A DNA stretch of 64,000 nt. Source: Pseudoflavonifractor sp. An184 (lineage in GTDB: Bacteria > Bacillota > Clostridia > Oscillospirales > Oscillospiraceae). The notes beneath the pieces are model-generated. The model was not told the origin of the DNA. It ran no database searches and saw only the letters and a list, made by a program, of their open reading frames with translations. Every line of letters starts with the position of its first letter. Position 1 is the stretch's first letter. Shown piece by piece: positions 1 through 64,000 of this stretch. The stretch spans positions 1 through 64,000 of the forward strand of contig NZ_NFKI01000003.1 in the NCBI RefSeq assembly GCF_002160305.1. Reading direction: 5' to 3'. The position numbers and the translations under genes are program-made.

Positions 1-368
1 CCGGTTATTACAATCCTCGACCGGGCTGAGCCCGGTCTCCGGCAAGGTTTTGCCTTCGGCAAAACGCTTGGAATCGAAATTGACCACTTCAGATCTGGAG
101 CCCGGCAGCACCTTCCGCCTCTTTTACATTGATTTGGAACGTATTCCGCCCCGCCACGGAGCGGTCAATTACCCACGGCGGCAGGCCGCCGCGGGGACCC
201 GGTTATTACATTCCTCGACCGGGCTGAGCCCGGTCTCCGGCAAGGTTTTGCCTTCGGCAAAACGCTTGGGATCGAAATTGACCACTTCAGATCTGGAGCC
301 CGGCAGCGCCTTCCGCCTCTTTTACATTGATTTGGAACGTATTCCGCCCCGCCACAGAGTGGTCAATT
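1..368. repeat. 198-bp-period tandem duplication
   Basis: Positions 1-170 and 199-368 are nearly identical, with only a few mismatches (for example at 13/211). The spacer 171-198 is unrelated. The second copy contains the last ~80 bases of the DUF1934 gene, including its stop codon, plus downstream DNA. The first copy therefore carries a detached duplicate of that gene's 3' end. Each copy holds small palindromes: a CCGGGC/GCCCGG pair and a GTTTTGCC/GGCAAAAC hairpin. The window starts inside the repeat, so more copies may lie to the left. Confidence 0.9.
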
Positions 369-733
369 TCGATGGCGTAGTCGATCTCGATCTCTCCGCC
401 CTGATCGTCCAGCTCGGCCAGCAGGTGCCGGGTATTCACCCCGATGGTCATGGCGCCGTAGGGGGTGTTGTACATGGACATGTGCCGCCGCCCCTCCTGG
501 AACACCATCTGGGAGTTGAACCCCCCCACCCGCATGAGGGTGATCCGCTCCGGCTCGATTTGGAAGGTGGTCAAAGTGCCCTCCAGGCCGGTGAGTTCGC
601 TCTCCTGATAGGACAGGGTGTAGCTGTTCCCCTCCCGCTCCAGGCGGCCCGCGGTCACCAGCTCCATGGTGTCCGGGTCGGCGTTCTCGTACCGCTGGAC
701 CCCCTTGATGGAAATGATCACGTCCTTCTCCAA
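287..733 (-). CDS. DUF1934 (YwiB-like) beta-barrel protein
   Basis: A 148-residue protein resembling the DUF1934/YwiB family: small cytosolic lipocalin-like barrels of unproven function that are common in Firmicutes. The opening strand (VIISIKGVQRY), the central LTTFQIEPERITLMR stretch and the terminal YAIEIDHSVAGRNTFQI segment fit the family, as does the length. The frame is open further upstream, but a TTG at 731-733 has a GGAGGGG site 5 nt before it and begins just before the conserved domain, so I chose it. The 3' end lies inside a tandem duplication, so the final residues may differ from relatives. A promoter lies at 800-829. Confidence 0.75.
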   Translation of the reverse strand: MEKDVIISIKGVQRYENADPDTMELVTAGRLEREGNSYTLSYQESELTGLEGTLTTFQIEPERITLMRVGGFNSQMVFQEGRRHMSMYNTPYGAMTIGVNTRHLLAELDDQGGEIEIDYAIEIDHSVAGRNTFQINVKEAEGAAGLQI

Positions 734-799
734 TGAAACCCCTCCAGGCTGCTGCTGTTGTTCCCCACCGCTATCATGGGATAGAAAATGGGCTGTGGT

Positions 800-829
800 A
801 TTATACACTGGAACCCCGGCTTCTGTAAA
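800..829 (-). promoter_or_regulatory. sigma-A promoter for the DUF1934 gene
   Basis: On the minus strand a TTTACA -35 (824-829) is followed, 18 bp later, by a perfect TATAAT -10 (800-805). Transcription would begin near 793, about 60 nt before the TTG start codon. Confidence 0.6.
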
Positions 830-974
830 GAGGGGGTGGATGGTTTTGTTGGATTTCAGGCTCTCTCCCACGAGATTCAGGCCAAGACGTGAGGCGGTGC
901 GGCTCACGGGCAGCGCACAAGCCATGCCTTAAAAGAAATCTGCCGTCCGCAGAGGGCGGATTACCTCCGCAAAA

Positions 975-2018
975 TTATCCGCAAAGCTCCACCAATGCCT
1001 GAATCAATCTGGAATTGTCGTCTCGCTTCTGAATCCCGATCCGATACCACCCCGGCCCCAGGCCGGAGTAGTTGGCGCAGTCCCGAATCAGAATGCTTTT
1101 CTCCCAAAGCAGCCGCTCCCCCAGGTCTGTGGGCCCCTGGAACAGAATAAAGTTGGCGTCGCTGGGGCACACCCAGAGGCCCAGGGCCTCCAAAGTCCGG
1201 GTCAGACGGGCCCGCTCCTCCCGCAGAAAGGGGAGGCACCGCTCTGGCCAGTCCGGAAAATCCAGGAAGGCGCACACCCCCGCCGCCTGGGCGGGGGCGG
1301 ACACCGGCCAGGGGGACCCCAGCCCCTCCATCCGCTCCAGGAGGGCCCGGTCCCCGCACAGGCAGTATCCCAGCCGCAGTCCCGCCAGAGCGCAGCTCTT
1401 GGTGAGGGCCCGCAGGAGCAGCAGCCCGCCGCCCGCCAGTTGGGAAACCAGAGCGTCTGGGTCTCCCTCAGTTAATTCCAGAAAGCACTGGTCCACCGCC
1501 AGAAAGGCCCCTACCGCCCGGCACCGGTCCAGAAGGGCCCGGAGGAGCTCCGACTCCATCCGCCGCCCGGTGGGATTGTTGGGGTCGCAGAGGAACACCA
1601 GATCCGCCCCGGGGCGTACTGCATTCAAAATGCTCTCTGAGATCGTAAAGTTATTTTCCTTGTCGAGGAAAAATTCCTCGATCTCGCAGCCGATCCCCTC
1701 CAATCCCCGGCGGTACTCGGAGAAGGTGGGGGCCGGCAGCAGGGCCCGCCTGGGCCGGAGGGCCCGCAGAAAGCGGTCGATCAGGTCTGAGGCCCCGTTT
1801 CCAAACAGGAGGAACTCCTCCGGCACCCCATCCCGCCGGGCGGCCGCCTGCCGCAGGGCCCGGCACTTGGGGTCCGGATAGCGGTTCCAGTCCAGCATCG
1901 CCGCCCGGGCCGCCTCCAGCACGCCCGGGGGCGGGCCCATGGGGTTCAAGCTGATAGAGAAGTCCAGCGCCGGGCGGTCCGCCCCGTACACGTCGCCTCC
2001 GTGGTCGTATCGGTGCAT
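975..2018 (-). CDS. cobD: threonine-phosphate decarboxylase CobD
   Basis: A 347-residue PLP-dependent fold-type I aminotransferase of the histidinol-phosphate aminotransferase branch. CobD decarboxylates L-threonine phosphate to (R)-1-amino-2-propanol phosphate, the linker of the cobalamin nucleotide loop. The N-terminus (HGGDVYG, then FSISLNPMGPP) is typical of CobD. CDPNNPTGR is the cofactor-binding loop, and LTKSCALAGLRLGY contains the Schiff-base lysine. It sits 12 nt downstream of cbiB, whose product attaches this aminopropanol to cobyric acid, and it is the last gene of the cobalamin run. Histidinol-phosphate aminotransferase is the alternative by homology, but context argues for CobD. 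Confidence 0.9.
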   Translation of the reverse strand: MHRYDHGGDVYGADRPALDFSISLNPMGPPPGVLEAARAAMLDWNRYPDPKCRALRQAAARRDGVPEEFLLFGNGASDLIDRFLRALRPRRALLPAPTFSEYRRGLEGIGCEIEEFFLDKENNFTISESILNAVRPGADLVFLCDPNNPTGRRMESELLRALLDRCRAVGAFLAVDQCFLELTEGDPDALVSQLAGGGLLLLRALTKSCALAGLRLGYCLCGDRALLERMEGLGSPWPVSAPAQAAGVCAFLDFPDWPERCLPFLREERARLTRTLEALGLWVCPSDANFILFQGPTDLGERLLWEKSILIRDCANYSGLGPGWYRIGIQKRDDNSRLIQALVELCG

Positions 2019-2030
2019 AGGAGTTCTCCT

Positions 2031-3011
2031 TTACAGCAAATTCAGCAGCAGCCCGATCCCCGCCAAAAGCAGCAGGGTGAGCCCCTCTGTGGCGTACATC
2101 AGACGGCAGGCCCGGGCGATGTCCTCCGGCTCCACCGGCCGGACCGGCTCCCCCAGGGTGGGCTTGCGCACCAGTGTTCCAAAATACTGGGCGTCCCCCG
2201 CCAGCTGTACCCCCAGGGCTCCGGCGCAGGCGGCCTCGCTGTGGGCGGAGTTGGGGGAGGCGTGCTTTTTCCGGTCCCGCCAAAAGCTCCGCCAGGCCCG
2301 CCGTCCGGAACATCCCGGGAGCAGGGCCGCCCCCAGGCACATCAGAATTCCCGACAGCCGGGCGGGCACAAAATTCAGAACATCGTCCAGTTTCGCGGCG
2401 GCCGTGCCAAAATATTGGTACTTCGGGGTGCGGTAGCCCACCATGGAGTCCAGGGTGCTCACCGCCTTGAAGGCCATGCCCAGGGGCAGACCGCCCAAAA
2501 AGAGGAAGATCAGAGGGGAGATCACCCCGTCGCAGGTGTTCTCCGCCACCGTCTCCACCGCCGCCTTGGCCACCCCGCTTCCATCCAGAACCGAGGTGTC
2601 CCGGCCCACGATTCGGGAGACTGCCGCCCGGGCCCCCTCCAGGTCGCCGGATTTCAAGGGGGGATACACCGCCATGGACTCCACCTGCAGGTCCCGGGCG
2701 GACAGGAGCTGGAAGGAGAACCAAACCTCCACCCCCCAGGCCAGCCAGGGCGAGGCTACGCCGCACAGCCGGAGGAGCAGGACACTCCCTCCGCCGAACA
2801 GCACCGCCATCAGCAGGACCAGCGCCCCCCCGGCGATCCGCTCCCCTGTGTGCGTCTTGGGAAACGCCCGGCGCAGGAACGGCTCCAGGGCAGAGATGGT
2901 CCGCCCCATCCACCGCACCGGGTGGGGCAGCCACCGGGGGTCCCCCAGAATCAGGTCCAGGAGCACCGCCGGGAGGAGCACCGTTAAAAACCGCAGGGCC
3001 AGCAGGGTCAT
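2031..3011 (-). CDS. cbiB: adenosylcobinamide-phosphate synthase CbiB
   Basis: A 326-residue integral membrane protein with several hydrophobic helices. CbiB condenses adenosylcobyric acid with aminopropanol (phosphate) to make cobinamide (phosphate). The N-terminal LLDLILGDPRWLPHPVRWMG is the family signature, and the internal YRTPKYQYFGTAAAKLDD and ALGVQLAGDAQYFG stretches also match. The ATG at 3009-3011 overlaps the cobC stop by 4 nt (ATGA), which fixes the start and implies translational coupling. The frame stays open upstream only because it shadows cobC. Confidence 0.93.
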   Translation of the reverse strand: MTLLALRFLTVLLPAVLLDLILGDPRWLPHPVRWMGRTISALEPFLRRAFPKTHTGERIAGGALVLLMAVLFGGGSVLLLRLCGVASPWLAWGVEVWFSFQLLSARDLQVESMAVYPPLKSGDLEGARAAVSRIVGRDTSVLDGSGVAKAAVETVAENTCDGVISPLIFLFLGGLPLGMAFKAVSTLDSMVGYRTPKYQYFGTAAAKLDDVLNFVPARLSGILMCLGAALLPGCSGRRAWRSFWRDRKKHASPNSAHSEAACAGALGVQLAGDAQYFGTLVRKPTLGEPVRPVEPEDIARACRLMYATEGLTLLLLAGIGLLLNLL

Positions 3012-3586
3012 AGCTCCTCCAGCAGGCGGAGCTCCAGGGGATTTTCCCGGACCTCCATGCGGAAACCGGAGCAGTTCTTGGGCTGCCACTGGTAGAAGGG
3101 GCGCTTCGGACGGCCGCAGGCCTCCAGCACCGCCATCCAGGTGCCCCCGTGGGCCACCACCGCCCCCCGCTGGATGCCCAGGGAGGCCGCCTGCTGAATC
3201 ACCTGCTGGAACCCCCGGCGGCACCGGGCGTAAAACTCCGCCACCGACTCCCCGTTGGGGAGGGCCGCCCCCTGCTCCCCGCCCATCCATGCCTGATAGG
3301 CCGGGTGGTCCTTGATCTCCGCCCAGGTCCTGCCCTCAAAGTCCCCGAAGTTGCACTCCCGCAGGTCGGGGATCTCCACCGGCTCCAGTTCCGGGAACAG
3401 GATCCGGGCCGTCTGCCGGCACCGAAGCATGGGGGAGATCCACAGGGCCTCCACCGGGGGCATGTCTTTCCGCTTCTCCCGGGCCAGGGCCTCCCCCTCC
3501 GGGGCCAGGGGCTGGTCGGTGATTCCAACGTATTGTTTTTTCAGATTGCCAGGCGTGATGCTGTGGCGCAGTAAGAGCAGTTCCAT
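3008..3586 (-). CDS. cobC: alpha-ribazole phosphatase CobC (histidine phosphatase)
   Basis: A 192-residue histidine phosphatase. The catalytic motif near the N-terminus reads LLRHSIT, with serine where most relatives have glycine. SPMLRCRQTA and AVVAHGGTWMAV (second catalytic His) are in place. CobC removes the phosphate from alpha-ribazole-5'-phosphate or from cobalamin-5'-phosphate. The role is assigned mainly from position between cobS/cobU and cbiB, because the sequence alone would also fit a general phosphoglycerate-mutase-like phosphatase. A 370-bp repeat element separates it from the upstream cob genes. Confidence 0.82.
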   Translation of the reverse strand: MELLLLRHSITPGNLKKQYVGITDQPLAPEGEALAREKRKDMPPVEALWISPMLRCRQTARILFPELEPVEIPDLRECNFGDFEGRTWAEIKDHPAYQAWMGGEQGAALPNGESVAEFYARCRRGFQQVIQQAASLGIQRGAVVAHGGTWMAVLEACGRPKRPFYQWQPKNCSGFRMEVRENPLELRLLEEL

Positions 3587-3624
3587 AAAAAAATTCCTTT
3601 TCTCTGTTTAATTGTTTTCAGCAG

Positions 3625-3945
3625 GGTTCCGCCCTGCGGGGCGGGTTCCACATAAATTCTGAGCCATACTTGAGCCCCGCCGCAACAAAGGCGCTTTCCA
3701 ATAGGGGAGTGCCAGCTTCTCGATCACCGCCTGATGAGCGGCAGCGAAAGACGAGAGGCCGGGAGTCGACTGAGCCACCCGCGCCTTTGCGATTAAAGAC
3801 CAAGCCACTTAATTGGCGGCCCCCGTAAAAAGGGGGTCTGGGGGTAAGCCGTCATTGGCGAACGAAGTTCGCCTCTGCGGCGTCCCCCAGCGTCTTTTGG
3901 TTCCTTTTCCACGTGGAAAAGGAACCCGCCCCGCAGGGCGGAACC
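3625..3945. mobile_element. MITE-like element with 25-bp terminal inverted repeats
   Basis: Positions 3625-3649 and 3921-3945 are perfect 25-bp inverted repeats starting GGTTCCGCCC. They enclose 271 bp with two recognisable modules. Module A (about 3822-3926) has hairpins at 3857-3873 and 3899-3926. Module B (3669-3791, minus strand) begins CGCAAAGGCGCGGGT and ends GGGGCTCAAG. Both modules recur at 32260-33133. No convincing gene lies inside. The block interrupts the otherwise overlapping cobalamin operon and fills the whole gap between cobC and the short cobU-like gene. Confidence 0.65.
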
Positions 3946-3957
3946 TCTAAAAAAATC

Positions 3958-4284
3958 CTATTTTAATCGCATGGCGATTCCGCAGTTCACCCGGTACACC
4001 GCCTCCGCCCGGGCGGCCAGGTCACAGCACAGCCGCCCCACTGCCTCCCGCCGGTCCCGGTCGGCCCGGTCCATGGGGACCACGCCGCAGCCCACCTCCC
4101 GGCAGGCCACCACCTCCCGGCCCAGCAGGTCCTCCAGCGGCGGCAGGGGGTCCAGAGCCTCCAGCCCCCACAAGACCGGAGTTCCCTCCTCCGGTATGGA
4201 GGAGAGCTGTTCCGGGGCATACCCCAGTTCTTCCAGAATAAACCTCCGCTTTCCGGCCCCCAGGCCGCCCACTACCAAGATCAA
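3958..4284 (-). CDS. short CobU-like protein, possible pseudoenzyme
   Basis: A 108-residue protein with two recognisable pieces of CobU (adenosylcobinamide kinase/guanylyltransferase). One is an N-terminal P-loop variant, GGLGAGKRRF. The other is the C-terminal REVGCGVVPMDRADRD ... VYRVNCGIAMRLK segment, matching the EVG...GLP.xLK end of CobU. About 70 central residues of a normal CobU are absent, including where the guanylylated histidine would be. The start is a TTG (4282-4284) overlapping the cobS stop by 4 nt, with GGAGGTG 5 nt upstream, so it is translated in step with cobS. A full-length cobU lies two genes upstream, so this copy probably has another, perhaps regulatory, role. Confidence 0.75.
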   Translation of the reverse strand: MILVVGGLGAGKRRFILEELGYAPEQLSSIPEEGTPVLWGLEALDPLPPLEDLLGREVVACREVGCGVVPMDRADRDRREAVGRLCCDLAARAEAVYRVNCGIAMRLK

Positions 4285-5057
4285 AGCAACACCTCCAGCC
4301 GCTGAGCCAGCACCAGCCCGGCCAGGGATGAGAGCTCGCACAGCTGCAAAAACCACCCGGACAGGTCCCCGGTGGTGCCGCCGAACTCCCGCTTCGCCGT
4401 GCGCACATAGCAGGCGAAGGACAGGTATCCCGCCCCCGCCGCCAGCAGAAACCAGGGCTCCAGCGCCGCCAGAGCGGCCGCACACAGCAGGCTCCCCAGC
4501 AGCAGCCCCCAGCGGCCGGGCCGCCTCTGCTCCCCTCCGGTCACCGAGGCCAGCATGCCGCTCCCCCGGGCGTTGGGCAGGGACAGGGCCCCAAAGGCGG
4601 ACAGGCACCGGCTGAACACCGGCAGGAGGACCAGCGCCCCCCACACCTCAGAATCCGCCGGCTCCAGCTGGCACCACAGTCCGAAGGTGACCAGGAGCAG
4701 GAGCACGCAGTGGATCACCGCAAAGGCCCCCACATTGGAGTCCTTCAAAATCTCCAGCTTCCGCTCCCGGCTCTGGTGGGAGGCCCGAGCGTCGCACACG
4801 TCGCAGAAGCCGTCCAGATGGATGCCCCCGGTCACCCAGATGGGCAGAGCAGCGAGCACCGCTCCGGTCAAAATCGTGTGAAGGTCTAATACTTGCGACA
4901 TCCACAACCACAGCAGTTCAAAGATCCCCACCGCGATTCCCACCAGGGGGAAGGCATAGAGGGTGTACTTCCGGCTCTCACTCTCCCAGTCCAGGCGGGG
5001 CATGGGGATGCGGGAGTACAGGGCAAAGGCCATGCCCACGGTCCGCAGAATGTTCAA
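4281..5057 (-). CDS. cobS: adenosylcobinamide-GDP ribazoletransferase (cobalamin synthase) CobS
   Basis: A 258-residue polytopic membrane enzyme that joins adenosylcobinamide-GDP and alpha-ribazole(-5'-phosphate) to form adenosylcobalamin (phosphate). Signatures are FALYSRIPMPRLDW near the N-terminus, the acidic TGGIHLDGFCDVCDA loop and the downstream KLEILKDSNVGAFAV. The last two are the Mg-binding and active-site regions of CobS. The TTG at 5055-5057 overlaps the cobU stop by 4 nt and follows a GGGGGAG site. TTG also starts the next gene. Confidence 0.93.
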   Translation of the reverse strand: MNILRTVGMAFALYSRIPMPRLDWESESRKYTLYAFPLVGIAVGIFELLWLWMSQVLDLHTILTGAVLAALPIWVTGGIHLDGFCDVCDARASHQSRERKLEILKDSNVGAFAVIHCVLLLLVTFGLWCQLEPADSEVWGALVLLPVFSRCLSAFGALSLPNARGSGMLASVTGGEQRRPGRWGLLLGSLLCAAALAALEPWFLLAAGAGYLSFACYVRTAKREFGGTTGDLSGWFLQLCELSSLAGLVLAQRLEVLL

Positions 5058-5584
5058 GCCCTCTCCCCCTTCCAGATCACCGGCAGCCCGCACACCACCT
5101 CCACCACCTGGTCCGCCCAGACGGCCGCCTCCCGGTGGAGGCGGGCCATCAGGTCCAGATAACATTCCGTCTCCCGGGGATAGGTCTCCCCGTCCCGGTG
5201 GAGGTCGTTGCTGATGACCACCAGGTGCTCCGACCGGTCCCGGACGGCTTGCAGGCCGTTCCGAATGCGGAGGAAGGCCCCCTCCGGGTCCAGGTTTTTT
5301 TCGGAAAACAGCTCGTTGGCGGCCAGATTGCCCAGGTCCTCCAGCAGGACAGTCCCGCCGGCGGGAAGGGGACAGCCCGACAGGTCCCTGGCCCGCTCCA
5401 GGGTGGAAAATCCCCTGCCCGCCCGCAGCTCCCGGTGCCGCCGGATGCGCGCCTCCGCCTCCGGGCCGAAGGGCTCCATGGTGGCCAGGTAGATCAGTTC
5501 CCCTGTCCGGGGCAGGGAGCAGACCAGCTTCTCCCCGTACTCACTCTTGCCGCTGGCCGCCCCGCCAAAGACGAGGGCGGTCAC
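5054..5584 (-). CDS. cobU: adenosylcobinamide kinase / phosphate guanylyltransferase CobU
   Basis: A 176-residue full-length CobU. It phosphorylates adenosylcobinamide and then transfers GMP to give adenosylcobinamide-GDP, the substrate of CobS. The N-terminus has the P-loop FGGAASGKSEYGE. RIRRHRELRAGRGFSTLE contains the histidine-arginine region that carries the guanylyl intermediate, and LLEDLGNLAANELF follows. The GTG at 5582-5584 overlaps the cobT stop by 4 nt and has GGAGG 7 nt upstream. Confidence 0.93.
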   Translation of the reverse strand: MTALVFGGAASGKSEYGEKLVCSLPRTGELIYLATMEPFGPEAEARIRRHRELRAGRGFSTLERARDLSGCPLPAGGTVLLEDLGNLAANELFSEKNLDPEGAFLRIRNGLQAVRDRSEHLVVISNDLHRDGETYPRETECYLDLMARLHREAAVWADQVVEVVCGLPVIWKGERA

Positions 5585-6690
5585 GGAGTATCCTCCGGCC
5601 CAACTTTGGCGGGGACCCGCTCCCCGTCGGGCCGGTAGGCCCCGATGCCCATTCCCCCGAAGGTGGACATATCCCGATAGACGGACTGGGCCATATCCAG
5701 CAGAGGCATAAGGGCCACCGCCCCGGTGCCCTCCCCCAGGTGAAAGTTGCCATGCAGCACGGGCTCCAGCCCCAGGGCGGCCAGCAGGGCCTGTCCGCAG
5801 GGCTCCGAGGGCCAGTGGCTGGGCAGGAGCGCTTTTTCCGCATTGGGGCACAGCCGCACCGCCAGCAGCGCGGCGGCGGCCGAGATGGCGCCGTCCAGGA
5901 TCACCGGGACCTGAGCGGCGGCACACCCCAGATAAAACCCTGTCATAGCCGCAATGTCAAGTCCGCCCACCTTACAGAGAATGTCCACCGGATCGCCGGG
6001 GTCGGGCCGGTTGACCTCCAGGGCCCGCTCCACCGCACGGCGCTTGCGCGCCAGCCCCGCGTCCGACAGGCCGGCCCCCCGGCCCACCGCCTCCCGGGGA
6101 GAGAGGCCCAGCAGGGCGCAGGCCACCGCCGCCGTGGTGGTGGTGTTGCCAATGCCCATCTCCCCGGCGGCCAGAAGGGTATCCCCATCCTCCGCCAGCT
6201 CCCGGGCCAGGGAGAAGCCCACGGCCAGAGCCCGCTCCGCCGCCTCCCGCGGCATGGCCGGACCCTTCGTCATGTTCCGGGTCCCACCCGCCAGCACCAC
6301 ACAGGGCCGCACGCCGGGGGGCGTGTCCCGCCGGACCATCCCCAGATCCACCGGGAACACCTGCGCCCCGGCGGTCCGGGCCATGTGGCACACGGAGGAG
6401 CGCCGCTCCCCCATGGTCTGGGCCACTGTCCAGGTGACCTCCTGACCGGTCTGGGTGACCCCCTCGGCCACCACCCCGTTGTCGGCGCAGAACACCGCCA
6501 CGGCCTTCCGGTCCAAGTCCAGATCCGGGCTGCCGGTCACTCCGGCCATTCGGACCAGCAGGTCCTCCAGCCTGCCCAGGCCCCGGAGGGGCTTGGCGAT
6601 GGCGTCCCACCGGCGGCGGGCCGCCTCCATGGCCCCCCGGTCCGCCGGAGGGATGGACGATACCTGTTGTGAAAGCTGGGTCCAGGTCAT
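5581..6690 (-). CDS. cobT: nicotinate-nucleotide--DMB phosphoribosyltransferase CobT
   Basis: A 369-residue CobT, slightly longer than the usual ~350. It activates the lower-ligand base, making alpha-ribazole-5'-phosphate from nicotinate mononucleotide and dimethylbenzimidazole or a related base. Recognisable stretches are KPLRGLGRLEDLL, VFCADNGVVAEGVTQTGQEVT, GEMGIGNTTTTAA and, near the C-terminus, LDGAISAAAALLA with the catalytic-glutamate region FHLGEGTGAV. The ATG overlaps the cbiA stop by 4 nt. No bluB or bza genes for lower-ligand synthesis are in the window. Confidence 0.93.
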   Translation of the reverse strand: MTWTQLSQQVSSIPPADRGAMEAARRRWDAIAKPLRGLGRLEDLLVRMAGVTGSPDLDLDRKAVAVFCADNGVVAEGVTQTGQEVTWTVAQTMGERRSSVCHMARTAGAQVFPVDLGMVRRDTPPGVRPCVVLAGGTRNMTKGPAMPREAAERALAVGFSLARELAEDGDTLLAAGEMGIGNTTTTAAVACALLGLSPREAVGRGAGLSDAGLARKRRAVERALEVNRPDPGDPVDILCKVGGLDIAAMTGFYLGCAAAQVPVILDGAISAAAALLAVRLCPNAEKALLPSHWPSEPCGQALLAALGLEPVLHGNFHLGEGTGAVALMPLLDMAQSVYRDMSTFGGMGIGAYRPDGERVPAKVGPEDTP

Positions 6691-8069
6691 AAGGCGTTCC
6701 TCTCTTGATACTGTCTGCACGCGGCCGCGAACCGGACCGCAAACTGGGGATTGGAGGGAAAATACAGGTGAGGGAATCCGGCAAGGAGATTTCCTTGCTC
6801 CACCATGCAATTCCAAGCTTCTCCCCCGCTTAGCCGCCGGGCCCGGCACAGCTCCCCGTTCCGGGTGCAGTCCCACCGGTGGAACTCGTGAGCGGCCACG
6901 GTCTCCCCCTGCTTCAGATAGGGGGAATCCTCCTGGGCGGTGAGGGTCACATATCCGAACCGCTGGAGCCGGGACGTTTTGAACCCCGCCCCATCCAGCA
7001 CTCCGGCCATGGGCCAGGAGACCCCCTCCCCGTCCTCCAGGGTGCTTTGCAGGTACAGGAACCCGCCGCACTCGGCCAGGGTAGGCATACCATCTAAAAC
7101 GGCCCGGCGGACGGCCTCCCCCATGGCGCGGTTTTCGCTCAGGGCCCGGGCGTGGAGCTCCGGGTAGCCGCCCCCCAGATAGAGGCCGCAGGTCCCCTCC
7201 GGGAGGGCCCGGTCCCGGGTGGGCCGGAAGAAGGCCAGCCGGACCCCCGCCCGGCGCAGCTCGTCCAGGTTGTCCTCGTAGTAAAAGCAGAAGGCCTCGT
7301 CCCGGGCCACGGCCACCAGGGGGCCATCCGGCGCGTCCGGGAGGGGCGGCAGGGGCTCCGCCTCCAGCTCCGGGGCGGAGCGGGCCAGCGCGAAGATTTG
7401 GTCCAGGTTGGCGGTCTCCGCCAGCTGACCGGCCACCCGGTCCACCTTGGCGGACAGGTCCTCCACCTCGTCCGGGGTGAACAGCCCCAGGTGGCGGCTG
7501 GGGATGGAGCAGCCGGGCAGCTGGGGCAGGTACCCCAGCACCGGCAGGCCGGTCTCCCCCTGGATGGCGGGGGTCAGCAGCTCGGCCAGCCGCTGGGTGC
7601 AGCCGTTGAGGAGCACCCCGGCGATCTGGCTGGGAGTTCGGAAGGTCTGCACCCCCTTTACCAGGGCGGCCAGGGTGAGGGCCGTCCCCTGGGGGCGCAC
7701 CGCCAGCAGGACGGGGGTCCGGGTGGCCTGGGCCAGGCGCCAGCTGCTGGCCCGGTCGGTGTTCCCCTGGCCGTCATAAAAGCCCATGACCCCCTCCAGC
7801 ACCGCCAGGCCGTGACCCTGAGCGGCGGAAACCAGCCGGGAGCGGACCTCCTCCTCCGAACTGAAAAACAGGTCCAGGTTCCGGCTGGGCACCCCCAGGA
7901 CGGAGCGGTGGAACATGGGGTCGATGTAGTCGGGGCCGCATTTGAAGGCGCAGGGCGCGAGCCCCCGCCGCTGGGCCGCCCGGAGCAGGCCGCAGGCGAG
8001 GGTGGTCTTGCCGCTCCCGCTGGAGGGGGCGGCCACCATCAAACGCGGGATCGAATGTCCCTCCATCAT
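6687..8069 (-). CDS. cbiA: cobyrinate a,c-diamide synthase CbiA
   Basis: A 460-residue ATP-dependent glutamine amidotransferase that amidates the a and c side chains of cobyrinate. The N-terminal half is a dethiobiotin-synthetase-like ATPase with P-loop APSSGSGKTTLACGLL, then FKCGPDYIDPMFH and LEGVMGFYDG. The C-terminal half is a class I glutaminase: LYLGGGYPELHA, the nucleophile region PTLAECGGFLYL and a terminal AHEFHRWDC histidine. Two adjacent ATGs exist (8069 and 8066); GGGGGGG lies just upstream of both. This is the first gene of the run, 28 nt behind a strong promoter, leaving no space for a cobalamin riboswitch. Confidence 0.95.
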   Translation of the reverse strand: MMEGHSIPRLMVAAPSSGSGKTTLACGLLRAAQRRGLAPCAFKCGPDYIDPMFHRSVLGVPSRNLDLFFSSEEEVRSRLVSAAQGHGLAVLEGVMGFYDGQGNTDRASSWRLAQATRTPVLLAVRPQGTALTLAALVKGVQTFRTPSQIAGVLLNGCTQRLAELLTPAIQGETGLPVLGYLPQLPGCSIPSRHLGLFTPDEVEDLSAKVDRVAGQLAETANLDQIFALARSAPELEAEPLPPLPDAPDGPLVAVARDEAFCFYYEDNLDELRRAGVRLAFFRPTRDRALPEGTCGLYLGGGYPELHARALSENRAMGEAVRRAVLDGMPTLAECGGFLYLQSTLEDGEGVSWPMAGVLDGAGFKTSRLQRFGYVTLTAQEDSPYLKQGETVAAHEFHRWDCTRNGELCRARRLSGGEAWNCMVEQGNLLAGFPHLYFPSNPQFAVRFAAACRQYQERNAL

Positions 8070-8103
8070 GCAGCCCCCCCTTCTCAAAAATGGTGTGGCT
8101 TTT

Positions 8104-8132
8104 ATTATATCGGAATCATAGGGAAAAAGCAA
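8104..8132 (-). promoter_or_regulatory. promoter of the cobalamin operon
   Basis: The minus strand carries TTGCTT (8127-8132), exactly 17 bp, then TATAAT (8104-8109). Predicted transcription starts near 8097, giving a leader under 30 nt to cbiA. It lies back to back with the promoter of the lysozyme gene. Confidence 0.75.
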
Positions 8133-8286
8133 CTTTGTTTCCCCTCCGCCGCCGTTCTCCCCTCTTCCCCGCCCTGCCACCTGCGTTCTTTCGGCGGTAC
8201 AGCTCAGCTTCTCCTTCATGAAATTTGAATTTTTCTTTACAAATCCTCTTATTTTATGACAAAAGGGAAAATAAAAGCCGCAAGTC

Positions 8287-8315
8287 TTGCATCATCCGGC
8301 AATTCCTGATACAAT
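8287..8315 (+). promoter_or_regulatory. promoter of the GH25 gene
   Basis: TTGCAT (8287-8292), a 17-bp spacer and TACAAT (8310-8315) make a near-consensus vegetative promoter. The predicted start is near 8322, about 70 nt before the coding start. Confidence 0.7.
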
Positions 8316-8394
8316 ACAACAAACCGCCTTTTTGTCTTTTGACCAAGGGGCGGCTGACCCTGGCCTCCGGGCCAACCGATGGAGGCATTTGAGC

Positions 8395-9306
8395 ATGACA
8401 AATGAAGAACTTCACACCCCGCGGCCTCAGGACGGCCGCCCGTCTCCTCCCCGGCGCGGCGGAGGCGGATGGACCGGCAAGCTGGCCCTGGTGTTCTCCC
8501 TGCTTGCGCTGGCCATCTCCTGCGTGGTCCTGTACCTGACCGTATTTCACAAAGAGCCCGAGCCCGAGTACATCACCTACCGGGACCAGCAGCTGCTGGT
8601 GGTGGAGGGGCTGGACAAAAACACCTACGACCCCGAGGCCTTTACCACGGACAGCCAGGGCCGGATTCAGTATGAGAAGGACGGCCAGCAGGCCGCTCTG
8701 GGCATCGACGTCTCGGTCTACCAGGGGGAAATCGACTGGCAGGCGGTGGCCGGCTCCGGCATTGACTTTGCCATGATCCGGGTGGGCTACCGTGGATATT
8801 CTCAGGGGACCCTGCAAATGGACGAGCGCTTCCAGGCCAACATGGAGGGTGCTCTGGAGGCCGGACTGGACGTAGGCGTCTACTTCTTCTCCCAGGCCAC
8901 CACCGTGGCCGAGGCGGAGGAGGAGGCCGACTTTGTACTGGAGGCCATCCGCAGCTACCCCATCCGGTATCCGGTGGTCTTTGACTGGGAGTACATCACC
9001 ACCGGTCAGGCCCGGACCGAGGGCATGGACGGCCAGGGGATCACCCAGTGCGCCGCCGCCTTCTGCGAGCTGGTTTCGGTGGCCGGATACACCCCCATGG
9101 TCTACTTTAACCAGGACATGGGCTATCTGGTCTATGACCTGAAGTCGCTGGACTCCTCCCTCTTCTGGCTGGCGGAATACGACAGCAAGCCGGACTTCTA
9201 CTATGACTTCGACATGTGGCAGTACACCCACACCGGCACCGTGCCGGGCATCGAGGGCAGCGTGGATCTGAACCTGGCCTTTCGGGATTTTCCCGTCTCC
9301 TCGTAG
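8395..9306 (+). CDS. membrane-anchored GH25 muramidase
   Basis: A 303-residue protein with a Pro/Gly/Arg-rich cytoplasmic tail of about 25 residues, one transmembrane helix (LALVFSLLALAISCVVLYLTV) and an extracellular glycoside hydrolase family 25 domain. The GH25 domain runs from GIDVSVYQGEIDW to the end. The catalytic DxE pair is in VVFDWEYI, and strands such as FAMIRVGYRGYSQG and GVYFFSQATT are family-typical. These enzymes cleave the MurNAc-GlcNAc bond of peptidoglycan. I chose the ATG at 8395 because GGAGG lies 9 nt upstream. The gene has its own promoter and a strong terminator. Confidence 0.9.
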   Translation: MTNEELHTPRPQDGRPSPPRRGGGGWTGKLALVFSLLALAISCVVLYLTVFHKEPEPEYITYRDQQLLVVEGLDKNTYDPEAFTTDSQGRIQYEKDGQQAALGIDVSVYQGEIDWQAVAGSGIDFAMIRVGYRGYSQGTLQMDERFQANMEGALEAGLDVGVYFFSQATTVAEAEEEADFVLEAIRSYPIRYPVVFDWEYITTGQARTEGMDGQGITQCAAAFCELVSVAGYTPMVYFNQDMGYLVYDLKSLDSSLFWLAEYDSKPDFYYDFDMWQYTHTGTVPGIEGSVDLNLAFRDFPVSS

Positions 9307-9400
9307 TGAAATCCAGGGGAGAACGCGTGGAGGAAACCAACCCTTGGTTTATGCGGATACGTGCGCTCCTCAGCTTGCGGCGCAAGCGTGACGGCATTTT

Positions 9401-9449
9401 TACAGGCTGTCGGAAAAGTCCAAGAACTTTTCCGACAGCCTGTATTTTT
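9401..9449 (+). terminator. intrinsic terminator after the GH25 gene
   Basis: A 19-bp perfect stem (9401-9419 with 9426-9444) and 6-nt loop are followed by TTTTT. It lies about 95 nt downstream of the muramidase stop and before the oppositely oriented TctC remnant. Confidence 0.9.
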
Positions 9450-9485
9450 CGGATATTCCGAACCAAGCCCATGTCCGTAAGACGG

Positions 9486-10073
9486 TCATTCTGATCCCAG
9501 CAGTCCCACCTGCTCCAGCAAAACCGCGTACTCTTCGTTCACGCCGGTAAGGAATGCCTCAAACTCCTGCCGCCCCAGGTAGTCCATATCCCACCCATAT
9601 TTCTCACAGGTATCCGCCCATTCCTGCGTCTGGACCAGCTGCGCCAACGTCTCCTCCCAAAACTTCCGGGCCTCCTCGGGCATATCCTTCGGGCCGAAGA
9701 CGCCTCTCCAGTTGTAGAAGGTCGCGTCGATCCCCTGCTCAACGCAGGTGGGCATCTCCGCCACAATACCGCTGCCCACCCGCTGCTCGGCTGTGATCCC
9801 CAGCACGCGCACATCGCCGCTCTCCACCAGGCCGACCACGTCGCCGATTCCCGCCGAGACAATGTCCACATGCCCGCCCAGAAGCTGGGCTAGCACCCGA
9901 CCCCCCTCAAATCCGGCGTAGGAAATCTGGTCCAGCGACTCGATTCCGGCCGCCTGGGCCACCTTCAGAAACTGCACATGGTCCATGGACCCGGCCGAGG
10001 ACGTCCCCCCCACCCGTACGGAAGCGGGGTCCTCCCGCAGCGCCTCCATCACCTGATTCAGATTCTGATACGC
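9486..10073 (-). pseudogene. TctC/Bug-family solute-binding protein fragment
   Basis: The readable part (~190 residues) matches the C-terminal two thirds of tripartite tricarboxylate transporter binding proteins: VRVGGTSSAGSMDH, QISYAGFEGGRVLAQLLGGHVD, GDVRVLGITAEQR and the YNWRGVFGPKDMPEE loop. Family members are about 320 residues with a signal peptide. Here the N-terminal ~130 residues and any export signal are missing, and an in-frame TGA lies just upstream of the AYQNLNQV segment. No tctA or tctB is nearby. It reads as a decayed remnant. Confidence 0.75.
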
Positions 10074-10182
10074 TCACCTTTCATCTCACAGAGGACCTGT
10101 ATCCGAAACATGGCAGCATACAGCCCAAATCAATTCAACCCGGACCGTCCGCCCCGCCGTGCGGGGTCCCGGTGTCCGCCGC

Positions 10183-13100
10183 CTATCCAAACAGGGAAAA
10201 CAGATCCATCTGACTGGTTTCCGGCAAATCACCGAAAGCCCCCGCGTCCTTTAACAGCTCGATGTGGGTTTTGGAGACCTTGGGACAGGCGGCGGACACC
10301 TCCTCAATGGAGATGAACTGCTTGCCCTTCCGCTGTTCGGCCAGGGAGATGGCCGCCGTCTCTCCCAGCCCGGCCACCGAGACAAAGGGCGGGATGAGTG
10401 CGTTGTGCTCCTCGTCCATTTTGAACAGAATGGCCTCGGACTCATACAGATCCATCCGCCGGAAGGTGAAGCCACGGAGATAAAACTCATAGCACACCTC
10501 CAGGGTGGTGAGCATGTCCTGCTCCACGGCGGTGGCCTCTTTGTCCTTGGCGATGATCTCCCGCATCTTCCGCTGGCACTCGTCCATGCCCCGGCACATG
10601 TACCGCTCGTCGAAGGCCTTGGCCCGAATGGAAAAGTAGGCGGCGTAGAAGGCCAGGGGTCTATGCACCTTGAACCAGGCGATGCGGAAGGCCATCATCA
10701 CATAGGCCACCGCGTGGGCCTTGGGGAACAGGTAGGCGATCTTCTTACAGGAGCCGATGTACCAGTCGGGCACCCCGTGCTCCTTCATCTCCTCCTCCGC
10801 CCCCTCGGGGAGGCCCCGGCCCTTTCGCACCGCCTCCATGATCTTGAAGGAGCGCTTGGGGTCCATCCCCTTGGAGATCAAAAACAGCATGATGTCGTCA
10901 CGGCAGCCAATGGCCTCGTTGACCTTGGCGGTGCCCGAGGTAATCAGGTCTTTGGCGTTGCCCAGCCACACGTCGGTGCCGTGGGAGAAGCCGGACAGCC
11001 GCACCAGAATGTCGAACTGGTCGGGCTGGGTGTCCTCCAGCATGCCACGGACGAAGGTGGTGCCGAACTCCGGGATGGCGGTGCCGCCGGTGGGCCCCAA
11101 GATCTTGTCGTCTTCATAGCCCAGCACCTTGGAGGACTGGAAGATGGACATGGTGTCCTTGTCGTCCAGGGGGATGTCCGTGCGGGCGTTCACCCCCGTC
11201 AGGTCCTCCAGCATGCGGATCATGGTGGGGTCATCGTGTCCCAGCATGTCCAGCTTCAGGAGGTTGCTCTCCATGGAGTGATATTCGAAGTGGGTGGTGA
11301 TGATGTCCGTGTTTGGGTCGTCCGCCGGGTGCTGGACGGGACAGAAGTCGTAGATCTCCTTGTCCTGGGGGATGACCACCATGCCGCCGGGGTGCTGGCC
11401 CGTGGTGCGCTTGACGCCGGTGCAGCCGATGGCCAGGCGGTTCTCCTCCGCCTTGGAGGCCAGCTTCCCCCGCTCGTCCAGGTACTTCTTCACATAGCCG
11501 AAGGCGGTCTTTTCCGCCACCGTGCCGATGGTGCCCGCCCGGAACACGTGGGTCTGACCAAAGAGCTCAAAGGTATAGCGGTGGGCGTTGGCCTGGTACT
11601 CGCCGGAAAAGTTCAGGTCGATGTCGGGCACCTTGTCGCCGCCGAAGCCCAGGAAGGTCTCGAAGGGGATGTTGAAGCCGTCCTTCACATACTTGGCGCC
11701 GCACACGGGACACACCGCGTCGGGCATGTCCGCCCCGCACCCGTAGGGGTGCTCCGGGTCCTGGGCGTAGTCGAAGTCGGAGTGCTTGCAGTTGGGACAG
11801 CGGTAGTGGGCGGGCAGGGAGTTTACCTCGGTGATGCCCGACATGAAGGCCACCAGGGAGGAGCCCACCGAGCCACGGGAGCCCACCAGATAGCCGTGCT
11901 CCAGGGAGTTCTGTACCAGCTTCTGGGCGGACATGTAGATCACGTCGTACTTACAGCGGATGATGTCCCCCAGCTCCACCTCGATGCGGTCGGTGACGAT
12001 TTTCGGGGGATTTTCTCCGTAAAGCTCATGGGCTTTCCCCCAGACTAACCGCTTCAGTTCCCCGTCGGAGTCCTCCAGCTTAGGGGCGAACAGCCCCTTG
12101 GGCAGGGGATTGATGGGGTCGCACCAGTCGGCAATCAGGTTGGTGTTCTTCACCACCACCTCATAGGCCTTCTCCTTCCCCAGATAGGAGAACTCCTCCA
12201 GCATCTCCTCGGTGGTTTTGAAGTAGATGGGCAGGGACTCGTCCGCGTCCTCAAAGCCCTTGGAGGCCAGGAGAATGTGGCGGTAGATCTCGTCCTCCGG
12301 ATCCAGGAAGTGCACGTCCCCGGTGGCGCACACCGGCTTGCCCAGCTCCTCCCCCAGCTTCACCACCGTGCGGTTGAAGTCTCTCAACTCCTCCTCACTG
12401 CGGACCATCCCCTTGCGGAGCATAAACATATTGTTGCAGATGGGCTGAATTTCCAGATAGTCGTACCAGGATGCGATGCGCTTGAGCTCCTCCCAGTCCT
12501 TGCCGTCCACCACCGCCCGGAACAGCTCGCCGGCCTCGCAGGCGGAGCCGATAATCAGCCCCTCCCGGTTCTCGTTGATGAGGGACTTGGGCATGATGGG
12601 GTAGCGTTTGAAGTGCTCCAGATGGGCCAGGGAGATGAGCTTATACAGGTTGCGCAGCCCGATCTGGTTCTTGGCCAGGACAATCAGGTGCTTGGGCTGG
12701 CGGCGCATCTTCCCGCCCCCCTTGCGCAGCTTGGGCATGGCGGGATTGATCTCCCCCAGGGTGTGTACCCCCATGGCCTCCAGCTTCTCAAAAAAGGGGG
12801 GCAGCATGTAGGCCACCGTGGCCGCGTCGTCGCTGGCCCGGTGGTGGTTGAAGGCGGGCAGATGCAGGTACTCCGCCACGATATCCAGCTTGTACTTGCC
12901 CAGCTCGGGCAGCAGGTTTTGGGCCAAGATCAGGCTGTCCACCGAGGGGTTGTGGAAGGGAATGCCGTATTTCCGGCACCCGGCGGAGATGAAGCCCATG
13001 TCGAACTCCGCGTTGTGGGCGGCCAGGGGCCGGTCTCCGGCGAAGTCCAGGAACATCCGCAGGGCCTCCTCCTGGGAGGGAGCCCCCACCAGCATCTCAT

Positions 13101-14370
13101 CAGTGATGCCGGTGAGGCGGATGATCTCCGGGTTCAAGATCCGCTCCGGGGACACGAAGGTGTTGAAGGTGCCGGTGATCTCCCCGTTTTTCAGGATCAC
13201 CGCGCCGATCTCAATGATGACCTCCCGCTTCTTGTCCAGACCGGTGGTCTCGATGTCAAAGCAGACGATCTCGCCGGCGAAGGGCTGATTGGTCTCCCCG
13301 TGGACCACCACCCGGTCGTCCACGTCGTTGAGGTAGTAGGCCTCCACCCCGTACAGGAGCTTGATGTTTTTGGCGGAGTGCCACGCGTCCGGGAAGGACT
13401 GGGCCACCCCGTGGTCGGTGATGGCGATGGCCCTGTGGCCCCAGGCCTCCGCCCGCTTCACCACGTTCTTATCCGGCCCCAGCTTGGGGCCCACGGCGGT
13501 AAGGGCGTCCATGGCGGACATGGTGGTGTGCAGGTGGAGCTCCACCCGCTTCTCCGGGGCGTTGTCCATCTTCATCTTCTTCTCGGCGGCCATAACGGCC
13601 ACCGGCTCCAGCACCATGTCCCCGTAAAACCGGTCCATGTTCAGCCGGCCCTGGACCAGCAGGTGCATCCCCTTCCGCACCCCGTCCACCAGGGCCTTGC
13701 CCTCGTCCCCGGGGAAGAACTTATTCACCCGGATGGAGCCGGTGTAGTCGGTGATGTCGAAGGCCACCACCCAGGCCCCCCGCTTTTTCAGCTCCCGGTT
13801 GTCGACGGCGAACACGTCCCCCTCGATGACCACCATGCCCATGTCCAGCTCCAGCTCCCCGATGGGCGCCGGGGCGCGCTTGATGGGCTTGCCGAAGATG
13901 GCCCTGCCGTTGTCCCGCTTCTCCCCTTTTCCGGCGGCCTTTTTCTTCGCCCCTGGGGCGGCCTGGCGCACCTGCTTCAGCGCGGCGGCCCGGATGGCCT
14001 CCGCCCGGGCGAAGGCGTCCTGGGGCGTCTGGCTCTCCTCATGGGCGGGCGCGCTGGGGGCCGACTGGGCCGGCTGTTCCAGCCCGGAGGCTGGCTGCGG
14101 CCCCGGTTTGGGCGGCTCCGGCTGGGCGGGAGCATCTGCAAGGCAGTTCAGCTTTACATGGCTGAGGCCGTAGCACTTGGCCACTGCCTCCTCCGCCTGG
14201 GCGATCAGGTTTGGCCCCGCGCCGGAGGCCCCCTCCACCGCCACCACAGCGCTGCGGGTCGCGCGGTCGATGGCAGCCTCCACGATCTTCCAGCCGCTCA
14301 TGGCGTTGACGAACTCCGTCCACTGGCGCAGCGCGGCAAACATCTCTAAAAAGGGAATTTTCTTGGACAT
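10183..14370 (-). CDS. polC: DNA polymerase III alpha subunit, PolC type
   Basis: A 1395-residue Gram-positive replicative polymerase with built-in proofreading. Domain order: N-terminal region with a Pro/Ala-rich linker (about 85-165), OB fold (about 175-265), PHP domain (VELHLHTTMSAMDA onward) interrupted by a DnaQ-like exonuclease (CFDIETTGL ... LAAHNAEFDMGF ... HHRASDDA), then a zinc-finger-containing polymerase core. The palm acidic motif is PDIDLNFSG. The last residues, QMDLFSLFG, look like a beta-clamp-binding tail. AAGGAGT sits 9 nt before the ATG. polC closes the pyrH-to-polC run, as in other Firmicutes, after an inserted repeat block. Confidence 0.97.
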   Translation of the reverse strand: MSKKIPFLEMFAALRQWTEFVNAMSGWKIVEAAIDRATRSAVVAVEGASGAGPNLIAQAEEAVAKCYGLSHVKLNCLADAPAQPEPPKPGPQPASGLEQPAQSAPSAPAHEESQTPQDAFARAEAIRAAALKQVRQAAPGAKKKAAGKGEKRDNGRAIFGKPIKRAPAPIGELELDMGMVVIEGDVFAVDNRELKKRGAWVVAFDITDYTGSIRVNKFFPGDEGKALVDGVRKGMHLLVQGRLNMDRFYGDMVLEPVAVMAAEKKMKMDNAPEKRVELHLHTTMSAMDALTAVGPKLGPDKNVVKRAEAWGHRAIAITDHGVAQSFPDAWHSAKNIKLLYGVEAYYLNDVDDRVVVHGETNQPFAGEIVCFDIETTGLDKKREVIIEIGAVILKNGEITGTFNTFVSPERILNPEIIRLTGITDEMLVGAPSQEEALRMFLDFAGDRPLAAHNAEFDMGFISAGCRKYGIPFHNPSVDSLILAQNLLPELGKYKLDIVAEYLHLPAFNHHRASDDAATVAYMLPPFFEKLEAMGVHTLGEINPAMPKLRKGGGKMRRQPKHLIVLAKNQIGLRNLYKLISLAHLEHFKRYPIMPKSLINENREGLIIGSACEAGELFRAVVDGKDWEELKRIASWYDYLEIQPICNNMFMLRKGMVRSEEELRDFNRTVVKLGEELGKPVCATGDVHFLDPEDEIYRHILLASKGFEDADESLPIYFKTTEEMLEEFSYLGKEKAYEVVVKNTNLIADWCDPINPLPKGLFAPKLEDSDGELKRLVWGKAHELYGENPPKIVTDRIEVELGDIIRCKYDVIYMSAQKLVQNSLEHGYLVGSRGSVGSSLVAFMSGITEVNSLPAHYRCPNCKHSDFDYAQDPEHPYGCGADMPDAVCPVCGAKYVKDGFNIPFETFLGFGGDKVPDIDLNFSGEYQANAHRYTFELFGQTHVFRAGTIGTVAEKTAFGYVKKYLDERGKLASKAEENRLAIGCTGVKRTTGQHPGGMVVIPQDKEIYDFCPVQHPADDPNTDIITTHFEYHSMESNLLKLDMLGHDDPTMIRMLEDLTGVNARTDIPLDDKDTMSIFQSSKVLGYEDDKILGPTGGTAIPEFGTTFVRGMLEDTQPDQFDILVRLSGFSHGTDVWLGNAKDLITSGTAKVNEAIGCRDDIMLFLISKGMDPKRSFKIMEAVRKGRGLPEGAEEEMKEHGVPDWYIGSCKKIAYLFPKAHAVAYVMMAFRIAWFKVHRPLAFYAAYFSIRAKAFDERYMCRGMDECQRKMREIIAKDKEATAVEQDMLTTLEVCYEFYLRGFTFRRMDLYESEAILFKMDEEHNALIPPFVSVAGLGETAAISLAEQRKGKQFISIEEVSAACPKVSKTHIELLKDAGAFGDLPETSQMDLFSLFG

Positions 14371-14397
14371 GATGCGAATACTCCTTGGAACAGGATC

Positions 14398-14820
14398 TTA
14401 AAACCAGACAGAGGGCTCGTCCCGAAAGACGGGGGTCTCCCCTGCCTCGTATGGGTCGTAGTTGTGGATATTGCAGCCGAATTCCTGCAAAAAGGCGATG
14501 CGGTCCTCCCCGTCCCACCGGACCAGGGAGAGGCCGTGGAACTCCTCCACGGTCCCGTTTTTCATCCCATTGCGGAAGGACCACTCCACCACCGTCTGGT
14601 CCCCCTTGTGAAAGAACTGCTCGACGTCCCAGCGGACCACTTTTCCCCGGGTGTTCCACTCCCGGAACCAGAGGGCCACCTTGTCCCGGCCCTCATACCT
14701 GGGACCCCAGCTCTCGATATAGGTACAGTCGGGGGCAAAGAGGTCCTCTATGCCCAGGTCCTTGGCCTGGAGCCACATGTCGAACCACAGGCGGATCTTC
14801 TGTTCGCGCGTTTCTTCCAT
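14398..14820 (-). CDS. NTF2-like/SnoaL-type small protein
   Basis: A 140-residue protein with the cone-shaped NTF2/SnoaL fold pattern: an N-terminal helix (EQKIRLWFDMWLQAKDLGIEDLFAPDC), then TYIESWGPRYEGRDKVALWFREW and strands VVRWDVEQFFHKGDQTVVEWSF. The family includes isomerases, cyclases and ligand-binding proteins, so no reaction can be assigned. AAAGGAG lies 6 nt upstream of the ATG. It is 27 bp upstream of polC and probably co-transcribed with it; on its other side is a 632-bp repeat block. Confidence 0.8.
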   Translation of the reverse strand: MEETREQKIRLWFDMWLQAKDLGIEDLFAPDCTYIESWGPRYEGRDKVALWFREWNTRGKVVRWDVEQFFHKGDQTVVEWSFRNGMKNGTVEEFHGLSLVRWDGEDRIAFLQEFGCNIHNYDPYEAGETPVFRDEPSVWF

Positions 14821-14897
14821 GGGGGCTCCTTTCTTAATCCTTAATCGTGTGGGATTTCGCCGCGTCGGTGAGTGACTTTCTGGATTCGCAGAGGTAA

Positions 14898-15529
14898 TTT
14901 CGCCGCCTGCGGGCGGCGAGCTTCTTTCTGGATGCCCAGAAAGAAGCCAAAGAGGCACCAAGGGGTGAGCTCAAAACGAGCGCTTCGCGCTCATATTCAC
15001 TCTCCCTATCCCCTCTGGCCTTCGGCCATCTCCCCTTGACAAGGGGAGTCGGCCCCCTGGACCCCCACTTACGGTGGTCCCTCCTGAAAGGTGTCACAGC
15101 ATTTTCGGCGTGCAAAATCTGAATGATTGAGTGCGGTTTATTCCGGCCCCACTGGGGGCCTAAGTTTGCAAAATTTAGAAGAACTGCAGTTTTCGGTCTG
15201 CGCCTTGGTTTTCTCAGCCAACGGTCCGGGGCATAGCAGTCGGTGAATCGGGGACGTTGGTCCGGCAAACTCAGGCGCGGTTCTTGAATTGCGATAGGCG
15301 CCAGATTTTACTCACTCAGGGCCCAGTGGCCCGGACGGAATTGCACCCAAGCACTCCTGGTTTTGCGCGCCGGAAATACCACACTCACGAATCAGGATCG
15401 CATCCCCCGTAATGGGGTCCGGGGTGGGCGAATATGGGCACGCCAGTGCCCATCCTGAGCCCACCCCGGGGGCGTTTTGGTTACTTTGCCGCCATGGGCA
15501 AAGTAACTCGCCGCCCGCAGGCGGCGAAA
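14898..15529. mobile_element. 632-bp MITE-like element with 23-bp terminal inverted repeats
   Basis: Positions 14898-14920 and 15507-15529 are perfect inverted repeats (TTTCGCCGCC ... GGCGGCGAG). Inside each end is an A module in opposite orientation, with hairpins at 14920-14947 and 14978-14992 on the left and at 15436-15451 and 15480-15507 on the right. Next come C modules (15105-15178 minus, 15316-15376 plus), giving the symmetric plan A-C-...-C-A. Open frames here are short, not family-like and run through the hairpins. The block separates ispG from the polC end of the operon. Confidence 0.65.
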
Positions 15530-15538
15530 CCTCCTGCT

Positions 15539-16576
15539 CTACAACGTCTCAATCAGAGCAAACAGCTCCTCCACCAGCTGCTCCTGGGGGACTTTCTTGA
15601 TGATCTGCCCCTTCTTGAAGAGCAGGCCCTCCCCCACGCCGCCGGCGATGCCGCAGTCGGCGGCGGAGGCCTCCCCGGGGCCGTTGACCACACAGCCCAT
15701 GACCGCCACAGTGATGGGCTTGTCCACAGCTTTTAAGCGCTCCTCCACCTCATTGGCCAGGGCGATCAGGTCGATGCGGGTGCGGCCGCAGGTGGGGCAG
15801 GACACCAGCTCCGCCCCCTCCTTCCGGACGCCCGCCGCCTTGAGGATCTCTTTGGCGGCGTAGACCTCCTCCACCGGGTCGGCGGACAGGGACACCCGCA
15901 TGGTGTCCCCGATGCCCAGGGCCAGCAGGCCCCCGATGCCCACGGCGGATTTCAGCGTCCCCATGCGGACGGTGCCCGCCTCGGTGACCCCAATATGTAA
16001 AGGGTAATCACTTGCTTGGCTCATCAGCCGGTAGGCCTTCATGGTCATGGGCACACTGGAGGATTTTAACGACACGCAGATGTCGTCAAAGTCGTACTGG
16101 TTCAGCAGCCGGATGTGGCCGAAGGCGGACTCCACCATGGCCTCGGGACACACGCCCCCGTACTTGGCCAGCAGGGGCTTCTCCAGGGAGCCGCCGTTAA
16201 CTCCGATGCGGATGGGGACCCCCCGCCGGGCGCAGGCCTGGGCCACCGCTTTCACGTGGTCCGCTCCCCCGATGTTGCCCGGGTTGATGCGCACCTTGTC
16301 CGCCCCGGCGGCGATGGCCTCCAGAGCCAGCTTGTAGTCGAAGTGGATGTCCACCACTACCGGGATGGGGCTCTCCTCCTTGAGCTTGCCCACCGCCTTG
16401 GCGGCGGCCATGTCAGGCACCGCCACCCGGATGATCTCACACCCCGCCGCCGCCAGGGTGCGGATCTGGTGGAGGGTGGCCTCCACGTCGTCGGTGCGGG
16501 TGTTGGTCATAGACTGGATGGTGACCGGGGCGCCCCCTCCGATGGGGACCCCGCCCACCATGATCTGCTTGGTCAT
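15539..16576 (-). CDS. ispG: 4-hydroxy-3-methylbut-2-enyl-diphosphate synthase IspG
   Basis: A 345-residue IspG (GcpE), the [4Fe-4S] enzyme that reductively opens MEcPP to HMBPP in the MEP isoprenoid pathway. The TIM-barrel part shows MVGGVPIGGGAPVTIQSM, RVAVPDM, VVDIHFDYKLALEA and KVRINPGNIGG. The cluster-binding part shows SCPTCGRTRID and MGCVVNGPGEA, giving the three cysteine ligands and the glutamate. It follows dxr and rseP on the same strand, so two MEP steps are encoded together. Confidence 0.97.
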   Translation of the reverse strand: MTKQIMVGGVPIGGGAPVTIQSMTNTRTDDVEATLHQIRTLAAAGCEIIRVAVPDMAAAKAVGKLKEESPIPVVVDIHFDYKLALEAIAAGADKVRINPGNIGGADHVKAVAQACARRGVPIRIGVNGGSLEKPLLAKYGGVCPEAMVESAFGHIRLLNQYDFDDICVSLKSSSVPMTMKAYRLMSQASDYPLHIGVTEAGTVRMGTLKSAVGIGGLLALGIGDTMRVSLSADPVEEVYAAKEILKAAGVRKEGAELVSCPTCGRTRIDLIALANEVEERLKAVDKPITVAVMGCVVNGPGEASAADCGIAGGVGEGLLFKKGQIIKKVPQEQLVEELFALIETL

Positions 16577-16599
16577 GAAAAAACCTCCCCTTCAAGCCA

Positions 16600-17670
16600 T
16601 CAAATGCCGATGATCTTTCCCACGTCGCTGAAGGCAACCATCAGGGACAGGGTCAGCAGAGCCGCCAGCCCCACGAAATGGACATAACCCTCATACTTGG
16701 CGGGGATCTTCTTGCGGAACAGAGCGTGTAAAATGCCGTTGAGCACCAGAAACAGCACCCGGCCCCCGTCCAGCGCGGGGATGGGCAGCAGGTTCATCAC
16801 CGCCAGGTTGACGGCGAAGAGAGCCGCCAGGGTCAGCAGGTTATAGGCCGCGTCCGCCGCCGTGGGGGAGGCGCTGCCCACCTGGGACATGGTATCCACG
16901 ATGCCCACCGGGCCGGACAGGTCCCGCAGGCCCACCGCCCCCGTGACCAGATCCCCCAGACTGATCCAGACCAGCCGCACATAGTCGATGGCGGTGTTCC
17001 AGGCGTAGAGGAGCTTATTTCCAATGGTGGGCGGGTCCACGTCGTAGCCGATGGAGATGCCCCGCAGGCGGGTGTAGTTGCCCTCCTCATCGGTGCGCTC
17101 CTGGTAGGGGATGTGCACGTTGTCCAGCTCCAGCCGCTCCCCATCCCGCTCTACCACAAAGTCCACGTCGTCCCCCGCCCGGCTCAGGTAGAGGGACACG
17201 TTGCTGTACACCAGGATGGCGTGGCCGTCCACGGACAGGATGCGGTCCCCCTCCTGGAGGCCGCAGTTCTCGGTGCCGTATCCCTCGATGGCGCCGCCGT
17301 AGGTGGGGACCCGGAAGCCCGCCGCACCGGCGTACAAAATCAGCACGATGAGCAGGCCAGTGAGGAAGTTCATAAAGGCCCCGGCCACCAGAACAATGGC
17401 CTGTTTCCACCCGGCGGCGTTGCCGAAGGCCCGGGGATTGTCGGAGGACGCCTCCTCGTCCTCCCCCTCCATGGCGCAGTAGCCGCCCACGGGAAAGAGG
17501 CGAAGGCTGTAAAGGGTATCTCCTTTCTGTTTCTTCAGCAGGGCGGGTCCCATGCCGATGGAGAACTCGTTGACCTGAATGCCGAAGAGTTTGGCCGCGG
17601 CAAAGTGGCCAAACTCGTGGACGGCAATGAGCAGGCCGAACATGATGAGGGCTAAAATGATATAGAGCAT
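16600..17670 (-). CDS. rseP: RIP zinc metalloprotease RseP (RasP)
   Basis: A 356-residue site-2 protease that cuts substrates within the membrane, such as anti-sigma factors and signal-peptide remnants. The first transmembrane helix carries the HEFGH zinc motif (AVHEFGHFAAAKLFGI). A PDZ domain lies centrally (GLQEGDRILSVDGHAILV). The second active-site element is NLLPIPALDGGRVLF near residue 300, where Asp completes the zinc site. Dxr is directly upstream, as in most Firmicutes. Confidence 0.95.
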   Translation of the reverse strand: MLYIILALIMFGLLIAVHEFGHFAAAKLFGIQVNEFSIGMGPALLKKQKGDTLYSLRLFPVGGYCAMEGEDEEASSDNPRAFGNAAGWKQAIVLVAGAFMNFLTGLLIVLILYAGAAGFRVPTYGGAIEGYGTENCGLQEGDRILSVDGHAILVYSNVSLYLSRAGDDVDFVVERDGERLELDNVHIPYQERTDEEGNYTRLRGISIGYDVDPPTIGNKLLYAWNTAIDYVRLVWISLGDLVTGAVGLRDLSGPVGIVDTMSQVGSASPTAADAAYNLLTLAALFAVNLAVMNLLPIPALDGGRVLFLVLNGILHALFRKKIPAKYEGYVHFVGLAALLTLSLMVAFSDVGKIIGI

Positions 17671-17707
17671 AGAACCTCCTGCGCTGTGGTGCTGTGGGAC
17701 TGCTTGG

Positions 17708-18850
17708 TCATGCGGACAGTACGGCCTCCCGGGCCGCCTGGTCCGCCTCTAAAATCTGAGTCATGGTGGGGTCCTGGACCACTTTGACCTGATCCATGGC
17801 CCGCTCCACCCGGTCGGCGATGTCCAAAAAACCGATTGTTCCGTCCAGGAACAGGGATACCGCCGCCTCGTTGGCTCCATTCAGGATGGCCCCGGCGGTT
17901 CCGCCTGTGCGGGCCGCCTTCAGGGCCAGGGCCAGGCACCGGAAGGTGTCCAGGTCGGGCTGGGCAAAGGTCAGGGGGCCGCAGGAACACAGGTCCAGGG
18001 GCGTGGCCGGCCCCTCCACCCGCCGGGGCCAGGTGAGGGCATACTGGATGGGCAGGCGCATGTCCGGCGTGCCCAGCTGGGCGATCACCGCGTTATCACA
18101 GTATTCCACCAGGGAGTGAATGATACTCTCCCGGTGGATGACGATGGAAATTTTCTCCGGGGGCATGTGGTAGAGGTGCATGGCCTCGATGAACTCCAGC
18201 CCCTTGTTCATCAGGGTGGCCGAGTCCACGGTGATCTTGGCCCCCATGTTCCAGTTCGGATGCTGTAAGGCATCTTCCCTTGTCATATGTTTCAGTTCCT
18301 CACGGCTTCTGCCAAAGAAGGGGCCGCCGGAGCAGGTGAGGATCAACCGCTTGACCTCCCTCCGGTCCTTACACCCCTGGAGGGACTGAAACAGAGCCGA
18401 GTGCTCCGAGTCCACGGGCAGGATCTCCGCTCCCCAGTCCCGGGCCTCCTCCTGGACCAGCTGCCCGGCGCACACCAGGGTCTCCTTGTTGGCCAGGGCG
18501 ATGCGCTTCCCCTCCCGGATGGCGGCCATGGTGGGCCGCAGACCGATCATGCCCACCACCGCGGTGATCACCGTGTCGGCGGAGGGCAGCTCCGCCGCCT
18601 CCACCAGGCCCTCCATGCCGGAGGCCACCCGGGTCTTGGTGTCCGCCAGCCGGACCTTCAAATCGGCGGCGGCCTTCTCGTCCATCATCACCGCCAGCTC
18701 CGGCCGGAACTGCCGGACCTGCTCCTCCATGCGCGCTACATTGGCGTTGGCCGTCAAAGCCCCCACTGTCATGCCGCAGGCGGCAATCACCTCCAGTGAC
18801 TGCCGCCCAATGGACCCTGTGGAACCTAAAATCGAAATGCGTCTGCTCAT
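17708..18850 (-). CDS. dxr: 1-deoxy-D-xylulose-5-phosphate reductoisomerase Dxr
   Basis: A 380-residue NADPH-dependent enzyme making MEP from DXP. The N-terminal Rossmann motif is ISILGSTGSIGRQSLEVI. The catalytic/metal region is LPVDSEHSALFQ, and the substrate loop includes LTCSGGPFFGRSREEL and HPNWNMGAKITVDSATLMNKGLE. The ATG at 18848-18850 has AGGAGG 6 nt upstream; the long upstream open extension is repeat-derived and was excluded. It lies between cdsA and rseP. Confidence 0.96.
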   Translation of the reverse strand: MSRRISILGSTGSIGRQSLEVIAACGMTVGALTANANVARMEEQVRQFRPELAVMMDEKAAADLKVRLADTKTRVASGMEGLVEAAELPSADTVITAVVGMIGLRPTMAAIREGKRIALANKETLVCAGQLVQEEARDWGAEILPVDSEHSALFQSLQGCKDRREVKRLILTCSGGPFFGRSREELKHMTREDALQHPNWNMGAKITVDSATLMNKGLEFIEAMHLYHMPPEKISIVIHRESIIHSLVEYCDNAVIAQLGTPDMRLPIQYALTWPRRVEGPATPLDLCSCGPLTFAQPDLDTFRCLALALKAARTGGTAGAILNGANEAAVSLFLDGTIGFLDIADRVERAMDQVKVVQDPTMTQILEADQAAREAVLSA

Positions 18851-18872
18851 ACGCACCCTCCTTTCTCTTCTT

Positions 18873-18927
18873 TTCTTGAAAGAAAAGAAGCAAAAGAACT
18901 TTGGCGCAAAACTGCGTTTTGCTTCTT
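18873..18927. repeat. short interspersed repeat D, copy 1
   Basis: A TTTTCTTGAAAGAAAA palindrome is followed by AGAACTTTGGCGCAAAAC and then GTTTTGC. A closely matching copy lies at 32149-32205, likewise just upstream (transcription-wise) of a minus-strand gene. The rest of the 238-bp gap before cdsA also holds a TACTTTCTTT...AAAGAAAGTA hairpin at its far end. Confidence 0.7.
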
Positions 18928-19088
18928 TTTGATACTTGGCAGGGACAGATTCTGATCCCACCCGTAAACTTTCCTGCCATGGAAAATCAAACCGCCCCTT
19001 AAATTCTGAATAAAAACTTGATCCGCAGAGGCGAAACGTAGTTTCGCAGAAAGTTTCTTTGCCTACTTTCTTTTCCAAAGAAAGTAGG

Positions 19089-19907
19089 TCAGAAGGGGGG
19101 GCACAGCTCCACCAGAAGCATCAGGGTGGGGGCGGCAAACACCATGGAGTCGAACCGGTCCAGCATTCCCCCGTGGCCGGGCAGGAGGTCGCCGTAGTCC
19201 TTCACGCCGAACTGCCGCTTCACAAAGGAGAAGGACAGGTCCCCCAGCTCGGTGACCGCGCTGCCCACCAGACCGTAGACGGCCAGCACGGGCAGAGATG
19301 CGTCCAGCCCGGCGAACTGCTCCAGCAGCACGCCGTAGATCAGCAGAAAAATGGCCCCGGACAGGATGCCGCCGATATAGCCCTCAATGGACTTGTTGGG
19401 GCTCACCCGGGTGACGCCCCGGTGCCTGCCCAGGAAGATCCCGGCAAAATAGGCCCCTCCGTCGGTGAGGAAAGCGCAGATCACCGGCAGGAGCACCAGG
19501 AAGCGCCCCTGCTCCATCCCCTTCAGCTCCACCAGCGTGGACAGGGCCCAGGGGATCATCAGCCCGCCGAACAGGCAGACCAGCACATCTTCAAAGCGCA
19601 CCGCCTTCTCCCGGTCATACAGGCGGATAGCGATCCAGAAAATGGCCACCATCAGCAGCAGAGCGGACGTCTGAAGCACCATGCCCTCCTGGCCCAGCCA
19701 CTCCCCCAGGGGGATGGCCGCCGCCGCCAGGGCGGTGCAGAAATACATGCCGTTGTGGTGGGCCACCCCGGTGGCCCGAAGCAGTTCAAAGGAGGCCAGG
19801 GCGGAGATGGCCGCCATCAGCACCGCCAGCCACACCGGCTCCAGGAAAAACAGTACAACGAAAAACAGCGGAGCCAGAATGACCGCCACCAAAATTCGTT
19901 TTCCCAC
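19089..19907 (-). CDS. cdsA: phosphatidate cytidylyltransferase CdsA
   Basis: A 272-residue membrane enzyme that makes CDP-diacylglycerol from phosphatidate and CTP for phospholipid synthesis. It has about seven hydrophobic helices. The C-terminal signature GDLSFSFVKRQFGVKDYGDLLPGHGGMLDRFDS is easily recognised. The start is GTG (19905-19907), immediately after the uppS stop, with GGAGGGG about 5 nt upstream. Confidence 0.95.
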   Translation of the reverse strand: MGKRILVAVILAPLFFVVLFFLEPVWLAVLMAAISALASFELLRATGVAHHNGMYFCTALAAAAIPLGEWLGQEGMVLQTSALLLMVAIFWIAIRLYDREKAVRFEDVLVCLFGGLMIPWALSTLVELKGMEQGRFLVLLPVICAFLTDGGAYFAGIFLGRHRGVTRVSPNKSIEGYIGGILSGAIFLLIYGVLLEQFAGLDASLPVLAVYGLVGSAVTELGDLSFSFVKRQFGVKDYGDLLPGHGGMLDRFDSMVFAAPTLMLLVELCPPF

Positions 19908-20657
19908 TCAAACCCCTCCAAACCGGCGGGAGCGGCCCTGGTAAGCCGCAATCGCCCGGTGCAGCTCCTCCTTGGTAAAGTCGGGCCACAGCACGTCGGT
20001 AAAATAAAACTCCGCGTAGGCGGACTGCCACAGCAGGAAATTGGACAGGCGCAGCTCTCCGCTGGGACGGATGACCAGATCCGGATCGGGCACCCCCCGG
20101 GAGAACAGATACCCGGCGAAGTGCTCCGCCGTCAGGTGGTTGGGGTCGGCCTTTCCCTCCACGCAGTCCTGGGCGTAGGCCCGGGCCGCCCGGAGCAGCT
20201 CGTCCCGCCCCCCGTAGTTGAGACACACGTTTACCTGACAGCCGTCGTACCCCTTGGAGATCTCCCGGGTGCGCCGGCACAGGTCCTGGAGCTCCTGGGG
20301 CAGCGGGGACAGGTCCCCGAAAAATTCCATCTTCACCCGGTCCCGCTCCATGCGGCTGATGGCCTCCAGCAGGTACTTCTTCAAAAGGCCCATGATGGCC
20401 CCCACTTCCTCCGCGGGACGCTTCCAGTTCTCCGTGGAGAAGGCGTAGACCGTCAGGTATTCCAACCCGATGTCCTTGCAGTAGGTGGCGATGGTGCGGA
20501 AATTCTCCGCTCCCGCCGCGTGGCCCGCCGTGCGGGGCAGCCCCCGCTTCTGGGCCCAGCGGCCGTTTCCATCCATGATAATGGCAATGTGCCGGGGCAG
20601 ATGGTCAAAGTCCACCGCCGGAGCAGGAGCCTGCTCCTTTGCCTTAAAAAAGGGCAT
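19908..20657 (-). CDS. uppS: isoprenyl (undecaprenyl) diphosphate synthase UppS
   Basis: A 249-residue cis-prenyltransferase that builds the C55 lipid carrier for cell-wall precursors. Signatures are HIAIIMDGNGRWAQKRGLPRTAGH (Mg-binding Asp and P-loop-like region), YLTVYAFSTENWKRP and, near the C-terminus, PDLVIRPSGELRLSNFLLWQSAYAEFYF. Three starts are possible (20675 TTG, 20666 ATG, 20657 ATG); I prefer 20657 because an AAGGATG site lies 6-7 nt before it. It sits in the usual frr-uppS-cdsA order. Confidence 0.94.
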   Translation of the reverse strand: MPFFKAKEQAPAPAVDFDHLPRHIAIIMDGNGRWAQKRGLPRTAGHAAGAENFRTIATYCKDIGLEYLTVYAFSTENWKRPAEEVGAIMGLLKKYLLEAISRMERDRVKMEFFGDLSPLPQELQDLCRRTREISKGYDGCQVNVCLNYGGRDELLRAARAYAQDCVEGKADPNHLTAEHFAGYLFSRGVPDPDLVIRPSGELRLSNFLLWQSAYAEFYFTDVLWPDFTKEELHRAIAAYQGRSRRFGGV

Positions 20658-20739
20658 GTTCAACATCCTTACCAAAAGTGTAAATTCCCGGCAGAGCCGC
20701 TGGAGACAAAGGTCCCCGGCGGCTCTCCCGTTTGGTCTG

Positions 20740-21294
20740 TCAGACCGCCATCAGTTCCTGCTCTTTCTTGGCGGTCAGTTCATCAATGTCCTTGCAGCGC
20801 TTGTCGGTCAGGTCCTGCAGCTCCTTTTCCAGCTGCTTGAGGTCGTCCTCGGTGAGCTCGGAGGCCTTCTTTTTCTTCTTAAAATCCTCCATGGCGTCCC
20901 GGCGGATGTTTCGCAGGGCCACCTTGCCCTCCTCGCCGTACTTGCGCACCTGCTTGGTCAGGTCCTTGCGGCGCTCCTCGGTGAGCTGGGGGAAGGCCAG
21001 GCGGATCACCTTGCCATCGTTCTGGGGGTTGATGCCCAGATCGGAGGTCTGGATGGCCTTCTCGATGGCCTTCAGCAGAGAGCCGTCCCAGGGCTGAATC
21101 ATCAGGGTCCGGGGGTCCGGGGAGGAGATGGCCGCCACCTGGTTCAGGGGGGTGGGGGTCCCGTAATACTCCACGGTGATGCGGTCCAGCACGCCGGCGT
21201 TGGCCCGGCCGGCCCGGACGGAGGCAAAGTTGGATTTGACCACCTCAATGGTCTTCAGCATTTTCTGATCGTAAGCTTTTGTCTCGGGACTCAT
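20740..21294 (-). CDS. frr: ribosome recycling factor Frr
   Basis: A 184-residue protein, the standard length. With EF-G it splits post-termination ribosomes. It is mostly helical, with the family blocks VRAGRANAGVLDRITVEYYGTPTPLNQVA, PWDGSLLKAIEKAI and RLAFPQLTEERRKDL. It lies between pyrH and uppS. Confidence 0.97.
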   Translation of the reverse strand: MSPETKAYDQKMLKTIEVVKSNFASVRAGRANAGVLDRITVEYYGTPTPLNQVAAISSPDPRTLMIQPWDGSLLKAIEKAIQTSDLGINPQNDGKVIRLAFPQLTEERRKDLTKQVRKYGEEGKVALRNIRRDAMEDFKKKKKASELTEDDLKQLEKELQDLTDKRCKDIDELTAKKEQELMAV

Positions 21295-21331
21295 GGTATG
21301 CCCTTCCTTTCCGTTCTAATCTCTCGTCCGG

Positions 21332-22048
21332 TCAGCCCTGGACGATGGTTCCGATCTTCTCGCCCATAATGGCCCGCAGGATGTTTTCCGGGTCCTTCAG
21401 GGCAAACAGCAGCACGGGAATCTTGTTGTCCATGGACAGGGAGGTGGCGGTGGAGTCCATGACCTGGAGCCGCTGGGCCAGCACGTCGGAGTAGGTGATG
21501 GATTCGTACTTCACCGCGTCGGGCACCTTTCTGGGGTCGGCGGAGTAGACGCCGTCGATGTTCTTGGCCAGCAAAATCACGTCCGCGTCGATCTCCGCCG
21601 CCCGGAGCACCGCCGCCGTATCGGTGGAGAAGAAGGGGTTGCCGGTGCCGCAGCCGAAGATGACCACTCTCCCCTTCTCCAGATGGCGGATGGCCTTGGA
21701 GCGGATATAGGGCTCGGCCACCGAGCGCATCTCGATGGCGGTCTGCACCCGGACCTCCACGCCCTTCTGCTCCAGCACGTCGGCCACGGCCAGGGCGTTG
21801 ATGGCGGTGGCCAGCATGCCCATGTGGTCGGCGCGGACGCGCACCATCCGGTCGCCGCCGTCCTTCAGGCCGCGCCAGAAGTTGCCGCCGCCCACCACGA
21901 TGCCCACCTGGACGCCCAGCTGGACACAGCGCTTGACCACGTCGCACACTTCGCCGATCACATTAAAGTCCAGCCCCCGGGACGCCTCCCCCGCCAGGGC
22001 CTCGCCGCTGATTTTCAGCAATACTCGTTTATACTTCGGATTCTCCAT
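21332..22048 (-). CDS. pyrH: UMP kinase PyrH
   Basis: A 238-residue amino-acid-kinase-fold enzyme converting UMP to UDP. Signatures are [14 protein letters not shown] at the N-terminus, [12 protein letters not shown], the [14 protein letters not shown] helix, [23 protein letters not shown] and [11 protein letters not shown]. It is the first gene of the minus-strand translation/lipid run. The 212-bp region upstream is AT-rich (22085-22145); I could not define a well-spaced promoter there. Confidence 0.97.
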
Positions 22049-22260
22049 GGGAATCCCTCCTTGCGCAATGGTTTTAAAACACTCTTTCTTATTCTAATAT
22101 AATTATCCCATTTTGCCTAGTGCTTCTTGTAAAATTTTTTTACATTAGGCCGTATCCGCCGCACCGCTTCCCCGGCGCGCTCATAGTCTGATACGGCGCA
22201 CACCCATCACAGCGGCGGGGAGCCCGTCCAAACGCCCTCCGCCGGGAAAGGAAACTCGCT

Positions 22261-23052
22261 TTGACACACGCACTGATTTGGGCCGCAGGCGGCACTGGTT
22301 TTACATGTTTTATGACGGCTCTGGGCTCGGCCACCGTCTTTTTGTTCCGCAGCCGGGTCAACCGGCAGCTCCACCAGCTCCTGCTGGGCTTTGCCGCCGG
22401 TGTGATGATCGCGGCCAGCATGTGGTCCCTGCTCATCCCGGCCATCGAGGCGGCGGAGGAGGCCGGGCTGCCCGGATGGTTCCCCGCCGCCGGGGGCTCC
22501 GTTCTGGGGGTCCTGTTCCTGGTCACCATGAACACCCTTCTCCCCCATCTGACCCCCGCCTTTCTCCAGGCTCCCCGGGACGGCTCCGGCCGCCGCAGCA
22601 CTCTGCTGGTACTGGCCATCGCCATGCACAACATCCCCGAGGGGATGGCGGTGGGCATCTCCTTCGCCCTGGCCGCCCGCAGCGACCCCACCCTCCTCCC
22701 CGCCGCCATGGCCCTGGCTCTGGGCATCGGCATCCAGAACTTTCCGGAGGGGGCCGCCATCTCCCTTCCCCTGCGGCAGGCGGGCATGAGCCGGAAAAAA
22801 TCCTTCCTCATCGGCGCGGCCTCCGGGGCGGTGGAGCCCATCGCCGCCCTGTTCACCGTCCTGGCGGCGGGGACGGTGGAGCCGCTGATGCCCTGGCTCC
22901 TCTCCTTTGCCGCGGGGGCCATGCTCTATGTGGTGGTGGAGGAGCTCATCCCAGAGGCCAACCTGCGCCATGACCACGAGAGCTGCGGAGGCACCTGCGG
23001 CGTCATGGCCGGATTTCTCATCATGATGATCCTGGACGTGGCTCTGGGGTGA
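22261..23052 (+). CDS. ZIP-family divalent metal transporter
   Basis: A 263-residue membrane protein with eight predicted helices. The ZIP metal-site motifs are present: HNIPEGMAVGISFALAA in helix IV and NFPEGAAISLPLRQAG in helix V. Bacterial members (ZupT) import zinc, iron or manganese. The start is a TTG preceded by an AAAGGA-like site about 9 nt upstream. It stands alone between two minus-strand genes; the metal cannot be told from sequence. Confidence 0.9.
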   Translation: MTHALIWAAGGTGFTCFMTALGSATVFLFRSRVNRQLHQLLLGFAAGVMIAASMWSLLIPAIEAAEEAGLPGWFPAAGGSVLGVLFLVTMNTLLPHLTPAFLQAPRDGSGRRSTLLVLAIAMHNIPEGMAVGISFALAARSDPTLLPAAMALALGIGIQNFPEGAAISLPLRQAGMSRKKSFLIGAASGAVEPIAALFTVLAAGTVEPLMPWLLSFAAGAMLYVVVEELIPEANLRHDHESCGGTCGVMAGFLIMMILDVALG

Positions 23053-23614
23053 AGCACAGCGGACACAGAAGCCGGTTCTTCTTTCGCAGAGTAGTCCACA
23101 TAAATGGAACATCCCTCAGATACGGCGGGAGGGGCAAGCCCCTCCCCTGCGGTTCTCCAGAAGCTCTTCCGGGATTAGGCAGGGGAGGCCCTTGGGCCTC
23201 CCGCCAAGACGCACATTAGAAAAGGGTATATGTGAAATCCTGGACGGGCGGGTCACGGACCCGCCCCTACGCACCTCATCCGCCTCGCTTCGCTCGGCAC
23301 CTTCCCCTAAAGGGGAAGGCCTTCGGGCGGCTGATAGCGGTCCTTTCTCTCCGTAGGGGCCGGACGCTGGCCGGCCCGCAGATGTACGCGGCGCGTCCAG
23401 GAGGCGCGCCCTACGGCTCAGCACCAGCCGCCGCCTGCTCGGCCAAGCCAGGCGCTGTTGTGAAACCATACCAACTGCAATTTTGGAACAGCCAGCCCCC
23501 TGTGGGGCGGCGGGGGCAAGCCCCCGCCCTACCGGACCTACTTCTAATAAATTCGTCTCTTATAGAGAAAGGTCTATGGGAGAGGACAGCAAAATTTCCC
23601 GGCGCAATCTAAGT
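23053..23614. repeat. cluster of short hairpin repeats
   Basis: This 562-bp gap contains no credible gene. It is packed with GC palindromes: GGGAGGGG...CCCCTCCC at about 23126-23147, GGAGGCCC...GGGCCTCC at about 23180-23200, GGGCGGGTC...GACCCGCCC at about 23248-23270, CCTTCCCC...GGGGAAGG at about 23302-23320, GGGGCCGG...CCGGCCC at about 23355-23380 and GCGGGGGC...GCCCCCGC at about 23510-23532. Several are followed by CCCTACG or CCTGCGG. The same types recur at 25695-25895 and 32600-32850. Confidence 0.7.
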
Positions 23615-24937
23615 TTAATAAAAGTTCTCCCTTGCGTACCGCAGCAGCTCCTCCCGGAAGTCCGGGTGGGCGATGGCGGCCAGGGCCTCGGCCCGCTCCC
23701 GCAGGGTCTTGCCGGAGAGCTTGGCCACGCCGTACTCGGTGGCCACATACTGGATCATGGTGCGGGGTGCAGAAACCGTGCTCCCCCCGGCGATACAGGG
23801 GACGATGTTGGACTTGAGGGTGCCGTCCTTCTTCTTGTGGGTGGCGTTCAGGCAGACAAAGCCCTTGCCCCCTTTGGAGCGGTAGGCCCCCTCCAGAAAG
23901 TCCATCTGTCCCCCGATGCCGGACAGCTGCCGGGTCCCGGCGGACTCCCCGTTCTCCTGGCCCATCAGATCCACTTCCACTCCGCCGTTGATGCTGATGA
24001 CGTTGCTCATCCGGCTGATACGCTCCACCGAGTGGACGTAGTCCACATCCCCGGGGCGGAACAACTGGGGCTCCTGGTCCAGCCAGTCGTACAGCTCCTG
24101 GGAGCCCATGGCCAGATTCCAGGTGGACCGCCCCCGGTCCACCTCTTTCCTCCCGTTGGTCAGTTTGCCCGCCTTCCACAGCTCCAGAAAGGCGTCGCTG
24201 ATGGTCCCCGTGTGGCAGCCCAGGTCCTTCCGGTCCGACTGGGCCAGCAGCCTGGCCACGGTGAAGGGTACGCCGCCCACCCCCAGGGACAGCACCGCCC
24301 CGTCGGGGATCTCCTCCACCACCAGCTTGGCGATCTGGAGGTCGGTTTCGCCGGGCTCCCGGTAGCTGCGCAGGGGCAGGGGCTCGTGCTCCCCCTCCAC
24401 CACATAGTCCGCCTCCCTCAGGTGGACCCGGTGGGAGCCGTCCACCCCCTGGAGCCGGGGCAGCTTCTCGTTGATTTCAAAAATCACGGTGCGGGCGCTC
24501 TCAAAGATGGTGCGCCAGGCGTAGTTGGAGATACCCAGGCCGCAGTACCCCTCTCCGTCCGGCCGGGACACCGGTACGAAGGCCACGTCGCAGCGGATGT
24601 GCCCGTCCCGGTACAGGTAGGGCAGGGACCGCAGCATGGCGGGCATAAACTTTACCAGCCCCCGGCTCTGGAGCTTGCGCTCATAGTCCCCGATGTGCCA
24701 GCTGTAATATGTAAAGGACTCCTGCTCCGGGTCTAGTTCCACCACCTCGATCCGGGGGCGGATCACCAGACCGCCCCGGATCTTCACGTCCCGGACGACC
24801 CCTTTCCGCCCGGCCAGCGCCCGGTCCAGCAGCTCCGGGAATCCGGCTCCGAAGCCGTAGTCCACCCAGTCCCCATCCCGGACCGCCTGAACCGCCTCCT
24901 CGGGCGTGACAAATTTCGTCTGTCTCTTTTCCCTCAT
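23615..24937 (-). CDS. acetate-type CoA-transferase (butyryl/4-hydroxybutyryl family)
   Basis: A 440-residue family I CoA-transferase of the acetyl-CoA hydrolase/transferase group, the length of butyryl-CoA:acetate and 4-hydroxybutyrate CoA-transferases. Signatures are VDYGFGAGFPELLDRALA near the N-terminus, LSLGVGGVPFTVARLL, the catalytic region VDLMGQENGES (candidate glutamate) and LSGIGGQMDFLEGA. In gut clostridia these enzymes swap CoA between a fermentation acid and acetate; which acid is used here is inference. AAGGAG lies 8 nt before the ATG at 24935-24937. It appears monocistronic. Confidence 0.88.
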   Translation of the reverse strand: MREKRQTKFVTPEEAVQAVRDGDWVDYGFGAGFPELLDRALAGRKGVVRDVKIRGGLVIRPRIEVVELDPEQESFTYYSWHIGDYERKLQSRGLVKFMPAMLRSLPYLYRDGHIRCDVAFVPVSRPDGEGYCGLGISNYAWRTIFESARTVIFEINEKLPRLQGVDGSHRVHLREADYVVEGEHEPLPLRSYREPGETDLQIAKLVVEEIPDGAVLSLGVGGVPFTVARLLAQSDRKDLGCHTGTISDAFLELWKAGKLTNGRKEVDRGRSTWNLAMGSQELYDWLDQEPQLFRPGDVDYVHSVERISRMSNVISINGGVEVDLMGQENGESAGTRQLSGIGGQMDFLEGAYRSKGGKGFVCLNATHKKKDGTLKSNIVPCIAGGSTVSAPRTMIQYVATEYGVAKLSGKTLRERAEALAAIAHPDFREELLRYARENFY

Positions 24938-25070
24938 ATTCAACGCTCCTTCTCGCTTTGTTCCATGCTCCATTCCGTGGCCCCGCATGCGGATCAGCTC
25001 CAGGGCGGTCCACTGGTTCCTGGTCATTATACCAAGAGAGCGGGACGGCCGCAAGTCTCCTATAAAACCG

Positions 25071-25098
25071 GGAGCCGCGCCCGTTCGGGCGCGGCTCC
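25071..25098 (-). terminator. intrinsic terminator of the lipoprotein gene
   Basis: A 13-bp GC stem (25071-25083 with 25086-25098) begins about 29 nt after the lipoprotein stop on the minus strand and is followed by CGGTTTTAT. Confidence 0.75.
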
Positions 25099-25126
25099 TC
25101 GCTGCGTCTGCACGCTCTATTTGGGG

Positions 25127-25510
25127 TCAAACTCCGTGTTCCACGTCCCGGACCGCGTCCTTGGCGGCCCGTTCCGTGCCGCGGACGGCGTTCTCTGCCG
25201 CCCGCTCTGTGTTTTGAGCGGCGTCCTCCGCGCCGTCCATCATCTTGTCCCAGCTCTCCCGGAGCTCCCGGCCCAGCTTTTCCCACTCGGTCTCGCCGGC
25301 GCTCCGGCGCTTCACAGCTCCGTCCGTCCCGGCGTAGTAGCTGCCGTCCTCCATTACGTTCCGGTTCCGTCCCGCCGGGGTCTCCGTGCCGGAGGTCCCC
25401 CGGTTGCTCAAACGGCCGGTGGTCGTGTCCGTCCCTGTCCTGACGCCGCAGGACGTCAGAGTCAAGGACAGCATCAGCGCCAGCCCAAGCGCCGTCCATC
25501 TCCCTCGCAT
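25127..25510 (-). CDS. small secreted lipoprotein of unknown function
   Basis: A 127-residue protein with a classic lipoprotein signal: RGRW, a hydrophobic core and the lipobox LTSC at residues 18-21. The mature part is polar, with a Thr/Gly-rich linker, then a long amphipathic helix with EDAAQNTERAAENAVRGTERAAKDA repeats of alanine and charged residues. That helix resembles late-embryogenesis-like or membrane-surface helices. I do not recognise a family. It has its own promoter (25626-25653) and terminator. Confidence 0.75.
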   Translation of the reverse strand: MRGRWTALGLALMLSLTLTSCGVRTGTDTTTGRLSNRGTSGTETPAGRNRNVMEDGSYYAGTDGAVKRRSAGETEWEKLGRELRESWDKMMDGAEDAAQNTERAAENAVRGTERAAKDAVRDVEHGV

Positions 25511-25625
25511 TGCCGTCGCCTCCCATAAATCCGCATGATTTCATTCTTTTGGAGGTTCCATCCGGCGTTTAGTATGCATCAGAATCCTGAGCTCATGCCG
25601 GTAAATCCTTAACAGGGATTTTTTG

Positions 25626-25653
25626 ATTGTATGAGTTTTGTTTTTTGTGTAAA
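25626..25653 (-). promoter_or_regulatory. promoter of the lipoprotein gene
   Basis: On the minus strand TTTACA (25648-25653), 16 bp, then TACAAT (25626-25631). The leader would be about 110 nt. Confidence 0.5.
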
Positions 25654-25689
25654 AAATATGGCTTTTCGCTTGTTATTGGGAAGTTTCTC

Positions 25690-25900
25690 GCCAGGAACCG
25701 GGCGGCCCGGTGTGCCGCCCCTACAAAAGGGTCCGAAACTGGATTCTACATCCGGCACGGGCGACCGCGAGGGTCGCCCCTACGCCCATCTGTCTGAACC
25801 CTGACGGGCGGGTCACGGACCCGCCCCTACGGCGTATCCAGAAACCGTCTGTTTTTAACGTAGGGGCCGGTCCCAGACCGGCCCGCAGATGTACGCGGCG
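25690..25900. repeat. second cluster of short hairpin repeats
   Basis: Tandem-like palindromes with CCCTAC tails: GGCGGCCC...TGCCGCCCCTAC at about 25700-25724, GGGCGACC...GGGTCGCCCCTAC at about 25758-25783, GGGCGGGTC...GACCCGCCCCTAC at about 25804-25828 and GTAGGGGCCGG...CCGGCCC at about 25860-25885. The third is almost identical to the unit at 23248. The rest of the 531-bp gap between the lipoprotein and rsgA holds only promoter and terminator signals. Confidence 0.7.
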
Positions 25901-25986
25901 CGCCGAGGTCGTGGCCCAGACCAGCCTCTCTTGCCCCTGCGGAGCAATTCACCCGCCGCCGCAGCGGCGAAATCCCCCTCAAAGCG

Positions 25987-26023
25987 AAAAAGTTCCCCGG
26001 AGCCCCACAGCCCCAGGGAACTT
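25987..26023 (-). terminator. intrinsic terminator after rsgA
   Basis: AAGTTCCC and GGGGAACTT arms (26014-26023 with 25990-25998) plus an interior GC stem are followed by TTTTT on the minus strand, about 20 nt after the rsgA stop. It ends the long yicC-to-rsgA gene run. Confidence 0.8.
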
Positions 26024-26041
26024 AAAAACACAAAGAAAACT

Positions 26042-26920
26042 TCAATCTCTCTCCCAATCCGGGATCTGTTTGGCCTGCTCGTACAGGCGCACATAGCTGT
26101 CGTGGCGGCTCTTTGGGATCTCCCCCGCCTTCACCGCCGAGCGCACGGCGCACCCCTTCTCCTTTATATGGGCGCAGTCCAGAAACTGACACTTGCCGAT
26201 GTAGGGGGCAAACTCCCGGAACCGGGAGGCCAGCTCCTCCTTCCGGCACAGCTCCCCCTTGTCCAGTTCAAAGGAGGAGAAGCCCGGGGTGTCCGCCACC
26301 AGCGCCCCGCAGGACAGGCGGATGAGCTCCACATGGCGGGTGGTGTGACGGCCCCGGCCCAGCTTCTGGCTGACGGCGCTGGTTTCCAGGGCAATCCCCG
26401 GCTCCAGGGCGTTCAAAATGCTGGATTTCCCTACGCCGGAGTTGCCGGTAAAGGCGGATACCTTTCCAGCAATCAGCTCCCGCAGCCGGTCCAGGCCCTC
26501 GCCGGTCTCGGCGCTCACCTGGACGGTGGGGAACCCGGCCTTCTGATAGATGGCCGCCAGATCCTCGCCCGAGACCAGATCGCACTTGTTGATGCAGATG
26601 ACGCTCTCACAGCCGTTGCCCTCGGCAATGGCCGCCACCCGGTCGATGAGAAACGGGTCGGTGACCGGGATGGCCTGGGAGGCGATGATGACCAGCTGGT
26701 CGATGTTGGCCACCGCCGGGCGGTGGAACTGGTTCTTCCGGGGCAGGACGGCCTCCAGGGCCCCCTGTCCGTCGGAGAGGGGGGTGAACTCCACCCGGTC
26801 CCCCACCAGCGGGGTGACCTTGGCGTGGCGGAGCTTTCCCCGCCCCCGGCATGGGATGACGGTCTGGCCGTCGTCCACGTAGTAGAAGCCGCTGAGGGCC
26901 TTCAGGATGATTCCCTCCAT
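26042..26920 (-). CDS. rsgA: 30S maturation GTPase RsgA
   Basis: A 292-residue circularly permuted GTPase that checks late 30S subunit assembly. Order: N-terminal OB fold (through VGDRVEFTPL), G4 INKCDLV, G5-like VSAETGEG, P-loop FTGNSGVGKSSILNAL, switch region GRGRHTTRHVELI, G3 DTPGF, then a C-terminal zinc finger with Cys-x4-Cys-x-His-x5-Cys (CQFLDCAHIKEKGC). It starts 2 nt after prkC, whose kinase phosphorylates RsgA homologues in Bacillus. Confidence 0.96.
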   Translation of the reverse strand: MEGIILKALSGFYYVDDGQTVIPCRGRGKLRHAKVTPLVGDRVEFTPLSDGQGALEAVLPRKNQFHRPAVANIDQLVIIASQAIPVTDPFLIDRVAAIAEGNGCESVICINKCDLVSGEDLAAIYQKAGFPTVQVSAETGEGLDRLRELIAGKVSAFTGNSGVGKSSILNALEPGIALETSAVSQKLGRGRHTTRHVELIRLSCGALVADTPGFSSFELDKGELCRKEELASRFREFAPYIGKCQFLDCAHIKEKGCAVRSAVKAGEIPKSRHDSYVRLYEQAKQIPDWERD

Positions 26921-26922
26921 AC

Positions 26923-28956
26923 TCAGGCCCCGAAGTCCACAGTCTGCTGGGTATAGCTGTGGCCGTTGATATAGATGGTGTAGGTCTGCACCCCGGAGCC
27001 GGACACAGGAATCTCCGCCGCAGTGTCCAGATTGGTGTTGTAGTCTCCGGAGAAAACCGTCTGCTCCTGGCTGTCCACCACCTCCACGTGGAGGTCCTCC
27101 CCCAGGTTGGTGGGCAGAGTGAGGGTGAAGGTCTTGGTCACCGTATCGCCGCTCCCGGAACCACTGTCGCTGGGGCCAAGGCTGATGAAAATGTCAATCG
27201 CCGTCCCCTGGGCGACCTCTGTACCTACCGCAATGGACTGGTAGAACACCTTGCCTGCCGGCTGCTGGTCTGTGTTAGACTCCTGCACCTCATTCAGGGT
27301 CAGCCCCACTGCCGTCAGATCGGCGGTGGCTTCCTCCAGCGTCCGACCGATCAGGTTGGGAACGATGCTGGTCTTTTCCGCAGGCCCCAGGCTCATCACA
27401 AAAATGACCTGCTGTTCCTCGGAGAGAGCGGCTCCCTCCTCTGGGATGGTGGAAATGACGGACCCCTGCGGAATGGTGTCGTGGTTCTCGCTGTACGAGT
27501 TATAGTCGATCTTCAGCTTCAGATCCAGCTCCTGCAAGGTACTCAGCGCCTCAGACAAGGGTTTATTCACCAGGTCCGGCATGGTGATTTCTTCCGCTTG
27601 GCCGGAGCTCACCGTCACGGTGATGGTCATGTCGTCTCCGCTGACAAAGCTGTTGGCGTCAGGGGACTGCTGGAGGATGGTGCCGGCGGGCTGGTCGCTC
27701 TCCACCGTCTCCCCCTGAACCAGAGTGAATCCGTTGAGCAGCTCTGTGTTGGCCTGGGCCTCGCTGAAGAGCTGGCCGGTGACCGACGGCACCCGGATAT
27801 TCTGCGCCTGGGCCCCCAGGGAACCGGAGAACGCGGTGGAGAACATGATATACAGCAGGGCCGCTACAAAAACCAGGATGGCCGCCACCGCCCCGATGAT
27901 GGGCCAGTTGGGCCGGCGGGGCCCGTCGTCGTACTCCTCCTCATCCTCCTCCCGCTCCCGCCGCCTGGGGGGCGGATTGGAGCGGCTGCGGTTCTGGACC
28001 CGCTCCGGCTCCCGGACCCGGCTCCCCACCCGGGAGATGGAGGCCGCCGTGGGCAGTACCTGGGTCTTATCCACGTCGTCCTCGTCGTCCTGGAACCCGC
28101 TCACGTTGTAGTCAAAGTTGATGTTGGGATTTTTGCGGAACTCCTCCAGATCGGCCAGCATGTCGTCCGCCGACAGATAGCGGTTGTCCGGGTCGGGGGC
28201 CATGGCCTTCATGGTGATGGCCTCCAGGGCCTCGGGAATGGCCGGGTCGATCTCCCGGGGGGACAGCGGGATGGAGTTGATGTGCTGAATGGCCACCGAC
28301 ACGGGGGTGTCCCCCTCGAAGGGCAGGCGGCCGGTAATCATCTCATAGAGCACCACGCCGGCGGAGTACAGGTCGGACCGGGCGTCGATGTGGCTGCCCC
28401 GGGCCTGCTCCGGCGAGATGTAGTGCACCGACCCCAAAGCCTCCTGGGTGAGGGTGCTGTGGCCCCCGGAGGCCACCCGGGCGATGCCGAAGTCGGCCAC
28501 CTTCACGCTGCCGTCCCGCAGGACCATGATGTTGTGGGGCTTGATGTCCCGGTGGATGATCCCCCGGCTGTGGGCGTGGCCCAGGGCCTTGACGATCTGG
28601 GTGATAAAGTGGAGGGCCTCCCGCCAGTTGAGCTTGTTCCCCTTCTTCTGCATGTACTGCTTCAGGGTGATGCCGTCGATGAGCTCCATGACGATGTACT
28701 CCACATCGGAGGAGCGGCTCACGTCGTAGACGGCCACGATGTTGGGGTGGGAGAGCATGGCCACGGCCTGGGACTCCTCGTGGAAGCGGCGGCGCAGCTC
28801 CGCGTCCTCCGCCAGGTCCTCCCGCAGAATCTTCACCGCCACCTGGCGGTTGAGCCGGTGGTCCAGGGCCCGGAAGACCCGGGCCATTCCCCCCATGCCG
28901 ATCTGCTCCATAATCTCATATCGGTTGTCGAGTAATTTACCTATATACTGATCCAC
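26923..28956 (-). CDS. prkC: PASTA-domain Ser/Thr kinase PrkC
   Basis: A 677-residue transmembrane kinase that senses cell-wall fragments through extracellular PASTA domains. The N-terminal kinase domain (about 11-275) has GMGGMARVF, VAVKIL, catalytic HRDIKPHNIM, DFGIA and SPEQARG. An Arg/Glu/Asp-rich juxtamembrane region precedes one helix (about 355-378). Three PASTA repeats follow, starting RVPSVTGQ, TMPDLVNK and IVPNLIGR, then a unique C-terminal beta-rich domain of about 90 residues. The partner phosphatase is the next gene upstream. Confidence 0.97.
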   Translation of the reverse strand: MDQYIGKLLDNRYEIMEQIGMGGMARVFRALDHRLNRQVAVKILREDLAEDAELRRRFHEESQAVAMLSHPNIVAVYDVSRSSDVEYIVMELIDGITLKQYMQKKGNKLNWREALHFITQIVKALGHAHSRGIIHRDIKPHNIMVLRDGSVKVADFGIARVASGGHSTLTQEALGSVHYISPEQARGSHIDARSDLYSAGVVLYEMITGRLPFEGDTPVSVAIQHINSIPLSPREIDPAIPEALEAITMKAMAPDPDNRYLSADDMLADLEEFRKNPNINFDYNVSGFQDDEDDVDKTQVLPTAASISRVGSRVREPERVQNRSRSNPPPRRREREEDEEEYDDGPRRPNWPIIGAVAAILVFVAALLYIMFSTAFSGSLGAQAQNIRVPSVTGQLFSEAQANTELLNGFTLVQGETVESDQPAGTILQQSPDANSFVSGDDMTITVTVSSGQAEEITMPDLVNKPLSEALSTLQELDLKLKIDYNSYSENHDTIPQGSVISTIPEEGAALSEEQQVIFVMSLGPAEKTSIVPNLIGRTLEEATADLTAVGLTLNEVQESNTDQQPAGKVFYQSIAVGTEVAQGTAIDIFISLGPSDSGSGSGDTVTKTFTLTLPTNLGEDLHVEVVDSQEQTVFSGDYNTNLDTAAEIPVSGSGVQTYTIYINGHSYTQQTVDFGA

Positions 28957-28996
28957 GGTAAATATCCTCCTTATGCAGGTTTGCGTCGTACGCCGC

Positions 28997-29719
28997 TCAG
29001 CACTGGATCAGGACGGCCGTCACGTTGTCCGGCGCCCCCCGGTGCAGGGCGATGTCCAGCAGGCGGCGGCAGCAGGTGCACGCCTCTCCTCCGTGGACCA
29101 CCTCGTAGAGAATCTCCTGTTCGGAGACCACATTGCTCAGTCCGTCGCTGCACAGCAGCAGAAAATCTCCCTCGGCCAGCTCCCGGCGGAACGAGTCGGC
29201 CTTCAGGTCCGGCTCGGCCCCCAGGGCTCGGGTAATCAGATTCTTGTGGGGGTGGACCCGGGCCTGATCCCGGGTGAGCTCTCCCCGCTCCACCAGGTCC
29301 TCCACCAGGGAGTGGTCCCGGGTGACCTGGGAGATGCCGCTCTCCTCGGAGATGTGGTAGGCCCGGCTGTCTCCCTCGTTGAGGATCAGGGCCTCCTCCT
29401 CCCCGGCCAGGGCGGCCACCAGGGTGGTGCCCATGCCCACGCAGTTCTCATCCTCCACCGCCCGCCGGAAGACCTGGCGGTTGGCCCGGGCGGCGGCCCG
29501 CTCCATGTGCTCCAGGTCGGGGGAATCCTCCCCATCCTCCAGGAAAGCCTCCATGAACACGTCCACCGCCATGGAGCTGGCGATGTTGCCCGCCCGGGCG
29601 CCGCCCATCCCGTCGCAGACCAGGGCGATCACCCGCCCGTCGGGCAGGACCTGGTGGGCGAAGGCGTCCTGATTTTGTTCCCGGATCTTGCCCCGGTCGG
29701 TAATACCCCATACATTCAT
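28997..29719 (-). CDS. prpC: PP2C-type protein phosphatase PrpC
   Basis: A 240-residue metal-dependent Ser/Thr phosphatase that reverses PrkC phosphorylation. Metal-binding aspartates are in REQNQDAF, ALVCDGMGG and, near the C-terminus, FLLLCSDGLSN and HRGAPDNVTAVLI. The ATG overlaps the rlmN stop by 4 nt; 40 nt separate it from prkC. Confidence 0.96.
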   Translation of the reverse strand: MNVWGITDRGKIREQNQDAFAHQVLPDGRVIALVCDGMGGARAGNIASSMAVDVFMEAFLEDGEDSPDLEHMERAAARANRQVFRRAVEDENCVGMGTTLVAALAGEEEALILNEGDSRAYHISEESGISQVTRDHSLVEDLVERGELTRDQARVHPHKNLITRALGAEPDLKADSFRRELAEGDFLLLCSDGLSNVVSEQEILYEVVHGGEACTCCRRLLDIALHRGAPDNVTAVLIQC

Positions 29720-30786
29720 GGCACTTCGTCCTCTTTTCGGTTGGTGGTTTGTCCGCCCATCCCCTGGGCGGACTGCATGGCCTTCCGCCGCAGCTGTCCG
29801 CAGGAGGCGTCGATGTCGCTCCCCAGCTTCCGGCGCACCGTGACGGTGACGCCCTGGCGCTCCAGGCGCTTCTGGAAGGCGGCCACCCGGCGGCTGGGCT
29901 TCAGGGGGCTCTCCTCCACGTCGTTGAGGGGGATCAGGTTCACATGCCCCAGGGTCCCCTTCAGAAGCCGGGCCAGCTGGTCCGCCTGGGCGTCGGAGTC
30001 GTTCACCCCGTCGATCATGGCGTACTCATAGGAGATCCGCCGCCCGGTGGCCTGAACGTACCGGCGGCAGGTGTCCATCAGCTTCTCCACCCCCACAGAC
30101 CGGTTCACCGGCATGATCTTGGACCGGGTCTCGTCGTCCGGGGCGTGGAGGGATACAGACAGCGTTAATTGTAACCCATACCGGGCCAGTTTGTCAATTT
30201 TGTCTACCAGGCCGCAGGTGGACAGGGAGATGTGGCGCATGCCGATGTTCATCCCCTCCGGGTGGTTCACCAGGGTGAGGAACCGCATCACCGTGTCGAA
30301 GTTGTCCAGAGGTTCTCCGATGCCCATGAGCACAATGTTGGAGATGGGGGCCCCGCTGTCTATCTGGGTGAACAGCACCTGGTCGATCATCTCCGCGGGG
30401 GTCAGGTCCCGCACCTTGCCCGCCAGGGTGGAGGCGCAGAAGGCGCACCCCATGCGGCAGCCCACCTGGCAGGAGATACACACGGTGTTCCCGTGCTGAT
30501 AGCGCATGAGCACCGACTCCACGCAGTTGCCGTCGGACAGCTCCCACAGGTATTTGATGGTGCCGTCCAGCTTGGAGACCTGCTTCCGGGCCACCTGGGG
30601 CGGCGTCAGGAAAGCCTGGCGGGAGAGCTTCTCCCGCAGCGCCTTGGACAGGTCGGTCATCTCGTCAAAGGAGGTGACGCCCCGGTAGAGCCAGTGGAAG
30701 ATCTGCTTGGCCCGGAAGGCGGGCTCTCCCCGCTCCTTGAGCCAGGCGGTGAGCTCCTCCAGGGTCATGGATTTGATATCGGTCAC
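29716..30786 (-). CDS. rlmN: 23S rRNA/tRNA m2A methyltransferase RlmN
   Basis: A 356-residue radical-SAM enzyme that methylates C2 of A2503 in 23S rRNA and A37 of some tRNAs. The radical-SAM cysteines are in CQVGCRMGCAFCAST. MGIGEPLDNFD and SLHAPDDETR are typical, and the resting cysteine lies in DIDASCGQLR near the C-terminus. The GTG at 30784-30786 overlaps the rsmB stop by 4 nt; the longer frame is upstream shadow. Confidence 0.96.
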   Translation of the reverse strand: MTDIKSMTLEELTAWLKERGEPAFRAKQIFHWLYRGVTSFDEMTDLSKALREKLSRQAFLTPPQVARKQVSKLDGTIKYLWELSDGNCVESVLMRYQHGNTVCISCQVGCRMGCAFCASTLAGKVRDLTPAEMIDQVLFTQIDSGAPISNIVLMGIGEPLDNFDTVMRFLTLVNHPEGMNIGMRHISLSTCGLVDKIDKLARYGLQLTLSVSLHAPDDETRSKIMPVNRSVGVEKLMDTCRRYVQATGRRISYEYAMIDGVNDSDAQADQLARLLKGTLGHVNLIPLNDVEESPLKPSRRVAAFQKRLERQGVTVTVRRKLGSDIDASCGQLRRKAMQSAQGMGGQTTNRKEDEVP

Positions 30787-32117
30787 GCTTCTCCGTCCTT
30801 TCGCAGCTTGCAGATGTAAAAGCCGTCCGTCCCGTGGACCTGGGGCCACAGGGTGATCTGTCCCTCTGAGACCTCCCCCGCCGGACCGGGCAGGAGAAAA
30901 CGCTCCCGGGAAAACTCCGGGTGGGCGGCCAGGAAGGCGTCGGTGACCGCCCGGTTTTCCCGCTCCAAAATCGTGCAGGTGGAGTAGACCAGCACGCCCC
31001 CGGGCTTCACATAGCCGGCGGCGTTGTCCAGAATGGCGCTCTGCACCTGGGGCAGCCCCGAAAGCGGCTCCGGGTCCTTGAAGCGGATGTCCGGCTTCTT
31101 CCGGATGACCCCCAGGCCGGAGCAGGGGGCGTCCACCAGCACCCGGTCAAAGGTCCCCTCCCACTCCGGGCGGCGCACCTTGCCGTCGGCGGTCTGGGGG
31201 CGGATGCAGGTGAGGCCCAGGCGCTGGGCCCCCTTCTGGATGAGGGTCTTTTTGTGGGGGTGCAGGTCGCAGGACCAGATCTCCCCCTGATCCTTCATCT
31301 GGATGGCGGCGGCGAAGGATTTTCCCCCCGGGGCGGCGCACATATCCAGCACCCTGCTCCCCGGCTCCGGGTCCAGGGCCATCACCGCCAGCCGGGAGGC
31401 CGGGTCCTGGACGTAAAAGAGACCGTTCTGGAAGACGTCCAGCTCCTCCAGGCTGCCGCTGCGGGAGAGGACCAGACAGTTTTTCAGCCAGGGGTGGGGC
31501 TCCCCGTGGACCCCCTCCGCCTGGAGGGCCTCCAGCGCCCCCTCCAGGTCCGTTTTCACCGTGTTCACCATGGCGGTGATGGGGGGCTGGCTGTTGTCGG
31601 CCTGGAGAAAGGCCGCCGTCCCCTCGCTGCCCAGGGTCTCCAGCAGCTCCCGCACCAGCCACACCGGGTGGCTGTACAGGGTGGCGTAATACTCCGCCGG
31701 GTCGTCCTCGGGAATGGTGGGCAGGCGGTCCAGGCTGCGCTCCAGATTCCGCAGGATGGCGTTCACCATGCCGGGGGCCCGGGGATTCTTGCAGTGGGCC
31801 CGGGTGAGGGCCACCGACTGGTCCACCGCCGCGCTGTGGGGGATGCGGGTCAAAAACAGCATCTGATAGAGCCCCAGCCGCAGGGCCTGGAGCACCTTCC
31901 CCTCCAGCCGCCTCAGGGGGATGTTGGAGAACTTGGACAGGTAGAAGTCCAGCAGAATGCGGTTCTGAATCACCCCGAAGCACAGCTGGGTGGCCAGGCC
32001 CGCGTCCCGGCTGTCCAGGCCGGCGGCGGCGATCTGTTTTTTCAGCACTCCGTCCGACCAGCCCCCCTGCCGCTCGCAGGCGTTCAGGGTGAGCAGGGCG
32101 ACCTCACGTGCGTCCAT
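30783..32117 (-). CDS. rsmB: 16S rRNA m5C967 methyltransferase RsmB
   Basis: A 444-residue protein with an N-terminal NusB-like RNA-binding domain (about 1-140) and a C-terminal SAM methyltransferase domain. Motifs: SAM-binding LDMCAAPGGKSFAAA, motif IV VDAPCSGLGVIRKKPD (first cysteine) and YSTCTILERENRAV (catalytic cysteine). I chose the ATG at 32115-32117, which has AGGAG 6 nt upstream. It is separated from fmt by a 1-kb repeat block. Confidence 0.95.
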   Translation of the reverse strand: MDAREVALLTLNACERQGGWSDGVLKKQIAAAGLDSRDAGLATQLCFGVIQNRILLDFYLSKFSNIPLRRLEGKVLQALRLGLYQMLFLTRIPHSAAVDQSVALTRAHCKNPRAPGMVNAILRNLERSLDRLPTIPEDDPAEYYATLYSHPVWLVRELLETLGSEGTAAFLQADNSQPPITAMVNTVKTDLEGALEALQAEGVHGEPHPWLKNCLVLSRSGSLEELDVFQNGLFYVQDPASRLAVMALDPEPGSRVLDMCAAPGGKSFAAAIQMKDQGEIWSCDLHPHKKTLIQKGAQRLGLTCIRPQTADGKVRRPEWEGTFDRVLVDAPCSGLGVIRKKPDIRFKDPEPLSGLPQVQSAILDNAAGYVKPGGVLVYSTCTILERENRAVTDAFLAAHPEFSRERFLLPGPAGEVSEGQITLWPQVHGTDGFYICKLRKDGEA

Positions 32118-32148
32118 ATGCTTCTCCTCCTCCGGTTCGTTGTGCATT

Positions 32149-32205
32149 CTTTTTCTTGAAAGAAAAAGAATCAAAAAGAACTTTGGCGCAAAACTTCGTT
32201 TTGCT
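32149..32205. repeat. short interspersed repeat D, copy 2
   Basis: Matches 18873-18927: a TTTTTCTTGAAAGAAAAAG palindrome, then AGAACTTTGGCGCAAAACTT and GTTTTGC. It sits about 30 nt upstream of rsmB, a position comparable to copy 1 upstream of dxr. Confidence 0.7.
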
Positions 32206-32259
32206 GGATTTTTCTTTCCGTTTCTTCGCTCGGGCGGCCTGGTCCGTCAGGAAGGGGCG

Positions 32260-33133
32260 TTTCGCCGCCCCGGCGGCGAGTTTCTTTTTGGACGCCCAAA
32301 AAGAAACCAAAAAACCGCCAGGGGTAAGCTCAGGATGGGCACTAGCGTGCCCATATTCGCTCACCCCTGGACCCCCATTTACGGGGGCCCCAATTAGGCG
32401 GCCCCAGCAGCCGTCGCAAAGGCGCGGGTAGCTCAGCTGATCGGTTTCCGGTCTATTACCGCTGCCGCTGAGTTTTCGGTAACCTTTGGGTCGTGCTCCT
32501 ACTGGTTGGGAGCGCGCCTTTTGGCCTGGTGGGGCTCAAGTCGGGCGGTGGGGACGGCGCGTCCGGGAGGCCGCTCCCCACAAAGGGAGATACGACCTCC
32601 GGGGGACGGCGGGAGGGACAAGCCCCTCCCCTACGGCACAACGGAAACGGTGCAGGATTTGTGTAGGGGAGGCCCTTGGGCCTCCCGCCGGGGGCATGCC
32701 AAGAGGTCACCCTCATCCGTCACGCTTCGCGTGCCACCTTCCCCCTTGAAGGGGGAAGGCTTTCGGGCGGCCATAGGCCGCCCCTACGGTTAAACACTAA
32801 AGCTGTCCCTTCTTCTCGCAGGGGCCGGTCCCAGACCGGCCCGCAATTGCGGACCAGCTATCACCTGCTCGAACAAACCAGGCGCAGTCGTGGAACCGCA
32901 CCAGCGGAAATTTTTGCAGACCCAGGGCCCAGTGGCCCGGGAGGAATTTAGTTGCCCACTCAGATTTTGCGCGCCGGAAATTCTGCTGAACTTCTCAGGA
33001 GAGACTCCCGTAAAACGGGGTCCGGGGTAAGGCGAATATGGGCACGCTAGTGCCCATCCTGAGCCGTCCCCTGTGGCGTTTTGCCTACTTTGCCGCCGTG
33101 GGCAAAGTAGGTCGCCGCCCGCGGGCGGCGAAA
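32260..33133. mobile_element. 874-bp composite repeat element with inverted ends
   Basis: The ends at 32260-32280 and 33111-33133 are imperfect inverted repeats of the TTTCGCCGCC...GGCGGCGA type seen at 14898-15529. Inside, from left to right: A module minus (hairpins 32280-32307 and 32337-32352), B module (32415-32540), a string of short GC hairpins (about 32600-32850), C module (32923-32980) and A module plus (hairpins 33040-33055 and 33084-33111). No convincing gene is present. It occupies nearly all of the gap between fmt and rsmB, genes that are normally adjacent. Confidence 0.65.
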
Positions 33134-33149
33134 TCCCCCCTGCGTCAAA

Positions 33150-34073
33150 TCAAACAGAAATCGGGTGTCCGCGTAAATAATCCGCCGCCGCCATCCGCCG
33201 GGACCCTGGCGCCTGAAGCTCTGTAATGCGAATCACCTTGCCATCCCCACAGGAGACGTCGATGCCCGCTTTTCCGGCGGCCAGGACGGTGCCGGGGGCC
33301 TTCCGGGTACTCTCCCCCGTCTCCTGGACGGCGAACACCTTCACCGTCTCCCCGTTCAAAATGTCTGTGGAGGTGGCGGGCCAGGGCGTCAGGCCCCGCA
33401 CCTGGTCGTGGATGGCCTTGGCGGGCTTGGTCCAGTCGATGGGGGACAGGGCCCGGGACAGCAGGGGGGCGAAGGTAACTTGGGACTCGTCCTGGGGAGT
33501 TCTTTTGGCGGTGCCGGCGGCCAAGCCGGCCACCGTCTTCACCAGCAGCTCCCCACCCATCTGGGCCAGCCGGTCGTGGAGGGTCTCCACCGTCTCGTCC
33601 GGGTCGATGGGAGTGGCGGCCTGGGCGATGATGTCCCCCGCGTCCAGCTCGGCGGCCATGTACATGATGGTCACGCCGGTCTCGGTCTCCCCGTTGATGA
33701 CCGCCCAGTTGATGGGGGCGGCCCCCCGGTACTTGGGCAGCAGGGACGAGTGGACGTTGATGCACCCCATGGGGGGCAGGTTCAAAATGTCGTCAGGCAG
33801 GATGCGGCCGTAGGCGGCCACCACGATGAGCTCCGGGGCCAGCTCCTTTAGCTGAGCCAGCGCAGTCCCGTCCCGGAGCTTGGTGGGCTGAAACACCGGA
33901 ATGCCGTGCTCCAGCGCCACCTGCTTCACCGGCGGGGCCTGGAGCTTGTTCTGGTGCCGGCCCACCGGCTTGTCCGGCTGGCAGAACACCCCGCACACCG
34001 TGTGCCCCGCCTGAATGAGCCCCTCCAGGGAGGGGACGGCGAAGTCAGGGGTGCCCATAAAGACGATTCTCAT
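33150..34073 (-). CDS. fmt: methionyl-tRNA formyltransferase Fmt
   Basis: A 307-residue enzyme that formylates initiator Met-tRNA using 10-formyl-THF. Signatures: VFMGTPDFAVPSLEGL at the N-terminus, ELIVVAAYGRILPDDILNLPPMGCINVHSSLLPKYRGAAPINWAVINGE (catalytic Asn-His region) and a C-terminal OB-like domain. Its start overlaps the def stop by 4 nt. Confidence 0.97.
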   Translation of the reverse strand: MRIVFMGTPDFAVPSLEGLIQAGHTVCGVFCQPDKPVGRHQNKLQAPPVKQVALEHGIPVFQPTKLRDGTALAQLKELAPELIVVAAYGRILPDDILNLPPMGCINVHSSLLPKYRGAAPINWAVINGETETGVTIMYMAAELDAGDIIAQAATPIDPDETVETLHDRLAQMGGELLVKTVAGLAAGTAKRTPQDESQVTFAPLLSRALSPIDWTKPAKAIHDQVRGLTPWPATSTDILNGETVKVFAVQETGESTRKAPGTVLAAGKAGIDVSCGDGKVIRITELQAPGSRRMAAADYLRGHPISV

Positions 34074-34564
34074 GCCTCGTCCTCCTGCTCCTCCAGCTCG
34101 TCCAGCTCCTCGGTGGTGTAGAGGCGGTCGGTGAGCTCGGTGTACAGGTGGCCGTCCAGGTGGGCCAGCTCGTGGCAGAAGCAGCGGGCGGTCATGCCGG
34201 TGCCCTCCACCTCGAACTCCTTCCCGTTCCGGTCATAGGCCCGGACCCGCACCCACTCGGGGCGCTTCACATAGCCCCACATGCCGGGGACGGACAGACA
34301 GCCCTCCAGGCCGTCCTGCTCCCCCTTCTGGGCAATGATCTCCGGGTTCACCAGCTCGATGGGCTCAAAGTTCTCGTCCATGACGATGACAGCCCGGCGC
34401 AGAATCCCCACCTGGGGGGCGGCCAGACCGGCCCCGTGGGCCTCCTCCAGGGTCTCCTTCAGGTCGTCCAGCAGGTTCCACAGCTTCTGGTCAAATTTGG
34501 TGACAGCGTGGCAGACCTTGGTCAGAGCCGGGTCTCCCTCCGTCAAAATCTTGCGAATGGCCAT
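34070..34564 (-). CDS. def: peptide deformylase Def
   Basis: A 164-residue metallohydrolase removing the N-formyl group from nascent proteins. Motif 1 is GAGLAAPQVG, motif 2 EGCLSVPG (metal-ligand cysteine) and motif 3 CHELAHLDG (HExxH). Motif 3 has Cys where the common form has Gln, and Ala where Asp is usual, but the zinc-binding residues are intact. AGGAGGAG precedes the ATG. Coupled to fmt. Confidence 0.95.
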   Translation of the reverse strand: MAIRKILTEGDPALTKVCHAVTKFDQKLWNLLDDLKETLEEAHGAGLAAPQVGILRRAVIVMDENFEPIELVNPEIIAQKGEQDGLEGCLSVPGMWGYVKRPEWVRVRAYDRNGKEFEVEGTGMTARCFCHELAHLDGHLYTELTDRLYTTEELDELEEQEDEA

Positions 34565-34615
34565 TCCTTCTCCTCCTTGACGCGGGCGGAGCCGCCGGCT
34601 CCGCCGAATTTTTCC

Positions 34616-37078
34616 TTAATATGGGTTCACATCTACGTAAAGGGTAATCCCTTTATTGTCCTTGTCCCGATGGGCTGTCCGCAGCAGTTCCGCCAGCAGC
34701 AGCCGCAGCGGGTGCCGGTTGGGGGCCGTCAGGGTCAGCCGGTAGCGGTAGCGGTTGTTCACCTTGGCCACCGGGGCCGGGGCGGGCCCCAGCAGCTGCC
34801 ACTCCCGGTCCTCCAGCCGGCGCAGCCCCTCCTCCAGCGCCTGCCGGAAACGGATGCAGGCCCGCAGCACGCCCGGCTCGTTGGCCCCCGAGGCGGTGAT
34901 GAGAAAAATATCCCGGAAGGGGGGCTCCTGCCGCAGCTGGCGCAGCTGCACCTCGGTGCGGTAGAAGTTGTCGTAGTCCTGCCGGGCGGAGAACCGGACC
35001 ACATCGTGCTCGGGGGTGTAGGTCTGAATCAGGGCCCGGCCCGTCTTCTCCCCCCGGCCCGCCCGGCCCACCACCTGGGTGAGCAGGGAGAAGGTGCGCT
35101 CCCCCGCCCGGAAGTCGTCCACAAACAGGGACTGGTCCGCCAGGATGACCCCCACCAGGGTGACGTTCTCAAAGTCCAGTCCCTTGGCCACCATCTGGGT
35201 CCCCACCAGGATGGGCACGTTTTTCTTCTGAAACTCCTCCAGAATGGCCTCGTGGGACCGGGAGGCGGTGATGGTGTCCGTGTCCATGCGCAGGATGGGG
35301 GTCTGGGGAAAGAGCTCCTGGAGCTCCTCCTGGACCTTCTGGGTGCCCACCCCAATGAAGTTGAGCCCTCCGCCGCACACCGGGCAGGCCCTGGGCAGAG
35401 GCTGGGAGTAGCCGCAGTAGTGGCACATGAGCCGCCCGTTGGCCGAGTGGTAGGTGAGCTTCACCGAGCACCGGGGGCACTCGGGCACGTGGCCGCACTC
35501 CCCGCAGGACACCATCCGGCTGGCCCCCCGGCGGTTCAGGAACAGGATGGCCTGCTCCCCCCGCACCAGATTCTCCTCCAGCTCCTGCCGCAGGGCGCGG
35601 CTGATGGAGGTGCCGTTGCCCGCCCTCAGCTCCTCCTTCATGTCCACGATGTGGACCTGGGGCAGGGCCTTCTGGTTGTAGCGCTGCCGCAGGGTGAAGC
35701 AGCGGTAGCTGCCGCTCTGGGCGGCGTACATGGTCTCCACCGACGGGGTGGCCGAGCCCAGCAGCAGCAGGGCGTTCTCCTGCACACAGCGGTACTTGGC
35801 CACCTCCCGGGCGTGGTAACGGGGGTTGTTCTCCGACTTGTAGCTGGCCTCCTGCTCCTCGTCCAGGATGACGATCCCCAGGTTGGACAGGGGGGCGAAC
35901 ACCGCCGAGCGGGTGCCGATGACCACCGGGGCCTCCCCCCGGCGGATGCGCTTCCACTCGTCGTACCGCTCCCCCGCCCGGAGAGAGCTGTGGAGCACCG
36001 CCACCTTGTCCCCGAAGTGGGCGGCAAAGATGCGCAGCAGCTGGGGGGTCAGGGCGATCTCAGGCACCAGGAACAGGGCGGTCTTTCCCCGCTGCAAAGT
36101 CTCCTGGATCAGACGCAGGTAGACCTGGGTCTTTCCGCTTCCCGTCACCCCGTACAGCAGGGCGGCCGCCGGCTGTCCCGTCCGGCACAGGGCGTCCAGG
36201 CCCTGGAAGGCCGCCTCCTGCTCCTCATTGAGGAGGATGGGGCCGGCCGGTTCCACCTCCGCCACGGCGGGGCGGCGGAATACCTCCTGCTCCTCCAGGG
36301 TGAGGATGCCGCTCTTCTCCAGGGACTTGATGGTGGGCATGGAGGCCCCGGTGAAGTAGCACAGCTCCTTGGCGGGAGCCGCCCCCAGCTGGCACAGGAG
36401 CTCGGTGACAGAATAGCGCAGCGGCGCCGTCCTGCGGCGGGGGGTGACCCGTGCCATGGCCTCCTCCGCCGGCATGGCCAGCACCGCCAATTTCTCCTTT
36501 TTATCTCCGATGCCCCGCTGTGCGCTGGTGATCCGCTCTGCGGCCCCCCGGTCAATCAGCGTCCGGATGGCGCCGTCCGGGTCCTTGGCCCCAAAGGCGG
36601 TGCGGATCTGTTCCATGTCGCCCTGTCCGCCCCAGGCCAGCAGCAGCTCCGCCAGCTTCTGGGCGGCTTTGGACTCCCCGGCGGCCTCGAAGGCCGCCGC
36701 CCGGTCCACTCCATCCTTCAGGGCGACGCAGTCCCGCAGGGCGTAGTACAGCCCCGCAGGGAGCATGGCCTTCACCGCGTCGTAGACGGTGCAGAAATAC
36801 CGCTCCCGCATCCACAGTGCCAGTTTCAGCAGCTTTTCGTCCAGCACCGGCCGGTCGTCCAGGGCGGCAGTCACATCCTTCAGGCCGCCCTCCGCCCCCT
36901 CCCGGCTCAGGGCCAGGACGACGCCGTCCGACCCCCGGTTGCCCGCCCCGAAGGGGACCAGCACCCGCATGCCGGGCCGCAGGCGGCCCTCCAGCTCCCG
37001 GGGGACCCGGTAGTCATAGGGCCGGTCGATGGCGTAGATCGCCTTGGCCACCGCCACCTTGGCCGTCATGTGTCCCAC
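34616..37078 (-). CDS. priA: primosomal replication-restart helicase PriA
   Basis: An 820-residue superfamily 2 helicase that reloads replication at stalled forks. N-terminal DNA-binding region (VAVAKAIYAIDRPYDY), Walker A LLYGVTGSGKTQVYL, DEEQ box VILDEEQEASY, and the eight-cysteine zinc site starting CGECGHVPECPRC then CHYCGYS...CPVCGG. The C-terminal motifs ILVGTQMVAKGLDFENV and VVGRAGRGEK are present. A GTG at 37078 has AGGGGA 5 nt upstream; the ATG at 37069 is the alternative. Confidence 0.95.
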   Translation of the reverse strand: MGHMTAKVAVAKAIYAIDRPYDYRVPRELEGRLRPGMRVLVPFGAGNRGSDGVVLALSREGAEGGLKDVTAALDDRPVLDEKLLKLALWMRERYFCTVYDAVKAMLPAGLYYALRDCVALKDGVDRAAAFEAAGESKAAQKLAELLLAWGGQGDMEQIRTAFGAKDPDGAIRTLIDRGAAERITSAQRGIGDKKEKLAVLAMPAEEAMARVTPRRRTAPLRYSVTELLCQLGAAPAKELCYFTGASMPTIKSLEKSGILTLEEQEVFRRPAVAEVEPAGPILLNEEQEAAFQGLDALCRTGQPAAALLYGVTGSGKTQVYLRLIQETLQRGKTALFLVPEIALTPQLLRIFAAHFGDKVAVLHSSLRAGERYDEWKRIRRGEAPVVIGTRSAVFAPLSNLGIVILDEEQEASYKSENNPRYHAREVAKYRCVQENALLLLGSATPSVETMYAAQSGSYRCFTLRQRYNQKALPQVHIVDMKEELRAGNGTSISRALRQELEENLVRGEQAILFLNRRGASRMVSCGECGHVPECPRCSVKLTYHSANGRLMCHYCGYSQPLPRACPVCGGGLNFIGVGTQKVQEELQELFPQTPILRMDTDTITASRSHEAILEEFQKKNVPILVGTQMVAKGLDFENVTLVGVILADQSLFVDDFRAGERTFSLLTQVVGRAGRGEKTGRALIQTYTPEHDVVRFSARQDYDNFYRTEVQLRQLRQEPPFRDIFLITASGANEPGVLRACIRFRQALEEGLRRLEDREWQLLGPAPAPVAKVNNRYRYRLTLTAPNRHPLRLLLAELLRTAHRDKDNKGITLYVDVNPY

Positions 37079-37102
37079 GGGCTTCCCCTCTCCCCTTCGC
37101 TC

Positions 37103-37330
37103 TTACTGGGGCTGGCTCTGTTCCAGCTGGTTCATCTGCTCCAGCTGCTCGTCCAGCTTGCCGTCGGCCACCTCCTGGATGGCGATGCTCACCGACTTCT
37201 CGTCCAGGGGCTCTCCGGCCAGCTCGGCCTCGGTGGAGATCTCCCGGGCCCGGTGGGCCACCACGTTCACCAGCTTATAGCGGCTGGGCACCTTGTTCAG
37301 CAGGTCTCTCATAGCAGGATACAGCATCAT
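37103..37330 (-). CDS. rpoZ: RNA polymerase omega subunit RpoZ
   Basis: A 75-residue omega subunit that helps assemble beta-prime. The conserved core is SRYKLVNVVAHRAREIS and the helix with EKSVSIAIQEVADGKL. Gene order gmk-rpoZ-priA is standard for Firmicutes, although coaBC, which often lies between rpoZ and priA, is absent here. Confidence 0.93.
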   Translation of the reverse strand: MMLYPAMRDLLNKVPSRYKLVNVVAHRAREISTEAELAGEPLDEKSVSIAIQEVADGKLDEQLEQMNQLEQSQPQ

Positions 37331-37357
37331 AGGGCATAACTCCTCTTTTCTTCAAAA

Positions 37358-37969
37358 TCACGCAAATTGAGCCAGCATATGGCTCCGATTGGGCACGCGG
37401 CACTCCGCCGCAGTGAGAATGGCGGCGATCTCCTCCACCGCGTTGGACACCTTGTCGTTGATGACCAGGTAGTCGTACTTGGGGATCTCCCGGAACTCCT
37501 GCCGGGCCTTCTCCAGGCGGCCGGCGATCACGTCCTCGCTGTCCGTGTTCCGCCGGTGGAGCCGGCGGGAGAGCTCCTCAAAGGACGGTGGGATGATAAA
37601 GATAAACAGGGCGTCGGGGCAGCGCTCCCGCACCTTGGCCGCTCCCTGGACCTCAATGTCCAGCAGCACATCGATCCCCGCCGCCAGCTTCTCCTGGATG
37701 AGCTTCAGGGAGGTGCCGTAGTAATTATGGACATACTCCGCAAACTCCAAAAGCTCGTCGGCGGCGATCATCCGCTCAAACTCCTCCCGGGAGACAAAGT
37801 TGTAGTTTACGCCGTTCTGCTCCCCCACCCGGGGCTGCCGGGTGGTGTAGGACACCGAGAAATAGATGTTGTCCCGCTGACCCAGCAGCTCGGCGATCAC
37901 CGTGCTCTTTCCCACCCCGGAGGGGCCGGAGAGGACGATCAGCTGTCCCCGCTCTTTCTTTCGCGTCAT
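37358..37969 (-). CDS. gmk: guanylate kinase Gmk
   Basis: A 203-residue P-loop kinase converting GMP to GDP. P-loop [16 protein letters not shown]-binding [20 protein letters not shown] and [11 protein letters not shown]. Its ATG overlaps the remA stop by 4 nt. Confidence 0.97.
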
Positions 37970-38229
37970 TCGTCTTCCTCCTCTCCCGTGTCCTTCTCAT
38001 CCTCCAGGCGGTTGGCCACCGTCTCCGGCTGGAGGGCGGAGAGCACCAGGTGGTCGTTGTCCATCACCAGCACCGCCCTCGTCCGCCGCCCGTAGCTGGC
38101 GTCAATGAGCACGCCCCGCTCCCGGGCCTCCTGGACCATCCGCTTGATGGGGGCGGAGTCCGGGCTGACGATGGCGATGAGCCGCCCGGCGGAGATCATA
38201 TTTCCAAATCCAATGTTGATGAGCTTCAA
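37966..38229 (-). CDS. remA: RemA/DUF370 DNA-binding regulator
   Basis: An 87-residue protein matching RemA, which in Bacillus binds DNA as ring-like oligomers and activates biofilm-matrix and osmoprotection genes. Signatures: [28 protein letters not shown] and [15 protein letters not shown]. The tail is acidic ([12 protein letters not shown]). The start is TTG behind a G-rich site. Genomic position between yicC and gmk is conserved in Firmicutes. Confidence 0.92.
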
Positions 38230-38241
38230 TCCGCCGCCCCC

Positions 38242-39120
38242 TTACTCAATATTCTGCACCTGCTCCCGGATCTTCTCGATCTCCGCCTTGATGTCCACCA
38301 CGTGGCGGGCGATCTCCAGGTCGCTGCACTTGGAGCCGATGGTGTTGGCCTCCCGGTTGAACTCCTGGATCAGGAAGTCCAGCTTCCGGCCCACGGCCCC
38401 TCCCTTGGAGAGCATTCCCCGCAGCTGCTCGATGTGGCTGCGCAGGCGGACGGTCTCCTCGTCCACCGCCACCTTGTCGGCAAAGATGGCCGCCTCGGTG
38501 AGGATGCGGGCGGGGTCGATCTGGGTGTTGGAGAGGACCTCCTGCATCCGGGCCTCCAGCTTGGCGCGGTACTCGGACACGGTCTGGGGAGAGCGCTCCT
38601 CCACCTGGCCCACCAGCGTCTCGATGGTCTGGGCCCGGGAGAGCACGTCCGCCTCCAGCCGCGCCCCCTCCCGGGTGCGCATCTGGTCGAAGTCGGCCAG
38701 GGCCCGGTCCAGCACGGCGCAGATGGCCGCCGCCCGCCCCTCCAGGTCCTCCTCCGTCTTTTCCGCCAGCAGCACGTCGGGGAACCGGGACAGCAGGGAC
38801 ACCGAGATGTCCTGGGGCAGCTCATAGGTCCCCGCCAGCTCCTTCAGCGCGGCAAAATAGCCGTCGGCCACCGGGCGGTTCACCGACACCTTCACCTGCT
38901 CGGCCCCTGTGTTGTCCAGGGTCACAAACACATCCACCTTGCCCCGGGAGATGGTGTTCTGCACCCGGGACTTGATGGCCTCCTCCGCGAACAGGTAGAG
39001 CCGGGGCATGCGCACATTGCAGTCCAGATACCGGTTGTTCACCGACCGCAGCTCCACCGTAATGGTACACCCTGCGACGGTATCCTCCGCCCGGCCGTAC
39101 CCTGTCATACTTTTGACCAA
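38242..39120 (-). CDS. YicC/YloC-family endoribonuclease
   Basis: A 292-residue YicC-like protein; family members are RNases acting on structured small RNAs. Signature N-terminus VKSMTGYGRAE and ELRSVNNRYLDCNVRMPR. The C-terminal DUF1732 part contains KVAVDEETVRLRSHIEQLR and the strongly conserved GRKLDFLIQEFNREANTIGSK. The start is TTG with GGAG 9 nt upstream. Confidence 0.93.
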   Translation of the reverse strand: MVKSMTGYGRAEDTVAGCTITVELRSVNNRYLDCNVRMPRLYLFAEEAIKSRVQNTISRGKVDVFVTLDNTGAEQVKVSVNRPVADGYFAALKELAGTYELPQDISVSLLSRFPDVLLAEKTEEDLEGRAAAICAVLDRALADFDQMRTREGARLEADVLSRAQTIETLVGQVEERSPQTVSEYRAKLEARMQEVLSNTQIDPARILTEAAIFADKVAVDEETVRLRSHIEQLRGMLSKGGAVGRKLDFLIQEFNREANTIGSKCSDLEIARHVVDIKAEIEKIREQVQNIE

Positions 39121-39147
39121 ATCAGGTCACTCCCTCATGTTCACATT

Positions 39148-39666
39148 CTACATCCCCTTGGGCCGCAGCCGGGCGTTGAGCCCACCGATCAGCCGGGACA
39201 GAGCGATGTCATACAAAATAAAGATCACGTTGCCCGCCAAATAGAGGACCCACGCCTGGGCGCTCATCCACTCCGGGAGGGCGGGCAGAAACAGCTCCCG
39301 GAAGGCAAACCACAGCAGGGTCAGGGCCGCGTTGAAATAGACCAGCTTCCCGGCCCACTCCGCAGTGCGGCTCTTCAGCTGCTCCAGGCGGCTCTTGACC
39401 ACCGGGTACAGGCCCAGAAACACCAGGTACATCAGAGCCACCCCCTTGTCCGGCAGGAGCAGCAGCCCCAGAATGGAGGCCGCCGCCCAGCACAGCAGGC
39501 CCGCGCCCCGTCCGGCGGCCAGAACGGCCCCCACCGGGAACAGGCCCGCCACCGCAGTCACCCCCAGCTGTCCCGAGGGGACTACGCAGGCCAGCCACAG
39601 CACGGCCAGACTGCCCGCGGCCAGCACGCCGCCCAGGGCCACCTGCCAAGTCTTTGTCACTTTCAT
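39148..39666 (-). CDS. multi-pass membrane protein of unknown function
   Basis: A 172-residue protein with about five hydrophobic helices (for example LAVLWLACVVPS, LLCWAAASILGLLLL, GVALMYLVFLGLYPVV, LVYFNAALTLLWFAF and WVLYLAGNVIFILYDIAL) and a short basic tail. It superficially resembles small ECF-type substrate-binding membrane proteins, but I see no diagnostic motif. It starts 1 nt after the J-domain gene stop and is probably in the same transcript. Confidence 0.8.
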   Translation of the reverse strand: MKVTKTWQVALGGVLAAGSLAVLWLACVVPSGQLGVTAVAGLFPVGAVLAAGRGAGLLCWAAASILGLLLLPDKGVALMYLVFLGLYPVVKSRLEQLKSRTAEWAGKLVYFNAALTLLWFAFRELFLPALPEWMSAQAWVLYLAGNVIFILYDIALSRLIGGLNARLRPKGM

Positions 39667-39667
39667 C

Positions 39668-40282
39668 TCAGTTGCAGCCTCCGCACAGACAGTTCAGGCA
39701 CAGCATGGTGGTACAGCAGTCCAGGGAGTCCATTCCGCCGCTGTTTCCATAGGGGCGGTAGGCCTGGCCGCCCCGCTGCATCATGTTCAGGGCCTGGCGG
39801 TACTCCGGGTTGCCCGGCTCCATCTGGACGGCCAGATTGTAGTTCTGCATGGCCTCGTCCAGCCAGCCCCGGCGGTAGGCGATGCTGCCCATGAGGAAGT
39901 ACCACTCGCCGCTCTTCTGGGGCACCTCCTGAAGCAGGCGCTCGGCGGAGTTCAGGTCCCCCATGTTGATGAGGTTGCGCACCCGGTTGAAGGTGGGGTT
40001 GTTGGTCCCGCCGTAGGACTGCTGCTGATAGCCATATTGGTAGCCGCCCGAGGAGGACGAGGAGGACTGGCTGTAACCGCCCCCTCCGCCGCCGCTGCGC
40101 TGCTTCTGGATGGCCTCGTAGGCCTCGTTGACCTCTTTCATCTTCTCCTCGGCCAGGTCGGCCAGGGGGTTGTCCACGTAGTTGTCGGGGTGATATTTGC
40201 GGGCCAGCTCCCGGTAGGCCTTCTTGATCTCCTGGTCGCTGGCGTCGGGCTTGACGCCCAGAACGCTGTACGGATCTCTCAT
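39668..40282 (-). CDS. J-domain protein with TPR-like region and Cys-rich tail
   Basis: A 204-residue protein. The N-terminal J-domain (about 1-65) has the HPD motif ([11 protein letters not shown]), which stimulates DnaK-type chaperones. A Gly/Ser/Gln/Tyr-rich linker follows, then a helical TPR-like repeat ([39 protein letters not shown]). The tail carries six cysteines ([17 protein letters not shown]) that could bind metal or form disulfides. The ATG at 40282 overlaps the upstream DUF5685 stop by 4 nt and follows a GGAG, so I preferred it to 40297. Confidence 0.88.
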
Positions 40283-41151
40283 GTGTTGTGTCTCCATATC
40301 TTTTGTTTTTGGATCTGCTTCCAGCTCCCGTCGAACACAGCCTGCTGCACCAGCGGGAGGCCCAGATACAGAATATTCTCAATCACCGGCCAGCGGCATC
40401 CGAAGTCCGCCAGCTGGGCCGCCGAACCCATCAGGTTCAGCGAGTGGTCCAGAGTCCGCCTCATGGCCTCGCCGTCCCCCTCCGGTCCGAAGCGGGCGGC
40501 CACGGCGTTGTAGTTCCCCGAGGCCCGGTCCTCCTCCAGGTCGTCCTGGGCGTCGATGAGGTAGATCCACCTCCCCAGGTGGTAGAGCAGCTGCTGAAGC
40601 GCCCGGTCCCGGGCCGCCTCCCCGGAGGCCGGGGCCGCCCCCTGGAGGAGCACCGCGAAGGTGTCCGCCGCCCGGTCCATGGAGGAGCACCCCTCCGCCT
40701 CCAGGGTGGAGAGCTTCTCCAGGCTCTCCCGCACACAGCGGTCGAACTCCGGACGGCGGCGGGCCGCCTTCCGGTAGGCCGGCTTCAGCAGGAGGGCCAG
40801 CGTCCGGGCGGGAATCCCCTTCCAGAGGCCGCTGTCCCGGGCCTTGTCCCGGAGCTGCCACCAAGTGAGCACCACGCTCTCGTCCGCCGCCGCGTCCAGG
40901 GCCTCCGACGGCTGGCACATGGGCTTTTTCAGCAGGGGGTTGGCGTGGCACCGCCCCCGGCAGGGGGCAAAGCGCTCCTCCGGCTCAGAGAGCAGGAGGG
41001 CCAGAAAGGTGAAGTCGTAGTTGAGGAACATGGGGGCCAGCCACCCGTACCGCCGGCGCATGGCGCCGCACAGGCCGCAGTAGGTGGCTTTGTACAGGTC
41101 AAAGTCCCGGCATTTCAGTTCCTCCCGGACAGGCCGGACATAGCCGAACAC
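40279..41151 (-). CDS. DUF5685 family protein
   Basis: A 290-residue protein of the DUF5685 family, often encoded beside J-domain proteins in clostridia; its function is unknown. Conserved cysteines cluster near the N-terminus ([15 protein letters not shown] and [10 protein letters not shown]...KPMCQ), suggesting a metal or iron-sulfur site. The remaining sequence is helical, with an acidic [15 protein letters not shown] segment reminiscent of prenyltransferase-like helices. Coupled by overlap to the J-domain gene. Confidence 0.8.
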
Positions 41152-41163
41152 GCATCCACCGCC

Positions 41164-41583
41164 TTACGCCTGGTGGCGCAGGATGACAAACTCCGGCTTC
41201 TGGCTGCGGGTGATCCAGCGGTTGACCCACACGGCGGGCAGAAAACCCACCAGCAGGCCCACGGCCGCAGTCCCCACCGAGGCACCCTCGCCCAGTCCCA
41301 GGGCCATCCCCGCCAGGTAGCCCAGAGCCAGGAAAATACAGGGCACGCCGAACACCAGGGCGGACAGGCCGATGGAGTGGCCGGCGGAGGGCTCCACCTC
41401 CACCCGCTCCCCCGGCTTGGTGCCGATGGGGTCGCTGGCCAGGGCCAGCAGCTCTCCCTGGGGCTTCTGCATGCAGCCGGCGCAGTTTCCGCCGCAGCTC
41501 AGGCCGCACTCCACCTGCCGCAGGAGGGAGACCTCCACCACGCCCTCTTTGATCTGCTTTTTTACGATTGCGCTTTGTACCAT
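41164..41583 (-). CDS. RseC/SoxR-reducing-like membrane protein
   Basis: A 139-residue protein with an N-terminal cytosolic part bearing four cysteines (CGLSCGGNCAGC) followed by two transmembrane helices. This is the layout of the RseC family, linked in other bacteria to SoxR reduction and Rnf-type electron transfer. Here its partners are unclear; it lies upstream of two other Cys-rich proteins on the same strand. Confidence 0.82.
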   Translation of the reverse strand: MVQSAIVKKQIKEGVVEVSLLRQVECGLSCGGNCAGCMQKPQGELLALASDPIGTKPGERVEVEPSAGHSIGLSALVFGVPCIFLALGYLAGMALGLGEGASVGTAAVGLLVGFLPAVWVNRWITRSQKPEFVILRHQA

Positions 41584-41604
41584 AGAAATGAAACGCCTCC
41601 GATG

Positions 41605-42843
41605 TTACTGGGTAATGTTTACGCTGATGGTATAGGTGCCGATGACCCCCACCTCGTCGCTGGCGTCCAGGTAGACCTGGGCCGGGACGGACCGGATGCC
41701 GGTGCCCGCCACGTCGGACAGGTCCGCCACGATGCGCAGCTGGCTGGCGTCAATCTGGTCCAGCACGCTGGCGCTCCCCCGGACCACCACCGTCCGGGTG
41801 GTGGTCACCAGATCCGCCCCGTAGGGGTCGGGCACGTTGATAACAGAAATATTGGTCACGTCAAAGGACCGGGTCTCCAGCCCGCTGACGGTGACGGTCA
41901 CCTGGGCCTCGGTCACCCCGTCCGCATTCTCCAGGGTGGGCGAGAGCTCAATGGGCATGGTGATGGTGGAGGTGCCGATCACCTGGGACAGGTCGATGCT
42001 GCCCAGGGAGATCTCGGTGAGGGCGGACAGCTCCTCCTGGGTGCCCACCACCGTGATGGTCTTGGGCTGGATGTTCACCGTGACGGTCCCGTTGTCCGCC
42101 GAGGCGCCGCCGCCGGGGATGAGGTTGACCGTCAGGTCCACCTCCTTGACCACGCCCACCGTCATGGTGACGTAGGCGGTGTCCTGGCTGAGGGTCACAT
42201 TGGTGTCGGTGATCTCGTTGCCGTCGGCGTCCAGCATGACCAGGGGCAGGCTGCCGGCAAAGGACTGGTCCAGATTCTCCGCCTGGAGCACGGCCACCAC
42301 CCGGCGGACCCGGGCCACCGCGTCCGGCGTGCCGCTGACGGTCACCGTCTCAGGGTCGGCCACCGGCGTCCCGGCCTGATAGCCGTCGGCCACATTGCCC
42401 TCCAGCCGGACCTCCACGTTCATGGTCTCGGTGGTCAGGGTGTCCACTGTGACGGTGATGGTCTGGGTCTCCTGGTTGGCGGGGAAGTAGGCGTCCGTGG
42501 TGTCCACGTTGGTGGGCAGCCGGGGCGTGCAGGCCAGCTCATAGGAGCCCGCCTCCGTGATGGTGGACACATCCACCGTGGCCACAATGTTGTTCCGGTT
42601 CAGGTTCCGCTGGACGCTCCAGGGGGCGTTCACCGTCACATTGACCGTGTCCTGGGACAGGCTGGCCACCGTCAGTCCCCGCTCGTTGAGCACCCGGCTG
42701 TTGGTGATCTGGACCGGGACATTATAAATGGTATAGTCGCTGGCGGTGTTCTGCACATTCCGGATATACAGCCAGAAGGCCACCGCAATCAGGACGGAGA
42801 CAAGGATATAGAGCCAGCGGCTTTCCTTCAGACGCTCCATCAT
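41605..42843 (-). CDS. cdaR: YbbR-domain protein CdaR
   Basis: A 412-residue extracytoplasmic protein with one N-terminal transmembrane helix (WLYILVSVLIAVAFWLYIR) and about four YbbR beta-domains. CdaR regulates the c-di-AMP synthase CdaA. Its start overlaps the cdaA stop by 4 nt, the usual cdaA-cdaR arrangement. Confidence 0.92.
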   Translation of the reverse strand: MMERLKESRWLYILVSVLIAVAFWLYIRNVQNTASDYTIYNVPVQITNSRVLNERGLTVASLSQDTVNVTVNAPWSVQRNLNRNNIVATVDVSTITEAGSYELACTPRLPTNVDTTDAYFPANQETQTITVTVDTLTTETMNVEVRLEGNVADGYQAGTPVADPETVTVSGTPDAVARVRRVVAVLQAENLDQSFAGSLPLVMLDADGNEITDTNVTLSQDTAYVTMTVGVVKEVDLTVNLIPGGGASADNGTVTVNIQPKTITVVGTQEELSALTEISLGSIDLSQVIGTSTITMPIELSPTLENADGVTEAQVTVTVSGLETRSFDVTNISVINVPDPYGADLVTTTRTVVVRGSASVLDQIDASQLRIVADLSDVAGTGIRSVPAQVYLDASDEVGVIGTYTISVNITQ

Positions 42844-43712
42844 TCCTCCCCCTCCTTCTTTCCACGGCTGATCAGATTGGACAGAAGGCCGCTCAGATTC
42901 AGGTTTTTCTCCTCCTCCGCCTCCTCGGGCAGCAGTTCGTTGCGCAGCAGGCGCTCCAGGGTCTCCGGGGCCAGATGGCGCTTGAGCATGCCGCCCATGG
43001 CGGCGGAGATGGAGCCGGTCTCCTCAGAGACGATGACCACCACCGCGTCGGAGTGCTCGCTCATGCCGATGCCCGCCCGGTGGCGCATGCCCAGATCCCG
43101 GCTCAGATTCACATTGCCGGACAGGGGGAGCATACAGCCCGCCCCCACAATACGCCCCTCCCGCACGATGACCGCGCCGTCGTGGAGGGGGGCCTTGTTC
43201 CAAAACAGATTCTTCAACAGCTCGCTGGACACGGAACAGTCCAGGGGGGTTCCGGTCTTGATCACGTCGTCCAGCAGATTTTTCCGCTCAAAGACCATGA
43301 GGGCCCCCACCTTGTCCTTGGACATGGAGGTGTAGGCCTCCACCGTCTCCCGGATGGCGGTCTCCATGTCGTAGGGGGAGGCGGGGCGCTGGCTGCTGAA
43401 CATGCTGGACAGCTTCCCGCTGCCCAGCCGCTCCAGCACCCGGCGGATCTCCGGCTGAAACAGGATGACCAGGGCCAGGATGCCCCACTCCACCACCCAG
43501 TTCAGCACCCAGCTGGTGGCGGTGAGCTGCAGCCAGTCGGCCGCGGCGATGGCCACGATCAGCACCAGGACGCCCTTGATGACCCGGCCGGAGCTGCTCT
43601 TCCGCATGATCCACAGCAGCTGGTAGATGGCAACGGACAAGATGGCGATGTCGATCAGATCGAAGATCCGGATGGTGGTGACAAACGGGATCTCCTCCTG
43701 AATAAAGCTCAT
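42840..43712 (-). CDS. cdaA: diadenylate cyclase CdaA
   Basis: A 290-residue membrane enzyme making c-di-AMP. Three N-terminal helices (about 15-85) precede the DAC domain. Diagnostic motifs are APLHDGAVIV (DGA) and GMRHRAGIG (RHR), plus the VIVSEETG strand. I chose the ATG at 43712, 6 nt after a GGAG; a TTG slightly upstream is possible. Transcribed from the promoter at 43816-43844. glmM, frequently the third gene, is not adjacent. Confidence 0.94.
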   Translation of the reverse strand: MSFIQEEIPFVTTIRIFDLIDIAILSVAIYQLLWIMRKSSSGRVIKGVLVLIVAIAAADWLQLTATSWVLNWVVEWGILALVILFQPEIRRVLERLGSGKLSSMFSSQRPASPYDMETAIRETVEAYTSMSKDKVGALMVFERKNLLDDVIKTGTPLDCSVSSELLKNLFWNKAPLHDGAVIVREGRIVGAGCMLPLSGNVNLSRDLGMRHRAGIGMSEHSDAVVVIVSEETGSISAAMGGMLKRHLAPETLERLLRNELLPEEAEEEKNLNLSGLLSNLISRGKKEGEE

Positions 43713-43815
43713 CAACGTCTCCAACAACGCGACCCCTTCCTTCCTGCTGTGATTGACGGCCACTCCCCAGCCGGGCCGAAGCCAGCCCTTTGGAGACAAC
43801 ATGTCTATCTTAGTT

Positions 43816-43844
43816 ATTATACGATATTCCAGACGGGATGGCAA
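43816..43844 (-). promoter_or_regulatory. promoter of cdaA-cdaR
   Basis: TTGCCA (43839-43844), 17 bp, TATAAT (43816-43821) on the minus strand, about 100 nt upstream of cdaA. The other half of this 330-bp divergent gap shows no gene. Confidence 0.7.
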
Positions 43845-44042
43845 CATGAATTCCCAGTCCAAGAATGAAAAATTCGTGAATTTTCCGTGTCCTTCTCTGG
43901 TGGAACAGCATCAATACGGCCCCCTCCGCCGGCCTTTTGCTTCCCGCGCTTTGGCCGGGCGCAAAGAATTTTTCGCCCTCTGCCGCACAATTCCCGGGAC
44001 AATCGTGTTATAAATAGAGAGCGAGAACAAGGAGGCGGTCCC

Positions 44043-44543
44043 ATGGAGAAGCACACGGCCCTGGCCCCGGAGGAGCTGGCCGGGCTGTACCGGCGGCACA
44101 TCAAAATGGTCTATCAGATCTGTCTGCTGATGCTGAAAAATGTCCCTGACGCGGAGGACGCCGCCCAGACCGTCTTCCGCAAGCGCCTGGAGCGCGGGCC
44201 CGCCCTCCAGGACCCGGAGCGGGAGAAGGCCTGGCTCATCGTCGCCGCCCGCAACGAGTGCCGGGACCAGCTGAAGCACTGGTGGCGCACCCGCCGGGCG
44301 GACCCGGAGGAGCTGGACCGCCTCACCTGGCAGCCGCCGGAGGAGGCCGGCGTGTGGGAGCAGGTGGCGGCCCTGCCCGCCCGGGAGCGGCTCATCCTCT
44401 ACCTTTATTATTACCAGGGCTACTCCACCGGGGAGATCGCCCAGCTGCTGGGGGAGTCGCCGGGCACCCTCCGCAGCCACCTGTCCCGGGCCCGAAAGGC
44501 CCTGAAACTGCGATTGGAGGCGGAAGGCTATGGACCCTCGTGA
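44043..44543 (+). CDS. ECF-like RNA polymerase sigma factor
   Basis: A 166-residue group IV sigma factor. Region 2 is YRRHIKMVYQICLLMLKNVPDAEDAAQTVF; region 4 is ALPARERLILYLYYYQGYSTGEIAQLLGESPGTLRSHLSRARKALK, with a clear helix-turn-helix. AAGGAGG lies 7 nt upstream of the ATG. The following gene overlaps by 14 nt and encodes a membrane protein typical of an anti-sigma partner. Confidence 0.9.
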   Translation: MEKHTALAPEELAGLYRRHIKMVYQICLLMLKNVPDAEDAAQTVFRKRLERGPALQDPEREKAWLIVAARNECRDQLKHWWRTRRADPEELDRLTWQPPEEAGVWEQVAALPARERLILYLYYYQGYSTGEIAQLLGESPGTLRSHLSRARKALKLRLEAEGYGPS

Positions 44544-45558
44544 ACTCAACCATCTTTTTGAACAGATGTCCCCCGCCCCGGACCAGGAGGAGGCCATGTT
44601 TGCCCGCCTCCAGGCGCCGGAGAAAGCGGTGAAAAATCCGTCCAGGCGCTGGAAAAAGAGCGTGTTTGTCCTCACCGCCGCCGCGGCCATGGCCCTGGCC
44701 TGCGCCGCCGCCGCGTTTTCCGCCCTGGACCCCCGGCTCCTCTCCTTTTTCCAGCGCACGCCCCAGGATACGGAGCTTCTGGGGGCAGGCGTGGTGGCGG
44801 TGGATCAGAGCCACACCTATGAAAATGGCTGGACCATATCCGTACGGCAGGCGCTGGCCGACCGGTACTCCTTCACCGTTCTGGTGGAGGTGACCGCCCC
44901 GGAGGGAACGGCGCTGGACCAGGCGGAATACCTCCTCGACCTGGATTCGGACCTCCTGCCCGAGCTGGAGGACCGGGATGGCATTGGGGGCTTTCGGTAT
45001 GGGTCCACGATGCTGGAGGATGAGGACCCCGCCGACAACCACATCACGCTGCTGTGGGACCGCTCCCCCACCTCCTATCTGAAGGCGGAGACTGAGCCCT
45101 TCACCGGCCGCACCGCCGTCCTCACCCCGGTGCGCCTGACCGGTCGGGAGACGGTGCAGAATTTGGAGATCGACTTCTCCCAGGAGGCATGGACCTGCAC
45201 CGTGGACCTGCCGGAGGAGGACAGCGGCACAGAGATTTCCGTCCGGCAGGCCGTCCTGGTGGGAGAGGACGAGATGGAGGTGACCCAGCTGTACCTCTCC
45301 CCCATCAGCTGCGCCCTCACCCTCCAGGGGGAGGAGCACGACAGCCGCATGTGGGGCCCCGTGGGCCTCTCCTCCCTGATGGAGGAGACCTTCCTCACCC
45401 TGGCGGACGGCTCCACCCTGCCCATGTCCCGGCTGTTGGATCTCACCTATAACTCGGACGCCGGCCAAGCTGAGGCCGTGTTCCAGCTGGAACGGATCAC
45501 GGACCCGGAGCAGGCGGTCTCCGTCACCGTCTTTGGGGAGACCATTCCGGTCCCCTGA
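44530..45558 (+). CDS. membrane-anchored putative anti-sigma / DUF4179-like protein
   Basis: A 342-residue protein with a ~45-residue cytoplasmic N-terminus, one transmembrane helix (SVFVLTAAAAMALACAAAAF) and an extracytoplasmic beta-rich domain. This organisation and the coding overlap with the ECF sigma gene suggest an anti-sigma or signal-receiving role, as for DUF4179 proteins. The short cytoplasmic part lacks the usual zinc-binding HxxxCxxC motif, so any sigma binding must be non-canonical. The function is inference. Confidence 0.7.
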   Translation: MDPRELNHLFEQMSPAPDQEEAMFARLQAPEKAVKNPSRRWKKSVFVLTAAAAMALACAAAAFSALDPRLLSFFQRTPQDTELLGAGVVAVDQSHTYENGWTISVRQALADRYSFTVLVEVTAPEGTALDQAEYLLDLDSDLLPELEDRDGIGGFRYGSTMLEDEDPADNHITLLWDRSPTSYLKAETEPFTGRTAVLTPVRLTGRETVQNLEIDFSQEAWTCTVDLPEEDSGTEISVRQAVLVGEDEMEVTQLYLSPISCALTLQGEEHDSRMWGPVGLSSLMEETFLTLADGSTLPMSRLLDLTYNSDAGQAEAVFQLERITDPEQAVSVTVFGETIPVP

Positions 45559-45575
45559 CCGCCCGGCGCTTTTTC

Positions 45576-45605
45576 TGGACAGGTCCTCCCCTGCCGTGGT
45601 ACAAT
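45576..45605 (+). promoter_or_regulatory. promoter of the cyclase gene
   Basis: TGGACA (45576-45581), 18 bp, TACAAT (45600-45605); about 40 nt from the predicted transcript start to the coding start. Confidence 0.55.
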
Positions 45606-45651
45606 AAGCTATCAAATTTCCATGCACTGCATGGCGGAGGAGGCAGCGATT

Positions 45652-46404
45652 ATGTACGAACTTTGGACCGCACTGGAACAGGCGAGAGAGTACAAGTGGG
45701 TGGAGCTCTCCCACCCCCTGGACAACGACAGCCCCTACTGGTCGGGTATCCCGGACGGGTCGGTGGAGCTGTCCAAAATGGTGTACGACTGGGGCAACCC
45801 CATGCTGGACTGCCTGATCCAGACCTTCAAGTTCCCCGGCCAGTTCGGCACCCACATCGACTTCCCCGGCCACTTCCTCAAGGGCGGCCTGCTGTCCGAG
45901 GCCTATGGGGCCCGGCAGCTGGTCTACCCCCTGTGCGTGGTGGACGTGAGCGAGAAGGTGAAGGAGGACGTACACTACGCCGTCACCGTCCAGGACATTT
46001 TGGACTACGAGGCCAAGTACGGCCCCATCCCCGACGGGGCCTTCGTGGCTCTGCGCACCGACTGGGGCAAGCGCTGGCCCAGCATGGACGCCCTGTCCAA
46101 CTTCGACAACCAGGGGGGCGAGCACACCCCCGGCTGGTCCATGGAGGCGCTGAAGTACATCTACGAGATCCGCTCCGCCGCCGCCAACGGCCATGAGACC
46201 ATCGATACCGACGCCTCCCAGCTGGCCGCCGAAGCGGGCGACCTGGCCTGCGAGCGGTACGTGCTCTCCAGCGGCAAACTCCAGGTGGAACTGCTGTGCA
46301 ACCTGGACCAGGTAGCCCCCGCCGGGGCGGTGATCCTGGTGTCCTATCCCAACATCAAGGGGGCCACCGGCCTGCCCGCCCGGGTGTGGGCCGTTACCCC
46401 GTAA
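45652..46404 (+). CDS. cyclase/kynurenine-formamidase-like hydrolase
   Basis: A 250-residue metal-dependent hydrolase of the cyclase family. The HxGTHxDxPxH-type motif appears as GQFGTHIDFPGHF, and the N-terminus has the typical VELSHPLDNDSPYW. The family includes kynurenine formamidase, isatin hydrolase and polyketide cyclases, so the substrate is unknown. The ATG at 45652 has AGGAGG 8 nt upstream. It is monocistronic, with its own promoter and a strong terminator. Confidence 0.87.
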   Translation: MYELWTALEQAREYKWVELSHPLDNDSPYWSGIPDGSVELSKMVYDWGNPMLDCLIQTFKFPGQFGTHIDFPGHFLKGGLLSEAYGARQLVYPLCVVDVSEKVKEDVHYAVTVQDILDYEAKYGPIPDGAFVALRTDWGKRWPSMDALSNFDNQGGEHTPGWSMEALKYIYEIRSAAANGHETIDTDASQLAAEAGDLACERYVLSSGKLQVELLCNLDQVAPAGAVILVSYPNIKGATGLPARVWAVTP

Positions 46405-46430
46405 AGCAAATTTACTTTATCCTATTTTCA

Positions 46431-46476
46431 AGAGGACGCCGGACTGCCCGCGGGCAGTCCGGCGTCCTCTGTTTTT
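46431..46476 (+). terminator. strong terminator after the cyclase gene
   Basis: A perfect 20-bp palindromic stem (46431-46450 with 46451-46470) followed by GTTTTTC. It lies between convergent genes and may also stop the minus-strand GNAT transcript, though the T tract on that side is poor. Confidence 0.9.
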
Positions 46477-46477
46477 C

Positions 46478-47227
46478 CTATTTCTTTAAAATCCGCTTCA
46501 TCGCGGCCAGGTCCAGGAGATTCACCGTCTCGAACTTTCCCTTATAAAATACCGCCCAGTTGTTAAACACGCAGGGCAGGGCCTTGGCCTTCTCCAGGGA
46601 GTCCACGGGATGGAAGGTCACCGGAGTTCCGGTCTCCTGGCAGTACGACCGGGCCAGCTCCACGCTCTGGAGGATATAGGGGCACTGGAAGTCATAGAAG
46701 ATGGTCAGCTCCTCCCCCTCCACCCTTGGCTCCTTGACCTGGGGCGCAAACCGGGGGACCGTCCCGTCAAGGGACCGGGCCAGCAGGGTATACCCGTAAT
46801 CGGTGGCGTCCGCCGTCTCAAATCCGAATTTCCGGGCGAAGGACTGGTCGGAGAGCCAGGCCTTCTGCTTGGCCGCCCCCAGCATGCACACCCCGGACCT
46901 GCCTCTCGCCCGGGCGTCAGCCAGACAATACTCCATCAGCGCCCGGCCGTACCCCTTCCCCTTCTCGCCGCCCAGCACCCACAGGCAGTAGATGTAGAGG
47001 TAGTTGTCCCCCAGAACCGGGACCCAGGCCGTCTCCAGGGGGGCGTACTCGATGAACACCGTGGCCTTCGCGTCCAGCTTTCGGAACACGTGTCCCTCCT
47101 TCAAGCGGTCGGAGAGCCACTGACGCTTGGCCTCCACCCCCGGGTGGGGCTTTTTGCTGCGGATGATGCAGCACAAGTGCTCCCGTTCCAGATTTTCCGG
47201 AGTCAAGTTGACAAATGCTCCCTCCAT
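46478..47227 (-). CDS. GNAT acetyltransferase with YoaP domain
   Basis: A 249-residue protein: an N-terminal GNAT domain (acetyl-CoA loop GGEKGKGYGRALMEYCL) and a C-terminal YoaP-like region (EELTIFYDFQCPYILQSVELAR, DSLEKAKALPCVFNNWAVFY) that resembles a thioredoxin-like fold with a lone CPY motif. The acetylated substrate is unknown. A GTG 9 nt further upstream is an alternative start. Confidence 0.85.
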   Translation of the reverse strand: MEGAFVNLTPENLEREHLCCIIRSKKPHPGVEAKRQWLSDRLKEGHVFRKLDAKATVFIEYAPLETAWVPVLGDNYLYIYCLWVLGGEKGKGYGRALMEYCLADARARGRSGVCMLGAAKQKAWLSDQSFARKFGFETADATDYGYTLLARSLDGTVPRFAPQVKEPRVEGEELTIFYDFQCPYILQSVELARSYCQETGTPVTFHPVDSLEKAKALPCVFNNWAVFYKGKFETVNLLDLAAMKRILKK

Positions 47228-47296
47228 GGGCTCCACCCGCCTTTTCTATTACTCGTACAAATATTCTATCACACAGGGCGTTGGACCACAACCGCC

Positions 47297-48007
47297 TTAT
47301 GAGGAGGCGGAGCCTCCTACCAGGCACCCCGCCGCGATGGCCGCCGCCAGCTTCGTCTGGTAATTCGGGTCCTGGAGCAGTCCCTCCTCCCCCGGGTTGG
47401 AGAGAAAGCCGCACTCCACCAGCACCGCCCGGTTGGGGATGTGGTTCATCAGGTACACCGTGTCCGGGATGGGCTTGCTCTCCCGGCTGTTGTCCGGCTG
47501 GAGGCTCTCCCGGACCACCCCCTGGATGACCTGGGCCAGCTCCTGAGAGCCCTGGGTGGGGGCGTAAAAGACCTGGGTCCCCCGGTACCGGGACTGCTGG
47601 AACATATTCTGGTGGACGCTCAACAGGGTGGCCTCCGGGTATGACGACGCCGTACCGGCCCGGTTATGCAGGTCGGACGCCTTCTTCTCCCGCAGGGAGA
47701 CCGCCTCCGGGTCGTGGAGGGAGATGTCCTCGGTGCGGAGCATGAGGGCGGGCTCTCCGCAGAAGCCAAAAATTCCGTCCACCCGCCGGGCGATCTCCAG
47801 GTTGATCCGGCTCTCCACCACCCCGCCCGGGGACACCGCTCCCCCGTCCTCTCCCCCGTGGCCAGCGTCTATGATCCACCGCACGCCGGAGGCGTCACGG
47901 ATTGCCGCCGCGGTGGACGCCCGCCCCTCCCAGCGCCAGGCCAGGCCGCCCAGAACCGCGCCCAGGACCAGAATGCCCGCCGCCATCCACAGCGCTCTCC
48001 TTTTCAT
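47297..48007 (-). CDS. cwlD: N-acetylmuramoyl-L-alanine amidase CwlD
   Basis: A 236-residue secreted/anchored Amidase_3 zinc enzyme. A transmembrane signal (about 5-23) is followed by IIDAGHGGEDGGAV (zinc His), SRINLEIARR (zinc Glu), TLLSVHQNMF (zinc His; Gln replaces the usual Ala) and AVLVECGFLSN (catalytic Glu). Length and architecture match CwlD, which makes muramic-delta-lactam in the spore cortex. The neighbouring cotJ genes support a sporulation context. Confidence 0.87.
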   Translation of the reverse strand: MKRRALWMAAGILVLGAVLGGLAWRWEGRASTAAAIRDASGVRWIIDAGHGGEDGGAVSPGGVVESRINLEIARRVDGIFGFCGEPALMLRTEDISLHDPEAVSLREKKASDLHNRAGTASSYPEATLLSVHQNMFQQSRYRGTQVFYAPTQGSQELAQVIQGVVRESLQPDNSRESKPIPDTVYLMNHIPNRAVLVECGFLSNPGEEGLLQDPNYQTKLAAAIAAGCLVGGSASS

Positions 48008-48245
48008 AAGGCCCCACCTCCCCCTTCAAACTATGGCCCGCAGCGGCGGCATATGAAAAATATTTTTCCGCCTCTCCGCCGGTTTTCCCATCGGTTTCCC
48101 CGTTTCTCCGCTCAAGTTCCCCATATTCCGTCTCCTCTCTCTCCCCCTCTTCCTCCCCGCCGGGGACCGGCCGGACGGACGGAACATAGAATGGACTGGA
48201 GGAACCCCTGGGCTTCTCCGATCCCAACCAAGGAGGAATCCTGTC

Positions 48246-48710
48246 TTGAACAACGAAACCGGCAATTCCTGCCCGATGCCCTCCTGCCCGGACAACTACG
48301 GCACCATGCCCTCCTGCGCCGGGCTGGCGGTCCCCTATGTGCCCTTTCAGCAGACCGGCTCCAAGCAATATTCCCAGAATGACGCCCTCAGCAACGGGAC
48401 CCTGTTTCCCGGCCTGAACCTGCCCTTTCATTTAAAGGTGGAGGGGAGCACCCTGCCCTCTACCCCCCTGGTGGAGCTCCAGGCCCTGGAGTTTGTGGTG
48501 CTGGAGCTGGGCACCTACCTGGACACCCACCCGGACGACACCGAGGCCTTTGAGCTCTTTAAGCAGTACTCCGCCATGGAGCAGAGCGCCAAGGCCGCCT
48601 ACGAGGCCAAATTCGGCCCCATCACCAAGACCAGCGCCGCCGCCGGCAGCTCCTACCGCTGGCTTCAGGACCCGTGGCCCTGGAATTATGGGCAGAATGA
48701 GGTGAAATGA
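48246..48710 (+). CDS. fused spore-coat protein CotJA-CotJB
   Basis: A 154-residue protein joining two normally separate coat proteins. Residues 1-60 match CotJA (Cys-rich start, AVPYVPFQ, ALSNGTLFPGLNLPF). Residues 75-150 match CotJB (ELQALEFVVLELGTYLDTHPDD ... LQDPWPWNYG). The linker VEGSTLPSTPLV has no stop. The start is TTG with AAGGAGG 9 nt upstream. A GGTGGAGGGGAG stretch in the linker looks like a leftover ribosome-binding site, so CotJB might also be made by internal initiation. cotJC follows 1 nt later. Confidence 0.82.
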   Translation: MNNETGNSCPMPSCPDNYGTMPSCAGLAVPYVPFQQTGSKQYSQNDALSNGTLFPGLNLPFHLKVEGSTLPSTPLVELQALEFVVLELGTYLDTHPDDTEAFELFKQYSAMEQSAKAAYEAKFGPITKTSAAAGSSYRWLQDPWPWNYGQNEVK

Positions 48711-48711
48711 G

Positions 48712-49185
48712 ATGTTTATTTATGAGAAAAAACTCCAGTTCCCAGTGAAAATTTCCACACCCAACCCCAAACTGGCCGCCTTCATCATCAGCCAGTACGG
48801 CGGGCCCGACGGGGAGCTAGGGGCCTCCATGCGCTATCTGTCACAGCGTTACTCCATGCCCTTCACCGAGGCCAAGGGGCTGCTCACCGATATCGGCACC
48901 GAGGAGCTGGGCCACATGGAGATGGTGGCGGCCATCGTCCACCAGCTCACCAGAAATCTCAGCGACGAGGACGTGCGGAATAATTCCGCTTTCGCCCCCT
49001 ACTTCGTGGACCACACCACCGGGGTCTACCCCACCGCCGCCTCCGGCTTCCCCTGGACCGCCGGCTCCATCCAGTCCACCGGCGACCCCATTGCCGATCT
49101 GACGGAGGACCTGGCGGCAGACGGTGCAATGGCGCATGGCCAACGTCCCATAAACCACAACAAATTCCCTGATTCCACTTTTTAG
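48712..49185 (+). pseudogene. cotJC: 3'-truncated cotJC (manganese-catalase-like coat protein)
   Basis: The first ~137 residues are a good CotJC: FIYEKKLQFPVKI, SQYGGPDGELGASMRYLSQRY and the metal-binding GTEELGHMEMVAAIVHQL, up to ADLTEDLAAD. After about 49118 the frame continues for ~20 unrelated residues. Normal CotJC continues for roughly 60 more residues with further metal ligands, so this product should be non-functional or altered. The break coincides with the left edge of the recombinase/CRISPR island. Confidence 0.82.
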
Positions 49186-49205
49186 AGCGGAATCAGGGAA
49201 TTTTT
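49162..49205 (+). terminator. terminator at the truncated cotJC end
   Basis: A 15-bp stem (49162-49176 with 49189-49203) followed by TTTTT. It overlaps the end of the aberrant cotJC frame, so it came with the inserted DNA. From 49206 to about 49500 I see no gene. Confidence 0.8.
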
Positions 49206-49516
49206 ATTCGACATGCCACGGTTTCGGCCAGCGCCTGCAAGTCCTTCTCCTTCTGAACCGCATTTGCATTTTGGATCGCCGAACAGCATCGTCATGGATC
49301 GCTCCCCCAGGTCTGAATCGCTTTATCCGGCAAAAAAGCCTCGCCTTCCGGCACAGTTCCGAGTTTCAAACAGGACCCCGCACTCCTCCGCAGCATTCTA
49401 TCCTCCCCCCCTGCGGACTGAGGGTTAAGACAGAACATCCATCAGATACCGTCCTACTATGGAGACAACAAACATAAAGTGGTCATGATCTAAATCTAGA
49501 AAGGAGCATGCCCTTT

Positions 49517-49666
49517 ATGAACCGACTTCCACTTCCCTCCCCACCATGCCGAAGCGTATTCCAGAAATCCGGGACGTCCCTGACATCGGAGCGATACACT
49601 AAGATCTGGATCCAGCTGATCAACCAGATGGAGCGTTCCAATTCCATCGCAGCAGGACTTCAGTAA
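49517..49666 (+). CDS. 49-residue ORF upstream of the recombinase
   Basis: A small ORF starting MNRLPLPSPP and ending ERYTKIWIQLINQMERSNSIAAGLQ. The C-terminal half looks like a real amphipathic helix (YTKIWIQLINQMERS). It is preceded by AAAGGAG (10 nt; an in-frame ATG at 49508 is too close) and followed by a terminator-like hairpin before the recombinase gene. Small accessory proteins of this kind occur next to large serine recombinases of transposons, but I cannot name it. Confidence 0.5.
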   Translation: MNRLPLPSPPCRSVFQKSGTSLTSERYTKIWIQLINQMERSNSIAAGLQ

Positions 49667-49677
49667 CGGCCGCAAAA

Positions 49678-49717
49678 GCGGTCTCCCGACAAACACAGTT
49701 CGGGGGACCGCATTTTT
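49678..49717 (+). terminator. hairpin terminator/attenuator before the recombinase
   Basis: GCGGTCTCCCGA (49678-49689) pairs with TTCGGGGGACCGC (49699-49711), followed by ATTTTT. It lies between the 49-residue ORF and the recombinase ribosome-binding site, so it could attenuate recombinase expression. Confidence 0.7.
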
Positions 49718-49733
49718 GATAGGAGCGTTGACC

Positions 49734-51290
49734 ATGTCCAAAGCCGCAATCTACTGCCGTCTATCTGAGGAGGACCGGAACAAGGCTTCCGCCGAGGACG
49801 ACAGCGTGAGTATTCAAAACCAAAAGTCCATGCTCCTGCAATATGCCATGCAGCAGGGCTGGGAAGTATTTCACATTTACAGCGACGATGACTACACAGG
49901 TTCTGACCGAAACCGCCCGGAGTTTCGCCGCCTCTTAGCGGATGCTCAGGCACATAAATTTGATATCATCCTCTGCAAAACTCAGTCCCGCTTTACCCGT
50001 GAGCTGGAACTGGTAGAAAAATACATACACGGTCTTTTCCCGCTGTGGGGAATCCGTTTCGTCAGCATTGTGGACAACGCGGACACCGACAACAAGGGGA
50101 ACAAAAAATCCCGCCAGATCAATGGTCTGGTAAACGAATGGTATCTGGAGGACATGTCCGACAATATTCGCAGCGTCCTCACCAATCGCCGGGAACAGGG
50201 CTTTCATATTGGCGCTTTCGTCCTCTATGGATATCAGAAGGACCCGGCTCAGAAGGGCCATCTGATTATTGACCCAGAGGCCGCCGCAGTCGTGTGCCGG
50301 GTCTTTACCTTGTTTTCACAAGGATATGGAAAAACGGCCATCGCCCGAATTCTGAATGAGGATGGGATCCCCAATCCCACTGAGTATAAGCGCCGGAAAG
50401 GATTGCGGTACCAATCTCCCCCTGGAAAAACAGGAACGCTGTGGAAATATCCTGCCATCTCCCACATGCTGACCAATGAGATCTACATCGGCAACATGGT
50501 CCAGGGGCGATATGGCAGTGTATCTTATAAAAGCAAACAGAACAAGCCCCGTCCCAAAGATCAGTGGATTCGGGTCGAACATACTCACGAGGCAATCATC
50601 GGCCAGGAGCTATGGGAACGGGTCCAAGCATTGATACAAGAAAAGTCAAAGCCCTTTACAGGCGGTTCGATTGGGCTCTTTGCCAAAAAGGTGCGCTGCG
50701 CCAATTGCGGATACACCATGCGCTCCACGAAAAACCGCGGGCGGCACTATCTCCAGTGCTCCAACCGGCGCGTTTCAAAAGATGCCTGTACCGGCGCATT
50801 TATTTCCGTGGAAAAGCTGGAACGCATCGTGGTCCAGGAGCTGAACCGGCTCTCCGCGCAGTATTTGGATCAAGATGAGCTGGAACGAAACCTGAATTTT
50901 TCCGGTTCTCTCCAGGCTCAGAAACGGAAAACGCTGGATCAGCGCTCCAAATATCAGACACAGCAGGAGGAGTTTCAAACGGGCCTGCGAGAGCTCTATC
51001 TGGATAAGGTACGGGGAATTCTGTCCGAAGCGGATTTTCTCAGTCTCTCCCAGGACTTCTCCAAGGAAAAGGAGCTGCTCGAGGAAAAAATCGCGGAAAC
51101 TAACCGGCGGCTGGAGGAACTGGACGTCCGGATTGCCGCCGGGGACAACCGACGGGAACTGGTCCAGCGTTACGCCAATCTGGAGCACCTGACCCGTGAA
51201 ATGGTGGAGGCCCTCATTGACTATATTCTAGTGTGGAAACGCCGGCCTGGGGAGAGTGATCCGCCGGTTGAAATACATTGGAATTTTTAG
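49734..51290 (+). CDS. large serine recombinase
   Basis: A 518-residue site-specific recombinase. The resolvase catalytic domain (about 1-150) has the serine in AIYCRLSEED, then the LKYxxR-like block and FRRLLADAQAHKFDIILCKTQSRFTRE. The recombinase domain (HIGAFVLYGY ... ARILNEDGIPNP) and a zinc ribbon (CANCGYTMRSTKNRGRHYLQC) follow, then a coiled-coil (about 395-480). Relatives move integrative elements and Tn4451-type transposons. AGGAG lies 8 nt before the ATG. It is the only mobility gene in the island. Confidence 0.95.
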   Translation: MSKAAIYCRLSEEDRNKASAEDDSVSIQNQKSMLLQYAMQQGWEVFHIYSDDDYTGSDRNRPEFRRLLADAQAHKFDIILCKTQSRFTRELELVEKYIHGLFPLWGIRFVSIVDNADTDNKGNKKSRQINGLVNEWYLEDMSDNIRSVLTNRREQGFHIGAFVLYGYQKDPAQKGHLIIDPEAAAVVCRVFTLFSQGYGKTAIARILNEDGIPNPTEYKRRKGLRYQSPPGKTGTLWKYPAISHMLTNEIYIGNMVQGRYGSVSYKSKQNKPRPKDQWIRVEHTHEAIIGQELWERVQALIQEKSKPFTGGSIGLFAKKVRCANCGYTMRSTKNRGRHYLQCSNRRVSKDACTGAFISVEKLERIVVQELNRLSAQYLDQDELERNLNFSGSLQAQKRKTLDQRSKYQTQQEEFQTGLRELYLDKVRGILSEADFLSLSQDFSKEKELLEEKIAETNRRLEELDVRIAAGDNRRELVQRYANLEHLTREMVEALIDYILVWKRRPGESDPPVEIHWNF

Positions 51291-51306
51291 GATCATGCTG
51301 TATACT
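51278..51306 (+). promoter_or_regulatory. candidate promoter of the cas operon
   Basis: TTGGAA (51278-51283), exactly 17 bp, TATACT (51301-51306). It overlaps the 3' end of the recombinase gene and directly abuts the terminator hairpin; predicted initiation near 51313. Confidence 0.5.
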
Positions 51307-51346
51307 GGTGAAAGGAAGATCAATCTTTCCTTTCACCAACTTTTTT
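51306..51346 (+). terminator. terminator after the recombinase
   Basis: TGGTGAAAGGAAGA (51306-51319) pairs with 51324-51338 (one bulged T), followed by a run of six T (51341-51346). It separates recombinase transcripts from cas3. Confidence 0.8.
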
Positions 51347-51364
51347 GAGGGGGCTTTGATCCAT

Positions 51365-53503
51365 ATGGAATCGTATCTGGCGCATATAACGGTAGATGGC
51401 AGAAAACAGACCGTTCTTCAGCATCTGGAGTCCACTGCCTGGCGATGCAGCACGTCTGCGCGTGCGTTCTGTGCCGCAGACCAGGGAGAGCTGGCTGGCC
51501 TGTCCCACGACTTAGGAAAGTATTCCAATGAGTTTCAAAATCGGCTTCTGCAACACGGCCCGAGGGTAGACCACGCTACCGCCGGGGCCTTTGAATGCTT
51601 TCGCTTGGGACAGCCCTATGCGGCGTTCGCAGTAGCCGGACATCACAGCGGTCTCCCTGATGGCGGAAGTCAAACGGACGCTCCGGATTCCAGTTCCTTT
51701 TTTGGCCGCATGAACCGTGCCCTTCAGGGCAGGCTGCCGGAGTATACCGTCTGGCAGTCCGAACTCACCCTGCCTGCTCCTCCTCTGCCAAACACTTTGG
51801 AGCCGCAGCTGGAGGGGATGTTCTTCACCCGTATGCTCTTCTCTTGTCTGGTGGACGCAGACTACTCCGATACAGCGGAATTTATGGCCAGCCGCCCCGG
51901 CACGGTATGCCCCAGCACATCCATGGATTCTTTGATGGCGCGGCTTCAGAACTACATCTCCGGATGGTTTCCGCCCAAAGGGGAACTGAATGCCCAGCGG
52001 TGCTCCATTCTAGCGCGTTGCATCCAGGAGGGAGAGCGGCAGACACCGGGCCTCTTTGCTCTGACCGTCCCTACCGGCGGAGGCAAGACCGTGGCCTCTC
52101 TGGCCTTTGCTCTGGCCCAAGCCAAAGCCCAGGGACTTTCTCGTATAATCTATGTGATCCCTTACACCTCCATCATTGAGCAGACCGCTCAAAAATTCCG
52201 CGAGATCCTGGGGGAGGACTGTGTTCTGGAGCACCACTCCGGCGTACTCTATGACATGGATCAGGAAGCCACTCCTGAATCCTCCCGCCTGGCTCGTGCC
52301 ACCGAGACCTGGGACATGCCGGTGATCGTGACCACAGCGGTGCAATTTTTTGAATCTCTCTTCTCCTGCCGTCCCTCTCAGTGCCGGAAACTCCACAATA
52401 TCGCCCAAAGCGTCATTGTATTTGACGAGGCACAGATGCTGCCTCTCCCCTACCTGCGCCCCTGCGTCTGGGCCATTGCCCAATTGGTCAAACACTACCG
52501 GGCCTCCGCGGTTCTGTGCACCGCCACTCAGCCGGCACTGGTCCCCATTTTCCGGGAATTTGCTCCGGAGCTTCCGGTCACAGAGCTCTGCCCACCGGAG
52601 CAATTCCGGTGGGATGTATTCCGGCGCGTGACCTTCCGGCAAGCGGGGCGGATAACCTATGAGGAACTTGCCGCGCAGCTTCAGGAGCAGGATCAGGTCC
52701 TGTGCGTTGTTAACTCCCGAAAATCAGCCCAGGAGATCTTTCTGCGGCTGGAGGGCGAGGGATGTTTCCATCTCTCCACCCTCATGTATCCCGCTCACCG
52801 CCGGGCTCAGTTGGAAGAGATCCGCTACCGGCTGGATAAGAGGCTTCCCTGCCGGGTGGTGTCCACCTCCCTGATTGAGGCCGGCGTGGATGTGGATTTC
52901 CCCGCCGTCTACCGGGAGGAGGCCGGACTGGATTCCATCCTCCAGGCCGCAGGACGGTGCAACCGGGAGGGGAAACGGCCTTTGGAAAACAGTATCGTCA
53001 CCGTATTCCGGGGCGAGGGGAACACACCTCCCCTCTTTGCCACTGCCATCGGAGCCGGCCGAGAGGCTATGGCCCGCTATGAGGACATCACCTCCCCGGA
53101 GGCCGTCCACACCTATTTTTCAAATCTTCTGGACTTGAAGGGAACAGAAGCCCAGGACGCGCAGCACATTCTCCCTCTGATGCAGTCTGAACTGTTTCCC
53201 TTCCGCACGGTGTCCGAGCGGTTTCATTTGATCGACAGCCCCACCGTCACCATTTACATTCCAAAAGAAAAGGGTGCCGAACTGATCGAGCGCCTGCGGA
53301 GCGGAGAACGTAGCCGAGACCTGTACCGCCGCCTGGGACAGTACGGAGTCTCCGTTTACGAGCAGCACTTCAACACACTGGACCAGGCCGGAGATCTGGA
53401 GCGGCTGGAGGACGGCTCGGTCATCCTCTCCAACCTGGACCTCTATTCCGAGGATACCGGTTTGAGTTTAAAGGCGGACAGCGGGAAAGGATTGTTTATT
53501 TAA
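51365..53503 (+). CDS. cas3: type I-C Cas3 helicase-nuclease
   Basis: A 712-residue Cas3. The N-terminal HD nuclease has LSHDLGKYSNEF (HD about 48-49), DHATAG and AGHHSG. The SF2 helicase follows: Walker A VPTGGGKTVASLAFALA, DExx box VFDEAQMLP, CTATQPAL and the C-terminal VSTSLIEAGVDVDFP and AAGRCNREGKR motifs. Cas3 is recruited by target-bound Cascade to unwind and degrade DNA. The start at 51365 puts the family N-terminus (ESYLAHITVDGRKQTVLQH) in frame; a TTG 9 nt upstream is possible. First gene of the I-C operon. Confidence 0.97.
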   Translation: MESYLAHITVDGRKQTVLQHLESTAWRCSTSARAFCAADQGELAGLSHDLGKYSNEFQNRLLQHGPRVDHATAGAFECFRLGQPYAAFAVAGHHSGLPDGGSQTDAPDSSSFFGRMNRALQGRLPEYTVWQSELTLPAPPLPNTLEPQLEGMFFTRMLFSCLVDADYSDTAEFMASRPGTVCPSTSMDSLMARLQNYISGWFPPKGELNAQRCSILARCIQEGERQTPGLFALTVPTGGGKTVASLAFALAQAKAQGLSRIIYVIPYTSIIEQTAQKFREILGEDCVLEHHSGVLYDMDQEATPESSRLARATETWDMPVIVTTAVQFFESLFSCRPSQCRKLHNIAQSVIVFDEAQMLPLPYLRPCVWAIAQLVKHYRASAVLCTATQPALVPIFREFAPELPVTELCPPEQFRWDVFRRVTFRQAGRITYEELAAQLQEQDQVLCVVNSRKSAQEIFLRLEGEGCFHLSTLMYPAHRRAQLEEIRYRLDKRLPCRVVSTSLIEAGVDVDFPAVYREEAGLDSILQAAGRCNREGKRPLENSIVTVFRGEGNTPPLFATAIGAGREAMARYEDITSPEAVHTYFSNLLDLKGTEAQDAQHILPLMQSELFPFRTVSERFHLIDSPTVTIYIPKEKGAELIERLRSGERSRDLYRRLGQYGVSVYEQHFNTLDQAGDLERLEDGSVILSNLDLYSEDTGLSLKADSGKGLFI

Positions 53504-53520
53504 TTCAAATATAGTATAAT
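53492..53520 (+). promoter_or_regulatory. internal promoter between cas3 and cas5
   Basis: TTGTTT (53492-53497), 17 bp, perfect TATAAT (53515-53520), in the short AT-rich gap after cas3; about 44 nt of leader to cas5. Confidence 0.6.
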
Positions 53521-53570
53521 TTCTCTGCGCTATATTCAGCATTTTATCTAGCAGAAAGAAGGAAATGCCA

Positions 53571-54233
53571 ATGATCCAATTGGAAGTCTGGGGAGACTAT
53601 GCGCTCTTCACTCGTCCAGAGATGAAGGTTGAGCGGGTCAGCTACGACGTGATGACCCCCTCCGCCGCCCGGGGACTGATCGAGGCTATCTACTGGCACC
53701 CAGGGCTGCGGTGGGTCATCGACCAAATCCATGTGTGCGCCCCCATCCGTTTCACCAACCTGCGGCGCAACGAAGTAAAATCCAAAATCCCAGCCCGGAC
53801 GGCACGCACCGTCATGGAAAAGGGGGAGGGACAGCTGTATCTGTGCACCTCGGACGACATCCAGCAGCGGGCCGCCCTGCTGCTGAGGGACGTACGCTAT
53901 GTGATCGAGGCCCATTTTGAGATGACAGACCAGGCCGCTCAGGGGGACAACCCCGGAAAGTTTCAGGATATTGTGAAGCGCCGGATCAAGCGGGGGCAGT
54001 TCTACCATCAGCCCTGCTTCGGCTGCCGGGAATTTCCCGCCCAATTCCGGTGGTGTGAGGAGCTCCCCCCCTGCCCCGATGAGCTGAAGGACAGGACCCA
54101 AGACCTGGGCTGGATGCTCTACGACATGGACTATACCGACCCGGAAAATATTCGGCCCCTATTCTTCCGGGGCTCCCTCCAAAACGGAGTTCTGAACGTC
54201 CCGGACCGGAACAGCGGGGAGGTGCGGGGATGA
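53571..54233 (+). CDS. cas5c: type I-C Cas5 (Cas5d), pre-crRNA endonuclease
   Basis: A 220-residue RAMP protein. In I-C systems, which lack Cas6, Cas5 cuts pre-crRNA and holds the 5' handle in Cascade. Family features are LEVWGDYALFTRPEMKVERVSYDVMTPSAARGLIEAIYW at the N-terminus, PIRFTNLRRNEVKSK and REFPAQFRW. The ATG at 53571 has AAGGAA 6 nt upstream; 53565 is also possible. Its stop overlaps the cas8 start by 4 nt. Confidence 0.96.
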   Translation: MIQLEVWGDYALFTRPEMKVERVSYDVMTPSAARGLIEAIYWHPGLRWVIDQIHVCAPIRFTNLRRNEVKSKIPARTARTVMEKGEGQLYLCTSDDIQQRAALLLRDVRYVIEAHFEMTDQAAQGDNPGKFQDIVKRRIKRGQFYHQPCFGCREFPAQFRWCEELPPCPDELKDRTQDLGWMLYDMDYTDPENIRPLFFRGSLQNGVLNVPDRNSGEVRG

Positions 54234-56005
54234 TTCTTCAGGCGCTGACCGAGTATTACCAGGCTCTGGAGCAGGGAGGAAAGATTGCCGCACCAGGCTG
54301 GAGCCCTGTAAAAGTCTCCTATGCCCTCTGTCTGGCAATGAACGGGACGTTGGAGCGCGTCGACTTTATGCAAACAGAACAGCCCAAGGGGAAAAAGATA
54401 GTCCTTGCACCCCAGAGTATTTCCCTCCCTGCTCCGGTCAAACGAACCGTGGGCGTGGCGGCTAACTTTCTGTGTGACAACTCCAGCTATTTTTTAGGGA
54501 TCGACAACAAGGGCAAGCCCCAGCGAACATTGGAATGTTTCTCCGCCTGCAAGGCGCTTCACGAGAAACTGCTGGAGCATGTGGATTCTCCAGCGGCCCA
54601 GGCGGTCTTGGCATTTTTTCGCACCTGGGAACCCAAAAAGGCATGGGAACATCCGGCCCTCCAAGAGCATTTGGATGGTATTCTCTCCGGCGGAAATCTC
54701 ATTTTCCGTACAGCGGAAGGTTTCGTCCATAGCGATCCCGCAATCCGTCAGACGTGGGAAACTTATTATAACTCCGCCGGAGACGGCCCCCAGGGCCTCT
54801 GCCTTGTCACCGGCGAGGTGGGCCCCATCGAAAATATCCATCCCTCCATCAAAAACGTGGCAGGCGCCCAATCCAGCGGCGCGGCTCTGGTATCCTTCAA
54901 CGCCCCGGCATTCTGTTCCTATGGCAAGGAACAGAATTTGAATGCTCCCACCGGAAAATTTGCCGCCTTCGCCTATACCACTGCCCTGAACCACCTGTTG
55001 TCCGACCGGGACCACGTGTTCCGCATCGGAGACGCCACTGTGGTCTGCTGGGCCAGAAACGCGAAACCGGCCTACGCCGCCCTGTTTGGAGGGGCTGCCT
55101 TCGGCGCCGCCGTCCCCTCCTACACGGAAAACGACCTGCGTGGAATGGTAAAAAGCCTCTGCGCCGGACAGCCGGTGACCTATGAGGCGGACAAGCTGGA
55201 CCCCGGCATGGACTTCTATGTCCTGGGCCTCTCCCCCAACGCCGCCCGGCTTTCGGTGCGGTTCTTCCTGCATAACACGTTTGGCGGCTTTCTGCGCAAC
55301 ATCCAGGCCCACTACGACCGGTTGGAGATCGTCCGGCCCGCTTATGACAAGTTCGAGACTCTCCCTCTTTGGAAGCTGCTCAGCGAGACGGTCAATCAGA
55401 ACTCCAGAGACAAATCCCCCGCCCCCGATCTGGCCGGCGAGGTCCTGCGGGCCGTCCTGATGAACACCCGCTATCCCGCCACGCTGCTCAACGGCGTGAC
55501 TTTACGCATCCGGGCGGAGCGGGAGATCACCCGAGGGAGAGCGGCTGTTTTAAAAGCCTATTATCGGAAGCTGCAGGAGACAATCAAACGAGAAAATCCC
55601 GACATACCGGAGGAGGTCTTACAAGTGTCTCTCAATCCTAATACGAACAATATTCCATACACGCTGGGACGGCTCTTCTCCGTCCTGGAGGCAATTCAGG
55701 AGTCCGCCAATCCAGGCGTCAACGCTACCATCAAAGATAAATATTTCAATTCTGCGGCCGCCACTCCGGCTGTCATCTTTCCGGTGCTGACCAATCTGGC
55801 GCAGAAGCATTTGAAAAAGCTGAGCAGTTCTAATCGTGGACTTTCTATTTCCTATGAGAAACAGCTCACAGAATTGTTTTCCAAATTTGATGGAACAGAG
55901 TATCCCGCCCGGATGAATCTGCCCCAGCAGGGCTCGTTCCAGCTTGGTTACTACCACCAGACCCAGGCCCGTTATCAGAAAAAGGAGGAAAAAGAACATG
56001 TCTGA
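54230..56005 (+). CDS. cas8c: type I-C Cas8c (Csd1) large subunit
   Basis: A 591-residue Csd1, the Cascade large subunit that reads the PAM and helps recruit Cas3. Recognisable blocks are MILQALTEYYQAL at the N-terminus, CLVTGEVGPIENIHPSIKNVAGAQSSGAALVSFN, and the C-terminal YTLGRLFSVLEAIQ and LNPNTNNI. Coupled to cas5 by a 4-nt overlap and to cas7 by 8 nt. Confidence 0.96.
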   Translation: MILQALTEYYQALEQGGKIAAPGWSPVKVSYALCLAMNGTLERVDFMQTEQPKGKKIVLAPQSISLPAPVKRTVGVAANFLCDNSSYFLGIDNKGKPQRTLECFSACKALHEKLLEHVDSPAAQAVLAFFRTWEPKKAWEHPALQEHLDGILSGGNLIFRTAEGFVHSDPAIRQTWETYYNSAGDGPQGLCLVTGEVGPIENIHPSIKNVAGAQSSGAALVSFNAPAFCSYGKEQNLNAPTGKFAAFAYTTALNHLLSDRDHVFRIGDATVVCWARNAKPAYAALFGGAAFGAAVPSYTENDLRGMVKSLCAGQPVTYEADKLDPGMDFYVLGLSPNAARLSVRFFLHNTFGGFLRNIQAHYDRLEIVRPAYDKFETLPLWKLLSETVNQNSRDKSPAPDLAGEVLRAVLMNTRYPATLLNGVTLRIRAEREITRGRAAVLKAYYRKLQETIKRENPDIPEEVLQVSLNPNTNNIPYTLGRLFSVLEAIQESANPGVNATIKDKYFNSAAATPAVIFPVLTNLAQKHLKKLSSSNRGLSISYEKQLTELFSKFDGTEYPARMNLPQQGSFQLGYYHQTQARYQKKEEKEHV

Positions 56006-56894
56006 TCCCATCAAAAACCGCTATGAATTCGTGATTTTGTTCGACGTGGAAAACGGCAATCCCAACGGGGACCCGGACGCGGGCAATATGCCCCGAGTGG
56101 ACCCGGAGACCGGTCTTGGCATTGTCACCGACGTGTGTCTGAAGCGGAAGATCCGCAACTATGTGGAGACCGTGAAGGAGGACAGCACCGGCTACCGCAT
56201 CTATGTTAAAGACGGCGTGCCCCTGAACCGCAGCGATGCTGAGGCTTACGCTGCTCTGGACGTGGATGAGAAATCGGTCAAGGAGAAGAAAAAAAGCGAT
56301 CCAGACCTGGATCGAAAAATCCGGGACTGGATGTGTGCCAACTTCTACGATATCCGCACCTTCGGCGCGGTTATGACCACCTTCGTGAAAGCGGCCCTGA
56401 ACTGCGGTCAGGTGCGTGGTCCGGTACAGCTGGGATTTGCCCGCAGCGTGGAGCCCATCGTTCCTCAGGAAGTCACCATTACGCGTGTGGCCATCACAAC
56501 TGAGGCAGACGCGGAAAAGAAGGGAACAGAAATGGGACGCAAGTATATCGTCCCCTATGGTCTCTACCGTTGTGAAGGGTATATCTCCGCCAATCTGGCC
56601 CGAAAGACCACCGGTTTTTCCGAAGAGGACCTGTCCCTTCTGTGGGAAGCTATTTTGAACATGTTTGAACACGACCACTCCGCCGCCCGTGGGAAAATGG
56701 CTGTCCGAGACCTGATCGTATTCAAGCATGACAGCGAGCTGGGCAATGCCCCTGCCTGGAAACTGTTCGAGGCGGTCCATGTGGATCGAAAGGATTCAGA
56801 TGTTACTGCTCCGGCACGCTCCTATCAGGACTATATCGTGTCAGTGGACGAGTCCGCTCTGCCTTCCGGCGTCACATGTGTGCAGATGGGGTGA
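55998..56894 (+). CDS. cas7c: type I-C Cas7 (Csd2) backbone subunit
   Basis: A 298-residue Cas7 that polymerises along the crRNA. Family motifs are NRYEFVILFDVENGNPNGDPDAGNMPRVDPETGLGIVTDVCLKRKIRNYV, RTFGAVMTT and GPVQLGFARSVEPI. The ATG at 55998 lies 9 nt after AAAGGAGG. Confidence 0.97.
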   Translation: MSDPIKNRYEFVILFDVENGNPNGDPDAGNMPRVDPETGLGIVTDVCLKRKIRNYVETVKEDSTGYRIYVKDGVPLNRSDAEAYAALDVDEKSVKEKKKSDPDLDRKIRDWMCANFYDIRTFGAVMTTFVKAALNCGQVRGPVQLGFARSVEPIVPQEVTITRVAITTEADAEKKGTEMGRKYIVPYGLYRCEGYISANLARKTTGFSEEDLSLLWEAILNMFEHDHSAARGKMAVRDLIVFKHDSELGNAPAWKLFEAVHVDRKDSDVTAPARSYQDYIVSVDESALPSGVTCVQMG

Positions 56895-57553
56895 CCTACT
56901 GTGAGGAGGACCTCCTCCCTCTCTCCGGCCTTCAGCATTTTGCTTTCTGCCGCCGCCAGTGGGCTCTGATTCATCTAGAGCAGCAGTGGCAGGAAAACCT
57001 GCGCACCGTAGAGGGAACGCTGCTCCATCAGCGGGCTCACGACGCCTCCCTCCGAGAGCGCCGGGGTGATCTGCTGATCCTCCGCGGTCTCTCCGTCGTC
57101 TCCCACACCTTGGGTCTGTCCGGTCAGTGCGACGTAGTGGAGTTTCATGCCTCGCCGGAGGGCATCCCGCTCCATGGGGAGGAGGGCCTCTGGCTTCCCT
57201 TCCCCGTGGAGTATAAACGCGGCCGTCCCAAAGCTCACCAGGCGGACGAACTCCAGCTTTGCGCCCAGGCCATGTGCCTGGAGGAGATGCTCTGCTGTTC
57301 TATCCCTGAGGGGGCACTCTTTTATGGAGAGCCGCGGCGGCGCACACCGGTCGCCTTTTCACCAGAACTGCGGGAGCGTGTCCGGTCTTACTCAGACGAG
57401 ATGCACCAGTTTTACCGCCGGGGGCATACGCCGAAAGCAAAGCCCAGCAAGTCCTGTAACGCCTGCTCTTTAAAGGACCTTTGCCTGCCCCAGTTGACCC
57501 GGCGAGGCTCTGTGTCCAACTATCTGAAGAAGGCCATGGAGGAGTTGATATGA
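56876..57553 (+). CDS. cas4: Cas4 RecB-like iron-sulfur nuclease
   Basis: A 225-residue Cas4 that trims prespacers and selects PAM-proper ends for Cas1-Cas2. An N-terminal cysteine (FCRRQWALI) and a C-terminal trio (SCNACSLKDLC) should bind a [4Fe-4S] cluster. The RecB nuclease core has GQCDVVEF and VEYKRGRP. It overlaps cas7 by 19 nt; the exact start (ATG 56876 or the GTG slightly downstream) is uncertain. Confidence 0.93.
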   Translation: MCADGVTYCEEDLLPLSGLQHFAFCRRQWALIHLEQQWQENLRTVEGTLLHQRAHDASLRERRGDLLILRGLSVVSHTLGLSGQCDVVEFHASPEGIPLHGEEGLWLPFPVEYKRGRPKAHQADELQLCAQAMCLEEMLCCSIPEGALFYGEPRRRTPVAFSPELRERVRSYSDEMHQFYRRGHTPKAKPSKSCNACSLKDLCLPQLTRRGSVSNYLKKAMEELI

Positions 57554-58581
57554 AACATCTGTTGAACACCCTCTTTGTCACCAGTGAGGATATCTACCTC
57601 TCCTTGGACGGGGAAAATGTGGTCGCAAACCGGGAACGGCAGGAAATCGCCCGATACCCTCTCCACACATTGGACGGGATCATATCGTTTTCCTATCCCG
57701 GGGCCTCCCCTGCTCTGATGGGCGCCTGCGCAAAGCGGGATATCTCTCTGGCGTTTTGTACCCCCCGAGGCCGTTTTTTGGCCCGTGTTACCGGGGCAAG
57801 CTCTGGGAACGTATTGCTTCGCCGTACTCAGTACCGAATTGCAGATGATCCAGGGCCGTGTTGCCGTATCGCCCGTAATATGATTTTGGGGAAGATATAT
57901 AATGCCCGCTGGAGCATTGAGCGGACCCGGCGCGACCATGGGCTTCGGTTGGATGCGGACCGTTTTTCCTCTGTTTCTTCTAAGATGAAAGTGCTTCTTC
58001 CACAAGTTGCGGAAGAAGCCTCTTTAGACAATTTACGCGGATTAGAAGGTGCAGGAGCCACACTTTATTTCAGTGTGTTTGACCAGATGATTTTAGGCGA
58101 AAAGCCTCTCTTTCAGTTTTCCGGTCGGAACCGCCGCCCACCTCAGGACCCAATCAACGCGCTCCTCTCCTTTGCTTATAGCCTGCTGACCCACGACTGT
58201 GCCTCCGCTCTGGAGAGTGTGGGCCTGGATTCCTATGTAGGCTTTCTCCACCGTGACCGCCCCGGACGCACCTCTCTGGCATTAGATCTCATGGAAGAAC
58301 TACGTCCCTGTATGGCGGACCGGTTCGTCCTGACGCTCGTCAATAACCGTGTCGTGGGCAACTCAGACTTTGATATTCGAGAAAATGGTGCTGTCTTTCT
58401 AAATGACACGGGCCGCCGGACTTTTTTGAAGCATTGGCAGACTCGAAAACAAGAGATACTGACCCATCCATATTTGCATGAAAAACTTCCCTGGGGATTG
58501 GTTCCCTATATTCAAGCGCTTCTTCTGGCACGCTGTCTCCGAGGAGATCTGGATTCCTATCCGCCTTTTTTGTGGAAGTGA
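57550..58581 (+). CDS. cas1: Cas1 integrase, subtype I-C
   Basis: A 343-residue Cas1 that integrates spacers. N-terminal beta domain (HLLNTLFVTSEDIYLSLDGENVVA), then the helical catalytic domain with LRGLEGAGATLYFSVFD (metal-binding Glu), NALLSFAYSLLTHDCASALESVGLDSYVGFLHRDRPGRTSLALDLMEELRP (His/Asp/Glu ligands). Overlaps the cas4 stop by 4 nt. Confidence 0.97.
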   Translation: MKHLLNTLFVTSEDIYLSLDGENVVANRERQEIARYPLHTLDGIISFSYPGASPALMGACAKRDISLAFCTPRGRFLARVTGASSGNVLLRRTQYRIADDPGPCCRIARNMILGKIYNARWSIERTRRDHGLRLDADRFSSVSSKMKVLLPQVAEEASLDNLRGLEGAGATLYFSVFDQMILGEKPLFQFSGRNRRPPQDPINALLSFAYSLLTHDCASALESVGLDSYVGFLHRDRPGRTSLALDLMEELRPCMADRFVLTLVNNRVVGNSDFDIRENGAVFLNDTGRRTFLKHWQTRKQEILTHPYLHEKLPWGLVPYIQALLLARCLRGDLDSYPPFLWK

Positions 58582-58590
58582 GGTTCTGGA

Positions 58591-58881
58591 ATGCTGGTCT
58601 TGATTACCTATGATGTCAACACGGAAGATTCCGCTGGGCGGAAACGGCTGCGGCAGATCGCCAAGCAATGTGTAAACTACGGGCAGCGGGTCCAAAATTC
58701 TGTTTTTGAATGTCTACTGGACTCGGCCCAGTGTAAATTGCTCCAGGCAAAGCTATGTGCGATCATGGACCCGGAAAAGGACAGCCTTCGGTTTTATTAC
58801 TTAGGGAAACGCTATGAAAATAAAATCGAACACTTCGGCCGTAAACAGACGTACCTGCCAGAGGAACCTATGATTCTTTAA
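58591..58881 (+). CDS. cas2: Cas2, subtype I-C
   Basis: A 96-residue ferredoxin-fold protein that dimerises as the core of the Cas1-Cas2 integrase. LITYDVNTEDSAGRKRLRQIAK and VQNSVFECLLD are family blocks. It starts 9 nt after cas1 and is the last gene before the leader. Confidence 0.97.
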   Translation: MLVLITYDVNTEDSAGRKRLRQIAKQCVNYGQRVQNSVFECLLDSAQCKLLQAKLCAIMDPEKDSLRFYYLGKRYENKIEHFGRKQTYLPEEPMIL

Positions 58882-59064
58882 CTGTGCGAATAGGAAGCGC
58901 ACACTGATTTCTTACTCGGTTCGCACTTGAAAAGCAGGATAAACATACCTGTCTTTATTAAAAATCCCATTTTGTGATTATTTTTATTTTGATTTTATAA
59001 GTATCTTTTTTAAAAATTAGAAAATCTATCCAAAATGGCCCGCAGCATTTTGGATATATTTGCA
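58882..59064 (+). promoter_or_regulatory. AT-rich CRISPR leader
   Basis: The 183-bp region between cas2 and the first repeat is strikingly AT-rich in a GC-rich genome. It contains a GTGCGAA...TTCGCAC inverted pair just after cas2 (about 58884-58927), a candidate promoter TTGTGA-18-TATAAG (58972-59001) and a perfect 10-bp inverted repeat ATCCAAAATG/CATTTTGGAT (59028-59037 and 59046-59055) ending 9 nt before repeat 1. Orientation (repeat 3' end ATTGAAAT) agrees with transcription away from cas2. Confidence 0.85.
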
Positions 59065-61815
59065 GTCGCTCCCCTCACGGGGAGCGTGGATTGAAATCCG
59101 GCACCTCCCAAAATCCGTCACCACACCATCTGAGTCGCTCCCCTCACGGGGAGCGTGGATTGAAATCATCAGCGGCGATGTGGGCGACGGTGGATATCTG
59201 TGTCGCTCCCCTCACGGGGAGCGTGGATTGAAATCCAGCTTACGAGGATACCTCTGTCTCCGCCCGAGTCGCTCCCCTCACGGGGAGCGTGGATTGAAAT
59301 ATCAATGCTTGGCCAAAATGGAAAGCTCAACCCGGTCGCTCCCCTCACGGGGAGCGTGGATTGAAATTTTTTTAGCAACTGACAGGATGGCATTGTTGGC
59401 GGGTCGCTCCCCTCACGGGGAGCGTGGATTGAAATATTTGTTGGGCAGGTGATTTTCGTGCAGGAGTGGAGTCGCTCCCCTCACGGGGAGCGTGGATTGA
59501 AATCGGATGATACAGCTCCGCCGGAGCTGATAGAAGGTCGCTCCCCTCACGGGGAGCGTGGATTGAAATTTCCGACGGCGGGGAAACTTGACAGGGGGGT
59601 AAATGTCGCTCCCCTCACGGGGAGCGTGGATTGAAATTCAATCAAAGATCAACCTCAGTTGATGACACGAAGTCGCTCCCCTCACGGGGAGCGTGGATTG
59701 AAATAGAGCCACCCGGAAACCAGTACCGTACCACGGCCGCGTCGCTCCCCTCACGGGGAGCGTGGATTGAAATACTTTGATGAGCCGTCGTCCTGGTATT
59801 GGTCGTCAGGTCGCTCCCCTCACGGGGAGCGTGGATTGAAATACGACCAGTGGCCTGGCATTCTGCATCCCGCCCGAGGTCGCTCCCCTCACGGGGAGCG
59901 TGGATTGAAATCCAGCTTACGAGGATACCTCTGTCTCCGCCCGAGGTCGCTCCCCTCACGGGGAGCGTGGATTGAAATAGGATGACGGAACCATGGACTA
60001 TGCCCAGACTGGTCGCTCCCCTCACGGGGAGCGTGGATTGAAATAACGCCAACATTGTTATCGCCGACGAGATGCATACGTCGCTCCCCTCACGGGGAGC
60101 GTGGATTGAAATACCTAGATACCCCCTTATCACCCCGTCGTTGTCCGTCGCTCCCCTCACGGGGAGCGTGGATTGAAATTGCGTGGAGATAGTACAGGGT
60201 CCCTCGCTTGGCACGTCGCTCCCCTCACGGGGAGCGTGGATTGAAATTGCACTTTTTTCCCGGCACAAAGCACAAAGCACCCGTCGCTCCCCTCACGGGG
60301 AGCGTGGATTGAAATTGGGGCAGCCGGAAGGCCCTGGCGGCCCGCTTAGTCGCTCCCCTCACGGGGAGCGTGGATTGAAATGGAAAGTCAACCCAGGGGG
60401 CCGGGCCCAAGAGAGGCGTCGCTCCCCTCACGGGGAGCGTGGATTGAAATCGGTGGGGGCCAGCAGGGCGGCCTCCACCCCTCTCCGGAGTCGCTCCCCT
60501 CACGGGGAGCGTGGATTGAAATAGGCTGTGCAGCGTCTTGCTGGGGGAGAGGCAGTCGGTCGCTCCCCTCACGGGGAGCGTGGATTGAAATTCAATACCG
60601 GCGAGCAGCTGCGCCCAGTACGACGTCGCTCCCCTCACGGGGAGCGTGGATTGAAATGCATATCCGAGAGGCCGCAGCGCGGCCGGGTCGGGTCGCTCCC
60701 CTCACGGGGAGCGTGGATTGAAATCAGATCCATGGTGTAGCCGCCGCCCACCGTGTGGGGTCGCTCCCCTCACGGGGAGCGTGGATTGAAATGTAGAGCT
60801 GGTACGCCATGGCATAGACCATGGTCGTCGGTCGCTCCCCTCACGGGGAGCGTGGATTGAAATGGAGTCGAATCCGGGCGAATGACGCCCCGCCGCGGGT
60901 CGCTCCCCTCACGGGGAGCGTGGATTGAAATGGGCCGGGGGTGGGCCCTTCGGGCCCCCCGGGGCGTCGCTCCCCTCACGGGGAGCGTGGATTGAAATGG
61001 CGGCCCCGGCTGCGGCTCGCTCGCGCCGGGCGTCGCTCCCCTCACGGGGAGCGTGGATTGAAATCCGCCCGGTGCTGCATCACCTGGGCGGGATTTTGTC
61101 GCTCCCCTCACGGGGAGCGTGGATTGAAATTGCCCCAGCACGCGGTGGAGAAGTCGGTGACCCTGTCGCTCCCCTCACGGGGAGCGTGGATTGAAATGAT
61201 AAGAGTCTGGACGACTTGGAGCAGGGGCTGAAGGTCGCTCCCCTCACGGGGAGCGTGGATTGAAATAATCTCATAGGGCTGGAACACAGCATCTCCATTG
61301 GGTCGCTCCCCTCACGGGGAGCGTGGATTGAAATGGATTGTCAACCCAGGGGGCCGGGCCCAAGAGAGGCGTCGCTCCCCTCACGGGGAGCGTGGATTGA
61401 AATGACTGAAAACATGCAGCAAGCAGGTAACACTGAGGCATCGTCGCTCCCCTCACGGGGAGCGTGGATTGAAATCGTCCACCACAAAGGACCGGGACAC
61501 CCAGGCGGCGGTCGCTCCCCTCACGGGGAGCGTGGATTGAAATCTCCGTCTCCCGCCAGCCCGGGGGGCGGCGGCTGGTCGCTCCCCTCACGGGGAGCGT
61601 GGATTGAAATCGGTGGCGGGGGAGGTGAGCGTCACATGAGGCCGCTGGTCGCTCCCCTCACGGGGAGCGTGGATTGAAATAGGACGCGGTTGCGTGAATT
61701 GCGCGAAAATGCAGGGTCGCTCCCCTCACGGGGAGCGTGGATTGAAATGACGCTGCACCCCTATTCTGTTTTCCGCCGTACTGTCGCTCCCCTCACGGGG
61801 AGCGTGGATTGAAAT
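59065..61815 (+). CRISPR. type I-C CRISPR array, 41 repeats and 40 spacers
   Basis: The repeat is 33 bp, beginning GTCGCTCCCC, with a CTCCCC-TCAC-GGGGAG stem and ending GGATTGAAAT. I located 41 copies: the first at 59065-59097, the last at 61783-61815. All appear identical, including the leader-distal one. Spacers are about 33-38 nt. Spacer 3 (59235-59267) and spacer 13 (59912-59945) have the same sequence, with one extra base in the latter. Spacers 20 (60382-60417) and 34 (61335-61370) differ only at positions 4-5. No spacer was seen to match this window. Confidence 0.99.
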
Positions 61816-61985
61816 TTAATGCTATTGCTGTAATGGGGAACCGCCATGCTGACCATCACCCGGTCATGCCCGATGATGCCCAGATGGCCAACCAGGGTCC
61901 AGTTGGGCTTGCCGTCCACTATTGTCCCCACAATGACCAGAGGCGTGGGGTACAGGGCCAATACAGAGCCAACATTCTTCTTCAT
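61816..61985 (-). pseudogene. flavin reductase fragment fused to the last CRISPR repeat
   Basis: A good start (ATG at 61985) and about 57 residues of a flavin-reductase-like/FMN-binding split-barrel protein: KKNVGSVLALYPTPLVIVGT, GKPNWTLVGHLGIIGHDRVMVSMA and PHYSNS. The frame then runs straight into the terminal repeat at 61815. Family members are about 190 residues, so two thirds of the gene are gone. This marks the right edge of the island. Confidence 0.82.
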
Positions 61986-62007
61986 AACAGATACCGCCTC
62001 TCTCCGG

Positions 62008-62217
62008 TCACACGCCGGGTTTTACATACATAATGTCATCCGGGAACTGCTCCATGGACTTCTGCCAGTCCTCCATGGGGATGTCCTGGATGGACACCGA
62101 CACGAACTTGGGGTCGATTCCCAGCTCGCCCACCAGAAATTCCTGCGTCTTCTTGGCCAGGGCCAACTTGGTCTCCTCGTCCCGTCCCGGGATCATGGTG
62201 ATTGCTACATGCGGCAT
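62008..62217 (-). CDS. 4-oxalocrotonate tautomerase-like protein
   Basis: A 69-residue member of the tautomerase superfamily; Pro follows the initiator Met (MPHVAITMIPGRDEE) and would be the catalytic amino-terminal base. It continues with KFVSVSIQDIPMEDW. The substrate is unknown. AAAGGAGG lies 8 nt before the ATG. It sits between two broken redox genes, so the cluster may once have handled a flavin-linked conversion. Confidence 0.85.
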   Translation of the reverse strand: MPHVAITMIPGRDEETKLALAKKTQEFLVGELGIDPKFVSVSIQDIPMEDWQKSMEQFPDDIMYVKPGV

Positions 62218-62233
62218 ACTCGCCGCCTCCTTT

Positions 62234-62482
62234 CTATTTCAGGTCCAGCTCATCCAGCCAGGCCGCCACTTCGCTCTGTGCGTCCCCGAGGTTACGCTCG
62301 GTGAAGGAGATCCCATCCAGAGTCGAAGCTCCTGCCGCGCTCTCCTCCAGTGCGGACAGGCTTCTGCCAAAGCCGCCGCTGGCACTGGTATTAAAGGGGA
62401 TCAGCGTCTTTCCGTCCCAGTCATAGGACTCCAGGAAGGTATAGACCGCCATGGGCGCGTCGCTCCACCAGTTGGGGGAGAT
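62234..62482 (-). pseudogene. flavodoxin C-terminal remnant
   Basis: About 83 codons in frame match the end of a clostridial flavodoxin: PNWWSDAPMAVYTFLESYDWDGKTLIPF, then GGFGRSL and LDGISFTERNLGDAQSEVAAWLDEL. An in-frame TGA (62483-62485) stops the frame upstream, and the FMN-binding N-terminal half is absent. It lies directly upstream of the tautomerase gene. Confidence 0.8.
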
Positions 62483-62804
62483 TCAGAGCACACTCCCAAA
62501 CCGCCCCTCTAATTTGACACCTACATTGTAGAATGAGAAACTTGGAATGTCTAATGCTTATATTAGATTTAGAGAAATACGTATTTTGCATGATATTGCT
62601 TGTGTGGAAAGTACAGGCTGTTTCCATTCGTCTATACGGTATAAATTCAATTTTTGCATGTTTCTCTATTTGAAAAAGGCATTTCACATTTCTTGTATAA
62701 GGTCGTATGCTTTGATCGAAAACTGCGATAGAAACGGTAGTGGACAACGCCGTTTCACACCGCACTTGGTTAAAATGAATTCAATTTTGGAACGGAGGCT
62801 ATCT

Positions 62805-63842
62805 ATGAAATACACACAACTGGGCAATTCTGATTTGCGAGTGTCCCGAATCTGCATGGGGTGCATGGGCTTTGGCGACGCCTCCAACGGCCAGCACAGC
62901 TGGACAATTAACGAGGAACACTCCCGGGAGATCATCCAGCGGGGGTTGGAACTTGGCGTCAACTTCTTCGATACTGCCATCGGTTATCAGAACGGCACCA
63001 GCGAGCAGTACCTGGGCCGGGCCCTGCGGGACTTTGCCAAGCGGGACGAGGTGGTGGTGGCCACCAAGTTTCTCCCCCGCACCAACGAAGAGATCGAGGC
63101 AGGTATTTCCGGACAAGCGCACATTCGCCGCCTGCTGGAGAAGAGTCTGCAGAACCTGGGGATGGACCATGTAGACCTGTACATCTACCACATGTGGGAC
63201 TACCAGACCCCCCTCTATGACATCATGGACGGCCTGAACCAGATGGTAAAGGAGGGCAAGACACGCCACATCGGTATTTCAAACTGCTTTGCCTGGCAAC
63301 TGTGCAAGGCAAACGCCCTGGCGGAGCGGGAGGGCTTTGCCAAGTTCGTGTCGGTACAGAGCCACTACAACCTGATCTTCCGGGAGGAGGAGCGGGAGAT
63401 GGCCCCCTTCTGTCGGGAGGAGAACATCGCCATGACGCCTTACAGCGCTCTGGCCGGTGGCCGCCTCTCCAAACACCCCGGCGAGACCTCCAAGCGGCTT
63501 CAGGAGGACAGTTACGCCCAGATGAAGTACGGTGGCATGGCAACTCAGGATGCCCCCATTATCCAGCGGGTGGCGGAGCTGGCCGACCGGCACGGCGTGT
63601 CCATGACTGAGATCTCCCTGGCCTGGCTGCTCACAAAGGTGACGGCTCCGGTGGTGGGGGCCACCAAGCTCCACCACATCGAGGGGGCGGCCAAGGCGGT
63701 GGACCTGGAACTGACGGCGGAGGAGTGCGCCTACCTGGAGGAGCCCTATGTCCCCCATCCTCTGGTAGGCGTGATGGCCCAGAACACGCCGGCCACGGCG
63801 CAGGAGAGCCACGTCTGGTCCACCGGAAATCAGAAAATTTGA
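62805..63842 (+). CDS. aldo/keto reductase
   Basis: A 345-residue NADPH-dependent AKR with a TIM-barrel. Catalytic tetrad residues: Asp and Tyr in FFDTAIGYQNG, Lys in VVVATKF and His in DLYIYHMWD. The C-terminal VTAPVVGATKLHHIEGA is the cofactor-phosphate region. Closest in style to the YakC/Tas group of oxidoreductases. The ATG at 62805 lies 6 nt after GGAGG; the AT-rich 320 bp upstream has no gene I can support. Confidence 0.93.
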   Translation: MKYTQLGNSDLRVSRICMGCMGFGDASNGQHSWTINEEHSREIIQRGLELGVNFFDTAIGYQNGTSEQYLGRALRDFAKRDEVVVATKFLPRTNEEIEAGISGQAHIRRLLEKSLQNLGMDHVDLYIYHMWDYQTPLYDIMDGLNQMVKEGKTRHIGISNCFAWQLCKANALAEREGFAKFVSVQSHYNLIFREEEREMAPFCREENIAMTPYSALAGGRLSKHPGETSKRLQEDSYAQMKYGGMATQDAPIIQRVAELADRHGVSMTEISLAWLLTKVTAPVVGATKLHHIEGAAKAVDLELTAEECAYLEEPYVPHPLVGVMAQNTPATAQESHVWSTGNQKI

Positions 63843-63900
63843 GGCAGAACAGATCCGCCGGGTTCAGCTGAACTGCTCCAGAATAACGGATATTAGACAA

Positions 63901-63946
63901 AATACTCCCCCTGATGTAGAGAAATAGATACATCATGGGGAGTATT
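63901..63946. terminator. hairpin downstream of the aldo/keto reductase
   Basis: AATACTCCCCCTGATGTA (63901-63918) pairs with 63929-63946 with one mismatch. There is no T run on the plus side and a short TTTTGT on the minus side, so it may serve a minus-strand gene beyond the window as well. Confidence 0.5.
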
Positions 63947-64000
63947 GCTATCATCCAGGCAAAGCAAGGGGAACGATATCTTTCCATGATCCGAACAAAT

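Follow-up and report, generated by a model that had tools for sequence, protein, structure and literature searches.

The window analysed here, a stretch of 64,000 nucleotides from Pseudoflavonifractor sp. An184, holds on its forward (+) strand a complete type I-C set in the order cas3-cas5c-cas8c-cas7c-cas4-cas1c-cas2, with 7/7 genes above the curated cut-offs. The set consists of cas3 (51278..53503; TIGR01587, TIGR01596), cas5c (53565..54233; TIGR01876), cas8c (csd1; 54230..56005; TIGR01863), cas7c (csd2; 55944..56894; TIGR02589), cas4 (56876..57553; TIGR00372), cas1c (57481..58581; TIGR03640) and cas2 (58591..58881; TIGR01573). For cas7c and cas1c the coordinates are those of the longest open reading frame, and translation may start further inside. 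A large serine recombinase, which resembles cassette recombinases and scores below their curated cut-offs, is encoded immediately upstream of cas3 (49716-51290). Because it adjoins cas3, the cas genes may be situated at the border of a mobile element.

Behind cas2 follows an AT-rich stretch (58882..59064, + strand), a predicted leader by its position and composition, and then the type I-C array (59065..61815, + strand) with 41 identical 33-nt repeats and 40 spacers. No copy of the repeat with up to 3 mismatches was detected outside the array in the 3.59-Mb draft genome (162 contigs), and the same repeat type also adjoins cas1c in related genomes.

Repeated spacers in the window array

Spacers 20 (60382..60417, + strand) and 34 (61335..61370, + strand) are both 36 nt long and identical at 34/36 positions (0.94). 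The sole differences are at positions 4-5, where spacer 20 carries AA (GGAAAG) and spacer 34 carries TT (GGATTG). The sequence-only reading that first pointed to this pair had described it in the same terms, and the description was exact on recheck. In shuffled spacer sets (n=200) the identity of the top pair never exceeded 0.64, and the similarity of spacers 20 and 34 is not due to chance. Both begin at the same PAM-side end. Their neighbours, 19/33 and 21/35, are unrelated, and therefore the pair is not a block copy. The seed of type I-C is given as positions 1-5, 7 and 8 (PMC5071653), so that the difference is confined to seed positions, as had been proposed from the letters.

A second duplicate, which that reading did not mention, is formed by spacers 3 (59235..59267, + strand, 33 nt) and 13 (59912..59945, + strand, 34 nt). 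The two are identical over 33 nt, and spacer 13 is one base longer at the PAM-distal end. They represent a second re-acquisition in the window array, with lengths of 33 and 34.

Repeat degeneration at the old, leader-distal end is the usual pattern in CRISPR arrays. Mismatches to the consensus were counted in 114 surveyed arrays of 12 or more repeats; the means are 0.11 for the first two repeats and 1.54 for the distal two. Since the distal repeats are the degenerate ones across these arrays, spacer 34 should be the older and spacer 20 the younger of the pair; for the window itself this order is carried over from the surveyed arrays, as its own repeats are all identical. The view that the leader-proximal spacer is younger fits this decay and also the leader side of the window array, where cas2 ends at 58881 and the AT-rich stretch reaches to 59064 before the repeats begin.

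Copying and re-acquisition in type I-C arrays

Type I-C arrays were collected beside cas1c genes (TIGR03640), giving a total of 171 arrays and 5,550 spacers with the window included. The family sample (300 genomes) contributed 56/58 places over the cut-off, the order sample (394 genomes) 60/62 new places and the class sample (392 genomes) 40/42 new places. A further 155 genomes contributed 20/33 places, where the 13 left out were mostly arrays cut by contig ends or already included, and the array loci of the genus were added. The parser required at least 4 I-C-like repeats in a run. Duplicate and near-duplicate pairs within an array were defined by gapless alignment with at most 6 mismatches, and a duplicate whose neighbours are duplicated in step was counted as a block copy. 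From the length counts, 3 of the 59 block pairs were dropped because their repeat flanks were not clean, and so was 1/79 isolated pairs, which was of equal length.

The isolated exact duplicates have the PAM-side end in common in 75/78 cases and are of unequal length in 41/78, whereas the block duplicates with clean repeat flanks are never of unequal length (0/56). Without the flank filter one of the 59 block pairs differs in length; in this pair (spacers 2/4 of array L014) the repeat boundary is shifted by one base, and the difference is taken for a parsing effect. None of the 59 block pairs contains a mismatch. These pairs go back to 14 events in 10 arrays, and for the mismatch contrast with the isolated pairs the true sample size is the 14 events and not the 59 pairs. 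The isolated pairs comprise 79 exact and 37 mismatched ones, the 37 including 3 redundant pairs.

Because the PAM-side end is nearly always shared and the length varies, and because block copies keep their length and carry no mismatch, isolated duplicates are mostly new acquisitions and not copies. It is also unlikely that mismatched isolated pairs are mutated copies, since block copies would then carry mismatches too. Two random spacers of one array are equally long with a chance of 0.33, as determined in the first survey set. From this and the 41 unequal pairs we estimate that roughly 61 of the 78 isolated exact pairs are separate acquisitions. At least one isolated exact duplicate or near-duplicate pair is present in 39/67 arrays with at least 30 spacers, and thus it is ordinary in the surveyed arrays that a protospacer already recorded is acquired again. 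The richest array, L102 (G066:C20:17187-33789), is a type I-C array of 179 spacers with ten isolated exact duplicates, 10/10 of unequal length, and is a rich case for the study of re-acquisition. It supplies 10 of the 41 unequal pairs; without it 31/68 remain.

Repeated spacers in arrays are also treated by SpacerPlacer, which names reacquisition as a class; its reported figures for 805 candidates are 695 duplications and 8 reacquisitions (PMC11472070). For isolated duplicates in the present clade the length criterion points the opposite way, although data sets and definitions differ. In Thermus, independent spacer acquisition is described from arrays of different type or from partial overlap (PMC6452258) and not, as here, from repeats within one array. 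The contrast in length (41/78 isolated against 0/56 block pairs) provides a test that works without the protospacer and is applicable to any large array collection. This by-product, the length criterion together with the frequency of re-acquisition it implies, is more interesting than the pair itself.

Origin of the spacer pair 20/34

Spacers 20 and 34 probably represent two acquisitions from variants of one element. Cas4-Cas1-Cas2 would have acquired the same protospacer twice, first as spacer 34 and later as spacer 20, cutting at the same PAM-side end in two variants of one invader, presumably a phage or plasmid, that differed at positions 4-5. Spacer 34 may have selected the variant through the seed mismatch before spacer 20 was acquired. 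That escape was the cause is plausible and unproven, with the chances about even, while the explanation as a whole, in which one invader supplied both variants in separate acquisitions, is likely. Spacers 3/13 (33 and 34 nt), a further re-acquired pair in the same array, argue for separate acquisition. The equal length of spacers 20 and 34 argues against it and favours copying by about 5:1, given an equal-length chance of 0.19 in the window array. Since the PAM-distal ends of the two are identical as well, the length difference that indicates re-acquisition is absent here; a differing PAM-distal end is an indicator and not a requirement, and 37/78 isolated exact pairs are also equally long.

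Escape is favoured by the position of both changes in the seed, with nothing altered elsewhere in the spacer, and by the absence of a codon pattern. On the other side, one seed change would be enough, and two adjacent changes are more than needed. The sequence-only reading had proposed re-acquisition from an escape variant of the same phage. Its first part is supported by the isolated I-C duplicates with their common PAM-side end and varied length, whereas the escape step is unproven, as the collections searched yielded no protospacer of either variant.

Neither variant was detected in IMG/VR, which was searched with a 22-nt core, a 16-nt core and a degenerate-codon form of one reading frame, nor in annotated phages and plasmids. 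The own genome contains no site with up to 3 mismatches beyond the two array copies, and 400 family genomes (own genome included) and 64 genus genomes yielded no protospacer outside the array. In the species-genome collection an 18-nt core gave two matches, which were rejected as chance because they carry 15 and 13 mismatches over TTC and the 34 shared positions. As a negative, the scan of viral sequences carries little weight: with an 18-nt piece of spacer 11 it returned 2 contigs only, which at 37.6 and 51.5 kb are too long to be microviruses, yet relatives of spacer 11 do sit in deposited microviruses.

The strongest alternative is that two related elements had drifted apart beforehand and that one spacer was taken from each at the same PAM, without any selection by spacer 34. 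It is nested inside the preferred explanation, with the same acquisition mechanism and a different driver, and their probabilities overlap. To compare mismatch positions, the 42 near-duplicate pairs were reduced by 5 with shifted ends and 3 redundant ones to 34. Mismatches in near-duplicate pairs are spaced in multiples of three in 57/117 comparisons against 36.6 expected (p=0.0002), and in the pooled pairs the value is p=0.00015. Such codon spacing reflects synonymous divergence of related phages, which thus accounts for much of the differences within pairs. In addition, exact re-acquisitions are commoner than mismatched ones (79 against 37), so that an escape variant is not required for a second acquisition. 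However, spacers 20 and 34 lack the codon pattern, with two adjacent changes and identity everywhere else, and both changes would fall into positions 1-5 by chance with a probability of 0.016 for two random changes or 0.11 for a random adjacent pair. Drift as the sole driver has distinctly less than an even chance for this pair.

A general enrichment of seed mismatches would speak for escape beyond this pair. In the 34 pooled pairs there is a modest excess at positions 1-5, with 22 mismatches against 13.8 expected (p=0.012); leaving out the window pair gives p=0.037. The set of positions 1-5, 7 and 8 has 26 against 19.3 (p=0.055), and over positions 1-8 the 27 mismatches against 22.1 expected are not significant (p=0.13). 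Among the pairs with at least two mismatches, 3/26 have them wholly in positions 1-5 against 0.17 expected (p=0.0006), namely spacers 5/82 of array L107, 41/47 of array L147 and 20/34 of the window; when single-mismatch pairs are included, these three seed-only pairs stand against 1.33 expected, which is not significant (p=0.14). The count of seed-only pairs is suggestive, as several position sets were tried and it was made after spacers 20/34 had been seen. No convincing phage match was obtained for the seed-only pairs of L107 and L147. In a fresh test the class-level set gave two usable pairs and the last family set one, all with single mismatches outside positions 1-8, and with so few pairs the seed excess was not replicated.

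Copying of one spacer-repeat unit within the array, followed by two substitutions, is unlikely. The equal length (36 and 36 nt) and the identical PAM-distal end would suit it, and duplications dominate the counts reported by SpacerPlacer (695/805 candidates; PMC11472070). However, block-copy pairs with a mismatch are absent from the survey (0/59 pairs, 14 events), and one unit moved by 14 places would need a block duplication plus a deletion. Moreover, with 41/41 repeats identical, both substitutions would have to lie in a single 36-nt spacer and none in any repeat. Still less probable is an origin of spacers 20 and 34 from two members of a sequence family repeated in a single genome. Like some repeated elements, the spacer has a high GC content and contains imperfect inverted repeats, but no copy with up to 3 mismatches exists outside the array in the own genome or in the 400 family and 64 genus genomes, and a multicopy family, named beforehand as one of the findings that would speak against re-acquisition, thus gains no support. 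An assembly artefact is hardly credible: the draft comprises 162 contigs and the two copies lie in 102-nt stretches that are 98% alike, but the flanking spacers are unique, the two bases differ cleanly and near-duplicate pairs occur in many other assemblies.

Two further ideas on the two differing bases were rejected. The repeat end (GGATTGAAAT) might have served as template for the GGATTG of spacer 34, but by inspection GGAAAG is also derivable from it at another shift (GAAA), so that this does not discriminate. Adenine-specific diversification of a phage gene, considered because spacer 20 has A at each of the two differing positions, leaves 8 other adenines unchanged and has nothing else in its favour.

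Separate acquisition with a possible escape step has a close precedent. In type I-C of Legionella pneumophila, spacer pairs are described in which the older spacer has a PAM or seed mismatch and the newer one matches, which the authors explain by escape followed by primed acquisition (PMC5071653). These are two pairs in strain Toronto-2005 directed against overlapping targets of the element LME-1, which the newer spacer fits perfectly (PMC5071653). In Legionella, unlike here, the target is known, and an experiment in a strain with type I-F systems examined whether protection was lost, whereas spacers 20 and 34 have exactly the same PAM-side end and gave no target in the collections searched. 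In Pseudomonas aeruginosa type I-C, phages escape by point mutations near the PAM, at +2 and +3, and the PAM is TTC; that was a laboratory experiment, which is not known to include a re-acquired spacer (PMC7913775). The scenario of escape and re-acquisition is therefore already published for type I-C (PMC5071653), and spacers 20/34 add another case.

Single pairs of this kind being known, the matter at stake is how frequent natural re-acquisition is and what role escape plays in it. For the I-C arrays of the order we tentatively propose, at slightly less than an even chance, that isolated repeats are mostly re-acquisitions at the same PAM and that a subset including 20/34 are dated escape events, each with an older spacer, a seed-mutated invader and a newer spacer. 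If this is true, spacer length separates re-acquisition from copying and the arrays form a record of escape that can be read without knowing the phage.

Targets and further features of the array

Spacers 3/13 and 12 gave no viral match, and 3/13 had no match outside the array in the 64 genus genomes. The adjacent spacers 12 and 13 have their last 9 bases in common (CCGCCCGAG; 59870-59878 and 59937-59945) and are otherwise unrelated; the longest common ending among other non-duplicate spacer pairs of the window array is 4 bases.

Four spacer targets were found, too few to fix the PAM of the window system. The PAM of type I-C is given as TTC (PMC7913775). Spacers 25 and 31 each have a target with 4 mismatches, preceded by TTC and TTCC, respectively. 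For spacer 11 (59774-59809) the matches are replication initiator genes of Microviridae from the gut, with 2-4 mismatches and TTT in front (PQ007338, MT135257, PP511355), a hint that this host is infected by a related microvirus. Spacer 21 (60451-60489) matches the host chromosome exactly over 39 nt; the site (G000:C97:82162-82200) lies in a putative nitroreductase gene (PF14512) and is flanked by TGG. In the genus, two genomes match this spacer with 1 mismatch and a third with 6 mismatches. No TTC lies directly beside the self-match, which may explain why it is tolerated.

Finally, human-gut records labelled 'Bacteriophage sp.' (hits H21-H26, e.g. MT838487) match the array, mostly in many repeat-like pieces. 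These records may be carriers of I-C-like arrays or mislabelled bacterial contigs.
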